The notes beneath the pieces were generated by a model. The model was not told where the DNA came from. It saw only the letters and a list, made by a program, of their open reading frames with translations, and did no database searches. Below, piece by piece: positions 1-64,000 of a DNA stretch of 64,000 nucleotides. Numbering within the stretch: the stretch's first letter is position 1; each line of letters starts with the position of its first letter. Source of the DNA: Roseovarius sp. Pro17 (GTDB lineage Bacteria > Pseudomonadota > Alphaproteobacteria > Rhodobacterales > Rhodobacteraceae); contig NZ_CP141179.1 in the NCBI RefSeq assembly GCF_035599575.1, positions 2,976,001-3,040,000 of the forward strand. Direction: 5' to 3'. A program made the translations under genes and the position numbers.

Positions 1-66
1 GCGCTCTATTTCCTGCTATGTTTTGGGTTGTCCATGCTGTTCAGACGGCTTGAGCGCAGGCTGTAA
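1..66 (+). CDS. Amino-acid ABC transporter permease, C-terminal end (partial)
   Basis: Only the last 21 codons and the TAA stop (64-66) are in the window. They encode a hydrophobic stretch (ALYFLLCFGLSMLF) followed by a basic tail ending RRLERRL. A final transmembrane helix followed by R-x-LERRL is typical of the C-terminus of HisM/GlnP-type polar amino-acid ABC permeases, which form the membrane channel for a periplasmic binding-protein system. The call is inferred from this short tail alone. The rest of the gene lies to the left of the window. Confidence 0.55.
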   Translation, partial: ALYFLLCFGLSMLFRRLERRL

Positions 67-315
67 TCGTTCCGACCGTGCCGGCGGACGTCGACGCGCC
101 AACCGCCCTCGGCCGGTTTGCCCAAAGTGATCCGGCTGTCAAACGCGATGGCGGGACCCAGCGCCGCCCGTGATGAGGCTGCGCCCACTTTCGCCGCTTG
201 TGTCAGGTCGCCAACGGAAACTCCAACAAGCGACCATTTGACATCTCTTTCCCAATCCGCCGATCCTAGAGATTCGGCAAACTGGTACGCGCGTCACCCG
301 AGAGGGCCAACGGCA

Positions 316-3300
316 TTATGAATATTGCCTCGTCAGGCTGCCCACCTGTTTTTTCGGTGCGAATTCCCGCGAGGTGTGTCCATAAATTCCGACAACCTTC
401 TGCTTGTCATTGATTGCCCCAGAAAGCGCCGGGAACAACTCGATCAATTCATTCCGTGGCGCTGCATTCATCATCTGCAGGGCCATCGGTCCGGGATAGA
501 AACTCTCTGATGGTGTGCTTTCAGACAGAACGATCTGATGCGCGTCGAACAGCAGGTGGATGTAGGTGACGGCACGTTTGCCATGCGCGATACGCACTCC
601 GGGCATATTCTTGACCAGGTGTTTTGCACGTACCAGGCGATCCCCGCCGCGACCGACCAGCAAGCCATGTTGAGGCGATACCAGAAAATCGCGCTCTGCC
701 CCCAACACGCCCCGGCGTATCAAAATTGGACGCAAGTGGGGGTGGGCCTGCAAAGTGGCCCGGCCCAGTTTTCGCTGTCCGATCCAGCGGATGCGTTGCG
801 GCCCATTGTCGAGGGTTGTAACCAAATCGCCGACCCGCAATTCATCAATCAGGACATCGCCGCGAGGGGTTCGAATGGCCGTACCAGAGGTAAAGCAAAC
901 CACACCGGTGTTTTCCTGAGTAAAGCTGGAATTGTCACCTGACGCGCCCGAAAAGGTCAGGGACCCTGCGCCAAACCGGTCGTTGTCGGAATAATCGGTT
1001 GCCCGACCCTTGGTGTTGGTTTTGTTCGACTGATTGAGGACGCCGTCATCGTTCTGATCGGCCCATAATTCAGACAGGGAGTCATAATGTCCGCTCAGGT
1101 CAATTGCATCGTTGTTGGTGGCATCCCCGTCGGTCAGCGTGCCGGAATTGCCAATGTTGAAATCGGTAATTGTGTCATTGCCACCACTGACAAGAAAGAC
1201 ATCGTTGCCCTGTCCACCTTCGAGGGTGTCGTCACCACCGCCCCCATCGAGGATGTCATTGCCCTCGCCGCCCTTGATCAGGTCATTGCCGTCGCCACCC
1301 GACACGGTGTCGTTGCCATGGCCACCATAGACTTCGTCATCTCCGGCCCCGCCGTCGAGAACATCGTGCCCTGCCTGGCCGTCGACATAGTCGTTGCCAG
1401 CACCGCCTGTCGCTGTGTCGTTACCATCGCCGGTATAAATGACGTCCCAGTCATCTCCTCCATCAATGGAATCGTCACCACCACCGCCATAGATTTGATC
1501 GTCGCCGGCACCGCCGATGATCGTGTTGTCGCCGCCATCGCTTGAAATGTAATCTGCGCCCGCGCCTGCGTCGATATGATCGCCGCCTGAACCGGTATAG
1601 ATGGTATCGTTTCCATCCCCAGCCTCAATATCCAGCCCCGCAGTATCGGCTGTGCCGTCGACACTGTCGTTGCCGTCGGTCAGGATCAGCCTCTCGATCT
1701 GGGAGAATGTGATCGTATCGGTGCCATCAGAGATCGTCCCGGCCTCATCGCCGGTATAGGTGATCGTGACGGGCCCCGTTAGCTGGCTGAGGTCGATCGT
1801 GTCGTAATCAATGCCGCCCTCGCCGCCGATGATCGTGTCGTTGCCAGAACCTTGGGTAACGAGAAAGGTATCAGCATCGTCGCCACCATCGAGTAGCTCG
1901 TCACCGGTCCATGACTGGAGCGTGTCGTTACCCGCGCCACCAAGCAGCGTGTCATTGCCCGTCCAGCCCTGCAGCGAGTCGTTCCCGGCACCGCCCATAA
2001 CGAGATCCGCATCGCTGCCACCCAGAAGAGTGTCATTGCCAGCGCCGCCGTCGATTGTATCGGTCCCGGCCCAACTGTCGATGAAATCGTCGCCGTCCCC
2101 ACCCGAGATGCTGTCGTCGCCAAAGGTGCCGTAGGCCGTGTCATCGCCGGCGCCAAGATCGATAACGGCGCCAGTTCTATCAGCCCGGCCATCAACGAAA
2201 TCGGCTTGGTCGGTTGTGATGATATGTTCGATCTGGGAGAATGTCGTGGTGTCGCTGCGGTGGTTGACCGTGCCGGCCTCATCCCCTGAATACGTGACCG
2301 TGACAGGCCCCGAAAGTTGGCTGAGGTCCAGCGTGTCATGGTCACTGCCGCCTTCGCCACCGACGACGGTATCGTTGCCGCCCCCATCCGAAACGCGGAT
2401 CACATCGCTGCCATCGCCGCCCGCGACGTAATCGTCACCCAATCCGCCATCCATTGTGTCGTCGCCGCCGACTGTGGCCTCGGTCACGCTTGCAGGATCG
2501 TCGAAGTAGAAGTCGGTAAGGCTAACTCTCCATCCGTCGATACTAGTGTAGTCCATTTCGATCCGGGCGACGGGACCGGGTATCTGGATCAGAAGAGAGC
2601 CTTGCTCGTGATGGTCATCATACTCCCCGCCCAGCCCTTCGAACGTATCGGGACCAGGGGTCGCGTCTGAATCGACGCCGCCGACGTTCGACCCCAATGT
2701 TGCGTCAAACTGGATCTGATTGCCATCAATGCCATAGGCCCGGATGACGAGGTGTTCGTTAGCAGCGTCGAAATTGTTGACCCTGAAATGCACATTCTCG
2801 ACCGCTTCCGAGAATGCGACTTTGACTTGACCGGTGTTGCGCAGGCTCAACGCGCTGTTGTCGTTAAGCACATCGTCGCCGTGATCTATTCCGTCGGCGT
2901 GCTGGGTGGCGTTTTCAAACCTCCCGACGCCGTTCGAGATGCCGTAGGAGACATCGACGCCGTTGACCGACTGAGTGCCGGATGTGATCCTGTCGCTGTC
3001 GTCGATCTGACCGCCATTGTCGGGGTCCGGGATATCGTCCCATCTAAGCGCGACCCTGTCAGCCGACCGGTCAGCGCCATCGCCGCCATAGAGCGTGTCG
3101 TTGCCATCGCCGCCATAGATTTCGTCGTTGCCGCCGCTGCCGTCGACAGTATCGTCGCCAGCGCCGCCCCACAGAATGTCGTCATCACCCGTGCCCCTGA
3201 TGTGGTTGTTGGCGTCCGGGTCGTAGGTTTGGCTGTGGATCGATTTATATGACGGCTCATTCGACGGCGTGACGTTCGACGTTGCATAGGTATAGGTGTT

Positions 3301-3651
3301 GCCGGGTTGCAACGGACCATCGGCAACAAAGCCAACGGACGTCCCATTGATCTGGATCTCGTAGAGATTGATCGTCTGGCCGTATTCGTCAGTGATCGTG
3401 CGAACAGCTTCGAGATAGCTTTTACCGCTGGCGACAATATTTCCGGCGCCGTCACGCACGGTTGTCGTCTGTTGAGTGGAATCGTCGGAAGTTGCATTGA
3501 CCGAAGAGTCGCCAGACCATGTCGCGTCGTCGTCCGTAATCTCAAAAGTGTAGGCCGTCGCGGAATCGTAGGTCGGATCAACGCGCCCGCGTGACCCGGC
3601 AAGTCCGGTGAAGTCGGTGAGCGTGAAGCCTGTGAAATTGTACGTTGCCAT
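316..3651 (-). CDS. RTX calcium-binding protein with C-terminal Hint domain
   Basis: A 1111-residue acidic protein. The start is ATG at 3651, with AGGA about eight bases upstream; an in-frame TTG at 3669 is less likely. There is no Sec signal peptide. Several blocks of glycine-aspartate nonapeptides (for example GGDGNDTLYGG) match RTX repeats, which bind calcium and fold as a parallel beta roll outside the cell. A non-RTX segment (around residues 270-390, with FDAANEHLVIRAYG) resembles a beta-sandwich surface domain. From Cys919 (CFTSGTAIRTPRG) to about residue 1060 runs a Hint_2-type (Hedgehog/intein) domain with the conserved SPQHGLLV segment; such domains can be autocatalytic, but splicing is not shown here. 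Such proteins are generally exported by type I secretion, and no ABC exporter genes are nearby. Function is otherwise unknown. It is transcribed divergently from the sheath gene. Confidence 0.85.
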   Translation of the reverse strand: MATYNFTGFTLTDFTGLAGSRGRVDPTYDSATAYTFEITDDDATWSGDSSVNATSDDSTQQTTTVRDGAGNIVASGKSYLEAVRTITDEYGQTINLYEIQINGTSVGFVADGPLQPGNTYTYATSNVTPSNEPSYKSIHSQTYDPDANNHIRGTGDDDILWGGAGDDTVDGSGGNDEIYGGDGNDTLYGGDGADRSADRVALRWDDIPDPDNGGQIDDSDRITSGTQSVNGVDVSYGISNGVGRFENATQHADGIDHGDDVLNDNSALSLRNTGQVKVAFSEAVENVHFRVNNFDAANEHLVIRAYGIDGNQIQFDATLGSNVGGVDSDATPGPDTFEGLGGEYDDHHEQGSLLIQIPGPVARIEMDYTSIDGWRVSLTDFYFDDPASVTEATVGGDDTMDGGLGDDYVAGGDGSDVIRVSDGGGNDTVVGGEGGSDHDTLDLSQLSGPVTVTYSGDEAGTVNHRSDTTTFSQIEHIITTDQADFVDGRADRTGAVIDLGAGDDTAYGTFGDDSISGGDGDDFIDSWAGTDTIDGGAGNDTLLGGSDADLVMGGAGNDSLQGWTGNDTLLGGAGNDTLQSWTGDELLDGGDDADTFLVTQGSGNDTIIGGEGGIDYDTIDLSQLTGPVTITYTGDEAGTISDGTDTITFSQIERLILTDGNDSVDGTADTAGLDIEAGDGNDTIYTGSGGDHIDAGAGADYISSDGGDNTIIGGAGDDQIYGGGGDDSIDGGDDWDVIYTGDGNDTATGGAGNDYVDGQAGHDVLDGGAGDDEVYGGHGNDTVSGGDGNDLIKGGEGNDILDGGGGDDTLEGGQGNDVFLVSGGNDTITDFNIGNSGTLTDGDATNNDAIDLSGHYDSLSELWADQNDDGVLNQSNKTNTKGRATDYSDNDRFGAGSLTFSGASGDNSSFTQENTGVVCFTSGTAIRTPRGDVLIDELRVGDLVTTLDNGPQRIRWIGQRKLGRATLQAHPHLRPILIRRGVLGAERDFLVSPQHGLLVGRGGDRLVRAKHLVKNMPGVRIAHGKRAVTYIHLLFDAHQIVLSESTPSESFYPGPMALQMMNAAPRNELIELFPALSGAINDKQKVVGIYGHTSREFAPKKQVGSLTRQYS

Positions 3652-4401
3652 CGGTCGATCCTGCTGCAATGAGTGCCGCCCGATCCAGCAGGCAGCCCAA
3701 CGCAGAATTTACGATGCAATGGTAAAGGATCATTTTTGATGAGCCGCGTCACGGCGGGTATTTTACTTAAAATTCGCCTTGATTGATCACCAGTTTGATT
3801 GGGCACGACGGCAAATGTGCGCTTGCATCCGGCTGGCGAGCCCTGTGGGGTCGCAAGATTGCTCTATGTAGATTCACGGCTGCGCCAAAGTCATTTGGCG
3901 CTGGGCGTTTGAACGACCCTTACGCGTCCATAGGCCCACCCTTCGCGCTTGCGGATATCGCAGGCGGGACGTCGGCCATGATCGCTACCGTCATAATGTC
4001 GAATCCACGGTGCGGAACCTGATCGCAGTTGGGGTGATCGGTATTTGCAGGGGGGGGCTGTCGGGGCATATTCCGCACCCGTCCGCCTGCTGTTTAGGAA
4101 TGTGGGATCGCGTGTAAATTCGAAGGAAAGAATGTGAATTTTAACAGAATGTGATACCGTCCAGATCAAACAGAACATTTCAGATCTGGCTAACTTGTGG
4201 GCCGCGAACGTGTCTCTAAACGGGGGGGATATCCGAAAATGTTTCGCATATCCTTGTTTTGTCTTGATTGATCTGGCGTTGATCCACCGGTCCGCAAACC
4301 GGGGCATGAATTGATACCCAAGGTCGTGTCCCCGTGGCCTATACCGGGCTTCTTGGTCTGGGCGTGTTGCATACCGCAATTTTGTAGGGAGGACCGTATA
4401 C
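3652..4401. other. Intergenic region with two poly-G tracts
   Basis: A 750-base gap between the divergent RTX/Hint and tail-sheath genes. No convincing coding frame was found. It must carry both promoters, but no clear -35/-10 pair stands out. It contains a run of eight G at 4050-4057 and seven G at 4222-4228, and its AT content is higher than that of the flanking genes. The sheath ribosome-binding site AGGGAGGA is at 4386-4393. Confidence 0.6.
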
Positions 4402-6336
4402 ATGACCATCAAAACCCCCGGTGTTTACGTCGTCGAGAAAAGCGCATTTCCCAATTCGATCGTTCAGGTGGCCACGGCGATCCCGGCCTTTATCGGCTAT
4501 ACCGAAGAGGCGATGAACGGCAACTCGTCGCTGGCGGGCGCGCCCACACGACTAACCTCAATGGCAGAGTTTCACAGCCACTTCGGCTTCTCGTCGAAGC
4601 CGATGTTCAAGATCGTGCCATTCGCGGAACGCACCGGCCCCTCGCCGCTAAGCATCGCAGGTGCGGAAATAGCGCCGGAACTACCGCAGACGGTTTTCTC
4701 GACCAATGGACCGCGCGGCGAGGAAAAATTCGAGTTGGTGCAGATCAATCCAGCCTATGCGCTTTATGGCGCAATGCGGCTGTTTTTCCAGAATGGTGGC
4801 GGCGCATGCTATGTGACGTCCATAGGCTCTTTTAAGGATGAAATCGCCGCCAACCCGATGATCGACGCGCTGACCCGGCTAGAGAAAGAACCGGAGCCGA
4901 CGATAATCGTGATCCCCGATGTCATCCGCCTGTCGCATGATGAAGCGACAAAGGTGCAGCAGCTGACGTTAAAACATTGCGGCAGCGATATGAAGAATCG
5001 GTTTGCCATCCTCGACATTCCCGGCGGCTATCAGGCGCAGGATGGACCGCGAGGGCAGCCCGTGGCGCGGTTCCGTGACGCGATTGGCACGCGCGATCTG
5101 GACTATGGCGCCGCCTATTATCCGTGGCTGAACAGCTCGATTTACGCCGCGCGGGACTTCGACTTTCAGAATATCGAGTTCGACAGTCGAAAGAGCATGG
5201 TGTCCCTTCTGAATCGCTCGGTGCAACAGGACGCCAGTATCGTGCCAGAGATCGAGCGTGTCGGCGCGTCGGTTCTGCGGGGCGATTTCACATTGTCAAT
5301 GACGTCGGGCCAGACTGTCGTGGTGACGCAAGACGATATCTCGGCCGAGGGTGAGAGCACTACCGAGAACCCCTTGAGATTTCGCATCGTCGGCAACGCC
5401 GACAAGATGACCGGCAAGCTGGTCAGAACCGGCACCGAGGATATCGTGTCCGAATTCACGCAAGACGAGCTGAAAGAGGGCAAGATCAGCTTCGTGCATG
5501 ATCCTGCGGGCGGCACGGACATACAGGGCGAGTTCGGCGTCATCGCTGTCGATGCCAATGGCATCGAAACCGCCATGCGCAAGGTGACGGTGACCACCGC
5601 CAAAGGCGCCCCAGAACCGCAGGAGGTCAAGGTGCCGATCGACGAGGTCGAAGGCCCCAACCCGTCAGAGGATCCGTCAACCAAGAGTATCGACAAGGCC
5701 ATGCGCGCCGCAGTCCCGCTATATGTCGAGATCATGAACGCTATCACTGCCTATATGAACACGATGCCACCCTCGGCGGCTATGGCGGGGATCTATACTG
5801 CAATCGACAATAGTCGCGGCGTGTGGAAGGCACCGGCCAATGTGTCGCTCAGCTCAGTGGTTTCGCCGACGGTCGTTATCAACCATGAGGAGCAAGAGAA
5901 TCTCAACGTCTCGATCACGGGCAAATCGATCAACGCGATCCGGCCCTTTGTGGGCCAGGGGACACTGGTTTGGGGCGCGCGCACGCTGAACGGCAACAGC
6001 CTGGATTGGCGCTATATCAATGTGCGACGCACAATGATCATGCTGGAGGAATCCATCAGGCTGGCCTCCAAGGCCTATGTATTTGAGCCCAATACAGCGA
6101 CTACGTGGGTCACCCTGCGTTCAATGATCGAGAATTTCCTCACGAACATCTGGAAACAGGGCGGGCTTGCCGGCTCGGTGTCTGCGGATGCCTTTAGCGT
6201 CCATGTGGGTTTGGGCGACACCATGACCCCCGTCGACATTCTGGATGGCATATTGCGGATCAGCGTTCTGGTTGCCGTCGTACGTCCCGCAGAGTTCATC
6301 GAGTTCACATTCGAGCAAGAGATGCAGAAATCCTAA
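4402..6336 (+). CDS. Orphan contractile-tail sheath protein with inserted CSPG-like domain
   Basis: 644 residues; ATG at 4402 is preceded by a strong AGGGAGGA site. The N-terminus (TPGVYVVEKSAFPNSI, then TAIPAFIGYT) is the classic opening of phage and extracellular contractile-injection tail sheaths. The C-terminal third (GQGTLVWGARTL, DWRYINVRRTMIMLEESI, then FIEFTFEQE at the end) is the conserved sheath core that packs on the inner tube. Between them, residues about 295-400 carry a beta-rich insert (VVVTQDDISAEGE, FTQDELKEGKISFVHD, then FGVIAVDANG). Its spacing resembles the CSPG/cadherin-3 repeat of surface adhesins, an inference from pattern. Variable inserts on the outer face are known in sheaths. 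No tube, baseplate, LysM, ATPase or capsid gene is nearby, so it is an orphan. It could be a relic, a component of a split locus, or a repurposed surface polymer. Confidence 0.85.
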   Translation: MTIKTPGVYVVEKSAFPNSIVQVATAIPAFIGYTEEAMNGNSSLAGAPTRLTSMAEFHSHFGFSSKPMFKIVPFAERTGPSPLSIAGAEIAPELPQTVFSTNGPRGEEKFELVQINPAYALYGAMRLFFQNGGGACYVTSIGSFKDEIAANPMIDALTRLEKEPEPTIIVIPDVIRLSHDEATKVQQLTLKHCGSDMKNRFAILDIPGGYQAQDGPRGQPVARFRDAIGTRDLDYGAAYYPWLNSSIYAARDFDFQNIEFDSRKSMVSLLNRSVQQDASIVPEIERVGASVLRGDFTLSMTSGQTVVVTQDDISAEGESTTENPLRFRIVGNADKMTGKLVRTGTEDIVSEFTQDELKEGKISFVHDPAGGTDIQGEFGVIAVDANGIETAMRKVTVTTAKGAPEPQEVKVPIDEVEGPNPSEDPSTKSIDKAMRAAVPLYVEIMNAITAYMNTMPPSAAMAGIYTAIDNSRGVWKAPANVSLSSVVSPTVVINHEEQENLNVSITGKSINAIRPFVGQGTLVWGARTLNGNSLDWRYINVRRTMIMLEESIRLASKAYVFEPNTATTWVTLRSMIENFLTNIWKQGGLAGSVSADAFSVHVGLGDTMTPVDILDGILRISVLVAVVRPAEFIEFTFEQEMQKS

Positions 6337-6737
6337 ATCTCACGGAAGAATCAGAGACATGGCAGATGGTGGTTTCGCCCGAACGCAGACGATCTGGCCA
6401 AAAGCGTGAACGCTGGCAGCTTCGCTTGCCCCTCGCGTCCTTTGCATATCAAACGACTGCCGGGCGGTGGTCGGACCTGCCATTTACGGCATTTATAACG
6501 CATCAAACTGAATGATTGGTGATCCGCGCTATTTCCGCGTTTTGTTGCATGCAGCCCAGTTCTTCGTGCTGTAACACCGCGGGATAAGTTCACTGATCCC
6601 GGCTGGAATTCCAGCGCGAATCCCTGCGACTAGCTATTTGTGCAGCAAAGCAGGTCTTTTTTTACTGCATCGCCATAATTCAGGTTGGCAATACACCTGC
6701 CGAAGGCACGGAAAAATTCACTGAATTTCTATATTCT
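6337..6737. other. Intergenic region, no gene seen
   Basis: About 400 bases between the convergent sheath and universal stress genes. There is a 14-base palindrome (GCTGGAATTCCAGC, 6602-6615) and a T7 run near 6657-6663 that could belong to a weak terminator. No coding frame has a plausible start or composition. Confidence 0.5.
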
Positions 6738-7193
6738 TCAGGTGATCATCTCGAGCCGTTCCTTGCTCAGGTCGCCCGGCACGATGGTGATGGGAATGGG
6801 CAGGCTGCCAGCCGTGCGCGTTAGTTGGCTGACCAGCGGGCCGGGTCCCTTGCGATCATCCGATGCACCCAGCACCAGCACGCCAACATCGGGGTCATCC
6901 GCAATTTGCGCGATGATCTCGGCCACAGGCTCGCCCTCGCGAATGACCAGTTCGGGATCGACGCCCTGCTTGTCACGCATCCATTTGGCAAAGACCTGGA
7001 AATGCGCCTCGATCCTCTCGCGTTGCTCCTCTCGCATGATGTCGCCGACGCCGATCCAGTGGTTGAACTCTTCGGGCGGGATAATCGACAGGACGGTGAC
7101 TCCGCCCTTGGTACGGGCGGCGCGCATCGCGGCGAAACGCATCGCGTTCAAGCACTCGCGGCTGTCATCCAGAACGACCATGAATTTGCGCAT
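6738..7193 (-). CDS. Universal stress protein (UspA family)
   Basis: 151 residues, the usual size of a single-domain Usp. The N-terminus MRKFMVVLDDSRECLNAMRFA is the first beta strand and helix of the Rossmann-like fold. The C-terminal part (VLVLGASDDRKGPGPLVSQL, then PIPITIVPG) occupies the place of the nucleotide-binding G-x2-G-x9-G(S/T) loop but is degenerate, so ATP binding is uncertain. The family is cytoplasmic and induced under stress or anaerobiosis, with few defined biochemical roles. It lies 55 bases downstream of the M3 peptidase on the same strand and may be read from the same transcript. No FNR-type box was seen directly upstream. Confidence 0.85.
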   Translation of the reverse strand: MRKFMVVLDDSRECLNAMRFAAMRAARTKGGVTVLSIIPPEEFNHWIGVGDIMREEQRERIEAHFQVFAKWMRDKQGVDPELVIREGEPVAEIIAQIADDPDVGVLVLGASDDRKGPGPLVSQLTRTAGSLPIPITIVPGDLSKERLEMIT

Positions 7194-7248
7194 GAAACTC
7201 TCCCAAGAGGCGCGCCAACCATGCCACCGGGCGCGCGTCCGTGCAAGA

Positions 7249-9261
7249 TCACACCGTCAGACCGCGCCCCTTCAGCAGCGCATCAACGCCCGGCAAACGG
7301 CCACGGAATGCCAGATAGAGTTCCTCTGCGTCCGCCGATCCGCCGCGCGACAGGATCGTGTCCTCCAACGCCTTGGCGCGTTCGGGATCAAACGCGCCAC
7401 CCGCCTCCTCGAACGAGGCAAAGGCGTCGGCATCCATCACCTCGGACCACATATAGCTGTAATAGCCCGAGCTATATCCATCGCCGGCGAACACATGCGC
7501 GAATTGCGGGGTCGCATGGCGCATGGTGATCGCGTCCGGCATTCCGATCCCGGCAAGCACCTCGGCCTGCCGCGCCATCGCATCATCCGGCGCCGCGCCC
7601 TCGTGAAAGCTAAGATCGACCAGCGCCGAGGCCACATATTCGACCGTCTGGAACCCCATGTCGAAGGTCGCGGCGTCCAGCACCTTTTGTAGCAGCGCCT
7701 TTGGCATCGGCTCGCCCGTCTCGGAATGGGTGGCGAATTCGCCCAGCACCTCTGGCACTTCCAGCCAGTGTTCATAGAGTTGGCTGGGCAATTCCACAAA
7801 GTCGCGCGCGACGGACGTGCCGCTGACCGACTCGTAGGTCACATCCGAAAGCATCTGGTGCAGCGCATGGCCGAACTCGTGAAACAGCGTGCGCGCATCA
7901 TCATAGCTCAGCAGCGCAGGATCGCCCTTGGCAAAATTGCACACATTGATGACGACTGGCCCCTGCTTTTCGGGAAATTTCGCCTGCCCCCGCATCGCAC
8001 TGCACCACGCGCCCGAGCGCTTGGAGGCGCGCGCGAAATAGTCGCCAATAAAGACCGCAACATGTTCGCCCTTGCGCGTGACCTCCCACGCGCGGCAGTC
8101 GGGATGGTAAAGAGGCACGTCCACCGGCTTAAACTCCAACCCGAACAGGCGATGCGCGCAGGCGAAAACGGCCTCAATCATGCGATCAAGCTGGAAATAT
8201 GGCTTTAGCTCGGCCTCATCCAGATCATGTTCGACCTGCCTGCGTTTTTCCGCGTAATAGCGCCAATCCCACGGGGCCAGATCGCCATTGATGCCGTCGC
8301 TGTGCATCATGCCGGTCAGCACCTCGGCGTCGCGCTCGGCTTGTGCCTTGGCCGGGGTCCAGACCTGCATCAAAAGATCGCGCACAGCGTCCGGCGTCTT
8401 GGCCATCTCGGTCTCAAGCTTGAAGTCCGCGAAGCTGTCGTAGCCTAAGAGTTGCGCGCGCTCTTGGCGCAGCGCCAGCGTCTCGGTGGCGATCTGGCGG
8501 TTATCCGTCTCGCCCCCATTCGCGCCGCGCGACGTCCAGGCGTTGAACGCCTGCTCGCGCAGATCCCGGCGCACCGAGAATTGCAGGAATGGCACGATCA
8601 GCGACCGCGACAGGGTAATCACGGGGCCATTCAGCCCCTTTTCGTCGCCCGCTTGGCGCGCATTGCGCAGCAGAAAATCGGGCAGCCCATCCAGATCGCT
8701 TTCGGCCAGTTCCATATGCCATCCTGCCTCATCGGCCAGCAGGTTTTGCGTGAACTTTGTCCCCAGTTCGGCCAGCCGCGCCATGATCGCCTGCATCCGC
8801 GCCTCATCCGGACCACTCAGCGCCGCGCCATGGCGGCGAAAGCTGCGATGGGTCAGCATCAGAACGCGCGCCTGCTCATCGCTCAGATCCAAGCCCTCGC
8901 GCTGCTCCCATAACGCCTCAATGCGCGCAAAAAGTGGCTTCTGCGCATAGATCCACGACGAATAGGCCGCCAGCTTGGGCGAGAAATCGCGCTGAAGCGC
9001 CTGCCGCTCCGGATTGCTGTCCGCGCCTGCGACGGTGAAAAAGACGCTCAGCACCTTGTCCAGCGCCTTGCCCGACGCCTCAAGCGCCTCGATCGTATTG
9101 GCAAATGTCGCCGGTTCGGTAGCCTCGGCAATCGCCGCAACTTCTGCCCGTGCCAGCGTCAGCGCCGTGTCGAGCGCGGGGGCGAAATCAGTGTCGTCAA
9201 CGCGGTCGAACGGTGCGATGGAAAATCGGGTATCCCACACGTCCAGAAGCGGATTGGTCAT
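7249..9261 (-). CDS. M3 family oligopeptidase (Dcp/OpdA-like metallopeptidase)
   Basis: 670 residues from ATG 9261, which has AAGGAG seven to eight bases upstream; an in-frame start 30 bases earlier lacks such a site. The zinc-binding motif HEFGH is at residues 461-465 (LFHEFGHALHQM), with the downstream glutamate region expected of thimet-type peptidases. Length and the opening (NPLLDVWDTRFSIAPFD) match alphaproteobacterial M3 peptidases annotated as peptidyl-dipeptidase Dcp or oligopeptidase A. These are cytoplasmic enzymes that degrade short peptides, including cleaved signal peptides. The ATG overlaps the moeB stop (ATGA), indicating translational coupling in a dut-moeB-peptidase operon. 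Exact substrate preference cannot be read from the sequence. Confidence 0.9.
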   Translation of the reverse strand: MTNPLLDVWDTRFSIAPFDRVDDTDFAPALDTALTLARAEVAAIAEATEPATFANTIEALEASGKALDKVLSVFFTVAGADSNPERQALQRDFSPKLAAYSSWIYAQKPLFARIEALWEQREGLDLSDEQARVLMLTHRSFRRHGAALSGPDEARMQAIMARLAELGTKFTQNLLADEAGWHMELAESDLDGLPDFLLRNARQAGDEKGLNGPVITLSRSLIVPFLQFSVRRDLREQAFNAWTSRGANGGETDNRQIATETLALRQERAQLLGYDSFADFKLETEMAKTPDAVRDLLMQVWTPAKAQAERDAEVLTGMMHSDGINGDLAPWDWRYYAEKRRQVEHDLDEAELKPYFQLDRMIEAVFACAHRLFGLEFKPVDVPLYHPDCRAWEVTRKGEHVAVFIGDYFARASKRSGAWCSAMRGQAKFPEKQGPVVINVCNFAKGDPALLSYDDARTLFHEFGHALHQMLSDVTYESVSGTSVARDFVELPSQLYEHWLEVPEVLGEFATHSETGEPMPKALLQKVLDAATFDMGFQTVEYVASALVDLSFHEGAAPDDAMARQAEVLAGIGMPDAITMRHATPQFAHVFAGDGYSSGYYSYMWSEVMDADAFASFEEAGGAFDPERAKALEDTILSRGGSADAEELYLAFRGRLPGVDALLKGRGLTV

Positions 9262-10304
9262 ATATTCTCCTTGGCGCCGCAAACCCTGCAATCGGGGCGG
9301 CGCTCTATTTTGATGCGACGCGCATCGGCATAGAGCGCGTCGTAGATGAAAAGTGTGCCGCGCAAGGGTTCGCCCGCGCCGGTGATCAGCTTGATCGCCT
9401 CACTGGCCATCATCGCGCCGATGGTGCCGGGCAACGGTCCGATCACCCCTGCCTCGGCGCAGGAGGGGGCCAGCCCTTCGGCCGGTATGTCTGGAAAAAC
9501 GCAGGCATAGCAGGGCGCGCCGTGGGCAGGGTCAAACACGCTCAGCTGCCCCTCCCATTGGGTCAACGCGCCCGAAATCAGCGGCTTGGCGCAGGCAACG
9601 GCGGTGGCGTTGACCAGGTGCCGCGTCTCGAAATTGTCGGTGCCATCGAGGATGATATCGTAGTCTGCGAACAGTTCGGCGGCGATGTCGTCGGTCAGAC
9701 GCCGATGATAAGGGCGCATCTGAACATGAGGATTCAGTGCGCGGACGGCGGCGGCGGCGGAATGCACCTTTGGCATCCCGATATCCCGATCGCGGTGGAT
9801 CACCTGCCGCTGCAGGTTCGACAGGTCGACCGTGTCGTTGTCGATGACGCCGATCGTCCCGACACCCGCCGCGCCCAGATAGGTCAGCACCGGCGCGCCC
9901 AGCCCGCCCGCACCGATCACCAGAACGCTGGCGTTTTTCAGCGCCTTCTGACCCGGCCCGCCAACCTCGCGCAACACGATATGTCGTGCGTAGCGTTCCA
10001 GCTCGACGTCGCAAAAAGTGCCCGCGCGCTCTTTGGGCGCGTCATTCGCCTCGGCACGCGCGCGAACTCGGCGCAGCGCGGCACGGTAGGCCAGCACCAG
10101 CGCGGCAAGCCCGCCCAGCAAAAGCCAAGGCGCAGCACTTCCCCCGGTCGCGGCCCGCAGAGGATTATCAGGTGGCAAAACGAGATGCAGCAGCACCACA
10201 CCGACCCACAAAACACCGATCATGGTCCAGCGCATCCGACGGGGCGCGCCCAAAAGGGCGCCCAGCCCCCAAAGCACCGCCGCAAGGATCAGAACCAACA
10301 CCAT
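9258..10304 (-). CDS. moeB: MoeB/ThiF-family adenylyltransferase with N-terminal membrane anchor
   Basis: 348 residues. An N-terminal extension of about 75 residues has three hydrophobic segments (roughly 1-19, 27-43, 57-74) and then a basic linker. The E1-like domain follows: RYARHIVLREVGGPGQ, the ATP loop GAGGLG, DNDTVDLSNLQRQ, and DGTDNFETRHLVN. Two CxxC pairs (PCYACVF and CRVCGA) form the structural zinc site. MoeB adenylates the C-terminal glycine of MoaD for molybdopterin synthesis, and ThiF does the same for ThiS; the two cannot be separated by eye. A supply of molybdopterin would matter for the Mo-enzyme at 43464. The start overlaps the dut stop by one base, and its own stop overlaps the peptidase start. 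Confidence 0.85.
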   Translation of the reverse strand: MVLVLILAAVLWGLGALLGAPRRMRWTMIGVLWVGVVLLHLVLPPDNPLRAATGGSAAPWLLLGGLAALVLAYRAALRRVRARAEANDAPKERAGTFCDVELERYARHIVLREVGGPGQKALKNASVLVIGAGGLGAPVLTYLGAAGVGTIGVIDNDTVDLSNLQRQVIHRDRDIGMPKVHSAAAAVRALNPHVQMRPYHRRLTDDIAAELFADYDIILDGTDNFETRHLVNATAVACAKPLISGALTQWEGQLSVFDPAHGAPCYACVFPDIPAEGLAPSCAEAGVIGPLPGTIGAMMASEAIKLITGAGEPLRGTLFIYDALYADARRIKIERRPDCRVCGAKENI

Positions 10305-10765
10305 CAGCCCTGCCCTGTCGAGCCAAAGCCACCCGTGCCGCGCGCGCTGTCATCCAGCGCATCCACCACCTCAAACGTGGCAAGCGTCACAGGTGCCACC
10401 ACCATCTGCGCGATCCGCGCGCCATGCGCGACATGAAACGCTGTATCACCCAGATTGATCAGAATCACCCCCAAAGGTCCGCGATAGTCGCTGTCGATCG
10501 TGCCGGGCGCGTTCGCCAGCGTGATCCCATGCTTCAATGCCAACCCCGAGCGCGGGCGCACCTGCACCTCATACCCCTCAGGTATGGCCAGCCGCAGCCC
10601 GGTCGGGACCAGCGTTCGCGCACCCGGCGCCAACATGATCCCATCGCGCATCCCTTCGGGAAAATTCGCCCTCAGATCGGCCCCGGCGGCCCCCGCGCTG
10701 GCATAGACCGGCAGGTCCAGATCCCGGTCCGCGCCCGCGTCCCAGCAAAGTGATACCGTCACCAT
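10304..10765 (-). CDS. dut: Deoxyuridine 5'-triphosphate nucleotidohydrolase (dUTPase)
   Basis: 153 residues from ATG 10765, chosen because AAAGG lies seven bases upstream and the resulting length fits the trimeric dUTPase family; earlier in-frame ATGs at 10780 and 10798 are poorer. All five family motifs are present: [36 protein letters not shown], and the C-terminal [10 protein letters not shown]. The enzyme hydrolyses dUTP to dUMP and pyrophosphate in the cytoplasm, keeping uracil out of DNA and providing dUMP for thymidylate. The stop overlaps the moeB start. Confidence 0.95.
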
Positions 10766-10773
10766 TACCAGAC

Positions 10774-10799
10774 CTTTCATTGTTCTGAAAATACTCATA
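10774..10799. repeat. 26-bp short intergenic repeat, copy 1
   Basis: CTTTCATTGTTCTGAAAATA followed by CTCATA. A second copy in the same orientation at 24424-24449 differs at 3 of 26 positions. Here the complementary strand supplies the AAAGG used as the dut ribosome-binding site. Function is unknown. Confidence 0.6.
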
Positions 10800-10854
10800 G
10801 CCGCAGCCCGCCACGCGCGCTGCGGCTCAAAGCATAGCGCCACCGCGCCAGATG

Positions 10855-11883
10855 TCACATCGGCATCAAGGCCCAATAGTCCAAATCCAGCAGAACATCC
10901 GGCAGATACCGGCCATCTTCGCCCTTCAGCGCGCCCGCGTTCCGGCCTTTGGTCGCGACCAGCCGCAAACGCAACGCGCCTACGCCGGGGGCGGATGTCT
11001 CGGCCCGGTCCAGAACCTCGCTCCACGCGCGGATGGTGTCGCCCGCATGACACGGATTGGCGTGGGCCCCGCCGTTCAGCCCGACGATAATCTGCGCATT
11101 CGCCAGCCCGTTAAAGCTAAGCGCGCGCGCCATCGAGATGACATGCCCGCCATAGATCAGTCGCCCGCCATCGCGCGCGCCTGCGTCGAAATGGACCTTG
11201 GCGGTGTTCTGCCAGAGGCGGGTGGCCAGCATATGCTCGGCCTCCTCGATGGTGACGCCGTCGACATGGTCGATCACCTCGCCCACCGCATAATCGGCCC
11301 AGCGATGCGGCTCGCCCGCGAGGGTAAAATCGTAGTTGGTGAAATTCAGCCCCTCGGGGACAACCAATTGATCGACGCTCAGCGCATTCGCCAGATCGGG
11401 GATGACGGTTTCGGGCGCAGGGGCGTCCAGATCTCGCTTGCGCACCATCACCCAGCGCACATATTCCAACACCACGTCACCGCGTTGATTGGTGCCTTTG
11501 GTGCGCACCCAGACGACGCCCGATTTGCCGTTCGAATTCTGCTTGAGCCCGATCACTTCGGAGGTCGAGCGCAGCGTATCGCCGGCATAGACGGGCAGCA
11601 GCCAGCGTCCCTCGGCGTATCCCAGATTGGCCAGCGCGTTCAGCGAGATGTCGGGCACCGTCTTGCCAAAGACGACGTGAAACGCCGCCAGATCGTCCAG
11701 CGGCGCATTGGGCAGCCCGCAGGAGCGCGCGAATTCATCCGACGAATAAAGAGCGTGACGCGCCGGATAGAGCGCATGATATAACGCGCGCTCACCGCCC
11801 GACACGGTGCGCGGCACGGCATGTTCGATCACCTGCCCAATGGTGTAATCCTCAAAGAAATAGCCGGAATTCGTCTTGCTCAT
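10855..11883 (-). CDS. mch: Mesaconyl-CoA hydratase (MaoC-family, beta-methylmalyl-CoA dehydratase)
   Basis: 342 residues, a tandem MaoC/hot-dog protein with two related halves: an N-terminal [19 protein letters not shown] and a second half starting near [24 protein letters not shown]. The second half carries the typical [12 protein letters not shown] segment. Length and gene neighbourhood match mesaconyl-CoA hydratase of Rhodobacter sphaeroides. That enzyme converts mesaconyl-C1-CoA to beta-methylmalyl-CoA in the ethylmalonyl-CoA pathway for acetate assimilation. The gene for a CitE-like malyl-CoA thioesterase lies just upstream. ATG 11883 overlaps the stop of the DUF1737 gene (ATGA). The substrate is assigned from family and context, not from active-site residues. 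Confidence 0.85.
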
Positions 11884-12083
11884 TGCGCGCCCAATTTCGT
11901 CTCGGGTGTATAGACACCGGGCGCGTCTTTGATCACGGCCTGACCACAGCGCATCACGCCATTCGCGGCGTCATAGGCCTGGGTCGGATGGCCATATAGC
12001 TCCCATCCCTTGTTCAGCGCGTCAGTGACTTTGTGGCAGAACGCGGACGTGTCGTCGGCGCTTAAAAAGCGGTAAAGTTTCAT
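11880..12083 (-). CDS. DUF1737 domain protein
   Basis: 67 residues, MKLYRFLSADDTSAFCHKVT onward. The pattern of a YRFLS start, a central LNKGWELYG and a following AANGVMRCGQAV matches the small DUF1737 family, whose members are short cytoplasmic proteins of unknown function. It is sandwiched between the NnrU-like gene (seven bases upstream) and mch (four-base overlap), so it is probably co-transcribed and coupled with them. No catalytic motif is visible. Confidence 0.8.
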   Translation of the reverse strand: MKLYRFLSADDTSAFCHKVTDALNKGWELYGHPTQAYDAANGVMRCGQAVIKDAPGVYTPETKLGAQ

Positions 12084-12090
12084 AATGTCC

Positions 12091-12642
12091 TCATCCGAAA
12101 GTGGGATAGCCCAGCGCGTAATGCACAGCCACTATGATGGCATAGAGCACCAGCGTGGCGATGACCGCGATCACCTCCTTGCGGATAGGCGCGGGGGGTG
12201 GCGGGGTCCAGTTCGGCTCGGCCCGGTTGATCACGATCACCTCGCTCACCGCCCATGCCAAAAGGCCGCCAAAGAGAATAATGGATGCCACGTCGCCATT
12301 CACCAGCAGATGCGCGACGGCCCAAGTCTTGACCCCTGCCAGCATCGGGTGACGCATCTTGCGCGCCAGTGCGGTCTTCATGCCCGCAGCCGCGAACAGG
12401 TAGATCGACAGCAGCATCAGCAGGTTGTTGATGCCGACCGTCGCCGGATGGCGGCCCCAGAACACCGCGCCGTCCGACATGCGATAGCCGATGACCATCA
12501 GGATGATACCCGCCAGCAGCGCCAGCGTGATCGGCCCGCGCGCCTTGGCGCCCATATTCGCCCGCGCTTCTGGTGCCGCGCGTTTAAAGAAATGCCCGGC
12601 AAACCACAGCGCGAGGCCCACTATCAGAATGACTATGCCCAT
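12091..12642 (-). CDS. NnrU-family integral membrane protein
   Basis: 183 residues with five to six hydrophobic segments (residues 1-17, 38-55, 70-88, 105-130, 155-180). The NnrU pattern of FAGHFFKR near the N-terminus, RMSDGAVFWG and KTWAVAHLLVNGD is visible. NnrU was first described as a protein required for expression of nitrite and NO reductase in Rhodobacter sphaeroides 2.4.3, but the family is broad and related in fold to isoprenylcysteine methyltransferases. Here it sits inside the ethylmalonyl-CoA gene group, 30 kb from the nir genes, so a denitrification role is not implied. The start overlaps the thioesterase stop (TAATG). Confidence 0.85.
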   Translation of the reverse strand: MGIVILIVGLALWFAGHFFKRAAPEARANMGAKARGPITLALLAGIILMVIGYRMSDGAVFWGRHPATVGINNLLMLLSIYLFAAAGMKTALARKMRHPMLAGVKTWAVAHLLVNGDVASIILFGGLLAWAVSEVIVINRAEPNWTPPPPAPIRKEVIAVIATLVLYAIIVAVHYALGYPTFG

Positions 12643-13502
12643 TACACGTTCTCCATCTCGGCCAGCACCTGCGCTTTGGCCAGTATCCGACGCGCCGCGA
12701 CGACGTGCAGGTTTTCCACGATCGTGCCGTCGACGACGGCCACCCCTTCGCCCGAGGCCTGACTGGTCTCATGTGCCGCGATCTGGCGGCGGGCAAGGTC
12801 AATTTCGGAGGCCGTCGGCGCAAAGGCGCGGTTCGCCCCCTCGATCTGCGCAGGGTGGATCAGCGTCTTGCCGTCAAAGCCCAGATCGCGCCCCTGCTTA
12901 CTTTCCGCCATTAGCCCTTCGCCGTCGCGAAAGCGGTTGTAGACGCCGTCAATAGCGACGATGCGCGCTGCGCGCGCGGCCATCACGATCGTCTGGAGCG
13001 CCATCATCAGCGGCAGGCGGTCGGTGCAACTGCGACTGCCCAAATCCTTGGTCAGGTCGTTCGTACCCGTAACCAGCCCCGCCACGCGCCCATGCGCCGC
13101 GATGTCGCGCGCATTAAACACGCTGACGGGGGTCTCCATCATAACCCAGATTGGCATGTCGTCACCCAAAAGGTCGGCCAGATAATCGACATCCGAGCGG
13201 GTGTTGACCTTGGGCAGCAGGATCGCGTCTGCGCCCGCATTCTTGAGCGCGCGCACGTCGTCCAGACCCCATTCCGTCATCAAGGCGTTGATCCGCACGA
13301 TCCGCGCGCGGCGGCCGTATCCACCAGTTTTCAGCGCCGCGACCAGAGCGGCACGCGCAGCGACCTTAGCATCGGGCGCGACGGCGTCCTCAAGATCAAA
13401 GATGATCGCATCACAGGGCAGTTCGCGCGCCTTCTCAAGCGCGCGTTCTTTCGAGGCCGGAATATAGAGAACGGATCGGTAGGGGCGGGTGGCGGCGTCC
13501 AT
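12642..13502 (-). CDS. mcl2: CitE-like (3S)-malyl-CoA thioesterase
   Basis: 286 residues, an HpcH/HpaI-CitE TIM-barrel protein. Visible motifs are RSVLYIPASKERALEKA, the metal and CoA region IIFDLEDAVAP, a core METPVSVFNARDI, and GFDGKTLIHPAQIEGANRAF near the C-terminus. Two homologues are known in Rhodobacter sphaeroides: the malyl-CoA lyase Mcl1 (about 318 residues) and the shorter malyl-CoA thioesterase Mcl2. Length and the position next to mch and mdh favour Mcl2. It would hydrolyse (3S)-malyl-CoA to malate and CoA, ending the ethylmalonyl-CoA route and supplying malate to Mdh. Citrate lyase beta or a plain malyl-CoA lyase remain possible. Confidence 0.75.
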   Translation of the reverse strand: MDAATRPYRSVLYIPASKERALEKARELPCDAIIFDLEDAVAPDAKVAARAALVAALKTGGYGRRARIVRINALMTEWGLDDVRALKNAGADAILLPKVNTRSDVDYLADLLGDDMPIWVMMETPVSVFNARDIAAHGRVAGLVTGTNDLTKDLGSRSCTDRLPLMMALQTIVMAARAARIVAIDGVYNRFRDGEGLMAESKQGRDLGFDGKTLIHPAQIEGANRAFAPTASEIDLARRQIAAHETSQASGEGVAVVDGTIVENLHVVAARRILAKAQVLAEMENV

Positions 13503-13724
13503 GGTTTTTCCTGCGCGGTGGAAACATTGTTGCGCAGGGATGCCATTTTTAGGCGCAATTGTTCAAGGGAATTCTCGCCGCAGCGCAGAATGAGGGCCGA
13601 AACCGGCATCATCCAGCGCGAACGGATTGTTAACCCTCTTTTGGTAGAGTGATCGGCAGTGTGAACAGTTCCGTCCAGACCGCGAATTTGTGGCGGGGAA
13701 TTTCCAGAACGGAAAGGATGCATC

Positions 13725-14027
13725 GTGAAAACCACGATCATGTCTGCCGCTACGCTGATACTGATCGGCTCTGCCACCACAGCCGAAACCGCCCGAAATT
13801 GCGCCCAGCGCACCCAAGTTGTCGAACTGCTGGCCAGCAGCTATGGCGAGACTCGGCAATCTATCGGCCTCGGCGCCAAGGGATCGGTGGTCAAGGTCTT
13901 CGCCTCGGACGCGTCAGGCAGCTGGACGATCACTGTCACGACACCCACCGGCCTGACCTGCCTCGTCGCCAGCGGTCAGGCGTTCGAAGCGCTGGGTGTG
14001 GCACCGCCAAAGGCGTTTCGCGTCTAA
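13725..14027 (+). CDS. Small secreted protein, unknown function
   Basis: 100 residues from GTG 13725, with GGAAAGGA seven bases upstream. The N-terminus (MKTTIMSAATLILIGSATTAETA) is a Sec signal peptide with cleavage near residue 20. The mature part has cysteines in RNCAQRTQ and TGLTCLVASG that could form one disulfide, and a WTITVTTPTG beta region. It reads divergently from mcl2 and is followed by the mdh gene 290 bases on. No functional family was recognised; a periplasmic role is inferred from the signal peptide only. Confidence 0.65.
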   Translation: MKTTIMSAATLILIGSATTAETARNCAQRTQVVELLASSYGETRQSIGLGAKGSVVKVFASDASGSWTITVTTPTGLTCLVASGQAFEALGVAPPKAFRV

Positions 14028-14082
14028 GTTCAGACGCCGCTTAAATCCGCAACGCGCGAAGCATAAATGAGATCGTGGGCGC

Positions 14083-14117
14083 TTCGAGACAAACTCATGA
14101 TTCAAGTTTATCTCGAA
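14083..14117. other. Hairpin in the mdh upstream region
   Basis: TTCGAGACAAACT (14083-14095) pairs with AGTTTATCTCGAA (14105-14117), 12 of 13 bases, around a nine-base loop. A second palindrome, GGCCTTAAGGCC, follows at 14119-14130, and GCCCTTGCGCAAGGGC lies at 14249-14264. There is no T run, so a simple terminator is unlikely. The hairpins may shape the mdh leader or end the preceding transcript. Confidence 0.4.
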
Positions 14118-14312
14118 AGGCCTTAAGGCCGGAAAGGGCGCATGCGACGAGACGAGCAAATAATCCCGCGAGGCCGCGTATTTAGGTGTCGCGTGCAGCG
14201 CCAGAACGCCGCAATAACCTTGCAGCGGCCGCGGTGGCGATGCGTAGCGCCCTTGCGCAAGGGCACGAATAAGACTACCTCAGCGCCAAATTTCCTTGCC
14301 AATCGGAGGTAA

Positions 14313-15281
<969 letters not shown>

Positions 15282-15307
15282 GGCGCCGCTTTTCAAGGCT
15301 AGCGAGA

Positions 15308-15336
15308 GGCCCCGGCGCAACGCCGGGGCCTTTTTT
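15308..15336 (+). terminator. Rho-independent terminator of mdh
   Basis: A perfect 10-bp stem (GGCCCCGGCG / CGCCGGGGCC) with a three-base CAA loop, followed by six T at 15331-15336, 26 bases after the mdh stop. Confidence 0.95.
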
Positions 15337-15400
15337 CGTCTCAGCTAAACGGCATGGCAAACAGTTGCCCAAATAGCGCGGAATGTCGCCGGGCGACCGC

Positions 15401-15552
15401 TCATCGCAAGCCTTTCGTGCGCTCGCGCATATGGCGCCGCCGCTCGGCATAAAAATTCAGAAACCGCACCGCATCTGCAATCGGGTGCAAATGCAAAACA
15501 CATCGTCGTTGATCTGCTCCAGACGGGGCCGCCTGCTGGTGGCATCGGTCAT
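15401..15552 (-). pseudogene. Possible frameshifted small gene
   Basis: Read on the minus strand from ATG 15552, one frame gives MTDATSRRPRLEQINDDVF and CICTRLQ, then runs to a stop. A second frame, entered near CICTRL, continues as ADAVRFLNFYAERRRHMRER, then TKGLR and a stop at 15401. Joined, they make a coherent basic 50-residue protein, and the span is one base short of a whole number of codons. This suggests a single-base deletion in a small coding gene, or a sequence error. No family was recognised. It may be coincidence in GC-rich DNA. Confidence 0.3.
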
Positions 15553-15624
15553 CCCCCGGCTGCCATAGGTAATATGATCGATGTATTGGCGTCTTGATTC
15601 TCTGCCAAGGCAAATGGCGTGGCG

Positions 15625-15661
15625 TTTTGTGATCACACGCTTTCGCGGCGTGATCACAAAA
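15625..15661. promoter_or_regulatory. Paired GTGATCAC operator-like sites upstream of sucC
   Basis: TTTTGTGATCAC (15625-15636) and its exact inverse GTGATCACAAAA (15650-15661) flank a 13-base spacer. Each arm itself holds the eight-base palindrome GTGATCAC, and the two palindromes are centred 21 bases apart, two helical turns. This looks like a double site for a dimeric regulator about 105 bases before the sucC start. A looser TTTGCC/GGCAAA inverted repeat follows at 15670-15695. The rest of the 430-base mdh-sucC gap holds only the possible frameshifted gene at 15401-15552. Confidence 0.5.
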
Positions 15662-15765
15662 GCGGATAATTTGCCTCTTATTGCCCGAACAAGGCAAAAA
15701 TCCGTTTATTCCCTGATAAGCCTACTATGTATATCTGGACCGAACACAGAAAACGGGACAGTTTC

Positions 15766-16959
15766 ATGAACATCCACGAGTATCAGGCCAAGGCCCTCTT
15801 GCGCTCTTACGGCGCGCCCGTGTCCGACGGACGCGTCGTGCTGCGCGCCGAAGAGGCCAAGTCAGCAGCTAGCGAAATGGACGGCCCCCTCTGGGTGGTC
15901 AAGGCGCAGATCCACGCAGGCGGGCGCGGCAAGGGCAAATTCAAGGAACCCGGCGCAGGCGAAGACGGCGGCGTGCGGCTGGCCAAATCGGTCGAAGAGG
16001 CTGCGAACGAGGCCAAACGCATGTTGGGCCGCACGCTGGTGACCAAGCAGACTGGCCCGGCGGGCAAGCAGGTGAACCGCATCTATATCGAGGACGGCGC
16101 AGGCATCCAGACCGAGATGTATCTGGCCCTTCTGGTTGATCGCCAAACGTCGCGCGTCAGCTTTGTCGCATCGACCGAGGGCGGCATGGATATTGAAGAA
16201 GTGGCTGAGTCGACGCCCGATAAAATCCTCAGCTTTTCCGTCGATCCCGCGACCGGTTATCAGCCCTATCACGGTCGCCGCATCGCCTTTAACCTCGGGC
16301 TGGAAGGCGCGCAGGTCAAGCAATGCGTCGCGCTGATGGGCACGCTCTACAACATGTTCCTCGACAAGGACATGGAGATGCTGGAAATCAACCCGCTGAT
16401 CGTGACCGACAAGGGCGATCTGAAATGCCTCGACGCCAAGATGAGTTTTGACTCCAACGCCATGTATCGCCACCGCGACATCGCCGAGTTGCGCGACACC
16501 ACCGAAGAGGACGCCAAGGAACTGGAAGCGTCCAAATACGACCTTAATTACATCGCGCTGGACGGCGAAATCGGCTGCATGGTCAACGGCGCGGGCCTTG
16601 CCATGGCGACGATGGACATCATCAAGCTCTACGGTGCCGAGCCTGCCAACTTCCTCGACGTGGGCGGGGGCGCGACCAAGGAAAAGGTGACCGAAGCGTT
16701 CAAGATCATCACCTCCGATCCGCAGGTGAAGGGTATTTTGGTAAATATCTTCGGCGGGATCATGCGCTGCGACGTCATCGCTGATGGCGTTGTTGCAGCT
16801 GTCAAAGAGGTGGGCTTGAAGGTGCCACTGGTCGTGCGGCTTGAGGGCACGAACGTCGAGAAGGGCAAGGATATCATCAATAACTCCGGACTGGACGTGA
16901 TTGCTGCGGATGACCTGAAAGACGGTGCGCAGAAGATCGTGAAGGCGGTTAAGGGGTAA
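15766..16959 (+). CDS. sucC: Succinyl-CoA synthetase (ADP-forming) beta subunit
   Basis: 397 residues from ATG 15766, the normal length; an upstream in-frame ATG at 15727 would add an unsupported 13 residues. The family start [19 protein letters not shown] is intact. The ATP-grasp region has [17 protein letters not shown], and the C-terminal CoA-ligase half has NFLDVGGGA and [10 protein letters not shown]. With SucD it interconverts succinyl-CoA and succinate with substrate-level ATP formation in the TCA cycle. It starts the sucC-sucD-sucA-sucB series, under the probable operator pair upstream. Confidence 0.97.
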
Positions 16960-16987
16960 CGCGTTGAACGCAGCCCGAGGAGTAGCT

Positions 16988-17323
16988 ATGCAGATCGACC
17001 CATTTCCCTTTCCCTTCTCTCCCTTTGAGAGCCCAGTCCACGCACTCATCTTAGTTATAGTGGGAGTGCTTTTCTGGATGGTAGGCAAAGGAAACCGACT
17101 AGTGGCCTCGCAGCCCAAAAAAGTGCGGTGGCTATCGCGGCATAATGCTCTCCACGCTTTTGTCCACGGGCGATCGACCACAGTAGCAGAGCAGCGCACT
17201 TGGATGCCGGACGGCCACTTTCGGGTGTATGGATTGTTTGGCGTGGTGGGGCAGTGGATCGGCTATGCCGTCGGATCGATCGGCCTCGTCTGTTTTGCCA
17301 TCGCAATCGCAAAAATTTTTTGA
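16988..17323 (+). CDS. Small membrane protein between sucC and sucD
   Basis: 111 residues from ATG 16988, which has GAGGAG five bases upstream; a TTG 24 bases earlier is in frame but has no such site. A phenylalanine-proline rich start (DPFPFPFSPFES) precedes a helix (HALILVIVGVLFWMV), a basic loop with KKVRWLSRH, and a second helix (IGYAVGSIGLVCFAIAIAKIF). It therefore probably spans the inner membrane twice with a cytoplasmic loop. Codon use is less GC-biased than in sucC and sucD, hinting at a recent insertion. No family recognised. It sits 28 bases after sucC and 16 before sucD. Confidence 0.6.
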   Translation: MQIDPFPFPFSPFESPVHALILVIVGVLFWMVGKGNRLVASQPKKVRWLSRHNALHAFVHGRSTTVAEQRTWMPDGHFRVYGLFGVVGQWIGYAVGSIGLVCFAIAIAKIF

Positions 17324-17339
17324 ACTAGGAGCCTAATCA

Positions 17340-18221
17340 ATGGCCATTCTCGTAGACGAAAATACTCGTGTCATCTGCCAAGGCCTCACCGGCTCGCAGG
17401 GGACGTTCCACTCCGAACAGGCCATCGCCTATGGCACGAAAATGGTCGGCGGCGTGACCCCCGGCAAGGGCGGGCAGGTGCATCTGGACCTGCCAGTTTT
17501 CAACTCGGTGCATGAGGCCAAGCATGAAACGCAGGCGAATGCGACGGTGATCTATGTGCCGCCTCCCTTTGCCGCCGATTCAATCCTTGAGGCGATCGAC
17601 GCCGAGATGGAACTGATCGTGTGCATCACCGAGGGTATTCCAGTGCTCGACATGATGCGCGTCAAACGCGCGCTCGACGGCTCAAAATCCAAGTTGATCG
17701 GCCCGAATTGCCCCGGTGTCATCACGCCCGATGCGTGCAAGATCGGCATCATGCCCGGCCACATCCACCATCGCGGATCGTGCGGCGTCGTCAGCCGCTC
17801 GGGCACGTTGACCTATGAGGCGGTCAAGCAGACCTCGGATGTCGGCCTTGGCCAATCCACCTGCGTCGGCATCGGCGGCGATCCTATCAAAGGAACCGAG
17901 CATATCGATGTGCTGGAATGGTTCCTGGCCGATGACGAAACGCAGTCGATCATCATGATCGGCGAAATCGGCGGCAGCGCCGAAGAAGAGGCCGCGCAGT
18001 TCCTCGCCGACGAAAAGAAGGCGGGCCGCTGGAAGCCGACCGCAGGATTCATCGCCGGCCGCACCGCCCCTCCGGGCCGCCGCATGGGCCACGCAGGCGC
18101 CATCGTCGCCGGTGGCAAAGGCGGCGCAGACGACAAGATCGAAGCGATGCGCAGCGCCGGTATCATCGTCGCCGAAAGCCCGGCGGGCTTGGGCGAGGCA
18201 GTGCTTGAGGCTATTGGTTAA
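17340..18221 (+). CDS. sucD: Succinyl-CoA synthetase (ADP-forming) alpha subunit
   Basis: 293 residues; ATG 17340 has AGGAG eight bases upstream. The CoA-binding Rossmann start ([18 protein letters not shown]), the central [20 protein letters not shown], and the active-site His251 in RMGHAGAIV, which is phosphorylated during catalysis, are all present. It partners SucC in the TCA cycle. It is separated from sucC by a 111-codon membrane gene and followed three bases later by a secreted protein gene, so the three are probably one transcript. Confidence 0.97.
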
Positions 18222-18224
18222 CAA

Positions 18225-18920
18225 ATGACCTTTGGCGCCCTCAGATTGCTAACGGTATCGGCCGCGTCTGCGAGCTGTCTTGCGGGGCAACTCGCGGCAG
18301 ATCCTTGGGGTGACTTTCGCGCATTTTGCCTGCCAGATGGCAAAGCCTTGGGCCAGACCAATACAGGGATTGAAGATGCAGGCTGGATCACTGGCGGAAA
18401 TGTAACGCCCGAACTGGTGAGCGCCTATGTCATCCTGTCGGAGCCCGGCGTGATTGATCAGGGCATGGCCATAACGGACGGCTTGGTTCCTCCCGACCTA
18501 AGCGCGTTCATGCAAAGCCGCGCGGAATGGGCGGCGCCGGCTCTTGCCGCATCAGTCGAGAGCGGCGAAATCCTGACGAGTGAGCCGTATATCCTGCGGC
18601 GCCGGTCAGGGGTGGAAAACGGTCTGGCAATGGTCGAATGCAAGCTTTTCTCGTCATCGTCCGATACTCTAGCGGCAGCAGACGACTTGGCAGCCAGCGT
18701 GGCCGGATCGGGCCAATTGACCGACCACATCTGGTGGTCCCAAATCGCAATTCCAAATCGCGCCGCCATCCTTGAGTTAAGTGTGAACCCAAACATCGAA
18801 GGGCCGGTCGCCAATGTGGAGGTTGTCCGATTCGATGAATTTGCCAGCGTTCATACCCTCGCCGCCTCCGGTATCGAAATGAAAATTGGCGTCCACGCGC
18901 TCACCATCTTCAAGGCTTAA
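18225..18920 (+). CDS. Secreted protein of unknown function between sucD and sucA
   Basis: 231 residues, beginning three bases after the sucD stop. The N-terminus (RLLTVSAASASCLAGQLAAD) is a probable Sec signal peptide, so the product should be periplasmic. The mature part holds cysteines in AFCLPDG and MVECKLF that may pair, and is rich in aspartate and glutamate. The stop overlaps an ATG (TAATG) 18 bases before the better sucA start. No family or catalytic motif recognised. Its place inside the TCA operon may be incidental. Confidence 0.65.
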   Translation: MTFGALRLLTVSAASASCLAGQLAADPWGDFRAFCLPDGKALGQTNTGIEDAGWITGGNVTPELVSAYVILSEPGVIDQGMAITDGLVPPDLSAFMQSRAEWAAPALAASVESGEILTSEPYILRRRSGVENGLAMVECKLFSSSSDTLAAADDLAASVAGSGQLTDHIWWSQIAIPNRAAILELSVNPNIEGPVANVEVVRFDEFASVHTLAASGIEMKIGVHALTIFKA

Positions 18921-18937
18921 TGAACAGAGGCCAACAC

Positions 18938-21904
18938 ATGACCGACCAATCCCCCAACGACCAGTTTCACGCCTCCAGCTTTATGCAGGGGCATAATGCG
19001 GAGTATCTCGAGCAGCTTTATGCGCGCTATGCCAATGACCCGAACGCGGTCGACGAGGCGTGGCAGAAATTCTTTAAGGAGATGGGCGACGACGATGCGG
19101 ACGTCACTGCCGAGGCCGCTGGCCCTTCTTGGGCGCGCGCCGATTGGCCGCCCATGCCGCAGGACGATCTGACCGCCGCGCTGACCGGCGAATATCCAGC
19201 CGAACCTGAGGCCAAGGCCGTCGGCAAAAAGCTGACTGAAAAGGCGCGCGAAAAGGGGGTCGAGGTGACCGAAGAGGCGGTGCAACGCGCCGTGCTCGAC
19301 TCGGTCCGCGCGCTCATGTTGATCCGCGCCTATCGCATTCGCGGCCACCTCATTGCCGATCTAGATCCGCTGGGCTTGCGCGAGCAGCCCTTCCGCCCCG
19401 AACTGGACCCGGAAAGCTACGGGTTTACCAGCGAGGACATGAATCGCCCGATCTTTATCGACAACGTGCTGGGCCTGCAAATAGCGACTATTCGCGAGAT
19501 TCTGAGCATCGTGCGGCGTACGTATTGTGGCACTTTCGCGCTGCAGTACATGCACATCTCGGACCCCGAACAGGCTGGCTGGCTAAAGGAGCGGATCGAA
19601 GGCTACGGCAACGAGATCAGCTTTACCCAAGAAGGCCGCATGGCGATCTTGAAAAAGATGGTCGAGGCCGAGGGGCTGGAGAAATACCTGCACGTCAAAT
19701 ACATGGGCACAAAGCGGTTCGGCCTTGATGGTGGCGAGTCGCTGATCCCCGCGATGGAGCAGATCATCAAGCGCGGCGGTAGCCTTGGCGTAAAAGAGAT
19801 CATCATCGGTATGCCTCACCGGGGTCGTCTGTCGGTGCTGGCGAACGTGATGGGCAAGCCTTACCGCGCGATTTTCAACGAGTTTCAGGGGGGCAGCTAC
19901 AAGCCTGAGGATGTCGATGGCTCGGGCGATGTGAAATACCATCTCGGCGCCAGTTCGGACCGCGAATTCGACGGTAACGAGGTGCATCTGTCGCTGACCG
20001 CGAATCCCAGCCATCTGGAGGCGGTGAACCCCGTCGTTCTGGGCAAGGTCCGCGCCAAGCAGGATCAGTTGAACGATACCGGCCGCACCAAGGTTTTGCC
20101 GGTTCTGCTGCACGGCGATGCGGCATTTGCCGGTCAGGGCGTCGTGGCCGAGTGCTTTGGCTTGTCGGGACTGAAGGGCCACCGCACCGGCGGCACCATG
20201 CATATCGTGGTGAACAACCAGATCGGGTTCACCACCGCGCCACATTTCAGCCGCTCCAGCCCCTACCCAACCGACATCGCGCTGATGGTCGAGGCCCCTA
20301 TTTTCCATGTCAACGGCGACGATCCCGAGGCCGTGGTTCACGCCGCCCGCGTGGCGACGGAGTACCGCCAAAAATTCAACAAGGACGTCGTTCTCGATAT
20401 CATTTGCTACCGCCGCTTTGGTCATAACGAAGGCGATGAGCCGATGTTTACCAACCCGGTGATGTATAAAAAGATCAAACAGCAAAAGACAACGTTGACC
20501 CTCTATACCGAGCGGCTGGTCAAGGACGGGCTAATCCCCGAGGGCGAAGTCGAGGACATGAAGGATGCCTTCCAGTCCTACCTCGCCGACGAATTCGAGG
20601 CCGGGACAAATTACAAGCCGAACAAGGCCGACTGGCTGGACGGCAAATGGTCCCATCTCGACCGGAAGGAAGAGGATTATCAGCGAGGCCAGACCGCCAT
20701 CAAGGAAGAAACGTTTGCGGAAATCGGGACGTCCCTCTGCCGCGCGCCGGATGATTTTCCGATTCACAAGACGGTGCAGCGCATTCTGGATGCCAAGGCC
20801 AAGATGTTCGAAACCGGTCAAGGGTTCGATTGGGCCACGGGCGAGGCGCTGGCCTTTGGCTCACTGCTGACCGAGGGATTCCCGGTGCGCTTGTCGGGTC
20901 AGGACAGCGCGCGCGGCACATTTAGCCAGCGTCACTCGGCTCTGATTAACCAAGACGACGAAGAACGGTACTACCCCCTCAACAACATCCGCGAGGGGCA
21001 GGCACGATACGAGGTCATCGACTCGATGCTGTCCGAATATGCGGTGCTGGGCTTTGAGTATGGTTATACGCTGGCCGAGCCCAACGCGCTGACCCTTTGG
21101 GAGGCGCAGTTCGGCGATTTTGCCAACGGCGCACAGATCATGTTTGATCAGTTCATCTCGTCGGGCGAGAGCAAGTGGCTGCGCATGTCCGGCCTCGTTT
21201 GCCTGCTGCCGCATGGCTATGAGGGCCAAGGGCCCGAGCATTCGTCGGCGCGGCTGGAGCGATTCCTGACCATGTGCGGGCAGGACAACTGGATCGTCGC
21301 CAACTGCACGACCCCGGCAAACTATTTCCACATCCTGCGCCGCCAGTTGCACCGCACCTACCGCAAGCCGCTGATCCTGATGACGCCGAAATCCCTGCTG
21401 CGCCACAAGCTCGCTGTCAGCAAGACTGAGGAATTCACCATCGGCTCCAGCTTTCACCGGGTGCTGTGGGACGATGCGCAATATGGCAATTCGGATACGG
21501 AACTGGTCTCTGACGATCAGATCAAGCGTGTCGTCATGTGCTCGGGCAAGGTTTATTTTGATCTGCTGGAGGAGCGCGACAAGCGCGGCATCAACGATGT
21601 CTATCTGATGCGGTTTGAGCAGTTCTATCCCTTCCCCGCCCAATCTGCAGTGAAGGAACTGGAGCGTTTCAAGCAGGCCGAAATGGTCTGGTGCCAGGAA
21701 GAGCCCAAGAACCAGGGCGGATGGTCATTTATCGAACCGAACATCGAATGGGTGTTGGGCCGCATCGACGCTGAATACAAGCGCCCCGACTATGCCGGAC
21801 GCGCCGCTGCCGCATCGCCCGCCACGGGCCTTGCCAGCCAACACAAAGCACAACAGGAGGCGCTCGTTGACGACGCGCTGACGATCAAAGGAAACAAGCC
21901 ATGA
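18938..21904 (+). CDS. sucA: 2-oxoglutarate dehydrogenase E1 component
   Basis: 988 residues from ATG 18938, which has AGAGG seven bases upstream; ATG 18920 is in frame but overlaps the previous stop. The N-terminal E2-binding segment ([19 protein letters not shown]) and the long thiamine-diphosphate domains are present, including [37 protein letters not shown] and [14 protein letters not shown]. It decarboxylates 2-oxoglutarate and transfers the succinyl group to the lipoyl arms of SucB. Size matches the family. Its stop overlaps the sucB start (ATGA). Confidence 0.97.
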
Positions 21905-23478
21905 GCACCGAAGTCCGCGTTCCCACCTTGGGCGAATCCGTCTCTGAGGCCACTGTCGCTACGTGGTTCAAGAAGCCCGGCGACAAAGTCGAAGCCGACG
22001 AAATGCTATGCGAGCTTGAGACCGACAAGGTCACCGTCGAGGTCCCCAGCCCCACCGCCGGGACCATGGGCGACATCGTCGCCGCCGAGGGTGAGACGGT
22101 CGGCGTCGACGCGCTGCTGGCAACCATCGAGGAGGGCGCGGGCGAGAAATCCGCGCCGAAGGCCGACACCAAGCCGTCCGAAAAATCCAGTGAGAAATCC
22201 AGTGAGAAGCCCAAAGAAAAGTCCGACGCAAAACAGTTCGAAAAATCCTCTGGCAAGGGTGGCGGCAGCATTGATGTCATGGTCCCCACCCTGGGCGAGA
22301 GCGTCAGTGAGGCGACCGTCTCGACGTGGTTCAAGAAGGCGGGCGACAAGGTCGAAGCCGACGAGATGCTGTGCGAGTTAGAAACCGACAAAGTCTCGGT
22401 CGAGGTTCCCTCGCCCGGGGCTGGCACGCTGTCGGAAATCCTCGCGAAAGAGGGCGAGACGGTGCAGGCGGGCGGCAAACTGGCCGTCCTGTCGTCGGGC
22501 AGCGACGCGGGCGTAGCGCAGGCCACCGATGACTCCCCTGCCGATGGAGCCCAGCATCAGCAGCCCGAGGCCGGCGGCGACGACATGAAGGACGTCGAAA
22601 ACGCGCCTTCGGCCAAGAAAGCCATGGCCGAGGCAGGCCTCAGCGCCGATCAGGTCACCGGCACCGGGCGTGACGGCCGCATCATGAAAGACGATGTCGC
22701 CAAAGCGGCCAAGGGTGACGCGCCCAAGGCCGAGGCCCCCGCCCCCGCCAAACGCGCGCCGTCCCCCGCAGATGACGACGCGCGCGAGGAACGGGTCAAG
22801 ATGACACGCCTGCGTCAAACCATCGCCCGTCGCCTCAAGGAAAGCCAGAATACCGCCGCCATGCTGACCACTTATAACGAGGTCGACATGGGCGCCGTGA
22901 TGGACCTGCGCAGCGAATACAAGGAAGAATTTCAAAAGAAACACGGCGTCAAGCTGGGCTTTATGTCCTTCTTTACCAAGGCTTGCGTTCACGCGCTGAA
23001 AGAGGTGCCCGAGGTCAACGCCGAGATCGACGGCACTGACGTCGTCTATAAAAACTTCGTGCATATGGGCATCGCCGCCGGCACGCCCACCGGCCTCGTC
23101 GTGCCGGTGATCCGTGACGCCGACGCGATGAGCTTTGCCGGGATCGAAAAGGCCATCGCCGAAAAGGGCGCCAAGGCGCGCGACGGCAAGCTGACGATGG
23201 ACGAAATGCAGGGCGGCACGTTCACCATCTCGAACGGCGGCGTCTACGGCTCGCTGCTGTCCTCACCCATCCTGAATCCGCCGCAATCGGGCATTCTGGG
23301 AATGCACAAGATCCAGGACCGCCCCATGGCGATCAAGGGTGAGGTCAAAATCCGCCCGATGATGTATCTGGCGCTGAGCTACGACCACCGGATCGTGGAC
23401 GGCAAGGGGGCGGTGACGTTCCTGGTGCGCGTGAAGGAAGCGCTGGAGGATCCGCGGCGGTTGTTGATGGATTTGTGA
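21901..23478 (+). CDS. sucB: Dihydrolipoyl succinyltransferase (E2 of 2-oxoglutarate dehydrogenase) with two lipoyl domains
   Basis: 525 residues, longer than the usual 400. There are two near-identical lipoyl domains, with lipoylated lysines at 43 and 164 (both in ELETDKV), joined by a charged Lys/Glu/Ser linker. The peripheral-subunit binding domain is at about 235-268 ([18 protein letters not shown]), then an Ala-Pro linker and the catalytic domain, with His496 in the DHRIVDG active-site motif. It passes the succinyl group from SucA to CoA and is reoxidised by Lpd. The double lipoyl arrangement is more typical of pyruvate dehydrogenase E2, but the [10 protein letters not shown] opening and the sucA neighbour fix it as the succinyl form. 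Confidence 0.96.
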
Positions 23479-23520
23479 TTGATAGACGTCGAACTTCTCT
23501 TTGGATGCGGGGACACAGCC

Positions 23521-24015
23521 ATGAAGCGATCAACGGGATTTATCTTTGCCGGAGCCTTTTTGGGCCTGTTTACCGGGTCGTCAATGGGGGTCGCAGTGGG
23601 AGGCACCGCTTACAACGCAGCGGTGTTTCTTACACCCTTGGGTGCTTTCATCGGCTGGCTACTGGCATCTAAGACAGACGCGTCCAGTATTGTCAGTGAG
23701 AACGTGCCGCAATCAATCTCCGATGAACCGAAAACGAACGAGATTGAACCGAAGGCGGCGGCGCGCGGCGGCATTGAGGTGGTTTTCCAATCCGGGATGG
23801 CAATCTTCGCAGCGCTTTGGAACTTCCATATTGATCTGCTGCGATTGATAGGAATCTTGCCCACTTTCGTTCGGCAGCCATTCCTTTTTGCAGGGCTTGG
23901 CGTAATTGTATCGATTTTCTTTCCGCCCTTCGCCGTAGTTTATTTCTGCATGTGGCTTGGGGCAAATCACTTCGGCCTATCCGAAGAAAGTCAATATCGG
24001 GCAACCATCAAATGA
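23521..24015 (+). CDS. Membrane protein of unknown function between sucB and MAPEG gene
   Basis: 164 residues from ATG 23521; a TTG at 23479 is possible but lacks a site. Hydrophobic segments lie at about residues 5-20 (GFIFAGAFLGLFTGSS), 30-48 (AVFLTPLGAFIGWLLAS) and 125-148 (FLFAGLGVIVSIFFPPFAVVY). A polar stretch rich in Glu/Lys/Pro lies between, suggesting three membrane spans and a soluble loop. AT content is higher than in sucB. The stop overlaps the MAPEG ATG (ATGA). No family recognised. Confidence 0.6.
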   Translation: MKRSTGFIFAGAFLGLFTGSSMGVAVGGTAYNAAVFLTPLGAFIGWLLASKTDASSIVSENVPQSISDEPKTNEIEPKAAARGGIEVVFQSGMAIFAALWNFHIDLLRLIGILPTFVRQPFLFAGLGVIVSIFFPPFAVVYFCMWLGANHFGLSEESQYRATIK

Positions 24016-24422
24016 CCCCCGAACTCACCGCGCTAACCCTCGCCGCCCTCTTCCAAGTGGTCCAATTCGCCCTCATGGCGATCCCCGCCAACCTCGAACT
24101 TGGCCCTGCCAAAACCATGTCGCCGCGCGACCTCGACCAGATGGGTGGCCCGATGGAGCAACAAGTCAGCCGGGGTACCGCCCGCCTCGCGCGGGCCTTG
24201 AACAACCATTTCGAGGGGCTAATCCTCTTTGCCATCGCCTGCAGTGTCATTACGATCTCAGACCAGTCTACGGCGTTGACGGCGACCTGCGGCTATATCT
24301 ACCTCATCGCCCGCATCGCCTATGTTCCGGCCTACTATTTCGGCCTGGTTCCTTGGCGATCGCTCATCTGGGCCATCGGTTTCGGCGCGACCACGCTCAT
24401 GCTGCTCGCGGCGCTCTTGTGA
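24012..24422 (+). CDS. MAPEG-family membrane protein
   Basis: 136 residues from ATG 24012, four-base overlap with the gene before. Four hydrophobic helices, with a conserved loop of the MAPEG type (SRGTARLARALNNHFEGLILFA), including the Arg/Asn/Glu residues that bind glutathione in eukaryotic relatives. The helix with YLIARIAYVPAYYFG is also typical. Bacterial members are inner-membrane proteins of mostly unknown substrate. It lies between sucB and lpd, separated from lpd by 120 bases that contain a short repeat copy. Confidence 0.85.
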   Translation: MTPELTALTLAALFQVVQFALMAIPANLELGPAKTMSPRDLDQMGGPMEQQVSRGTARLARALNNHFEGLILFAIACSVITISDQSTALTATCGYIYLIARIAYVPAYYFGLVPWRSLIWAIGFGATTLMLLAALL

Positions 24423-24423
24423 T

Positions 24424-24449
24424 CTTTCACTGTTCCAAAAATACTCATA
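24424..24449. repeat. 26-bp short intergenic repeat, copy 2
   Basis: Two bases after the MAPEG stop, CTTTCACTGTTCCAAAAATA followed by CTCATA, 23 of 26 bases identical to the copy at 10774-10799 and in the same orientation. Both are intergenic. Function is unknown. Confidence 0.6.
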
Positions 24450-24542
24450 TCCGGACACACGCAAACACCCCCTCCGGTTGACCCTCCAGCCATTTCCCTG
24501 TCTGTTTGGCGCCAACCGCACCTGATCCAAAGGAAATCCGCA

Positions 24543-25931
24543 ATGGCCACGTATGATGTCATCATTATCGGCTCCGGCCCCGGCGGCTATGTCGCCGCCA
24601 TCCGCTGCGCGCAGCTGGGCCTGAAAACCGCCTGCGTCGAGGGGCGTGATACGCTGGGTGGCACATGCCTGAATATCGGCTGCATTCCTTCCAAGGCGCT
24701 GTTGCACGCGTCGCACATGCTGCATGAGGCCGAGCATAATTTTGCGTCCATGGGCCTCAAAGGCAAAAGCCCCTCGGTCGATTGGAAACAGATGCTGGCC
24801 TACAAGCAGGAAACGATCGACGGAAATACCAAGGGGATCGAGTTCCTGTTCAAAAAGAACAAAATCGACTGGATCAAGGGGTGGGCGTCCATCCCCGAGG
24901 CAGGCAAGGTCACGGTCGGTGACGACACCCATGAGGCGAAAAACATCATCATCGCGTCCGGCTCGGAACCCTCCAGCCTCAAGGGCGTCGAGGTCGACGA
25001 GAAAACAATCGTGTCCTCCACCGGCGCACTGGAGTTGGGCAAGATACCCAAGAAGATGGTTGTGATCGGCGCAGGCGTCATCGGGCTGGAGATGGGCAGC
25101 GTCTATGCGCGCCTTGGGGCCGAGGTGACTGTGGTCGAATATCTCGACGCGATCACGCCGGGTATGGACGCTGAGGTGCAAAAGACCTTTCAGCGCACCC
25201 TGAAAAAGCAGGGGCTAAAGTTCATCATGGGCGCCGCCGTGCAGTCCTGTGAGGTCAAGGGCGGCAATGCCATCGTGAAATACACCCTGCGCAAGAATGA
25301 CAAGGAGGAGCAGCTCGAGGCCGATACAGTGCTGCTCGCCACTGGCCGCCGCCCGTTTACCGATGGTCTGGGGTTGGACAAGCTCGGCGTCGAGATGTCC
25401 AAGGGCGGCCAGATCAAGACCGACGATCACTGGCAGACCAACGTCAAAGGCGTCTACGCCATCGGCGACGCCATCGACGGCCCGATGCTGGCCCACAAGG
25501 CCGAGGATGAGGGCATGGCCTGCGCCGAAGTGCTGGCGGGCAAGCATGGCCATGTCAATTACGGCGTCATCCCCAGCGTGATCTATACCCACCCCGAAGT
25601 GGCGAGCGTGGGCGCGACTGAGGCCGAGCTAAAAGACGCCGGGCGCGACTATAAGACCGGCAAGTTCAGCTTTATGGGCAATGCCCGCGCCAAGGCGAAT
25701 TTTGCCGCCGATGGCTTTGTGAAAATCCTCGCCGACAAGGAAACAGACCGCATTCTGGGCTGCCATATCATCGGCCCGTCGGCAGGCGATCTGATCCACG
25801 AGGTTTGCGTCGCGATGGAATTTGGCGCCGCAGCGCAGGATCTGGCGATGACCTGTCACGCCCATCCGACCTATTCCGAGGCTGTGCGCGAGGCCGCGCT
25901 GGCCTGCGGCGACGGCGCAATTCACGCCTAA
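24543..25931 (+). CDS. lpd: Dihydrolipoyl dehydrogenase (E3)
   Basis: 462 residues, normal length. FAD loop [11 protein letters not shown] (residues 10-20); redox disulfide Cys42-Cys47 in [16 protein letters not shown] loop [10 protein letters not shown]; second FAD motif [22 protein letters not shown]; and the C-terminal [15 protein letters not shown] with the catalytic His-Glu pair. It reoxidises the dihydrolipoyl arms of SucB with NAD. Being next to sucA and sucB, it is the E3 of the 2-oxoglutarate complex, though it may also serve glycine cleavage or pyruvate dehydrogenase. Confidence 0.97.
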
Positions 25932-25941
25932 AGAGTACGCG

Positions 25942-25972
25942 GCGGCCCGTATGTCCCAGATGTATGGGCCGC
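25942..25972. terminator. Hairpin between convergent lpd and PPOX gene
   Basis: GCGGCCCGTA (25942-25951) pairs with TATGGGCCGC (25963-25972) with one wobble pair, 10 bases after the lpd stop and touching the convergent PPOX stop. No T run on either side, so its strength as a terminator is doubtful. Confidence 0.4.
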
Positions 25973-26574
25973 TACCACATGGTTTTCTCGGCACGTGCAG
26001 ACCACTCTGCGTCATAGTCTGCGCCACCGACCGCCCCATTGGATGCTTCGGCCAGAATTTCGCCTGCTGTAGGCAGGCCTGCGCTATCGTCGCGGCCCCA
26101 GATCTGCGCGCGCATGGGGGCGCGCGAGCATTGGGTGTAAACCTCCGCAATCTCTATTACGACGACCGAACGGGGCAGTTTTCCGTCCTTGCCAAAGCGC
26201 CCCAGCAGCACAGGGTCTGTCGTGACACGTCCACGCCCATTCACCCGCACGACTGTATTCGACCCCGACACCATGAACATCAGCGAAAGCCGCCCGTCCC
26301 GGACGATGTTGCGAATGCTGTCCATCCGGTTGTTGCCACGCCAATCCGGCATCGCCAGCGTGCGTTCGCCCAACTGCATCACCACTGACCCGGTATCGCC
26401 ACGCGGGCTGCCATCAGTGCCGTCGGGGCCTACCGTGCTGAGGACGCAAAACCGCGACGCGGCGATCCATTTTGAGTATAGTGGCGTCAGCCGGTCCGTC
26501 ACCTTGCGCAGGCTGGCCTCGCCCGGAGGGCCATAAAGCGCCTCAAGCGCCGCGATGTCCTCAACGTAGTCCAT
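25972..26574 (-). CDS. PPOX-type FMN-dependent flavoprotein (pyridoxamine 5'-phosphate oxidase fold)
   Basis: 200 residues. The split-barrel pattern is clear: ASRFCVLSTVGPDGTDGSPRG, then LAMPDWRGNNRMDSIRNIV, and VNGRGRVTTDP. It matches the subgroup of PPOX proteins annotated as MSMEG_1061-like flavoproteins, which bind FMN or F420 and act as small-molecule reductases or general stress proteins. The conserved WRGNNRMDS segment is the phosphate-binding part. ATG 26574 lies inside the 3' end of plsC (14-base overlap), so it is the last gene of the ftsE-ftsX-plsC unit. Its physiological substrate cannot be read. Confidence 0.85.
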   Translation of the reverse strand: MDYVEDIAALEALYGPPGEASLRKVTDRLTPLYSKWIAASRFCVLSTVGPDGTDGSPRGDTGSVVMQLGERTLAMPDWRGNNRMDSIRNIVRDGRLSLMFMVSGSNTVVRVNGRGRVTTDPVLLGRFGKDGKLPRSVVVIEIAEVYTQCSRAPMRAQIWGRDDSAGLPTAGEILAEASNGAVGGADYDAEWSARAEKTMW

Positions 26575-27301
26575 CAGCCTGAAACCCCGCCTCTTTCATC
26601 AGCGCGTTTGACGCGCTCTCGATCTCGCTCTCCAGTCGGGCCATGAACTCAACACGGCCCGTACCCGCCTTGATTGGCGGGAGGAATTCGACCACGGCCA
26701 GCCCCGGCTTGCGCAGGATGCCGTGGCGCGGCCAGAACACACCGACATTCGTCGCAGCCGGCACGCAATCCTGCTCCAGCGCCTCATAGATCGCGCCCGA
26801 GCCGATCTTGTAAGGCGCGGACACGCCCGGCGCGACGCGCGTGCCTTGGGGGTAGATGATCAGCTGACCCGGGCGCGACGCACCGCGTGCGACGTCGGCA
26901 ACCATCTTCTTGATCGCAGCGCTGCGCTTGCCGCGATTGACCGGGATACATCCGATGCGCAGGGCGTATTGGCCTAGGATCGGGGCCCACATCAGCTCGC
27001 GCTTCATGATGAATTTACCTGCCGGGACCGCACCAAAGATCATGATGATATCAAGGAACGACTGATGCTTGGCAGCGATCAAGACTTCGCCTGTTGGCGG
27101 TGTGCCGCGAATCTCGGTGCGCAGGCCCACCATCCATGCCGCGCTCCAGCGCACCCATGCGCAGAACGCCTTGCACCCGACGCGTGCGCCCCGCGCGCTG
27201 ACCAGCGCCCAAGGGAACAATACGATCCCGATTACCGCCATTGCCAGATACATCGCCACGATGAACGCCAGCGAGCGCAGCCATTGAACGGCGCCGCTCA
27301 C
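26561..27301 (-). CDS. plsC: 1-acylglycerol-3-phosphate acyltransferase (PlsC family)
   Basis: 246 residues from GTG 27301, which overlaps the ftsX stop (GTGA). An N-terminal membrane helix (SLAFIVAMYLAMAVIGIVLF) precedes the acyltransferase motifs: block I AKHQSFLDIIMIF (the usual NHxxxxD is here KHQSFLD, keeping the catalytic His and Asp), block II RIGCIPVNRGKR, block III IIYPQGTRVAPG, and block IV VPAATNVGVFW. It acylates lysophosphatidate to phosphatidate at the inner membrane. Such genes often follow ftsEX in Rhodobacteraceae; a lyso-ornithine-lipid acyltransferase is an alternative. Confidence 0.9.
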   Translation of the reverse strand: MSGAVQWLRSLAFIVAMYLAMAVIGIVLFPWALVSARGARVGCKAFCAWVRWSAAWMVGLRTEIRGTPPTGEVLIAAKHQSFLDIIMIFGAVPAGKFIMKRELMWAPILGQYALRIGCIPVNRGKRSAAIKKMVADVARGASRPGQLIIYPQGTRVAPGVSAPYKIGSGAIYEALEQDCVPAATNVGVFWPRHGILRKPGLAVVEFLPPIKAGTGRVEFMARLESEIESASNALMKEAGFQADGLR

Positions 27302-28203
27302 GGCATGTCCCTCAGCGTACGCTGCGCCGCCGCGCGTGTTGCCAGATACGCGACGCCACCCGACAAGAGCGGGATCGTCAGCGGCCACAGCCAGTGCCAG
27401 CCCTGAAATCCCAGCCCCGTCAGAAATCCACCGCCCACCTCAGTGCGGGGCAGAAACATGACCGCGATACAGCCCAGCACCATGCCCACCGCCGCGCCGC
27501 CCAGCGCGCGCAAGGTGAAGCGCCGCACAAAGGCCTGCACGATATAACCATCCCGCGCACCAACCAGGCGCAGGACACCAATGACCTGCGCGTTGGCCGA
27601 CAATGCGGCGTTGGCGGCCAGCGTAATCATCGCGGCAACGGTCGCCGCGATCAGGATCAGCGATACCCCCCCCAGCAGTCGCAGCCGCGACGCCGCGCGC
27701 ACCAGCGGCGCACGCCAACGGGTGTGATCGTCCAACACCGCGCCGGGCACTTCGGCGGCGAGGCGCAGGCGCAGACTTGCGGCGTCATAACCCGCGCCTT
27801 CCTCTATGATTTCAACCAGTTGAGGGATCGGCAAGCTCTCGATCGGTAAATCGGGGCCAAACCAAGGCGCGAGCAGCGCGCGCTGTTCTTCGACACCCAG
27901 AGCGCGGGCAGTGGCGATGCCGGGCGTCGTGCCCAGAACCTTCAGCGCGGCGTCGGTCTGGGCGATCATCTGCCCCTCGGGCGCCGATATCCGCAAGGTC
28001 GAGCTGCGCGCCAATGCGTCACCCCAACGATCGGCCAACCGCGCTGTCGCCAGCGACAGGGCCAGCGCAAAAACGGCCAGGAACGCCATCGCGCCCGCTG
28101 CAAACAGCGTCAGCCACGCAGTATAGCCCGTCGGCGGCACGACCCGGTCCGCGCCACCGTCCCCGGCAAAAAGGCCGCGTAGCTTGTCCATATTCAGCTT
28201 CAC
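27298..28203 (-). CDS. ftsX: Cell division protein FtsX
   Basis: 301 residues. Topology fits FtsX: a short cytoplasmic start, a first helix (WLTLFAAGAMAFLAVFALALSL), a periplasmic domain of about 120 residues, and three C-terminal helices (LLGGVSLILIAATVAAMITLA and two more). With FtsE it forms an ABC-like complex at the septum that controls periplasmic peptidoglycan hydrolases rather than transporting. The ATG overlaps the ftsE stop and the stop overlaps the plsC start, so the three are translationally coupled. Confidence 0.93.
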   Translation of the reverse strand: MKLNMDKLRGLFAGDGGADRVVPPTGYTAWLTLFAAGAMAFLAVFALALSLATARLADRWGDALARSSTLRISAPEGQMIAQTDAALKVLGTTPGIATARALGVEEQRALLAPWFGPDLPIESLPIPQLVEIIEEGAGYDAASLRLRLAAEVPGAVLDDHTRWRAPLVRAASRLRLLGGVSLILIAATVAAMITLAANAALSANAQVIGVLRLVGARDGYIVQAFVRRFTLRALGGAAVGMVLGCIAVMFLPRTEVGGGFLTGLGFQGWHWLWPLTIPLLSGGVAYLATRAAAQRTLRDMP

Positions 28204-28877
28204 AGATCCGCCCCCGCCAGTTGCAACCGTCGGTTCGAAATACGCAGGACGCGCGCCTGCACATGCGTCTTGGCCGCACGGATCAAGGCCAGATCATGCG
28301 TCGCGATCATGATCGTCTTGCCCATGCGATTCAGCTCCATCAACAGGCGCATCAGGCGCTGAGACATCTCCCAATCAACGTTGCCGGTGGGCTCATCTGC
28401 CAGAATGACATCGGGCGACATGATAATAGCGCGCGCCAGTGCCGCGCGCTGACGCTCGCCTCCAGACAGCTCGGGCGGCAGGGCGTTCGCACGCTGCGTC
28501 AGGCCGACCCAGCCGATCAGTTCGTGCAGGTTTGCGTCTTCGGCCAGCATGTCGCGATCCGACACCATCAGCGGCAGGGCGATATTCTCGGCCACGCTGA
28601 GATGGTTTAGAAACTGGCAATCCTGATGCACCACGCCGATCCTGCGCCGCGCCAGTGCGATGTCGTCGCGCGTCAGCTCACGCACATCGGCGTCAAACAG
28701 GCGCACCTGCCCTGCCGTCGGCATCAGCGCACCATACAGCAGCTTTAGCAGCGTCGTCTTGCCCGCGCCCGATGGTCCGGTCAGAAAGTGAAACGATCCC
28801 GGCTGCAAACGCAGCGTGATATCGCTCAGCAATTCGCCGCCGCCATAGGAATAGGCCACATTTTCCAGCTCGATCAC
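28200..28877 (-). CDS. ftsE: Cell division ATP-binding protein FtsE
   Basis: 225 residues from GTG 28877, which has AAGGGG six bases upstream; a longer frame reaches 28949 but its first 24 residues do not resemble FtsE. The Walker A loop is GPSGAGKTTLLKLL, the signature LSGGERQRAALARA, and Walker B VILADEPTGNVD, with the H-loop in IATHDLALI. It powers the FtsEX complex. The divergent zinc-ribbon gene starts 163 bases away, and this gap must contain both promoters. Confidence 0.95.
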   Translation of the reverse strand: MIELENVAYSYGGGELLSDITLRLQPGSFHFLTGPSGAGKTTLLKLLYGALMPTAGQVRLFDADVRELTRDDIALARRRIGVVHQDCQFLNHLSVAENIALPLMVSDRDMLAEDANLHELIGWVGLTQRANALPPELSGGERQRAALARAIIMSPDVILADEPTGNVDWEMSQRLMRLLMELNRMGKTIMIATHDLALIRAAKTHVQARVLRISNRRLQLAGADL

Positions 28878-29040
28878 CGGCTGCCCCTTATGCCCGTTAC
28901 GAGCCTTAAATGCCCCAGTGCGCCCTGTGTTGCAATCGGGGTGGCGCAATTCCTTTGCTCTTTTCGATCCATCCTTTAAACCCTAGGGTGACTTGGGCGA
29001 TGAACAGCTCGGCAAACGGGGACAGGCGACAGGTGCGAAT

Positions 29041-30078
<1,038 letters not shown>

Positions 30079-30094
30079 CCGCAATGACGCCGCA

Positions 30095-31006
30095 ATGACC
30101 CCCTCTAGCGGCAGCCCACTGGTTGGCAGTCCGCTGGCCCCCGTCGCGCTGACGTTCGTTTCGGCGATCATGTGGGGCCTGTGGTGGATGCCGATCCGCT
30201 GGATCGAAAGCATGGGCCTGAGCGGCGCGCAGGCCGGCATTATCTGCAATCTGGGCGCGGCGCTGGCCATCGGTGCCTACATGATCGTCGCCCGCGTGCA
30301 TTTGCGCCTGAGCGCGCGCACCATTCTGGGCGCGGCGCTGGTCGGGGTCGCCTTCGCGTCCTACTCGGTCGCCTTCACGCTCTCCGACGTGGTGCGTGTC
30401 ATCCTGCTGTTCTACCTCGCCCCTGCGTGGAGCAAAATCATCGAGTGGGCCTTTCTCGGACGGCGCTGGCGGGCCACCTCAACCTTGACGCTCAGCCTGT
30501 CGCTGGGCGGCGCGTATCTGGTCATGGGGGGTGACATATCACTGGCGGCCATCAATCTGGGCGATGCGCTGGCCTTGTTGTCGGGCGTGTCTTGGGCGAT
30601 CGGCGCCGCACTGGTCTTTACCGGCAGGAAATCCACCACGTCGGCGCTGACGCTAGCGACAGTGATTTGGGCAATGCTGCTGTCGCTAGCCTTCGCGTGG
30701 ATCACTGGCGAGGCGATGCCGACCCCCTCCAACGCCCCAGCGCTGTTGGCGTCGCTGGCGTTGGGGGCGGTTTACCTCGTGCCGGTACTGGGCGTGACGC
30801 TGTGGAGCGCGCAGCGCCTGCCACCCGGATTGCTCAGCTTTCTCTTTACGCTCGAAATCGTCGCGGGCGTTGTGTCCGGCGCGATATTCCTTGATGAGCC
30901 ATTCGGCCTCTACCGCCTGTCCGGGGGCCTTTTGATCATCGCCGCCGCCCTGATCGAAGCGATCGCGGCGCTGCGCGCGCCACCTGCACCCAAGGCCACG
31001 GCGTAA
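30095..31006 (+). CDS. EamA/DMT-family transporter
   Basis: 303 residues with about ten hydrophobic helices in two halves, the layout of drug/metabolite transporters. Typical segments are FVSAIMWGLWWMPIRW at the start, LYLAPAWSKIIEWAFLGRR at the end of the first EamA repeat, and FTLEIVAGVVSGAIFLDEPF near the end of the second. It is an inner-membrane exporter or permease whose substrate cannot be told. It starts 16 bases after the zinc-ribbon gene and ends convergent with the TIGR02302-type gene. Confidence 0.9.
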   Translation: MTPSSGSPLVGSPLAPVALTFVSAIMWGLWWMPIRWIESMGLSGAQAGIICNLGAALAIGAYMIVARVHLRLSARTILGAALVGVAFASYSVAFTLSDVVRVILLFYLAPAWSKIIEWAFLGRRWRATSTLTLSLSLGGAYLVMGGDISLAAINLGDALALLSGVSWAIGAALVFTGRKSTTSALTLATVIWAMLLSLAFAWITGEAMPTPSNAPALLASLALGAVYLVPVLGVTLWSAQRLPPGLLSFLFTLEIVAGVVSGAIFLDEPFGLYRLSGGLLIIAAALIEAIAALRAPPAPKATA

Positions 31007-31010
31007 GCCG

Positions 31011-33587
31011 CTAAAACCGCTCCAGCAGGCGTTCCAGATAGTCGCGCTCGACCTCGGGGCGCGCGCCTTCGCCCGAGCGGCGGCGCAGCTCATCCAGTAA
31101 CTCCCGCGCGCGGCGATAGACATCCTCGCCCTGCAGCAGATCACTATCGGTTCCGGCGCGGTCGCCCTGACCCGGCGTGCGTCCCAACGGATCGGATTGC
31201 TGCCCGCCGGTGGCCCCGCTGGCTTGCCCCTGCCCACCCTGACGGTTGCCGTTTTCCTCGGCCAGCGCCTCTCCCAGATTTCGCATTCCATCGCGCAATG
31301 CATCCATCGCCTCGGCCTGCCGATCGATCGCCTCGGCCAAATCGCCGCCTCGCAGCGCCTCTTCGGCGCCGTCCATCGCCTCGCCCGCGCGGTCCAGCGC
31401 GCCGCGCGCCTCTTCGCCCGCCTCACCTCTGCCGGGCAGGCTGCCGCGCTGACGCTCAAGCTCCTGCCTCAGCGCCTCCTGCCGGTCGGCCAAATTGCCG
31501 CCCTGCCCGCTTGGCTGACCCTCGCCGTCGCCCCCGCTGCTATCACCGCTGCCGCCCTGACCCTCGTGGCTTTGCCCGCGGCCCATCCCGCCATTGCGGC
31601 CCTCGTTGCCTTGGCTCTGGCCCGACTGCGCGCCGGGGTTGAACTGCTCTTGCAGGTCACGGAAGGCCTGATCCGACAGGCCCTGCTGCTCGCGAAGCGT
31701 ATCTGCCAGCCCCTCCATCGCCTCTTGGCCGGCGCCGCCCTCACCCTCGCCGGGCTGGCCCTCGGTGACGCGCAGGTTCTCCATCATTTCCTGAAACTGG
31801 CGCAGCGCCTCTTCGGCCTCGGCCATGCGGCCCTGACTCATCAGATCCTCAATGCGGTCCATCATGTCCTGCAGATCCTGCTGACTGAGCATCGTCATGT
31901 TCTGCTCGCCACGGTCCGGCTGATCGGTGTCGTTTTCGCGCTGTGCCTGCTGGGATTTCTGGCGCAGGTAGTCATCCGTCGCATCGCGCAACTCCTGCAT
32001 CAGACGCGCGACCTCATCTTCGGTCGCGCCATTGCGCATTGCCTCGCTCAGCCGCTCCTGAGCCTCGCGCATCCGCTCTAACGCGTCGGCGATATCGCCA
32101 TCCTCCAGCGTCACGGCCAAATCCCACAGTGCCTCAGCCAGCTCATCGCGGGTCTCGGGGCCAGGCCCGTCCGCCTTCAGCGACGCCTCCAGCCGCCGCA
32201 GAATCGTGCGCAGCTTGAGGAAATCAGCCGGATCGCGGAACAGCTTGTCCTCGGGCTGATAGGAAATCGCGCGGATCACCTGTGCCACGCGGCGCGCGTT
32301 GGTTCGGTTCCACAACAGATCGCGCCGCTGCTCGATAACGGCAGCCGCCAGCGGATCGAAAAAGCGGCGCGCTGGCAGATCCATCTGCATAGGCGCACTG
32401 ACGCCAACCTGCGACGCCGCATCGCGCGCCTCAATGGTGAGCGTGACAGGCAAATGCGCCCACGGGTGTTGTGACAGGTTCTCAACCAGCGCCTCGGTGA
32501 ATTCGGTACGGCTGCCGGTGATCGGCAACGGTAAGTCCAGCATGATGGGATCGCGCGCCTCCGGCTCGCTCGCCAGCCCATAGCGCCGGTCGACCTCGGT
32601 GAGGTTCAGCACAAACGTAGCTGTGCCGCCGGTCACGCCGTAATCGTCGCGCGCGGTGAAAGGCTGGCTCATCTGCCCGTCAAATGTGGTCTTGGCACCC
32701 TCGCTCAGCAGCGTGGCGACGGGCGGCGCATCGGGCAAGGCACGGATGTCCCAACTGCGCCCACCGGGGCCGGTGATCGCCAACGTGCCGTCCTGCACCA
32801 CGTCGAAACCTTGCGCCGGATCGCTGGCCGCACCGACGTCCGTTGTGCGGCCCGATACCGTTTCAGCTAGCGCCAGCGCGCCGACCTCGCCGTAAAATCG
32901 CAGGACCACGCGACTGCCGATGGGCACTTGCAGATCTGTCCCTTGGTCCGCCAGATAAAGGCTGGGCAGCCCGGTATACACAGGCGGCTCGATCCAGCCC
33001 TCCCATGTCGGTCCGGCGGCCAGCGCGCCACCGCCCGGCGCCATTGGCACTGGCGAGGCGATGCGCCAGACCGAGCCGAACAGCATGGCAACCACCAGCC
33101 CCAGCAGCGCGATATAGCGCAGACCGAAGGGATCGAAACGCGCCACCCGCAGATCAGGCCTTGGGGCGCGCGCACACTTGGCCGCCTGCTCCATGCGGGT
33201 GCGGTGCGCCTGCCACAGCGCCTCGGACGCGGGATCGCCCCGTCCGATCGCCTGCGCATCGCCCAGCGCCTGCAAGGGCCGCCCTGGCAGCGCCGCGTCC
33301 AGCCTCGCCAGCGCCTCTCCCCGGCGCGGCCAACGAAAACGAGCCAGCCCTACGACCAACAATGCCAGCGCACCCAGAGCAGCGGCAATGGCGGCTCCTG
33401 CCACCAATTCGAATGAGACATGGTCCTGCACGCCCAGCATCAGCGCGGCAAAAACGGCGATCAGCAGCGTCCAGAGCGGCCAGAACGCGCGCACCAGCCG
33501 CTCGGCCAGCAGACCGGCCCAGGTCAACGTCAGCGGAATACGCAGACGCGCCTGCAATGGGCCTGTCAGTTTGGGACGCTGGTCCAT
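31011..33587 (-). CDS. TIGR02302/DUF4175-type large membrane protein
   Basis: 858 residues. Three N-terminal hydrophobic segments (LVRAFWPLWTLLIAVFAALM, then AAIAAALGALALLVVGLARF, and YIALLGLVVAMLFGSVW around residue 155) precede a large periplasmic region. The C-terminal 350 residues are rich in Gln, Glu and Gly (LSQQDLQDMMDRIEDLMSQG, then repeated Arg-Gln-Glu and Gly-Gly stretches), with predicted coiled coil. This is the layout of the alphaproteobacterial TIGR02302 family, of unknown function. In many genomes it lies beside lysA and argH, as here: lysA ends 29 bases upstream. Confidence 0.85.
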   Translation of the reverse strand: MDQRPKLTGPLQARLRIPLTLTWAGLLAERLVRAFWPLWTLLIAVFAALMLGVQDHVSFELVAGAAIAAALGALALLVVGLARFRWPRRGEALARLDAALPGRPLQALGDAQAIGRGDPASEALWQAHRTRMEQAAKCARAPRPDLRVARFDPFGLRYIALLGLVVAMLFGSVWRIASPVPMAPGGGALAAGPTWEGWIEPPVYTGLPSLYLADQGTDLQVPIGSRVVLRFYGEVGALALAETVSGRTTDVGAASDPAQGFDVVQDGTLAITGPGGRSWDIRALPDAPPVATLLSEGAKTTFDGQMSQPFTARDDYGVTGGTATFVLNLTEVDRRYGLASEPEARDPIMLDLPLPITGSRTEFTEALVENLSQHPWAHLPVTLTIEARDAASQVGVSAPMQMDLPARRFFDPLAAAVIEQRRDLLWNRTNARRVAQVIRAISYQPEDKLFRDPADFLKLRTILRRLEASLKADGPGPETRDELAEALWDLAVTLEDGDIADALERMREAQERLSEAMRNGATEDEVARLMQELRDATDDYLRQKSQQAQRENDTDQPDRGEQNMTMLSQQDLQDMMDRIEDLMSQGRMAEAEEALRQFQEMMENLRVTEGQPGEGEGGAGQEAMEGLADTLREQQGLSDQAFRDLQEQFNPGAQSGQSQGNEGRNGGMGRGQSHEGQGGSGDSSGGDGEGQPSGQGGNLADRQEALRQELERQRGSLPGRGEAGEEARGALDRAGEAMDGAEEALRGGDLAEAIDRQAEAMDALRDGMRNLGEALAEENGNRQGGQGQASGATGGQQSDPLGRTPGQGDRAGTDSDLLQGEDVYRRARELLDELRRRSGEGARPEVERDYLERLLERF

Positions 33588-33615
33588 AAACCTCTCCGGA
33601 TAGGGCCGCAGCGCA

Positions 33616-34881
33616 CTACAGCCATTCGGGGATGGTATCGCGATTTATCATCTCGTCAAAGCTCGGCCGCGCCCGGATCACGGCAAATTCATGCCCATGG
33701 ACCAAAACTTCGGGGATGAGAGGCCGCGTATTATACTCGCTCGCCATCACTGCGCCGTATGCCCCGGCGCTGCGAAAGGCGACCAGATCACCAGCGGACA
33801 GCGCGGGCATCATGCGCTGCCTGGCAAAGGTATCGCCGCTTTCGCAGACCGGGCCGACGATGTCATAGGGGCGTTGCTCGGCGCCCGCCTCAGGCTCGAT
33901 CACCGGGACGATATCGTGCCAAGCATCATACATGGCGGGCCGGATCAGGTCGTTCATCGCCCCGTCGAGGATCAGAAAGTCACGACCCTCACCGGATTTG
34001 ACATAAATAATCTCGCTCACCATTAGGCCAGCGTTTCCGGCGATCAAGCGTCCCGGCTCGATCTCGATCTCGCAGTCCAGATGGCCCAGCGTGTCCTTGA
34101 TCATCGCGCCATATTGGCTGGGCAGCGGCGGTGCCTCGTTACCGCGCGTGTAGGGAATACCGAGGCCCCCGCCCAGATCCAGCCGCCTGATATTGTGACC
34201 ATCCGCGCGTAGTATTTCGGTCAGTTCGGCAACCTTGAGGTATGCCTGCCGGAACGGCTCCAGATCGGTCAATTGGCTGCCGATATGCACGTCGATGCCG
34301 ATGACCTCCAGCCCCGGCAAGCTAGCAGCGAGACGATAGACTTCGCGCGCACGCGCGATCGGGATGCCGAACTTGTTCTCGCTCTTGCCGGTCGCGATCT
34401 TGGCATGCGTCTTGGCATCCACATCCGGGTTCACCCGCACCGTGATCGGCGCAATCAGGCCCAGTTCCACCGCGACGGCGCTCAGCGCCTCCATCTCGGG
34501 CTCACTCTCGACGTTGAACTGGCGGATTCCGCCGACCAGCGCGAGGCGCATCTCATCACGCGTCTTGCCCACACCGGAGAACACGATCTTGTCGCCCGGC
34601 ACGCCTGCGGCCTTGGCGCGCATGTATTCGCCACCCGACACCACGTCCATCCCCGCGCCCAGCCGCGCCAGCGTCATCAGGATCGCCTGATTGCTGGCCG
34701 CCTTCATCGCGTAGCAAACGAGGTGATCCAGCCCCTCTAGCGCCTCGTCAAAGAGGTGGAAATGCCGCTCCAGCGTAGCGGTAGAATAAACATAGAAAGG
34801 TGTGCCGACCGCAGCCGCAATCTCGGTCAGCGGCACGTCCTCGGCGTATAATGCGCCGCCTTGATAGAGAAAATGATCCAA
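33616..34881 (-). CDS. lysA: Diaminopimelate decarboxylase
   Basis: 421 residues, family length. PLP lysine Lys60 in CYAMKAASN; HIGSQLTDL in the barrel; the glycine-rich phosphate-binding LDLGGGLGIPY; EPGRLIAGNAG; and the dimer-interface active-site CESGDTFARQR. It removes carbon dioxide from meso-diaminopimelate to make lysine in the cytoplasm. It is the last gene of the argH-lipoprotein-DUF2834-lysA chain, 57 bases after the DUF2834 stop. Confidence 0.97.
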   Translation of the reverse strand: MDHFLYQGGALYAEDVPLTEIAAAVGTPFYVYSTATLERHFHLFDEALEGLDHLVCYAMKAASNQAILMTLARLGAGMDVVSGGEYMRAKAAGVPGDKIVFSGVGKTRDEMRLALVGGIRQFNVESEPEMEALSAVAVELGLIAPITVRVNPDVDAKTHAKIATGKSENKFGIPIARAREVYRLAASLPGLEVIGIDVHIGSQLTDLEPFRQAYLKVAELTEILRADGHNIRRLDLGGGLGIPYTRGNEAPPLPSQYGAMIKDTLGHLDCEIEIEPGRLIAGNAGLMVSEIIYVKSGEGRDFLILDGAMNDLIRPAMYDAWHDIVPVIEPEAGAEQRPYDIVGPVCESGDTFARQRMMPALSAGDLVAFRSAGAYGAVMASEYNTRPLIPEVLVHGHEFAVIRARPSFDEMINRDTIPEWL

Positions 34882-34938
34882 CGTCGACGCCCTTATCCGA
34901 ACTCATGGTTTTTTAGTGGGTTAAGTATCCATCCGCAC

Positions 34939-35244
34939 TTACCTCTTGCGCAAACGCAAGTAGAGATAGAGCGGCAGACCGCAACTCACACCGACTAAAA
35001 ACGTTGCGGGAATAGCGACAAGGCGCATCCAGTCGCGGCTACGCCACGTCTCGGCCAGCACCAGAACTGTCAATGCGATGGCGGCAATTGTCAGATCCCA
35101 GACCAGCCCGCTGGTAGCAGGGTTGGCGTGCCATGCGTTTACCATACCGCCCAGATCAAAGCCGAATTCAGCGAACCAGCGCAGAAAATAACTCATCGGG
35201 TGAATGACGCCCCAGACGGCCAGCGCAAGATAGACGTATTTCAT
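34939..35244 (-). CDS. DUF2834 membrane protein
   Basis: 101 residues with three hydrophobic segments: YVYLALAVWGVIHPMSYF, TSGLVWDLTIAAIALTVLVL and LVAIPATFLVGVSCGLPLYLYLRL. The first helix with the following FGFDLGGMVNAWHANPATSG fits DUF2834, a small inner-membrane family of unknown function. Four-base ATGA overlap with the lipoprotein gene upstream, so it is translated with argH. No biochemical role can be assigned. Confidence 0.8.
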   Translation of the reverse strand: MKYVYLALAVWGVIHPMSYFLRWFAEFGFDLGGMVNAWHANPATSGLVWDLTIAAIALTVLVLAETWRSRDWMRLVAIPATFLVGVSCGLPLYLYLRLRKR

Positions 35245-35429
35245 AGCGTCGTTGCCGTATGCACGCTGGCCGTTCCGCCGATCCAGTCCTGCCCGCTGGT
35301 TTCAGGCGTCGCGTTCTTGGCCGGGGCGAGTTCGTCTTGGCTGCCGGGGCGAATGGGCACGCCGTCGACGCCGCAAGCGGCCAGCGCGGCCAGCGCGGCC
35401 AGCGCGATGATTGCGATTACGTGTCTCAT
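35241..35429 (-). CDS. Small lipoprotein between argH and lysA (LptM-like)
   Basis: 62 residues from ATG 35429, which overlaps the argH stop (ATGA). A lipoprotein signal ([19 protein letters not shown]) gives lipobox LAAC with the acylated cysteine at residue 19, followed by [11 protein letters not shown]. The C-G-x-x-G-x-P start of the mature chain resembles the LPAM_2/LptM (YifL) lipoproteins. In Escherichia coli the LptM gene lies near lysine-pathway genes, and the protein helps mature the LPS translocon LptD. Homology is inferred from the lipobox, size and position only. Confidence 0.75.
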
Positions 35430-36817
35430 ACCAGTATCTCCTGCCAACGCTTGACTTGCGCGCGCACATTGTCCGGCGCGGTGCCGCCATAACTTACCCG
35501 GCTGGCGACGGAATTATGCACGCCCAGCACATCAAAAACATCCTGTGTGATCGCCCCATGCACGCCCTGCATGTCGGCCAGCGTCAGATCGGGCAGATCA
35601 CAGCCCTTGCGTTCGGCCAGCGCGACCAGCGATCCGGTGACGTGATGCGCCTCGCGAAACGGCATTCCCAGCACCCGCACCAGCCAGTCGGCAAGGTCCG
35701 TCGCAGTGGAAAATCCGGTGGCGGCTGCGGCCTCAAGCACGTCCTTGTTGGCGCTCATGTCGCGCACCATGCCTTCCATCGCGGCGAGGGCCAGCATGAG
35801 GTTGTCGGCGGCGTCGAATACCTGCTCCTTGTCCTCTTGCATGTCCTTGGAATAGGCCAGCGGCAGCCCCTTCATCACCATCATCAGCGCGACATTGGCG
35901 CCAAAGATGCGCCCGATCTTGGCGCGGATCAGCTCGGCTGCGTCGGGATTCTTCTTTTGCGGCATGATGGACGATCCGGTCGAAAATCGGTCGCTGAGCG
36001 CGACAAAGCGAAATTGCGCCGAGGACCAGATCACAAGCTCTTCGGCCATGCGGCTGAGGTGCATGGCACAGATGCTGGCCGCGCCAAGGAACTCCAGCGC
36101 AAAATCACGGTCGCTGACCGCATCCAGCGAATTGGCGGACGGACGGTCAAAGCCCAGCGCCTCGGCCGTCATGTCGCGGTTGATTGGAAAGGACGTCCCG
36201 GCCAGCGCCGCCGCGCCCAAAGGGCATTCATTCATCCGAGCGCGGGCGTCGCGGATGCGGGACAGGTCGCGCGCGAACATCTCGACATAGGCCATCATAT
36301 GATGGCCCCACGTTACCGGCTGCGCGACTTGCAAATGGGTGAAACCGGGCATCACCCAATCAGCGCCCGCCTCTGCCTGCGCTACCAGCGCACGCATCAG
36401 CGCCAGCAGCGCGCCCTCGGTCGCGTCCAGCTGATCGCGCACCCACAGTTTGAAGTCGGTCGCGACCTGATCGTTGCGCGACCGGCCCGTGTGCAGGCGG
36501 CCAGCAGGCTCGCCAATGACCTCTTTCAGGCGGGCCTCGACGTTCATGTGAATGTCCTCAAGGGCAGCGGAAAACACAAACTCGCCGCTCTCGATTTCGT
36601 CCAAAACGCTATCCAGCCCTTTCGCCATCGCGGCTGCGTCACTATCTGTAACGATGCCCGTGGCTGCCAGCATGGCGGCATGGGCCTTCGATCCGGCGAT
36701 GTCTTGTGCCGCCATCCGCTTGTCGAACCCGATCGAGGCGTTTATCGCCTCCATGATCGCATCGGGCCCGGCGGCGAAACGGCCGCCCCACATCTGGTTC
36801 GAGGTGTTGTTTGACAT
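35426..36817 (-). CDS. argH: Argininosuccinate lyase
   Basis: 463 residues, normal length. N-terminal [20 protein letters not shown]; the central [17 protein letters not shown] holding an active-site loop; and the fumarase-superfamily signature [16 protein letters not shown]. It splits argininosuccinate to arginine and fumarate in the cytoplasm. The ATG lies only 21 bases from the divergent tlpA-like ATG, so the two leaders or promoters must overlap the opposite genes. It leads a four-gene chain ending in lysA. Confidence 0.97.
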
Positions 36818-36838
36818 GCCTGCCCCTTCGGAGGAAAA

Positions 36839-37450
36839 ATGCGCCTTTCACGTTCCGCCCTGCTTTATCCCGCCCTCGGCCTCGGTGCAATCGTGGTGGG
36901 CCTTTTCGTCGCCCTTGGGGGGGGCACCGAATCTGGCGCACAGGCCCCGGCGCGCGACTATTCGGCAATGGCCGCCAACCTTGATGGCGACATGAAGAAA
37001 CTGAATTTCCACGATGCGCCCAAGGCGGTGTCAACCACGGCCTTCACTACAGAAGACGGCGGCACAGCCACGCTGGCCGACTACAACGGCAAGTACGTGC
37101 TGCTGAATTTCTGGGCGACGTGGTGCGCGCCCTGCCGCAAGGAAATGCCGATGTTATCCGAGCTGCAGACCGAATTCGGTGGCGATGATTTCGAAGTGCT
37201 GACGCTGGCCACGGGCCGCAACCCGGTCCCCGCCATCGAAGGGTTCTTTGACGAAATCGGCGTGACCAACCTGCCGATGCACCGCGATCCCAAGCAGCAG
37301 GTCGCGCGCGACATGGGCGTGCTGGGCCTGCCGATCACCGTGCTCATTGACCCAGAGGGGCGCGAGGTCGCGCGACTTCAGGGTGACGCGCATTGGAGCA
37401 GCGACAGCGCCAAGGCACTGATCGCAGGGCTGATCCAGCCCGTCGAATGA
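36839..37450 (+). CDS. TlpA-like thioredoxin-fold thiol:disulfide protein
   Basis: 203 residues; ATG 36839 with GGAGG seven bases upstream. An N-terminal signal anchor ([20 protein letters not shown]) places the thioredoxin domain in the periplasm. The redox site is CAPC in [16 protein letters not shown], and the cis-proline lies in [16 protein letters not shown]. TlpA-type proteins reduce periplasmic thiols, for example for cytochrome c or copper-A assembly. A run of eight G codes for the Gly-Gly-Gly at 36917-36924. It is the divergent neighbour of argH, a known alphaproteobacterial arrangement. The precise partner is not known. Confidence 0.9.
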
Positions 37451-37542
37451 CGCGGCCCGATTTTTCGCGGATGATCCGCGCCCATTGCAGGGCGCGCACC
37501 TGACCCGCTAGAACCCACGGTGTCTGCACACCGGAGGTTCCC

Positions 37543-38706
37543 ATGCACGTCATCACCGATATTCAGGATCTGCACCGCATCTATCGCCGCCGCGTGCCGC
37601 GGATGTTCTACGACTACACCGAATCGGGCAGTTGGACGGAACAGACCTTTCGCGCCAACTCCACCGATTTCAACGAAATCCTGCTGCGTCAGCGGGTCGC
37701 AATCGACATGGCCGGACGCTCGACCGCTAGTCAGATGATCGGGCAGGACGTATCCATGCCCGTCGCCCTCGCCCCCGTCGGCCTGACAGGCATGCAAAGC
37801 GCGGATGGCGAGATCAAGGCCGCCCGCGCGGCTGAAAAATTCGGTGTGCCCTTTACCCTCTCGACCATGTCCATCTGCTCGATCGAGGATGTAGCAGAGC
37901 ACACCGAGAAGCCATTCTGGCTACAGGTTTATACCCTCAAGGACGACGATTTCATGCAGCGCCTCTTTGATCGCGCGAAGGCGGCGAAATGCTCGGCTGC
38001 GGTCATCACGGTTGATTTGCAAATGCTGGGTCAGCGGCACAAGGATATCAAGAATGGCCTCTCGGCCCCGCCCAAGCTGACCGCGCGCAGTATCGCCAAC
38101 ATGGCGACCAAGGCGCGTTGGGGTCTTGAAATGCTGGGCACGAAACGACGGTTTTTTGGCAATATCGTCGGCCATGCCCATGGTGTCAGCAGCCCCAGCG
38201 ATCTGACCTCATGGACGAACGAGGCGTTCGATGCCTCACTCGACTGGGACCGCATCCGGCAGTTTCGCCGCATGTGGGACGGCCCGCTTATCATCAAGGG
38301 CATCATCGATCCGCGCGACGCAGCCGAGGCGCTGAACGTGGGCGCCGACGCGATTATCGTGTCGAACCATGGCGGTCGGCAATTGGACGGCGCGCTATCG
38401 TCTATCCGCGCGCTGCCCGCCATCATGGATGCGGTCGGCGACAAGATTGAGGTGCATCTGGACAGCGGTATCCGGTCAGGTCAGGACGTGCTCAAGGCGC
38501 TGGCGATGGGTGCCACCGGCACTTATATCGGGCGCGCCTATATCTATGGTCTGGGCGCCATGGGCGAGGCGGGCGTAACCCGCGCGCTTGAAGTGATCCA
38601 CAAGGAACTGGACATGTCGATGGCGTTCTGCGGGCATCGCGATATCCGGGGCGTGGACCGCGACATCCTGATGATCCCCAAGGGGTTTTCGGACGGCTGG
38701 ATCTAA
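37543..38706 (+). CDS. lldD: FMN-dependent alpha-hydroxy-acid oxidase (L-lactate dehydrogenase type)
   Basis: 387 residues; CCGGAGG precedes ATG 37543. An FMN-binding TIM barrel of the LldD/glycolate-oxidase family. FMN-contact segment MPVALAPVGLTGMQ; LQVYTLKDDDF; catalytic Lys252 in LIIKGIIDPRDA; catalytic base His276 and substrate Arg279 in SNHGGRQLDG; and the phosphate-binding DSGIRSGQDVLKALAMGA. It oxidises an L-2-hydroxy acid, most likely L-lactate, passing electrons to quinone in this subgroup. Lactate versus another hydroxy acid cannot be settled by eye. It is a single-gene unit. Confidence 0.92.
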   Translation: MHVITDIQDLHRIYRRRVPRMFYDYTESGSWTEQTFRANSTDFNEILLRQRVAIDMAGRSTASQMIGQDVSMPVALAPVGLTGMQSADGEIKAARAAEKFGVPFTLSTMSICSIEDVAEHTEKPFWLQVYTLKDDDFMQRLFDRAKAAKCSAAVITVDLQMLGQRHKDIKNGLSAPPKLTARSIANMATKARWGLEMLGTKRRFFGNIVGHAHGVSSPSDLTSWTNEAFDASLDWDRIRQFRRMWDGPLIIKGIIDPRDAAEALNVGADAIIVSNHGGRQLDGALSSIRALPAIMDAVGDKIEVHLDSGIRSGQDVLKALAMGATGTYIGRAYIYGLGAMGEAGVTRALEVIHKELDMSMAFCGHRDIRGVDRDILMIPKGFSDGWI

Positions 38707-38820
38707 TGGCCCCCTACCTCGTGCCGCCCTGCGCGGGCCGAGTCGTGGAACGATTGACGCCGCCCCGCGTTGCCAAATGAGTTAAGCATCCATCACCCCC
38801 GCCAATAGGAGAGTCGCGCC

Positions 38821-39468
38821 ATGCCCCCAGCCAAAGAGGCCCAAGTGCATGGCGAACGTCCTTGGCTGCTGATCGTTTTCGGCCTGATCGGCCTTGCCGG
38901 ATGCGCCGCACTGATCGCTGGCACGATTATCGCGCCCCTTTTTGTGCCGGATTATAACTGGATTTCCGACACGATCAGCGATCTTGCTGCGGGCCGCTGG
39001 GAAATCATAATGGATGTCGCGCTTTATGGCTTTGCCGCCGGTCTGATGGCCACCGCGCTGGCCGCGTCGCATGCCCATCTGGGCAAGAGCGGCTGGACGG
39101 TCGGCATCCTGTCCCTCGCCGTTCTGGCCGCCCTCGTCATCATCATCGGCGCGCGCAACGAATATGGCGACAAGGACAACGAAGGCGTCGTGATCCATAT
39201 CTATCTGGTTTACGGACTGGGTGCGCTTTTCCTGCTGACATGCGTGGTGATGCAAGCTGGGCTGCGCGCGTCCGAACATCCGCACGCCAGCTGGTGGCTG
39301 ATTGGACTAGGCGCGCTATGGGCGGTGCTGTCCCCGGTGTTTTTGATGTCGCCCACCGGGATCGACGGTCTGATGGAACGGATTCTGGGGCTGATCGCTT
39401 GCGCAATCGTGGCCGTTCTTTGCATCGTCTTCGTGCGACGCGGCACCAGCCGCACATCAAGGGGCTAG
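38821..39468 (+). CDS. DUF998-family membrane protein
   Basis: 215 residues with six hydrophobic helices. The loop after the first helix (PDYNWISDTISDLAAGRWEIIMD) is the usual DUF998 pattern (WxSDxISDLAxG). The remaining helices carry small residues and a conserved histidine pair region (VVIHIYLVYGLGALF). It is an inner-membrane protein of unknown function. RBS AGGAG lies before the ATG. It is followed three bases later by the DUF421 gene and is probably co-transcribed. Confidence 0.8.
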   Translation: MPPAKEAQVHGERPWLLIVFGLIGLAGCAALIAGTIIAPLFVPDYNWISDTISDLAAGRWEIIMDVALYGFAAGLMATALAASHAHLGKSGWTVGILSLAVLAALVIIIGARNEYGDKDNEGVVIHIYLVYGLGALFLLTCVVMQAGLRASEHPHASWWLIGLGALWAVLSPVFLMSPTGIDGLMERILGLIACAIVAVLCIVFVRRGTSRTSRG

Positions 39469-39471
39469 ATC

Positions 39472-39975
39472 ATGCAACTTCTTAGCATCGCAGGACAAAC
39501 TCTGCTGGCCGTATTCGCTGTCATCCTTCTGGCGCGGCTTAACGGGCTGCGCTCGTTCTCCAAAATGTCGAGCTTTGATTTTGCGCTGACGGTCGCGGCG
39601 GGGTCGGTGCTGGCCACGATGATGACCAGCGCCGAGACGCCTTGGCCCGGTCTGGTCGCGTTGATCACGCTCTTTGTCGCGCGTTATGCGATCTCCGCGT
39701 TGCGCAAGCGGTGGTCGCTGGCTGCGTGGCTGACCGACAATGCCCCGCTGATGCTTTACTACGAGGGTCGCCTTTTCGAGGAGAATCTGACCCTGTCACG
39801 CGTCACCCGCAACGACGTGCGCGCCAAGCTGCGCGAGGCGAACGCCATCAGCCCCGGCTGCGTGCGCGCAGTTGTGCTGGAGGCTACTGGCGACGTCAGC
39901 GTGCTGCATGGCGAGACGCTGGATGAGGACGTGTTGAAGGATGTTTCATGGGGACGCGTGCCGCCGCCCGAGTGA
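39472..39975 (+). CDS. DUF421/YetF-like membrane protein
   Basis: 167 residues: two N-terminal helices (TLLAVFAVILLARLNGLRSF and ALTVAAGSVLATMMTS), a third (WPGLVALITLFVARYAISAL), and a soluble domain starting at TDNAPLMLYYEGRLFEENL. The R-x-x-G-x-RSFSKMSSFDF motif is typical of DUF421/YcaP proteins. Members are linked to stress or spore envelope processes, with no known activity. It is coupled to the DUF998 gene by a three-base gap. Confidence 0.85.
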   Translation: MQLLSIAGQTLLAVFAVILLARLNGLRSFSKMSSFDFALTVAAGSVLATMMTSAETPWPGLVALITLFVARYAISALRKRWSLAAWLTDNAPLMLYYEGRLFEENLTLSRVTRNDVRAKLREANAISPGCVRAVVLEATGDVSVLHGETLDEDVLKDVSWGRVPPPE

Positions 39976-40076
39976 CTGACGACGCGCCTTGCGCCGAGGA
40001 GTCACTAAAGAGGCGCCCGCACGCGACATTCCCCCCTTCCCAATCAAGCCCAAATCCTCTATGGCCACGGCTTCAC

Positions 40077-40105
40077 GCGGGGCTACAGCCTTGGAGGAGC
40101 CCCGC
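40077..40105 (+). other. Hairpin in the rplY leader
   Basis: GCGGGGCT (40077-40084) and AGCCCCGC (40098-40105) form a perfect eight-base stem around a 13-base loop that contains GGAGG. The stem ends 23 bases before the rplY ATG. Since ribosomal protein leaders often bind their own product, an autoregulatory role is possible but not shown. Confidence 0.4.
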
Positions 40106-40128
40106 CCTTAATGTATGGAGAATTACAC

Positions 40129-40803
40129 ATGGCTGGAGAAATTCCTGATCTTCACGCCCAGGAACGCACGGGGACAGGCAAGGGCGCCGCTCGTGCTGCA
40201 CGCCGCGAAGGCATGGTTCCTGGTATCGTTTTTGGTGGTGACAACGAGCCGTTGCCGATCAACATCCCGTTCAACGTGCTGCTCAAGCGGCTCAAGCAGG
40301 GGCGATTCCGCTCGACACTGTTCAACCTGAAGGTCGAAGGCCACGACGACGTGCGCGTCATCTGCCGCGACGTTCAGCGTGACGTGGTCAAGGATCTGCC
40401 GACTCATCTGGACCTGATGCGCCTGAAGCGCACGACCAAGATCAACCTGTTCATCCCGATCGATTTCCAGAACGAGGAAGAATGCCCGGCCATTGCCAAG
40501 GGCGGCGTCATGACGACGATCCGCGGCGAAGTCGAGCTGTTGGTAACTGCGGGCGACATCCCCGAGGCATTGATCGTCGACATGACCAAGCTGGTGGACA
40601 TCGGCGATACCATCACGATCTCCGATATCGAGCTGCCCAAGGGCGCCGAGCTGGTGATCAAGGATCGCGATTTCATGATCTGCAACGTGTCGGCCCCCTC
40701 GGCCCTGAAGTCTGATGGCGAAGACGAGGACGATGACGTCGACGCAGATGAGGTCCCCGCGACCGAGCAGGTCGACAATGCACCCGAGGGCGCCGAAGAG
40801 TAA
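40129..40803 (+). CDS. rplY: 50S ribosomal protein L25/general stress protein Ctc
   Basis: 224 residues from ATG 40129, which has GGAG eight bases upstream; an ATG 18 bases earlier is in frame but less likely. The N-terminal L25 domain ([26 protein letters not shown]) binds 5S rRNA. The C-terminal Ctc/TL5 beta domain ([22 protein letters not shown]) follows, with an acidic tail ([11 protein letters not shown]). It is the long Ctc form usual in alphaproteobacteria. It is followed by a terminator and then pth, an order (rplY-pth) found in many bacteria. Confidence 0.96.
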
Positions 40804-40833
40804 TCTTTGCCCCCGCGTATCGCAAGAATATGG

Positions 40834-40863
40834 AACGCGGCCCTATCATGGGGCCGCGTTTTT
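40834..40863 (+). terminator. Rho-independent terminator of rplY
   Basis: AACGCGGCCC (40834-40843) and GGGCCGCGTT (40851-40860) form a perfect 10-bp stem with a seven-base loop, followed by a T run to 40863, 31 bases after the stop. Confidence 0.93.
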
Positions 40864-40960
40864 CGTTTTTGGCGCGGCACCGCCCAAGTGCGGCCGGTTC
40901 CCAATTCAAATCCGCGCTGAAACCCGCTAGACCGAACTCAGCCAAACCACGAGGGGCGTC

Positions 40961-41707
40961 ATGCTGATCTTTGCAGGGCTGGGGAATCCCGGCGCGAAAT
41001 ATGCCGGCAACCGGCACAATATCGGCTTCATGGCGTTGGACCGCATCGCGGCCGATCACGGCTTTGGGCCGTGGAAGTCCCGCTTTCAGGGCGTGGCCAG
41101 CGAAGGGCGGCTGGGTGACGCCAAGGTTTTGCTGCTCAAACCCGCGACATTCATGAACCTGAGCGGTCAATCGGTCAGCGAGGCCATGCGCTTTTTCAAG
41201 CTGGAGGCGCCGGATATCACCGTTTTCCACGACGAGATCGACCTCGCCCCCGGCAAGGTGCGCGTCAAGGATGGCGGCGGCCATGCGGGCCATAACGGCC
41301 TGCGCTCAATCCACCAACATATCGGCCCGCATTATACCCGTGTGCGCATGGGAGTCGGCCATCCCGGCCGCAAGGAGGCGGTGCCGGGTTATGTCCTGCA
41401 CGATTTCGCCAAGGCAGATCAGGACTGGCTGGACGACGTGCTGCGCGGCTGCTCGGACGGCGCACCGCATCTGGCCGCAGGCGATGGCGGCAGGTTTCAG
41501 AACGCCGTTGCGCTGCGCACCGCGCCGCCGCGTTCATCCGGTGGCACCGCGGGCAAGGGCGCGAAGCCCGAGGGCGGTGCCAAAGCTGCACCCCAGCCCA
41601 AACCTCAGCCCAAACCTCAGCCCACGCCCCAACCGAACCCTGAGCCAAGCCCGGAGCCCAAAGACACGCGCAGCGCGCTGCAAAAGCTGGCCGACAGGTT
41701 TCGCTGA
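40961..41707 (+). CDS. pth: Peptidyl-tRNA hydrolase with proline-rich tail
   Basis: 248 residues; the catalytic core occupies about residues 1-185. Start LIFAGLGNPGAKYAGNRHNIGF holds the catalytic His of the NRHNIGF motif; PATFMNLSGQSV, FHDEIDLAPG and the GGHAGHNGLRSI loop follow. It frees tRNA from prematurely released peptidyl-tRNA. The last 60 residues are an unusual low-complexity extension with repeated Pro-Lys-Pro-Gln and Pro-Glu-Pro units and a basic end (LQKLADRFR); this is likely disordered and of unknown use. It lies 157 bases after rplY, behind its own promoter or read-through. Confidence 0.95.
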   Translation: MLIFAGLGNPGAKYAGNRHNIGFMALDRIAADHGFGPWKSRFQGVASEGRLGDAKVLLLKPATFMNLSGQSVSEAMRFFKLEAPDITVFHDEIDLAPGKVRVKDGGGHAGHNGLRSIHQHIGPHYTRVRMGVGHPGRKEAVPGYVLHDFAKADQDWLDDVLRGCSDGAPHLAAGDGGRFQNAVALRTAPPRSSGGTAGKGAKPEGGAKAAPQPKPQPKPQPTPQPNPEPSPEPKDTRSALQKLADRFR

Positions 41708-41777
41708 AAGCCGCGCTTTGCCAGTTGTCCGCCTTGCGCTAGGCTAGGTTGAGCGAGGCGAGAGAAAGGCCCAAATC

Positions 41778-42149
41778 ATGGAAAAAGACGCATCCATCAA
41801 CGTCCTTGGCGACACGCTCACGCCTTGTTCAGTTCGGGATCCGGTCACCGGATTTTTCCGCGATGGCCATTGCAACACCTGCGCCGAGGATCGCGGCAGT
41901 CACACGGTCTGCGCCGTGATGACAGCCGAATTTCTGGCCTTCTCCAAATATCTCGGCAACGATCTCAGCACGCCCAGGCCCGAATTCGGCTTTGCCGGGC
42001 TGAGGCCGGGCGATCAATGGTGCCTGTGCGCCGCGCGCTTTGTTCAGGCCTACGAAGAAGGCTGCGCACCACGCGTCCACCTCGCCGCGACACATCAACG
42101 CGCGCTCGATATCGTGCCGCTGGCGATGCTGCGGGCGAATGCATCATGA
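41778..42149 (+). CDS. DUF2237 family protein
   Basis: 123 residues. The pattern NVLGDTLTPCSVRDPVTGFFRDGHC, NTCAEDRGSHTVCAVMTAEFLAFSK and GDQWCLCAARF matches DUF2237, a small widespread family with several conserved cysteines (C-x2-C and WCLCA) and no established function; metal binding is conceivable. The ATG lies 70 bases after pth on the same strand. No neighbour gives a clear clue. Confidence 0.85.
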   Translation: MEKDASINVLGDTLTPCSVRDPVTGFFRDGHCNTCAEDRGSHTVCAVMTAEFLAFSKYLGNDLSTPRPEFGFAGLRPGDQWCLCAARFVQAYEEGCAPRVHLAATHQRALDIVPLAMLRANAS

Positions 42150-42298
42150 GACTGCAGGCCTAACAGGTCGAGACGTAAACATGATCGCCTAAAGGCGGCG
42201 TTGTGACGGAAAATCGCGGTGTGACCCATTTGCAGACGCAACAGGTCGGCTCTGCACCCTATTCGACATCCTCTCAAACCATTCACAGGAACTATCAC

Positions 42299-43066
42299 AT
42301 GTATGATCCCGCACAGTTTACACTCAACGGCGACGTAGCAGTTGTAACCGGTGGCGGTGCAGGCATCGGTCGCGCCATTGCCGAAACGTTCGCCGCCTCT
42401 GGTGCCAGCGTCATGGTCAGCGATCTGGATCTGGGCACCGCGCAGGCCGTTGCCGATGGCATCGAAAAGGCGGGCGGCACCGCCGCTGCCGTTGCCTGCG
42501 ACGTGACCAAAGAGGACGATCTGGAACAGTTGGTGGCGCAGACTGTCGACCGCTTTGGCAAGCTGACGATCCTTGTCAGCAACGCGGGCGGCGGCGGGCC
42601 AAAGCCCTTTGACATGCCGATGGAGGATTTCAGACGCGCCTTCGATCTGAACGTGTTCTCGCTGTTTCGTCTGGCGCAGTTGGCCGCGCCTGAGATTGAA
42701 AAGGCCGGGGGCGGTTCGATCCTCGCCATCACGTCGATGGCGGCCGAGAACAAGAACAAGCGCATGGCAGCCTATGGTGCGTCCAAGGCGGCGACCAGCC
42801 ATCTGGTGCGCAACATCGCCTTTGACCTTGGTCCCAAGGGCATCCGGGTGAACGGCATCGCGCCGGGCGCGACCCGCACCGATGCGCTAAAATCGGTTCT
42901 GAACGACGATATTGAGGCCAAGATGCTGGAGCATACGCCGATCAATCGTCTGGGCGAACCTGAGGACATGGCCAACGCCGCGCTGTTTCTCTGCGCGCCT
43001 GCCGCCGCATGGATCAGCGGACAGATCCTGACCGTATCAGGCGGAGGCGTGCAGGAGCTGGACTGA
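42299..43066 (+). CDS. Short-chain dehydrogenase/reductase
   Basis: 255 residues from ATG 42299, with AGGA eight bases upstream; a longer in-frame start at 42203 adds residues unlike the family. Classical SDR: NAD(P) loop TGGGAGIGRAIA, Asp in SDLDLG favouring NAD, NAG in SNAGGGG, and the catalytic Ser in ITSMAAENK, with Tyr-x3-Lys in AYGASKAA. The C-terminal SGQILTVSGG is typical. It resembles 7-alpha-hydroxysteroid dehydrogenase and glucose-dehydrogenase groups. The substrate is not determined. It is a single gene, 230 bases after DUF2237. Confidence 0.9.
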   Translation: MYDPAQFTLNGDVAVVTGGGAGIGRAIAETFAASGASVMVSDLDLGTAQAVADGIEKAGGTAAAVACDVTKEDDLEQLVAQTVDRFGKLTILVSNAGGGGPKPFDMPMEDFRRAFDLNVFSLFRLAQLAAPEIEKAGGGSILAITSMAAENKNKRMAAYGASKAATSHLVRNIAFDLGPKGIRVNGIAPGATRTDALKSVLNDDIEAKMLEHTPINRLGEPEDMANAALFLCAPAAAWISGQILTVSGGGVQELD

Positions 43067-43463
43067 CCGTCAACAACCGGCGCGCGCAGAGGCGTGAGCG
43101 TGCATGTGATGATTGCTGACCGCCGGGCGCTGTCACGCAACTGGTGTTTCCAGAGCGTGTCCTGCTACGTCAAGCCAGCCAAGGGCCTGCGCAATATCGG
43201 CGCAGGTTTCGCGCGCAGGGGCCCTCCATCATCTATTTTATTGGTCGGTTGCTTGCTGTCAAATATGGCCCGAAAAACTCACATTGGGCAATGCTGCGGT
43301 TAATACTGGAGACCCTAAATTATCCAGCCTTTTCATATTGGTATCGCATTGATGACGTTGACCATCAGTTTATCAGCAACATTCGCGCCGCGCACTTGAT
43401 CTAGATCAACGTGCCAAGAACGTGGAGCTATACGTTCCGCGATGCAATTTTGGAGTGTATCTG
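43067..43463. other. Intergenic region upstream of the S/N-oxide reductase
   Basis: About 400 bases, noticeably AT-richer from 43215 on. Short plus-strand frames here look non-coding. It holds the perfect FNR-type box at 43396-43409, a TATACG at 43429-43434 that fits a -10 element, and GGAG at 43452-43455 before the ATG at 43464. Confidence 0.65.
43396..43409 (+). promoter_or_regulatory. FNR/NNR-type box upstream of torA-like gene
   Basis: TTGATCTAGATCAA, a perfect palindrome matching the FNR consensus TTGAT-N4-ATCAA. Its centre is about 39-41 bases upstream of the start predicted from TATACG at 43429, the class II activation spacing. It marks the following Mo-reductase gene as induced when oxygen is low, by FNR or the Dnr/Nnr-type regulator encoded at 46976. 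Confidence 0.85.
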
Positions 43464-46133
43464 ATGACTTTTCCTCAGCCAACACGACGCCGCTTTCTTC
43501 AGGGGGGCGTTGCCGCGCTCGGGGTCTCGCCCCTGCTAAACTCGACTGCACTTGCAGGTCTGGATACCAACTCCTTCGCAAGCCGCGTGTTTCACGCCAG
43601 CCATTTCGGGCCGTTCGAGGCCGTGGTCAAGGATGGCACGCTGATCAATATCAACACTGTGCCAGAGCTGGATGCGCAGCCGACCGAGATGCTAATGTAC
43701 GGCATCAAGGACCGCACCTACGACAAGTCGCGCATCGACTATCCGATGGTGCGCAAATCCTACCTCGAGAATTGGGAATCCGGCGATACCAAACCCGAAT
43801 TGCGCGGCAAGGAACCTTATGTGCGGGTCGACTGGGAAACCGCCTTTAGCCTGACCGCCAAAGCGCTGCTGGACACGGCCAGCAATCACGGCAACGAGGC
43901 GATCTTTAGCTCGTCCTACGGCGGCTGGGCCAATGCGGGCAACTTCCGACCCAACGTGATGCAGGGCCGCCTGTTGAACCTGATCGGCGGCTGCACCAAT
44001 ACCCAAGGCGACTGGTCGGCGGGTGCGTCGCAGATCTGCCTGCCCCGCGTCATTGGCGATATGGAAGTTTACTCCGCGCAGACCGCTTGGGAGGTGATCC
44101 GCGACAACACGGAGGTTTTCGTGCTAGTCGGATGCGATCCGATCAAGAACAACAGAATCGAATATACCGTTGCCGATCACCAGATGTCCGGCCCATGGGC
44201 GCAGATCCGTGATAATGGCTGCCAGTTCGTCTCGATCAATCCGCAGCGCACGCCGTCGGACGAATACCTGAACGCCGATTGGGTCAGCATCGTGCCCAAC
44301 ACCGACGTCGCCCTCTTTAGCGCCATGGCGTTTCATGTTCTGGACAAGGGGCTGGAAGATCGCGAGTACCTCGATAAATACACTGTCGGCTCGGACAAGT
44401 GGATCGCCTACATCAAGGGCGAAACCGACGAGACTCCCAAAACACCGGAATGGGCCGCGGCCATCACCGGGATCGACGCCGACAAGATCCGTGAATTGGC
44501 CGAACTTATGGCCACCAAGAAAACCGAGATCGCCGGCGCATGGTCGCTGCAACGCGCCCAGCACGGCGAGATGACGCATTGGGCCATCGTCAACTTTTCC
44601 GCATTGTGCGGCCAGATCGGCAAGCCGGGCCAAGGCGTCGGGTTTTCGTGGCACTATGGTTCCGGCGGCATGCCCGCATCGGGAAAATCCACACCAACCG
44701 GCCTTAGCCAAGGACGCAACTGGGTCAAGGGCATCTGCCCCGCCAGCCGCATTACCGAGATGCTGGAAAACCCGGGCGCGGAATTCATCTATAACGGCAT
44801 GACCGGCACGTATCCTGACGTCAAAATGATCTACAACGCCGGCAACAACTTTATGTCGCACCAGCAGGACACGAACCGCCTGATCCGTGCGCTGGAAAAG
44901 GTCGAAACCATCGTCAGCGTCGACGTCTGGTGGACCGCCGCGACCCGCTGGGCCGATATTGTGCTGCCTGCCTGCTCGACTCTGGAACGCGACGACATCA
45001 GCGTCGGCGGCACCTATTCCAACGACAAAGTCTATGCGATGAAACAGGTGATCGAACCCGTCGGCGAAAGCATGTCGGACTATCACATTTGTGAGGGCCT
45101 GGCCGACAAGTTGGGGTTGTGGGCACAATTCACCGACAGCCTTGATCTGATCGACCATATCGAGGCGGCCTACAACCGTTCAGGCGCGGCCCAGCACACG
45201 TCGTTCGAAGAGTTCTGGGAAAAGGGCTATGCCCTTCAGGAGGTGCCGGAAGAGGCCCGCAACTGGACGCGGCATGGCGATTTCTACACCGATCCCGTCG
45301 AAACCCCCCTGCACACGTCATCAGGCAAGATCGAGATGTTCTGCGAGGAAATCGCCGGCTTTGACATCGACGATTGCCCCGGAATGCCGGTCTGGATGGA
45401 AAAGCACGAGTATCTCGGCAACGCCAAGGAAGGCCAGCTGCACGTCGTCAGCCCGCACCCGTGGTATCGCCTGCACAGCCAGATGGACCAGTCCGAAACG
45501 CTGCGCGAACTTTACAAGATCGAGGGCCGCGAGCCGGTGCGTGTTAACACTCAGGATGCCGCCGATCGTGGCATCGAAAACGGCGATCTGGTCGAGCTTT
45601 ATAACGACCGTGGTACCATCATCGTCGGCGCCATCCTGTCCGACGACATCATGCCGGGCGTCGTGTCAGTCTATGAGGGCGGCTGGCCGTCGCTGGACAG
45701 TAAGGGACGCTGCAATTCGGGGCTGGTGAATTTCCTGACCTCTACACAGCGGTCCTCGGGCCTAAGTCAGGCGACCACGGCGAACACCGTGCTGTGCAGC
45801 ATGCGCAAATGCGAAGACCCCGAGGGGCCGAATATGGCCTATGAAAAGCCCGAGATCATCGAGGATTACGAACTGAGCGAAATCGACGAGGAATTGCTCG
45901 GTCTCGACCGCGTTGCATCAATCACCGAATTGCTGCTGGCCGATGCCACGCCGGGCGAAAAGATCTTCTACGAGCGGTGCACAGTTTGCCACGGCCCACG
46001 CGAGGCGTCGCACTTTACCCAGAACCAGTGGAAGGGCATCACCCCCTCGATGTTCCCCCGCGCCGGACTAGATGAAAATGAGGCGACACTTGTGATGGAG
46101 TTCCTCATGGAAAACTCCTCCGACGCGCCCTAA
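43464..46133 (+). CDS. TorA/DorA-type S- or N-oxide reductase fused to a C-terminal c-type haem domain
   Basis: 889 residues from ATG 43464, which has GGAG eight bases upstream; ATG 43422 is in frame but would precede the Tat signal. Twin-arginine signal TRRRFLQGG, so it is exported folded to the periplasm. The bis-MGD molybdenum domains follow TorA/DorA/BisC: SSYGGWANAGNF, the serine ligand of Mo probably Ser185 in QGDWSAGASQ, MEVYSAQTAWEV, and YNAGNNFMSHQQDTN. The absence of an N-terminal Fe-S motif fits this subgroup. Residues 839-843 (CTVCH) and the following HFTQNQWKGI and MFPRAGL resemble the C-terminal domain of TorC, a pentahaem partner, here fused to the enzyme. The substrate (TMAO, DMSO or another oxide) is not readable. 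Pseudoazurin is encoded 75 bases downstream. Confidence 0.88.
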   Translation: MTFPQPTRRRFLQGGVAALGVSPLLNSTALAGLDTNSFASRVFHASHFGPFEAVVKDGTLININTVPELDAQPTEMLMYGIKDRTYDKSRIDYPMVRKSYLENWESGDTKPELRGKEPYVRVDWETAFSLTAKALLDTASNHGNEAIFSSSYGGWANAGNFRPNVMQGRLLNLIGGCTNTQGDWSAGASQICLPRVIGDMEVYSAQTAWEVIRDNTEVFVLVGCDPIKNNRIEYTVADHQMSGPWAQIRDNGCQFVSINPQRTPSDEYLNADWVSIVPNTDVALFSAMAFHVLDKGLEDREYLDKYTVGSDKWIAYIKGETDETPKTPEWAAAITGIDADKIRELAELMATKKTEIAGAWSLQRAQHGEMTHWAIVNFSALCGQIGKPGQGVGFSWHYGSGGMPASGKSTPTGLSQGRNWVKGICPASRITEMLENPGAEFIYNGMTGTYPDVKMIYNAGNNFMSHQQDTNRLIRALEKVETIVSVDVWWTAATRWADIVLPACSTLERDDISVGGTYSNDKVYAMKQVIEPVGESMSDYHICEGLADKLGLWAQFTDSLDLIDHIEAAYNRSGAAQHTSFEEFWEKGYALQEVPEEARNWTRHGDFYTDPVETPLHTSSGKIEMFCEEIAGFDIDDCPGMPVWMEKHEYLGNAKEGQLHVVSPHPWYRLHSQMDQSETLRELYKIEGREPVRVNTQDAADRGIENGDLVELYNDRGTIIVGAILSDDIMPGVVSVYEGGWPSLDSKGRCNSGLVNFLTSTQRSSGLSQATTANTVLCSMRKCEDPEGPNMAYEKPEIIEDYELSEIDEELLGLDRVASITELLLADATPGEKIFYERCTVCHGPREASHFTQNQWKGITPSMFPRAGLDENEATLVMEFLMENSSDAP

Positions 46134-46208
46134 GTGCCACAGTAGGCGCTTGAACAACGTCCCCGCTGCGACACCTTTGCAGCGGATTCCAACCAAGAAG
46201 GAAAAGAA

Positions 46209-46646
46209 ATGACTATCAAGACAATCATCGCCGCATCGCTTCTGGCACTTGCCCCCGCTCTTGCCTCTGCCGAAGTGCATGAGGTCCACATGCTGAACAA
46301 GGGCGAAGCCGGAATGATGGTGTTCGAACCGCACTTCGTCTCTGCCGCAGTCGGCGATACCGTCAAGTTCATCCCGACAGACAAGGGCCACAACGCCGAA
46401 AGCATGAAGGGCATGCTGCCGGACGGCCAAGAGAAATTCGTCGGCAAGATCAATCAAGAGGTCGACGTCGAACTGACCGCCGAGGGCGTTATCGGCGTGG
46501 AATGCAAACCGCATCTTGGGATGGGTATGGTCATGGTCATTCAGGTCGCCGACGCGCCTGTGCCTGATGATTTCATGGAAGCGAAGATGCCCAGAAAGGC
46601 CAAAGAGACTTTCGAAGAAATCCTGACCGAAAACGGGCTTAACTGA
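46209..46646 (+). CDS. Pseudoazurin (type 1 copper electron carrier)
   Basis: 145 residues with a Sec signal (MTIKTIIAASLLALAPALASA). Copper ligands are His61 (DKGHNAES), Cys99, His102 and Met107 in VECKPHLGMGM; the usual Tyr in this loop is Leu. FIPTDKGHNAESMKGMLP is the family signature. It carries electrons in the periplasm from the cytochrome bc1 complex to nitrite and nitrous-oxide reductases. Here it can serve NirS and perhaps the fused S/N-oxide reductase. It is followed by a strong terminator, so it ends the torA-like transcript or stands alone. Confidence 0.95.
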   Translation: MTIKTIIAASLLALAPALASAEVHEVHMLNKGEAGMMVFEPHFVSAAVGDTVKFIPTDKGHNAESMKGMLPDGQEKFVGKINQEVDVELTAEGVIGVECKPHLGMGMVMVIQVADAPVPDDFMEAKMPRKAKETFEEILTENGLN

Positions 46647-46665
46647 TCTAAGACCGTCAATTTAA

Positions 46666-46728
46666 GACAGGCCCAAATGGCACCAGCCAATGCTCAGCGA
46701 TTTCTGCATTGGGCCTGTCGCATTTTTT
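46666..46728 (+). terminator. Rho-independent terminator after pseudoazurin
   Basis: GACAGGCCCAA (46666-46676) pairs perfectly with TTGGGCCTGTC (46709-46719) around a 32-base loop, followed by six T at 46723-46728. Located 20 bases after the pseudoazurin stop. Confidence 0.85.
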
Positions 46729-46975
46729 GCCCCGCTAGCCGCCATGTTCGGTCGCCAAGAAGGCGCGGGTTTCCGCAACGGGTCGCTACAAGCGTGAACG
46801 GACACGGGCCAGAAGTTCATTCATATTTAAGGGCTTGGCCGGCCCGCATAGTAAGCCGAAAGCAGCCATCGCCCTGCGGTATCAGGGCATGGCACCCAAT
46901 TGCGCCTTTCTTTCCGGGGTCAGTCATGTTTTCTTTAGTCCCATTGCCGAGCAGCGCATTGCAGGAGATTCAGGT

Positions 46976-47683
46976 ATGGTTCTGCCTCTGGACAGACAGA
47001 TCGCCAAAGACTCTGTATTGATGCGAACCCTACCGGATCATGTCGTCGACACCCTTTTGGGCGACGCTAAAACCCAACAATATGGCCGCGGCGAAACCGT
47101 GTTTTTACAGGGCGAAACGGCCCATGTGATTCATATTGTCGTTGATGGCTGGGTCAAACTCTATCGTGTCGCCCTTAATGGCAACGAGGCGATCGTGAAC
47201 GTGTTTACCCGCAGCCATAGTTTTGGCGAAGCGGTGGCGTTCAAACAAGAAGACTACCCAGTCTCGGCAGAGGCCGTAACTGATTGCAAGCTGCTGCTGA
47301 TCCCGGCCCGCTCGCTTGTCGCGATGATGAAGGAAGAACCCGAGTTGTGTATTGCCGTGCTGGCATCAACCTTTCAGCACCTGCATAAAATGGTGTCTCA
47401 CCTGGAGCAGATCACCGCCCAGACCGGCGCGCAGCGGGTCGCGGCATTCCTTCTAGATCTGAGCAATGGCGACAGCGGTAGTTGCATGGTCACCCTGCCC
47501 TATGACAAAATTCTGATCGCCGGACGCTTGGGCATGAAACCAGAAAGCCTGTCGCGGGCATTTTCCAGACTGGGAAAAGTAGGTGTTAAAATCACTAGAA
47601 ATCACGCCTCTATCAGCGATGTTGATGCGTTGCGAAATTATGCCAGCGTTGATCCCGCCACCGCCTGGAACAAAGCGCTGTGA
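46976..47683 (+). CDS. Crp/Fnr-family regulator (Dnr/Nnr type)
   Basis: 235 residues from ATG 46976, which has AGGAG eight bases upstream; upstream in-frame ATGs add non-family sequence. A cyclic-nucleotide-like sensor domain (GRGETVFLQGETAHVIHIVVDGWVKLYR) has none of the four cysteines of a classical Fnr iron-sulfur cluster, as in NO-sensing Dnr/Nnr proteins that use haem. The C-terminal winged helix (PYDKILIAGRLGMKPESLSRAFSRLG) recognises FNR-type boxes, with Glu-Ser-x-Ser-Arg in the recognition helix. It probably activates nirS, apbE and torA-like genes through the three boxes found here. The stop overlaps the DUF4202 start (GTGA). Confidence 0.88.
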   Translation: MVLPLDRQIAKDSVLMRTLPDHVVDTLLGDAKTQQYGRGETVFLQGETAHVIHIVVDGWVKLYRVALNGNEAIVNVFTRSHSFGEAVAFKQEDYPVSAEAVTDCKLLLIPARSLVAMMKEEPELCIAVLASTFQHLHKMVSHLEQITAQTGAQRVAAFLLDLSNGDSGSCMVTLPYDKILIAGRLGMKPESLSRAFSRLGKVGVKITRNHASISDVDALRNYASVDPATAWNKAL

Positions 47684-48240
47684 CTGCGCTAGCCGTTGCA
47701 TTTGCGGCCATTGACGCTGCCAACGCCAGCGACCCCAATGAGGTGGACGGACACCCCGCCAGCCTGCTTTACGGCCAGCGGATGACAGCCGAGCAGATCA
47801 GGCTGTTCCCGGATGCTCGCGAGGCGCTGCAAATTGCCGCGCGAGGGCAACATATCGAACGCTGGGTTCTTAGCCGGGCGGACTTTCCCGAGGGGCGCGA
47901 AGGCTATCTGACGTGGCGTCGTGATCTGGCCCATCATCATGCCCGCCGCATCGGCGAAATCATGGCCAGTGCAGGCTATGACCAGCACGAGATTGATGCG
48001 GCGCATCGCATGCTTCTGAAGCAGGGGATCAAGCGCGACGCGGACGTTCAGGCGCTGGAAGATATAATCTGTTTCGTATTTCTGAGATGGTATTTCCAAC
48101 CTTTTTCCAGCACGCAAAGCCCCGAAAAGCTGCAACGTATCGTGCAAAAGACGGCGCGCAAGATGTCGGCTGAGGCCCGCGCCCTTGCGCTGGACACATT
48201 TGACTTACCACCGCCGTTTGATGGGTTTTTCAAAGATTGA
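47680..48240 (+). CDS. DUF4202 family protein coupled to the nir regulator
   Basis: 186 residues from GTG 47680, which overlaps the regulator stop by four bases. The pattern AFAAIDAANASDPNEVDG, LYGQRMTAEQIRLFP, the His-rich HIERWVLSRADFPEGREGYLTWRRDLAHHHARR, and DVQALEDIICFVFL matches DUF4202. The arrangement of His and Asp resembles HD-domain proteins and could bind metal. Function is unknown. Coupling to the Dnr-type gene and the position next to nirI suggest a role in nitrite-respiration control or haem d1 assembly, an inference from context only. Confidence 0.75.
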   Translation: MTALAVAFAAIDAANASDPNEVDGHPASLLYGQRMTAEQIRLFPDAREALQIAARGQHIERWVLSRADFPEGREGYLTWRRDLAHHHARRIGEIMASAGYDQHEIDAAHRMLLKQGIKRDADVQALEDIICFVFLRWYFQPFSSTQSPEKLQRIVQKTARKMSAEARALALDTFDLPPPFDGFFKD

Positions 48241-48299
48241 AGCGCATCAGGTAGCGCAGGGCAGGCATATCCCGCCTGATCCGGCAGCCTTTGGCCAAA

Positions 48300-50351
48300 T
48301 CACCCCGCATTGGTGCGTGCCCTGCGTTTAAGTACCGGGCAGGTATGCGGGTCATACATCACCACCTGACAGCGCAGACAGAGCACGCATTCATTGGCAT
48401 TGATCCGCCCCAGCGTATCTATTGCACCCACCGGGCATTTGGTTTCGCAGAGCCTGCATTCCCGACCACATTGCGGACGCCGGTGCAGCCAGTCGAATAT
48501 TTTCAACTTGGCAGGAATCGCCAGCGCCGCGCCGAGGGGGCACAGGAAACGACAATAGAACCGTTCGATGAACAGCCCCGCTATCAACAACACCATAACA
48601 AAGGCGACAAACGGCCACGCCCGGATCATTCGCATGGAAATCGCGGTCTTGAACGGTTCGGCCTCCGCTAGGATCAGCGCGTCGCGCATCGAATAGAACG
48701 ACAGCGCAAGTATCGCCATAAAGAGGGTGTATTTGATTATCCAAAGCCGTTCATGCAACGCAGGAGGCACTGTGATCTGCGGCACGCCCAACCGGCGGGC
48801 CACCAGATTGGACAGCTCTTGCAGGGCACCAAACGGGCATAGCCAGCCACAAAAAACGCCCCGGCCCCAGAACAACAGCCCCAGCGCCACCCCCGCCCAC
48901 AGGGTGAAGATCACCGGTTCAATCAAGAACGTCTCCCACCTGAAACCGGTCAGCAGCGATTGCGCAAAGGCGACCACCTGCACCACGGATAATTGCCCGT
49001 TCAATACCCAACCCAGCCAGACCAGTGTGAGGCTTAGAAAGCCCACTCGGATGCCGAGCCACAGGCGTTTGCGGCGCACCAATGGTTGCTGGAAAAGAAG
49101 GATCAGGGTCAGGGATATCTGCATCGCGGCGACACTGATCACCGCGAACTTCTTTTCCGCCCAAGTGCGATGCCACAACGGGGCCGCCTCTGGTGGTGGA
49201 GCCTGCACAAACTTTGCAGGCAATTGATAATCCAATGGTATCGAGAACGACAGATCGTTGCCCGAGGCCGCCGGGCGGTCTGCCGTCAGCATCAGCGTGA
49301 AAGGCTGCGCCGGATCAAATCCGGTATCGCTTATGCGGAACAGGCTGCGCTCCTTGAAAGGGGGGGCATCGTCGAGGGCCAGCTTGTCGATCCGGGAATA
49401 GCCCTCGTCGGTCAGCGGGTATTCCACACCGCCCTGCATCAACGTCAAGCGGTCGAAAACACCGCTACGCCGCCATTTAGTGCCGCGGTGGGAGTATAGC
49501 CCGTGTGAGCCAACAAACAGAATATGCTCATCCGGTCCCAGAGTAGCAGCAATTCTATTGAACTGTTGTTCGCCCAGAATATTGCGTCCGATTGTCGGCG
49601 GATCGCCCAGCGCCACCCAAAGTGCGACAAAGGGTGCCGTACCTTCTAAAATCTCGGGCTTTGCGTCTGGCATCGCTGCGCGCGCGTCGCTTAGCGTCAC
49701 TGTGCTGGCGCGAACTGCGCCCATTGCGTCAAGTTCAGTCCAACTGTGCGGCTCGAAACTCAGCCTGTCGATACCGCCCCCCGGCACAAGCCCCCGACCG
49801 ATTGCCAGCAACCGCGCAGTTCGCAGGATTGAATCGCGGATAACGCCAGTCGTTACCGTTGCGCGGGAAATGATGTCAGGCATATCGGGACCGGTCCCAG
49901 TGCCTTCGGGGTCCAAAAGATCAACGCCGGAAAAACCCGCAACAAACCGCTCAATGTCCTCGTCGGACAATCCCAGCGTCAGGATCGGCTCGCTGTGGCG
50001 CACCAACTGCGCGCCCGAAATGGTGCCCTCTGGGGACACCGCCACCAGAACATCCAGCGGACGTCCCGAGTAGCCAACTGAATGGATCACTTCCCAAGTC
50101 GACGCGATATGCCCAATGTCTTTTGCGCCTTGGGATACTGACCATCCCGGCACAGCGGCATCAATGCGCGTGACGTTCGGCAGGTCCTCTAGGCCGAACA
50201 AGGATGCGGCCGCCTCGCGGGTCGGCGGAATTATAGCCGCTTCATCCCAAGTGGCCGGGCGGGCACCCTGAGCAGAAGCCACGCTTGGCGCGAAAACTCC
50301 GCCCACAAGGAACAGCAGACCAAAGACCACGAGAAAGACAGATCGCACCAT
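48300..50351 (-). CDS. nirI: NirI/NosR-family membrane flavo-iron-sulfur protein
   Basis: 683 residues. Sec signal (VFLVVFGLLFLVGGVFAPSVASA), a periplasmic FMN-binding domain with a probable flavinylation site SRAT (Thr165, in ISRATVTTGVI), then five to six membrane helices with two CxxxCP motifs (FCGWLCPFGAL, FYCRFLCPLGAAL). A C-terminal ferredoxin-like domain has CGRECRLCETKCPVGAI and ECVLCLRC. This is the layout of NirI of Paracoccus, needed for nirS expression, and of NosR. It is transcribed divergently from nirS, as in Paracoccus. The FMN is expected to be attached by the ApbE/NirX at 60391. Whether it passes electrons or senses redox state is not settled for the family. Confidence 0.93.
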   Translation of the reverse strand: MVRSVFLVVFGLLFLVGGVFAPSVASAQGARPATWDEAAIIPPTREAAASLFGLEDLPNVTRIDAAVPGWSVSQGAKDIGHIASTWEVIHSVGYSGRPLDVLVAVSPEGTISGAQLVRHSEPILTLGLSDEDIERFVAGFSGVDLLDPEGTGTGPDMPDIISRATVTTGVIRDSILRTARLLAIGRGLVPGGGIDRLSFEPHSWTELDAMGAVRASTVTLSDARAAMPDAKPEILEGTAPFVALWVALGDPPTIGRNILGEQQFNRIAATLGPDEHILFVGSHGLYSHRGTKWRRSGVFDRLTLMQGGVEYPLTDEGYSRIDKLALDDAPPFKERSLFRISDTGFDPAQPFTLMLTADRPAASGNDLSFSIPLDYQLPAKFVQAPPPEAAPLWHRTWAEKKFAVISVAAMQISLTLILLFQQPLVRRKRLWLGIRVGFLSLTLVWLGWVLNGQLSVVQVVAFAQSLLTGFRWETFLIEPVIFTLWAGVALGLLFWGRGVFCGWLCPFGALQELSNLVARRLGVPQITVPPALHERLWIIKYTLFMAILALSFYSMRDALILAEAEPFKTAISMRMIRAWPFVAFVMVLLIAGLFIERFYCRFLCPLGAALAIPAKLKIFDWLHRRPQCGRECRLCETKCPVGAIDTLGRINANECVLCLRCQVVMYDPHTCPVLKRRARTNAG

Positions 50352-50384
50352 GTCCCTTTCTGCACCTCCGATGACGTGCCTGCC

Positions 50385-52215
<1,831 letters not shown>

Positions 52216-52226
52216 CGCGAATCTTT

Positions 52227-52250
52227 CGGGGGCCGCTTTAGTGGCCCCCG
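52227..52250 (+). other. Intercistronic hairpin between nirS and nirE
   Basis: CGGGGGCC (52227-52234) and GGCCCCCG (52243-52250) form a perfect eight-bp stem with an eight-base loop (GCTTTAGT), 12 bases after the nirS stop. There is no T run. It is suited to attenuate transcription or protect the abundant nirS mRNA while letting some polymerases reach nirE. Confidence 0.7.
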
Positions 52251-52289
52251 CATCCAATCGCGCAACTGCCAAATCTAGGAAATCGTCCA

Positions 52290-53069
52290 ATGATACCCAT
52301 GGGCAAAGTTTATCTCGTCGGCGCTGGCCCCGGCGATCCCGATCTGATGACGTTGCGCGCAGTTCGGATGCTGGGCGAAGCCAACGCTGTCGTTTATGAT
52401 CGTCTGGTTTCGCCTGAAATCCTGTCCATGGCACCCAAGGGTGCCGCAATGGTTCCGGTCGGCAAAGCCCCCAAGAGTCACACGGTCCCTCAGGATCAGA
52501 TCAACGAAATTCTGGCCGCACGCGCCTTGGCGGGTGAAACCGTTGTTCGCCTCAAGGGCGGTGATCCGATGATATTCGGACGTGGCTCGGAAGAGGCGGC
52601 CTATCTAGAGGCGCTTGGCATCAATGTCGAATACGCGCCCGGCATTACGGCGGCTCAGGGCATGGCGGCAGCGACCGGCGTGCCGCTTACCCATCGTGGC
52701 CTTGCCACCGGCGTGCGTTTTATCACCGGGCATCTGGCCGCTGACAAGACCCTCGACCTGAACTGGAAAAGCCTGGCTGATATCGACACGACGTTGGTGG
52801 TTTATATGGGTGCGTCCAACATCTCTGAAATTGCGCTGCAACTGATCCGCGCGGGCCTGCCCGCCAGCCTGCCGGTTCTGGCCGTGTCCAATGCCACAAC
52901 GCCGCGCGAAACCCGTGTGCTGTCGCAGCTTGGCCAGATTGGCGTGGATACGCAGGCTCATGCCCTGCGAACGCCGGTTCTGTTTGTGATCGGCAGGGTA
53001 GCATCACTTTACCAAAACACGGCACTGCAACATATCCCCTGCCTTTCTGAGGCGATGGCCGGTGAATAA
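52290..53069 (+). CDS. nirE: Uroporphyrinogen-III C-methyltransferase for haem d1
   Basis: 259 residues; AGGA precedes ATG 52290 by nine bases. SUMT signature: VYLVGAGPGDPDLMTLRA, VRLKGGDPMIFGRGSEEA, and GVPLTHRGLATGVRFITGH; the methyl donor is S-adenosylmethionine. It makes precorrin-2 from uroporphyrinogen III, the first committed step to sirohaem and haem d1. It has no CysG-type dehydrogenase/chelatase domain. The last eight bases overlap the nirC start (GTG 53062). Confidence 0.95.
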   Translation: MIPMGKVYLVGAGPGDPDLMTLRAVRMLGEANAVVYDRLVSPEILSMAPKGAAMVPVGKAPKSHTVPQDQINEILAARALAGETVVRLKGGDPMIFGRGSEEAAYLEALGINVEYAPGITAAQGMAAATGVPLTHRGLATGVRFITGHLAADKTLDLNWKSLADIDTTLVVYMGASNISEIALQLIRAGLPASLPVLAVSNATTPRETRVLSQLGQIGVDTQAHALRTPVLFVIGRVASLYQNTALQHIPCLSEAMAGE

Positions 53070-53364
53070 GGCCTTGATATTCACTTGCTGCGCCAGCGCG
53101 TCCTTCGCAGCCGAGCCGCAGCCGGATGCTGAGGCGCTCGAGCATTTGGTGCGTCACGATTGCGGTTCGTGCCACGGCATGACGCTCAAGGGTGGGCTTG
53201 GCCCCGACATCCGCGCCAAAGCGTTGCACGGCTATGACCCGGAAACTCTTGGTCTCGTGATCAAGGACGGTATCCCCGGAACCGCGATGCCCCCATGGCG
53301 GCCTCTGTTGACACAATCCGAAATCGACTGGGTGGTCGACTATCTTTTGACGGGAGGTGAGTGA
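53062..53364 (+). CDS. nirC: NirC small c-type cytochrome
   Basis: 100 residues from GTG 53062, inside the end of nirE. A short Sec signal (MNKALIFTCCASASFAAE) is followed by the haem motif C34-G-S-C37-H38 and a C-terminal TAMPPWRPLLTQSE that supplies the axial Met. It is a periplasmic single-haem cytochrome that can donate electrons to NirS or act in d1 maturation with NirF and NirN. The stop overlaps the nirF start. Confidence 0.9.
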   Translation: MNKALIFTCCASASFAAEPQPDAEALEHLVRHDCGSCHGMTLKGGLGPDIRAKALHGYDPETLGLVIKDGIPGTAMPPWRPLLTQSEIDWVVDYLLTGGE

Positions 53365-54509
53365 TGCGCAAGCACCTGACGGCACTGATCCTGTCGCTGT
53401 CCCTCTTAGGCACCGCAACGCTGGCGCAGCCCACCGGCGATCTTGGGCTTGTCGTTGAACGGGCCGACGGATCGCTACTGGTGATTGATCAGTCTGATCG
53501 CGCCAGTATTGGGCGTATTACCGGCCTCGGCGATTTGTCCCATGCCTCGCTGGTCTATTCGCCAGATCAGCGGTTTGCTTATGTATTCGGTCGCGATGGT
53601 GGACTTACCAAGGTCGACATTCTGGAGCAATCCATCGTGAACCGCGTCATGCAGGCCGGAAATTCGATCGGTGGCGCCATATCCGACGATGGCCGCTATG
53701 TGGCAGTATCCAATTACGAACCCGGCGGGGTGCGGGTGTTTGACGCCGAAACCCTGGACCTCGTAGCCGACATTCCGACCGACTCGAAAACCGTCGGCCT
53801 TGTCGATGTGCCGGGCACCCGGTTCGTCTTTAGCCTGTGGGATGCCGGTGAAACCTGGATCGCCGATATGTCGGAGGCGACTCCGGAAATTACCAAGGTC
53901 ACCGGGATGGGCAGCAACCCCTATGACGCGCTGGTCACCTCGGATGGGCGCACCTATATCGCGGGGCTTTTCGGTGAAGACCACCTGACAGCGCTTGATC
54001 TGTGGCAGGATGACCCGAAACCGATGCCGATCCTTGACGGTTATTCAGCCGGGCGCGAGGGGCTGCCGGTTTACAAGATGCCCCATCTGGAAGGCTGGGC
54101 GTTGGCCGGAACTGATTTTGTCTTGCCCGCCGTTGGCCAGCACGAAGTGCTGTGGGTCGATGCCCGAAGCCTGACGCAGACCGGGCGAACCGAAACCCAC
54201 GGCCAGCCGATCTTTGCGATGGCGCGGCCTGACGGGCGGCAGGTCTGGGTCAATTTTGCCCATCCGCTGAACGATACGATTCAGGTGATCGATTCACTGA
54301 GCAAAGAGGTCATCCACCAATTCACCCCCGGCCCGGGCGTGTTGCATATGGAATTCACCCCGCGCGGGCATGAGGTCTGGTTGTCGGTTCGCGATGCAAA
54401 CAAGGTGATGGTCTACGACACGCAAACCTTTCAAAAACTGCGAGAAATCGACGCGCTCAGCCCTTCTGGCATCTTTTTTACAAACCGCGCGCACAAGACG
54501 GGGTTATAG
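53364..54509 (+). CDS. nirF: NirF, haem d1 biosynthesis protein
   Basis: 381 residues from ATG 53364, with GGGAGG six bases upstream; a GTG three bases earlier is also in frame. A Sec signal (ALILSLSLLGTATLAQ) without a lipobox cysteine, so it is probably soluble in the periplasm rather than lipid-anchored as in Pseudomonas. The rest is a NirS-like eight-bladed propeller (YSPDQRFAYVFGRDGGLTKVD, GMGSNPYDALVTSDG). It binds haem d1 precursors late in synthesis; its exact reaction is still debated. Its start overlaps the nirC stop. Confidence 0.93.
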   Translation: MRKHLTALILSLSLLGTATLAQPTGDLGLVVERADGSLLVIDQSDRASIGRITGLGDLSHASLVYSPDQRFAYVFGRDGGLTKVDILEQSIVNRVMQAGNSIGGAISDDGRYVAVSNYEPGGVRVFDAETLDLVADIPTDSKTVGLVDVPGTRFVFSLWDAGETWIADMSEATPEITKVTGMGSNPYDALVTSDGRTYIAGLFGEDHLTALDLWQDDPKPMPILDGYSAGREGLPVYKMPHLEGWALAGTDFVLPAVGQHEVLWVDARSLTQTGRTETHGQPIFAMARPDGRQVWVNFAHPLNDTIQVIDSLSKEVIHQFTPGPGVLHMEFTPRGHEVWLSVRDANKVMVYDTQTFQKLREIDALSPSGIFFTNRAHKTGL

Positions 54510-54513
54510 GGAC

Positions 54514-55506
54514 ATGAAGGGTGTGCATGATTCCGTAAACGCGGCCCTGCTGGACAATTGGCAGCGTGATTTCCCGATTGAAGCGCGCCCATTTGACCGC
54601 CTCGCCGATGCGTTGCAGATCAGCGCGCAAAGCGTGTTGGAGCTATTGCAGACCCATCAAAACGACGGGCGCGTGACACGAGTCGGCGCGACCTGCGCGC
54701 CCAACACCGTTTCGGCCAGTACACTTGCCGCCATTGCCGCACCCGAGGACCGGATCGAAGAGGTTGCCTCAATCATCGGTGCCCAGCCCGGCGTCAACCA
54801 TTCCTATCTGCGTGAAAACGACTGGAATCTGTGGTTCGTGGCCACCGGCCCTGACCGCGCACATGTCAACGACACGCTTGCCCGTATCGAAACCCAGTCA
54901 GGCCTGCGCGTGCTGGATCTGCGTCTTGTGCGGCCCTTCAATGTCGATCTCGGGTTTTCCATGCGGGGGGCTCCTGCCCCGCTCAGCAGCGCACGGCAGG
55001 TTGATATTTCGGCCTTTCGCGACAGCGACCGCCCGCTGCTTCAGGAACTGACCAAGGGTCTGCCGCTGGAGCACCGCCCCTACGCCCGCATTGCCGAATC
55101 TCTCGGCCGGACCGAAGATGACCTGCTGGAGCGCGTAAGGGTTCTGGTCGACGCGCGCATCATTTCGCGCCTTGGCGTGATAGTGCGCCACAGGGCGCTG
55201 GGATGGCGGGCCAACGCGATGGTGGTCTGGGATATGCCCCATGATGCGATCACTGAGGCGGGTCCCCTCCTCGCGATCCAGCCGGGCATTACCTTGTGTT
55301 ATGAGCGCACGACCGTGGAAGGCGTATGGCCTTACCGGCTCTATTCCATGATCCACGCACGCAGCCGGGCCGAGGCGTTCGACGTGCTGGATCGTGTGCG
55401 CGCCCTGCCAGAGTTTCGATCAATCCCCTATCAGCCGTTATTTTCGATCCGCTGTTTCAAACAGACCGGTGCGATGATTGACGCCAAGAAAAAGGAAACG
55501 GCATGA
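54514..55506 (+). CDS. nirDL: NirDL, fused sirohaem decarboxylase subunits
   Basis: 330 residues made of two Lrp/AsnC-like units: residues 1-160 (LLDNWQRDFPIEARPFDRLA onward, NirD-like) and 175-325 (LLQELTKGLPLEHRPYARIA onward, NirL-like). Together with NirG and NirH it removes the two acetate carboxyls of sirohaem, giving didecarboxysirohaem. Conserved histidines in NHSYLRENDWNLWF and the second half are typical of the family. It is fused as in Paracoccus pantotrophus and Pseudomonas stutzeri. The stop overlaps the nirG start (ATGA). Confidence 0.94.
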   Translation: MKGVHDSVNAALLDNWQRDFPIEARPFDRLADALQISAQSVLELLQTHQNDGRVTRVGATCAPNTVSASTLAAIAAPEDRIEEVASIIGAQPGVNHSYLRENDWNLWFVATGPDRAHVNDTLARIETQSGLRVLDLRLVRPFNVDLGFSMRGAPAPLSSARQVDISAFRDSDRPLLQELTKGLPLEHRPYARIAESLGRTEDDLLERVRVLVDARIISRLGVIVRHRALGWRANAMVVWDMPHDAITEAGPLLAIQPGITLCYERTTVEGVWPYRLYSMIHARSRAEAFDVLDRVRALPEFRSIPYQPLFSIRCFKQTGAMIDAKKKETA

Positions 55507-55952
55507 CGCTCGACGATACCGACCGTTTAATACTGAACACACTGCAAGACGGCTTTCCAATCGTCCCCAACCCCTATGAAGAGGTGGCCGGGCAACTGGG
55601 CCTGACCGAGAGCAACCTGATCGCTCGCCTCAAGGCGATGAAGGACGCGCGGATTATCACACGCTTTGGCCCATTCTTTGACGCTGCCGCGATGGGCGGT
55701 GCCTTTTGCCTTTGCGCGATGGCGGTGCCTCAGAACCAATTCGACAGCGTTGTCGCCAGTGTCAACGCCTGCCCCGAGGTCGCGCATAATTATGAACGCA
55801 CCCACCACCTGAACATGTGGTTCGTGCTGGCCACCGAAGCCGAAAGTGAAATCGCAGAGGTAGCTGCACGCATTGAGCAGGAAACCGGGTATCCCGTGCT
55901 GCTCTTTCCCAAATTGCAGGAATTCTTTGTTCGGTTCCGGGTGGCGGCATGA
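55503..55952 (+). CDS. nirG: NirG, sirohaem decarboxylase subunit
   Basis: 149 residues, one Lrp/AsnC-like unit: LDDTDRLILNTLQDGFPIVPNPYEE is the helix-turn-helix, then the ligand domain with AHNYERTHHLNMWFVL holding the conserved Tyr-Glu-Arg-x-His-His. It works with NirDL and NirH in decarboxylating sirohaem. It overlaps nirDL and nirH by four bases at each end. Confidence 0.94.
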   Translation: MTLDDTDRLILNTLQDGFPIVPNPYEEVAGQLGLTESNLIARLKAMKDARIITRFGPFFDAAAMGGAFCLCAMAVPQNQFDSVVASVNACPEVAHNYERTHHLNMWFVLATEAESEIAEVAARIEQETGYPVLLFPKLQEFFVRFRVAA

Positions 55953-56437
55953 CGCTGGACCCGACAGACCGCCGGATTGTCACCGCCACCCAGTCAGGCC
56001 TACCGCTGGTGCCCCGCCCCTATGCCCAGATTGCCGCCGAACTGGGCATAGGCGAGGATGAGGTTTGCACCCGTATGCGCGCCCTCCAGAGCAGCGGAAT
56101 CATCCGCCGCATTGCCGTGGCCCCCAACCATTACGCCTTGGGCATGACGGCCAATGGGATGTCGGTCTGGGATGTCGATGATGCCCGCGTTGCCGAGCTT
56201 GGTCAGAAGATCGGCGATCTGGATTTCGTCAGCCATTGCTACGAGCGGCCCCGCGCCCTGCCGCATTGGCCCTACAACCTGTTTGCGATGATCCACGGCA
56301 CATCACGCGAGGAAGTCGAGGCGCTGCGGGCCGAAGTTGCCGCAATCCTGGGCGATGCCTGCGACGGCAACGATATACTTTACTCGACACGCATTCTCAA
56401 AAAATCCGGGCTGCGGCTACGGCAACAGAAAGGATAG
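55949..56437 (+). CDS. nirH: NirH, sirohaem decarboxylase subunit
   Basis: 162 residues. LDPTDRRIVTATQSGLPLVP opens the HTH-like part, and SHCYERPRALPHWPYNLFAMIHG is the conserved substrate-binding stretch. The fourth unit of the decarboxylase complex. It overlaps nirG by ATGA and ends three bases before nirJ. Confidence 0.94.
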   Translation: MTLDPTDRRIVTATQSGLPLVPRPYAQIAAELGIGEDEVCTRMRALQSSGIIRRIAVAPNHYALGMTANGMSVWDVDDARVAELGQKIGDLDFVSHCYERPRALPHWPYNLFAMIHGTSREEVEALRAEVAAILGDACDGNDILYSTRILKKSGLRLRQQKG

Positions 56438-56440
56438 CGC

Positions 56441-57658
56441 ATGTTTAGAATGTCTGAATATATGCATCAATTAGTCCATCCGACTCCGGCGCGCAAACGC
56501 CGCAGCAGCGGCGGGATCAAGCCGGTGGTGATCTGGAATCTGACGCGGCGGTGCAACCTGAAATGCCGCCATTGCTATACCGTGTCGGCCGACGTGCATT
56601 TTCCGGGTGAACTGACCCACGAACAGGCCATGGCCAACGTCAAGGACATGGAGGAATTCGGCGTCTTCGCCTTGATCCTGTCGGGTGGAGAGCCTTTGGA
56701 CAGGTTCGATTTTTTCGACATCGCCCGCGCCGCGCGCCCGTTCACCAAGATGCTGGCGCTGTCGACGAATGGCACCAAAATTCACGGTGAAAATGCCGAC
56801 AAGATCGAAGAGATCGGGTTTGACTATGTCGGCATCTCGATCGACGGCATCGGCAAGACCAATGACTGGTTCCGTGGCGTCGAGGGGGCCTTTGACGACG
56901 CCGTGCGCGGTGTGCGTGAATGCAAAAAACGCGGGATCAGGGTGGGCCTGCGGTTCACCCTGACCAAGGACAATGCCGACCACCTGCCCGACCTGCTCCA
57001 GCTATGCGAGGATGAGGGCGTCGATAAATTCTATCTGTCGCATCTGGTCTACGCGGGGCGCGGCGACAAGAACCGTGGCGAGGACGCCATGCACAGCCAC
57101 ACACGGGCCGCGCTGGATCTGCTGATTGATCACGCCTGGGCCGGGGCCACCGGCAAGGGCTATCCGCTGGACATCGTGACCGGCAATAACGATGCCGATG
57201 CGGTCTACATGATGAACTGGGCGCGTGAGCGTTTCGACGACGAAAAGCTTGAGAACCTGCGCGATCATCTTGAGGCATGGGGCGGCAATTCGTCGGGCTT
57301 GGGCGTGGCTAATATCGACCCGCAGGGCAAGGTCCATCCCGATACCTATTGGTCCGATTATACGGTCGGCAGCGTCAAGGACACGCCGTTCTCGACGCTT
57401 TGGACCGGGGATGATCCGATGCTGGCGCAATTGCGCACGCGCCCGCGCCCGTTGAAAGGCCGCTGCGGCGCCTGCGCACATCAATCCATCTGCGGCGGCA
57501 ACACCCGCATTCGCGCGCTGCAACTGACCGGCGATCCTTGGGCCGAAGATCCGGCCTGTTATCTCAGCAACGCCGAGATTGGCGTCGACGAAAGTGAGCG
57601 TCTGACGGTTACACCATTCCGGGGGAAACGCCATGATCCGGCGCATCGTTTTACCTAG
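56441..57658 (+). CDS. nirJ: NirJ, radical SAM haem d1 biosynthesis enzyme
   Basis: 405 residues; AAAGGA precedes ATG 56441. The radical-SAM cluster motif is Cys38-x3-Cys42-x2-Cys45 ([12 protein letters not shown]), followed by [16 protein letters not shown]-terminal cysteine set ([20 protein letters not shown]) binds a second iron-sulfur cluster. It replaces the two propionate side chains of didecarboxysirohaem by oxo groups, using S-adenosylmethionine radicals. The end overlaps nirN by 26 bases. Confidence 0.96.
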
Positions 57659-59180
57659 CCTTCTGGCCTTCAGCGCTCTGACGGCACAGGCGGATTCCGC
57701 GCAGGATTACACGACATACTGCGCCGACTGTCATGGCGCTGACCGGCTGGGCGGCACTGGCCCCGCGTTGATACCCGAAACGCTGGGCCGGATGCGCGGC
57801 CCGGATCTGGAGACGGTGATCGCGGAGGGCCGCGCCTCGACGCAGATGGCGGCTTTCAAGGACGATCTGGACGCCACTGCGATTGCCGCGCTTGCGGAAT
57901 ATCTAACAATCCCGCTCGAAACCCTGCCAGAGTGGGGTGTCGATCAGATTGCCGAAACCCGCGAGCTAAACCCCGATTACGTCGCCGCCGATGCTCCTGT
58001 ATTTGATGCCGATCCGCTGAATATCACGCTCGTGGTAGAAACCGGCGATCACCATGTCAGTGTGCTGGATGGCGACACATTCAAGGTTCTGGACCGCTTC
58101 GAGACGCCATTCGCGGTGCATGGCGGCCCGAAATTCACGCCTGATGGGCGCTATGTGTTCATTGCGTCGCGCGATGGCTACGTACAGAAATACGATATCT
58201 GGTCGCTGCAAGAGGTCGGCCGCGTGCGCGCCGGGCTGAACAGCCGTAATATCGCGATCAGCAAAGATGGCAAACATCTGGCGGTGGCCAATTACCTGCC
58301 GATGACGCTGACATTGCTGTCCACAAGCGATCTGAGCGTGGAAAAAATCATGCCGGTGATCTCGAAAGACGGGATCGAAAGTCGCGTGTCTGCCGTCTAT
58401 CAGGCCCCACAGCGCGACAGTTTCATACTCGCTCTCAAAGACGCCCCCGAAATATGGGAAGTCGCTACCGATCCCAACGCCGAACCGGTTTATGAGGGCT
58501 TTATACACAGCCAGGAAAAGGACATGGTCGAAGCAATCGCCTCGTCCGAGGGGCTGTTCGCCCGGCGCCGGATCGAGATTGCGGAACCGCTGGATGATTT
58601 CTTCTTTACTGATGATTACCGCCATCTGATAGGCGCATCGCGCGATGGCGCACGCGGCGTTGTCGTCAATCTCAATGTCGGGCGCGAGATTGCCGAATTG
58701 CCCCTGCCGGGCATGCCCCATCTTGGCTCGGGCATCAGCTGGGATCTGAACGGGCGCAGGGTCATGGCCACGCCGCATCTGAAAGAGGGCAAGCTCTCGG
58801 TCATCGACACGACCGACTGGAGCGTTCTCAAGGTCATCGACACCGAAGGGCCGGGTTTTTTCCTTCGCAGCCACGAAAATTCGCCCTACATCTGGGCAGA
58901 CGTCTTCTTTGGCCCGAACAAGGACGTGATGCATGTGATCGACAAGACCAGCCTCGAGATTGTCAAAACAATGCGCCCCGAACCGGGGGCGACGGTGGCG
59001 CATGTCGAGTTCACGCGCGACGGTTCACATGCACTCGTCTCGATCTGGGAAGACGACGGCGCGGTGATTGTCTACGATGCCACAAGTTTACAGGAAGTCC
59101 GGCGCCTGCCGATGCGAAAACCATCTGGAAAGTACAATGTATTCAACAAAATCAACTTCTCAGAAGGCACCAGCCACTGA
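57633..59180 (+). CDS. nirN: NirN, dihydro-haem d1 dehydrogenase with c-haem
   Basis: 515 residues. Sec signal ([15 protein letters not shown]), haem motif Cys30-A-D-Cys33-His34, then a NirS-like d1-binding propeller ([21 protein letters not shown] near the start, [13 protein letters not shown] at the end). It oxidises dihydro-haem d1 by introducing the last double bond, in the periplasm. Overlaps nirJ by 26 bases and the CbiX-type gene by 44, so all are coupled. Confidence 0.95.
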
Positions 59181-59877
59181 GCGCTGCGCGATTGTGGTCA
59201 GCCATGGCCAGCCATCCGATCCCGACCCGGCAGAGGCTGCTTTGGCAAAACGTGCGCCCGATCTGCCGGGTTGGCGCATCAAGACTGCGACGCTGGCGAA
59301 ACCGCAGGCATTGGAATCGGTTCTGAATGACGCCGGGGCCGAGCCGGTCATTTATCCTATGTTCATGACCGACGGTTGGTTCGTTCAATCCGCCTTGCGT
59401 AAAAGGCTGCAACAGGTGCCGCACGCGACCATTCTGCCGCCGCTAGGCGTGGACCCGGATCTGCCCGAAGTGGTTGCGCTAGCGTTGGAGGCGGAACTGG
59501 ACCGGCAGGGGTGGCATGCCGCCGAGACCACGTTGCTGGTCGCCGCGCATGGGTCAGGTCGCAGTGCCAATTCCGCACGCGACACTGTGCAGTTCGTAAA
59601 ACGGCTGACCGAAGTGATCCGTTTTGAGACGATCCATATTGGCTATGTAGAACAGCCCCCACATTTGGATGATGTCACTATTCTTTGCCCGCCGAAATCC
59701 ATCTGTCTGCCGTTCTTTGCTGCAGATGGCGGGCATGTCCAAGAGGACATTCGGGATGCGCTGCAAACTTCTGGGTTTTCAGGGCCACGCATGGACCCTG
59801 TCGGGCTTTTGCCCGGTATAAAAGAGCTGATTGCACGCGGGATCAGCCGTGCAGCTTCGGCTTCAAACGCGCGCTGA
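59137..59877 (+). CDS. cbiX: CbiX/SirB-type sirohydrochlorin chelatase
   Basis: 246 residues from ATG 59137, with GGAAAG upstream, inside the end of nirN. Two related halves, each with a histidine-glycine metal-site motif (VVSHGQPSDPD near residue 22 and VAAHGSGRSAN near the middle), fit a two-domain CbiX-like chelatase. These enzymes insert iron or cobalt into sirohydrochlorin. In this operon it probably makes sirohaem for the haem d1 route, because NirE makes precorrin-2 but has no chelatase domain. Iron rather than cobalt is inferred from context. Confidence 0.82.
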   Translation: MYSTKSTSQKAPATERCAIVVSHGQPSDPDPAEAALAKRAPDLPGWRIKTATLAKPQALESVLNDAGAEPVIYPMFMTDGWFVQSALRKRLQQVPHATILPPLGVDPDLPEVVALALEAELDRQGWHAAETTLLVAAHGSGRSANSARDTVQFVKRLTEVIRFETIHIGYVEQPPHLDDVTILCPPKSICLPFFAADGGHVQEDIRDALQTSGFSGPRMDPVGLLPGIKELIARGISRAASASNAR

Positions 59878-59935
59878 GAGAGTCATTCTATCTGGACAGT
59901 TAGAACTGCTGGGTCAGCCGTTTGATGAAAACCAA

Positions 59936-59970
59936 CAGGCCCGCCCCAAGTTTTCCTTGGGGCGGGCCTG
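59936..59970. terminator. Terminator between cbiX and the minus-strand cytochrome c gene
   Basis: A perfect 15-bp stem, CAGGCCCGCCCCAAG (59936-59950) and CTTGGGGCGGGCCTG (59956-59970), with a five-base loop TTTTC. On the minus strand it is followed by a T-rich stretch, so it mainly ends the cytochrome c transcript and may also act on the plus strand. Confidence 0.85.
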
Positions 59971-59993
59971 AGGCATCAAAAATCTAATAGAAA

Positions 59994-60374
59994 CTATTCG
60001 TTTTCTGAAAGGTAGGCGATCACATCTGCAATATCGTCGTCCTTGCGCAGTCCGGCAAAGGACATACTGCCGCCTTTGATAACATCCTTTGGCTTCTTCA
60101 GGTACGCTGTCAGCGTTTCGTCGTCCCAAACGAGGCCATCCGCTGCCATTTCAGTCAGCGCTTTCGAATATTTAAAATCCTCAACTTGGCCGGCGGGCGC
60201 GTCTACGATACCATTCAGGATCGGACCAACCTTGTTTTTGGCATCGTCGCCAACCGCGTGGCAAGCCTTACATTTGTTGAACACCTTCTTACCCTTCTCG
60301 GCATCGCCGTCGGCGAAAGCAGGTGCAGAAATTACGCCAAGAATGGCTATGGATTGTAGGATTGTCTTGAACAT
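59994..60374 (-). CDS. Class I cytochrome c (c2/c550-like)
   Basis: 126 residues. Sec signal (TILQSIAILGVISAPAFA), haem motif Cys35-x2-Cys38-His39 (KCKACHAVG), axial Met103 in GGSMSFAGL. The insert and length resemble cytochrome c2/c550 of Rhodobacteraceae. It can carry electrons in the periplasm from bc1 to NirS, in parallel with pseudoazurin. It is preceded by apbE on the same strand (16-base gap) and probably shares the NNR-controlled promoter at 61618. It is followed by the 59936-59970 terminator. Confidence 0.93.
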   Translation of the reverse strand: MFKTILQSIAILGVISAPAFADGDAEKGKKVFNKCKACHAVGDDAKNKVGPILNGIVDAPAGQVEDFKYSKALTEMAADGLVWDDETLTAYLKKPKDVIKGGSMSFAGLRKDDDIADVIAYLSENE

Positions 60375-60390
60375 TTTCAGGTCTCCTTGG

Positions 60391-61317
60391 TTAGATTGAT
60401 ACTTCTAGTTTGGCGCCGGGAAATTGTGCCAGACAGGATTGGATATCATTTCGGGCCATCAGGCAAAACGCGGTCGAAAGCCCATCCGCCACAGCGGCAG
60501 TGCGGGCAGACACTGATACCAGTTTACGTTTCGGGCGGGGCTTGTCGTCTCTAGCATCAAGTATATGACCCAAGCCAATTTCAGGGTCAAGCATGGTGCC
60601 CATCGGGGCAGATGTAGCAATGGCGCCATTCTGCAACGTGATCCGGTCAACAAGGTCGCCGCCTGGCGTGACGATACCCACTTGGCTGGGCAGCTTTCCC
60701 AGTACTGCAATTTCGCCCATATCGACCAGAATATCCCGAAATCCGCGCCGGCGCAGCAGCTTTGCGATCTGGTCCGTCACGTATCCTTGTGCGATGCCAT
60801 TCAGCGTCAGACCACCGTTTGGGTCGTCAAAGCGCACTTGGTCTGCATCAAACTGCAAATTGCCCCAGCCCACGCCAGCGCATGCGGCGTCGCGTTCATC
60901 CTGCGACAGCACGCGGCCCTGCGTCGCAGCTTTTGCATATGCCAGCCAAAGAGGTTGCAGGGTCGGATCAAATGCGCCCATGCTCGCAGCGTTCAGAACA
61001 CCGCACAGGTTCAGAACCTCAAGCAATTCCGGCGCAGGCGCCTTTAGTATTCCAGCGCTATTTAACTGCACAATTTGCGACCCGGAATCATAAAGGCTGA
61101 AGATCCGTTCGAGGCGGGCCAGATCACGTTCCACTGCGCGAAATGTCAACCGTGCCTGGGCGTTCGACGGCACGCCTGCCAATGTCAGGCTGGCCTCTGC
61201 ACCCATCGCACGACCGATCCACGTAACGTTTTCCAAGGCCTGAGCAGGCATCGCCGCGCACGACATGCTTGCGGCCGAAATCGTAAGGAATCGGCGGCGC
61301 GTAACCTTCGTAGTCAT
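60391..61317 (-). CDS. nirX: ApbE/NirX FAD:protein FMN transferase
   Basis: 308 residues from ATG 61317, at which a twin-arginine signal (TKVTRRRFLTISAAS) begins; an upstream in-frame start gives no such signal. ApbE motifs: MGAEASLTLAG, the flavin and metal region FDPTLQPLW, LNGIAQGYVTDQIAKLLRRRG, and VDMGEIAVLG. It uses FAD to attach FMN to a threonine of a periplasmic partner, here most likely NirI Thr165. In Paracoccus the homologue nirX lies directly beside nirI; here it sits at the other end of the cluster with the cytochrome c gene. The ATG overlaps the small gene upstream (ATGA). Confidence 0.92.
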   Translation of the reverse strand: MTTKVTRRRFLTISAASMSCAAMPAQALENVTWIGRAMGAEASLTLAGVPSNAQARLTFRAVERDLARLERIFSLYDSGSQIVQLNSAGILKAPAPELLEVLNLCGVLNAASMGAFDPTLQPLWLAYAKAATQGRVLSQDERDAACAGVGWGNLQFDADQVRFDDPNGGLTLNGIAQGYVTDQIAKLLRRRGFRDILVDMGEIAVLGKLPSQVGIVTPGGDLVDRITLQNGAIATSAPMGTMLDPEIGLGHILDARDDKPRPKRKLVSVSARTAAVADGLSTAFCLMARNDIQSCLAQFPGAKLEVSI

Positions 61318-61583
61318 GTCCGCGTCGCCAGTTCGATTGGCAGCAACGTCGCCCCGGCTATGGCTATAATTTTGGACAGGCCGAACAGGCCTGCCCTCAA
61401 CACCAGAACAAAAGAAATTCCTTGAGGTGCCATAGCAAGACCATCTGCAACAGTTTTGAATATTGGCGCTTGAAAGCTGAATGGATAGGCTGTGAGTGTT
61501 TCGGCCTTCGCCAGCAGCCTCGTATGCAACAAGGCAAACAGCCGATTTCGGCACAACCAGACGAGGATGCAGTCGCGTTCCAT
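61314..61583 (-). CDS. Small, possibly leaderless membrane protein gene upstream of nirX
   Basis: 89 residues, no family recognised. The C-terminal half has a hydrophobic stretch (ISFVLVLRAGLFGLSKIIAIAGATLLPIEL, one or two membrane spans); the N-terminal half is basic with a few cysteines. The stop overlaps the nirX start (ATGA), arguing for translational coupling. The NNR box centre is 41.5 bases from the ATG, and TATTCC sits in the -10 position with six bases between it and the ATG, so the transcript would start at the A of the start codon. No Shine-Dalgarno is visible, in keeping with leaderless translation. It could also be a chance frame in the nirX leader. Confidence 0.5.
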   Translation of the reverse strand: MERDCILVWLCRNRLFALLHTRLLAKAETLTAYPFSFQAPIFKTVADGLAMAPQGISFVLVLRAGLFGLSKIIAIAGATLLPIELATRT

Positions 61584-61617
61584 TTTTCAGGAATACGGCA
61601 GCGTCAGAAGCTTGGCC

Positions 61618-61631
61618 TTGACTGATGTCAA
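61618..61631 (-). promoter_or_regulatory. NNR-type box upstream of the nirX group
   Basis: TTGACTGATGTCAA, a perfect palindrome in its half sites and extending to CC/GG on each side (61616-61633), matching the NNR/Dnr box TTGAC-N4-GTCAA. On the minus strand it lies 22 bases before TATTCC, the exact class II spacing, and drives the small gene, nirX and cytochrome c. Confidence 0.85.
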
Positions 61632-61765
61632 GGCGAGGCGCTCAAAAATGAATTACGCGTCGAAGGTTGTCTTGCGTTGGCGTTCCGTCGGGCCATAAAT
61701 CAGGCGGCCAAGCCGCTCACGTCTTATCAAAATCCGGATTACCCGTGATAGGATCTTAGGCAACC

Positions 61766-61798
61766 AAAAAGACCCGCACCCTTAGAAAGGATGCGGGC
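61766..61798 (-). terminator. Terminator of the NCS1 permease gene
   Basis: On the minus strand GCCCGCATCC, seven-base loop, GGGTGCGGGT with one mismatch, then a run of T (complement of 61766-61770). It follows the permease stop by about 23 bases. Confidence 0.85.
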
Positions 61799-61821
61799 AA
61801 GTTTAGGGAGGTCGTGGTAGT

Positions 61822-63327
61822 TCAGAGATCCTCGCGACCGATCGATGCACCATCCGTCTCTTCTGGGCTCATGCGGCGGAACTGGCCCTGCCCGAGATAA
61901 GCCCAGCTGAGGCCTTCGCTGGTTGCAAGGTATTCGTCCGAGTAACCCGAGGTGATCTCGGCCTGCGGGTTGCTGGGCAGCACCAGCAGCTTCATCAGGA
62001 TGAGGTAGATCACAAAGCCCAGCGGGAACCCGATGACAAAGGCGTATTGCGAGTACCACGCCGCCACCGCGCCCGCGATCAACCACGCCAGAAGCCCCGC
62101 GATATTGACGCCACCCGTGTAGCGGAACTGACCAGTGTGGCTATAAAGGTCGGGGACGTTGAGGCGTCGTTTACGCAGCACATAGTAATCCGCGATCATG
62201 ATGCCACCGATCGCCGACAGGAACGCGCCGTAATACCCAAGGAAGACGAACAGGTTGTCCAGTATCGCCCAAGGAAAGCACAGCGTGCCGACGATGCCGG
62301 CCAATGCCACCGCGAGCTTGTAGTTGATGAACCGCGGCGCGAGGTTGATGAAGGTCAGCGCCGAGGGGATCAGGTTGGCCGAGTTGTTCGTCGACCACTG
62401 TGCCAGAACTACCAGTGCCAGCAGGATCACCAGCGAGAATCCCTGGCCTTCGCCCTGAATCACTTCGATCGGGTTCCAGTTGCCAGTGGCAATGAACGAC
62501 ACGCCACCGATCCCGGCAATAAGCGCCTGAGTGACCGGCAAGGCGATCAGCTGTGCAAGGAAGACGTTGCGGTTGCGAGCAACAAATCCGCGCGCACCGG
62601 CCTGCGTCTTGACGAAGCGCGTCAGGTTGGGAACGTCGATGGCCATCGTCGACCAAAAGCTGAGGTTGGCGATGAAAAGCACCATCAACGACATTTCGCC
62701 AGCACCCTCGTAGTTCCAGAGGTTGATGCCATTTGTCTCGGCCACGCCTTCCAGTGTGAAATACATCCAGATCGAGATGGCGATGATCGCGGGTGCCGCC
62801 AGCGAGGCGAGCCTTTCGACCGATTTGATGCCCATTGCGGTATTGGCGACCTGCAGGATGGCAAAGATCACATACCAGACGAACCAGTTGTTAAAGCCCA
62901 GAAAATATTCGCCAATCCCGTTGAGGGCCAGCGCCCCCAGATAGGTCTGAATGCCGAACCACATTGCCGCGATCAACCCGCGCGAAACCGCCGGAAGGTG
63001 TGTGCCGTGTATACCGAAGGGCGCGCGCAGATAGACGGCAAAGGGCAGGCCATGTTCGGTGCCGATGTCTGCGGTCAGCACCATCAATGCCCCGATACAC
63101 AGGTTGGCCAGAAAGATGATCAGGATAACTGTGGTCAGCGACACACCGCCGCCGACGCCTGCCGCACCCAGTGAATAGGTCGCGATGATGACGGCGATAC
63201 CAACCCAGATCCACGCATAGCCCATCAGGCCGATCGGGCGTTGACCCAATAATGTCGGCAGGATCGATTCCTCGATCAGGCCGGTGCGTTCGTGCTCCGC
63301 ATGACGAACTTGTTCTGTTGCTGTCAT
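61822..63327 (-). CDS. NCS1-family cytosine/purine/hydantoin permease
   Basis: 501 residues with about twelve hydrophobic helices. NCS1 signatures include LMGYAWIWVGIAVIIATYSLG near the start, LTADIGTEHGLPFAVYLRAPFG (loop after helix 2), FWSTMAIDVPNLTRFVKTQ, and QWSTNNSANLIPSALTFI. It imports a nucleobase, allantoin or hydantoin with sodium or protons; the adjacent hydantoinase B-type gene favours a hydantoin or related cyclic amide. RBS AGGGAAA before ATG 63327. It has its own terminator. Confidence 0.92.
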   Translation of the reverse strand: MTATEQVRHAEHERTGLIEESILPTLLGQRPIGLMGYAWIWVGIAVIIATYSLGAAGVGGGVSLTTVILIIFLANLCIGALMVLTADIGTEHGLPFAVYLRAPFGIHGTHLPAVSRGLIAAMWFGIQTYLGALALNGIGEYFLGFNNWFVWYVIFAILQVANTAMGIKSVERLASLAAPAIIAISIWMYFTLEGVAETNGINLWNYEGAGEMSLMVLFIANLSFWSTMAIDVPNLTRFVKTQAGARGFVARNRNVFLAQLIALPVTQALIAGIGGVSFIATGNWNPIEVIQGEGQGFSLVILLALVVLAQWSTNNSANLIPSALTFINLAPRFINYKLAVALAGIVGTLCFPWAILDNLFVFLGYYGAFLSAIGGIMIADYYVLRKRRLNVPDLYSHTGQFRYTGGVNIAGLLAWLIAGAVAAWYSQYAFVIGFPLGFVIYLILMKLLVLPSNPQAEITSGYSDEYLATSEGLSWAYLGQGQFRRMSPEETDGASIGREDL

Positions 63328-63395
63328 TTTTTATTTTCCCTGCTGTCAGTTGAATTGGGCCGGCCCGCTAAGCGGACCGGCCGATGCGGTTCGGT

Positions 63396-64000
63396 TCAAG
63401 CGGCTGCTGCCAGCTCTTTGCGGCGCGTCTTGGTGGCAGCCAGATCGACAGTCTCGGCGTCTAGATCCAAAATCACGCCATAGACGTCGACGGCGTGTTC
63501 GGCTGAGCAGAAACCGTCCAGCACATCATCCAGCACCTTTTGCGGCGAGCGTTCCAAGGGACTGCCATAGCCGCCGCCACACGGGCTGTAATAGGCCATC
63601 ACATCATCCTTGCGGACCTCCTTGCCGTGAAACTTGGAATGCATGACCTCTGCGGGTTCATTGTTCGACACGTTATAAATATCGCACTTGCCTGCCGCCC
63701 CTTCGGTGCCACCAAAAATGCCCCACGGCACGTTGGTGTGGCGCTCGCTTTCATGCGTAATGATGCCGTCGGTCAGCATCCGCTGCGCCTTGACCACGCC
63801 GATGCCGCCCCGGTATTTGCCTGCGCCCGGCATCACGTCGTCGCGCAGCTCATACCGCTCGCAGATCATCGGAACATGCATCGCCAGATCTTCCAGCGGG
63901 TTATTGCGGGTGTTGGCCATCAGGTTGTCGATGGCATCTGGCCCGTCAGATTTCGGCCGTCCGCCATAAGCGCCCTCGTTGACCTCAAGAAACACCCAGT
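63396..64000 (-). CDS. Hydantoinase B/oxoprolinase-family protein, C-terminal part (partial)
   Basis: About 200 C-terminal residues are inside the window; the frame stays open through the right edge. Conserved features of HyuB/N-methylhydantoinase B are MANTRNNPLEDLAMHVPMIC, GAGKYRGGIGVVKA, the FGGTEGAAGKCDIYNV turn, and the glycine-rich CGGGYGSPLERSP. Together with HyuA it opens hydantoins or 5-oxoproline with ATP. The stop is 68 bases before the permease start; between them lies a GC-rich inverted repeat (GGCCGG...CCGGCC, 63358-63383). Confidence 0.92.
   Translation of the reverse strand, partial: WVFLEVNEGAYGGRPKSDGPDAIDNLMANTRNNPLEDLAMHVPMICERYELRDDVMPGAGKYRGGIGVVKAQRMLTDGIITHESERHTNVPWGIFGGTEGAAGKCDIYNVSNNEPAEVMHSKFHGKEVRKDDVMAYYSPCGGGYGSPLERSPQKVLDDVLDGFCSAEHAVDVYGVILDLDAETVDLAATKTRRKELAAAA

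Follow-up and report, generated by a model that had tools for sequence, protein, structure and literature searches.

Sheath proteins have been studied as the moving parts of needles, and a bacterium that keeps the sleeve without the needle, a state shared by several of its relatives, raises the question of what role such a sleeve could have. The case considered here lies in a window of 64,000 nucleotides from Roseovarius sp. Pro17 (the whole stretch of DNA that was analysed), in which an earlier note, based on the letters alone, had described a full-length tail sheath standing alone, bearing an adhesin-like insert and lying opposite an RTX/Hint protein. If sheath-only genes are maintained, then sheath polymers are useful by themselves, and a filament of phage-tail origin has gone unrecognised in some bacteria. 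The question is directly testable, because several separate cases occur in one family together with empty sites and CIS-bearing sisters; and even if the window copy represents decay only, a 14-codon relic beside it still documents the loss of a CIS operon. Among the papers that the literature searches listed, none describes a stand-alone sheath gene in its title or the opening of its abstract, and the phrase "orphan sheath" is absent from the papers listed by one of these searches.

A sheath gene that outlived its operon

The features of the locus are as follows (positions within the window; evidence in brackets).

316..3669, minus strand: neighbouring gene encoding RTX repeats and a Hint domain, 1117 aa; not thought to be part of the feature (ORF, Pfam)
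4387..4392, plus strand: Shine-Dalgarno-like GGGAGG, 9 nt 5' of the sheath ATG (read from the sequence)
4402..6336, plus strand: sheath gene of CIS type, 644 aa, intact ORF (ORF translation, Pfam, alignments)
4402..5253, plus strand: N-terminal part of the sheath, residues 1-284 (alignment to the 9r9h, AlgoCIS and Anabaena sheaths)
5254..5616, plus strand: insert, residues 285-405, modelled alone; the Cadherin_3 match covers residues 297-380 (Pfam, model, fold search)
5677..6318, plus strand: C-terminal part of the sheath, residues 426-639, Phage_sheath_1 and Phage_sheath_1C (Pfam)
6359..6409, plus strand: relic of a CIS tube gene, 14 matching codons followed by two codons and a stop (tblastn, blastn)
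6738..7193, minus strand: neighbouring gene, 151 aa, at which the synteny common to the genus begins; outside the feature (synteny)

The 644-residue product matches both PF04984 and PF17482 above the cut-off, which identifies it as a CIS contractile sheath. It aligns with the 9r9h sheath (519 aa) over its full length, in two pieces, and the halves of 9r9h and of AlgoCIS Alg2 (7adz) align with it over both arms (544 and 332 bits). Passages of PMC8894135 describe how the termini of AlgoCIS subunits interlock in a handshake and how an attachment helix binds the tube. In the sheath alignment the N- and C-terminal arms of the window protein retain 23/26 and 21/23 invariant positions, and its two C-terminal helices 17/17 and 12/12; the arms thus look conserved in the way expected of a CIS contractile sheath whose arms interlock subunits. 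Overall, most positions invariant in cluster-borne sheaths (counted on 12 cluster-borne genes) are retained. Changes affect 22 of 256 invariant columns, compared with six in P0003, so the window copy is the faster-evolving of the two by this measure; in five cluster-borne sheaths, 0-9 of about 260 such columns are changed. The nearest protein among the matches listed, P0002, is 84% identical and also 644 aa long.

Immediately downstream, positions 6359-6400 encode MADGGFARTQTIWP, the start of a tube gene (an example is MADDGSAQTQAIWP). Identity to tube starts is 64-71% at the protein level (tblastn E 0.045-0.09) and 79-86% at the DNA level with 10 of the 12 tube-bearing loci searched (blastn, best E 3e-8), and the similarity stops after codon 14. 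The relic begins 22 nt from the sheath stop, the usual distance (13-29 nt in 12 clusters). Because this truncated tube start lies directly 3' of its stop, the sheath gene is, on the evidence of sequence, the remnant of a CIS operon. Searches of the flanks with tblastn and blastn revealed no CIS remnant besides the tube start, and a search for the upstream cluster genes DUFa and DUFb in the window and 15 kb upstream of it brought no further CIS gene to light in the region. The objection that other tail genes might lie close by, raised in the earlier note itself, is therefore half right: a truncated tube start is present, and nothing else was found. In L011 a match of 47 residues (E 3e-5) pairs a cluster-flanking gene with a transporter-like protein.

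A decayed prophage was considered as the source of the gene and rejected, as its close kin are CIS sheaths and the one tail gene that turned up close to it is the relic of a CIS-type tube. Of 83 phage records, the ten best are matches of 26-31% that cover no more than 41% of the query; all 83 stay below 60%, as do all 121 plasmid records that match the sheath. Viral contigs gave no match with P0001 as the query. With an alignment as the query, 78 loci in IMG/VR (L148-L225) encode relatives of the sheath, with best segments of up to 51%; some of these are possibly CIS clusters that were classified as viral.

Synteny with the genus begins at about 6713-6738, and in eight relatives nothing equivalent to window positions 1-6712 adjoins the shared downstream genes. 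This segment represents a synteny break or an island containing both the RTX/Hint gene and the sheath. The RTX/Hint neighbour, which the earlier note had pointed out, looks incidental, since its protein has no match in the stretches around the other seven lone sheaths. Farther off, the RTX/Hint protein has two partial matches, in L069 and L071.

Search for the rest of the machine

The window genome (4.24 Mb in two contigs, 99.9% complete) contains one sheath match. A profile built from 14 tubes and run on 14 genomes had no match in it at E<=1, so the inner tube of a complete CIS was not found; the same profile matched in 7/7 CIS-bearing control genomes, and it detects even second tubes about 30% identical to the first. 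It likewise found nothing at E<=1 in G021, G022, G015, G175 and G467, genomes with lone sheaths, and a single lone tube in G066. The Pfam tube model had no match in the window genome and none in any control either. Single-protein queries, run without a control genome, gave no match for baseplate-J and one partial match for the spike (E 0.045). The observation of a full-length sheath that stands alone, with no other intact CIS gene nearby, is confirmed, and the missing tube contradicts the suggestion that the locus encodes an injection device.

The tube gene of G066 (L066 9961-10386; G066:C14:40455-40886) is 54% identical to L005 tube 2. Nothing else in its 20-kb stretch matches a CIS reference, which makes this gene the mirror case of a lone sheath.

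The insert and its distribution

The insert matches Cadherin_3 (PF16184) above the Pfam cut-off, placing one CSPG-type repeat between the sheath halves, and the best fold matches of the modelled insert are the CSPG4 entries 7ml7_B and 7n8x_B. Profile and fold thus agree with the original proposal of a CSPG/cadherin-3 repeat; the window protein has one such repeat, inside a sheath, and its use as an adhesin is putative. The repeat sits where the alignments to the AlgoCIS and Anabaena sheaths also break. The 9r9h sheath has no long insert and the AlgoCIS insert does not align with that of the window, both structures having been solved as parts of assemblies; passages of PMC8894135 report that the AlgoCIS sheath likewise has extra domains, III and IV, that extend outwards.

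As an unusual feature, however, the insert did not hold up. The same domain is ordinary in sheaths of CIS clusters, where a second Ig-like domain usually follows, and a unique adhesin fusion is ruled out by the presence of PF16184 in 67 of 120 listed homologs, query included (from 6800 proteins at E<=1e-60). CIS sheaths from Rhodobacterales (Rhodovulum, Yoonia, Loktanella, Roseobacter; L002-L009) show 48-54% best-segment identity to the window sheath and carry a Cadherin_3 insert at the same place. These sheaths lie in CIS clusters and most have a second domain (CshA_repeat/Big_9), whereas the window sheath has lost its cluster and lacks that domain.

Among loci whose neighbourhood was read, sheaths with a two-domain insert (at least 221 residues, compared with 140-147 for one domain, or a protein of 724-781 aa in the order sample) adjoin CIS tube genes in 21/21 distinct cases. 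This total comprises eight loci (L002-L009), G001, G459 and G086, and ten from the order sample, where four of 14 two-domain loci are equal to L002, L007, L008 and L009. The G459 cluster is broken, and the stretches read around the L006 and G086 sheaths showed no baseplate-J gene. Sheaths with Cadherin_3 only are lone in 5/5 cases (G000, which is the window genome, G021, G022, G066 and the lone one of G077), which represent three sites and hence are not five independent cases. Such an insert is missing from the lone sheaths of G015, G175 and G467. P0002 also lacks the second domain, which P0003-P0005 of the same clade have; this suggests, without proving it, that the reduced state of the insert predates the split of the window sheath from P0002.

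Lone sheaths in relatives

The sheath had matches at E<=1e-5 in 13/84 genomes of the genus sample; in six of these the match is confined to the C-terminal part. Among the remaining seven, lone sheaths occur in G000, G021, G022, G015 and G066; G001 carries a cluster, and G077 both a cluster and a lone sheath. Tube searches in C-terminal-only genomes found a tube adjoining the match in G004 and none in G006; the G006 match (G006:C1:483885-484475), for which one tube query came up empty, is possibly a lone sheath of another type. The family sample yielded matches at E<=1e-50 in 11/395 genomes, eight with clusters and three (G000, G175, G467) with lone sheaths. In the order sample there were 24 matches among 390 genomes, seven already known and 17 new; 16 of the new ones have clusters and one has tubes only (G516, L270, with two tubes being all that was seen near its sheath).

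Besides that of the window, seven lone sheaths thus occur at four other sites, two of which are common to two or three genomes: site A (G021, G022, G015) and site B (G066, G077), with the remaining two sites in G175 and G467. Site A is flanked by what we take to be IalB-like and DUF4139-like genes, and site B lies behind a presumed pyruvate-kinase-like gene. Of 30 loci read for site A, three contain the sheath and seven have the flanking genes adjacent with the sheath absent (the other 20 have no DUF4139-like gene within reach), which makes the insertion of about one gene the best interpretation of site A. Because all three site-A genomes have it in this place, the lone gene was probably present in their common ancestor.

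The lone sheaths at sites A and B are under purifying selection, weaker than that on flanking genes or on a cluster-borne pair. At site A, dN/dS values are 0.144/0.818 (G021/G022), 0.084/0.307 (G022/G015) and 0.161/0.786 (G021/G015), and at site B 0.369/1.729 (NG86), giving ratios of about 0.18-0.27 for lone sheaths in relatives compared with about 0.04-0.11 for flanking genes and 0.03 for the closest cluster-borne pair.

In a tree of 36 rows, with the insert left out, G000 groups with P0002 in a clade that also contains two-domain proteins; site A falls elsewhere, and site B has long branches. Constraining G000/P0002 and site A to lie together costs 80 log-likelihood units (AU p ~1e-79, for a group chosen after the first tree), and one origin for the window lineage and site A is rejected on that test. 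The machine seems to have been lost, with the sheath surviving, more than once.

Decay or a retained sleeve

The reading of the window gene that we favour, with confidence a little short of even, is that of a sheath-only gene left by operon loss and possibly kept as a self-assembling polymer without a tube. The intact CIS sheath gene has outlived its own operon, and its product, lacking a tube, would not inject. If the protein is expressed, the most probable outcome is self-assembly in the cytoplasm: a sheath polymer with no tube inside, in which each subunit carries one CSPG repeat that, by analogy with AlgoCIS, would point outwards. The model for such assembly is a phage sheath protein made by itself: as described in PMC6357053, FV3 gp053 alone self-assembles without other viral proteins into tubes about 28 nm wide. 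This polysheath, like the product of the window gene, is a sheath protein without a tube; it is, however, a recombinant phage protein, whereas the window has a native lone bacterial gene whose assembly we infer. The purifying selection on sheath-only genes at two sites in relatives suggests that having a sheath gene alone can be of use and is not necessarily decay, and the keeping of other sheath-only genes in relatives strengthens the reading of a repurposed sheath.

For the window's own copy, a fresh and functionless relic, in which loss of the CIS operon is recent and the sheath gene still unbroken, is nearly as likely and has a substantial claim. Counted against the polymer are the uniqueness of the site to this genome among the 30 loci read, the 22/256 changed invariant columns, the higher dN/dS of lone sheaths compared with flanking genes and the closest cluster-borne pair, and the want of a shared partner gene, none having been recognised at the lone-sheath sites. 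Fresh decay would also fit a tube relic that is still recognisable, a copy that changes faster than P0003, and the observation that decay elsewhere can spare the sheath: the G459 cluster (L056 11429-12605) has an internal gap, the tube 2 end, the LysM gene and the spike start being missing, and its sheath is whole. However, the lone sheaths at sites A and B have persisted long enough to diverge under purifying selection, and P0002 has the same reduced insert, hinting at an older state. Further, 3/8 invariant residues are lost in the tube relic compared with 22/256 in the sheath (Fisher p 0.03, on few positions, their number lowered by a shifted tube start in G086, one of the 12 reference genes).

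Use of the sheath in trans, by a CIS with its tube and baseplate encoded elsewhere or diverged beyond recognition, is unlikely. The genome of G077 does contain a full CIS besides its lone sheath, and that of G066 a tube away from its lone sheath, but the window genome yielded no tube to a profile sensitive enough for second tubes, and its baseplate-J and spike queries ended in the empty and partial results given above. Least probable is a surface or secreted adhesive protein displaying its CSPG repeat outside the cell: the insert is of CSPG/cadherin type and adhesion is one role proposed for Ig-like sheath domains of phages in passages of PMC9230969, but the N-terminus has no signal-like hydrophobic stretch by eye, no export route was identified, the module is ordinary in cluster-borne sheaths, and three lone sheaths do without it.

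Returning to the self-assembling polymer, a wider form of this reading is that sheath-only genes are a recurrent, selectively kept CIS derivative in Rhodobacterales, in which the needle was discarded and the sleeve domesticated as a self-assembling and possibly still contractile polymer, maybe with outward CSPG repeats. We consider it possible, though less likely than not; the window gene would be a young and traceable case of it, with the tube relic recording its origin.

Two further loci bear mention. In G415, two sheath-like pieces (L063 8843-9421 and 10938-11657, minus strand) adjoin one CIS cluster. In G021, an open frame of 2062 aa (L032 73-6261, plus strand) lies a few genes from the lone sheath, and its product has no match in the G022 stretch (L033).
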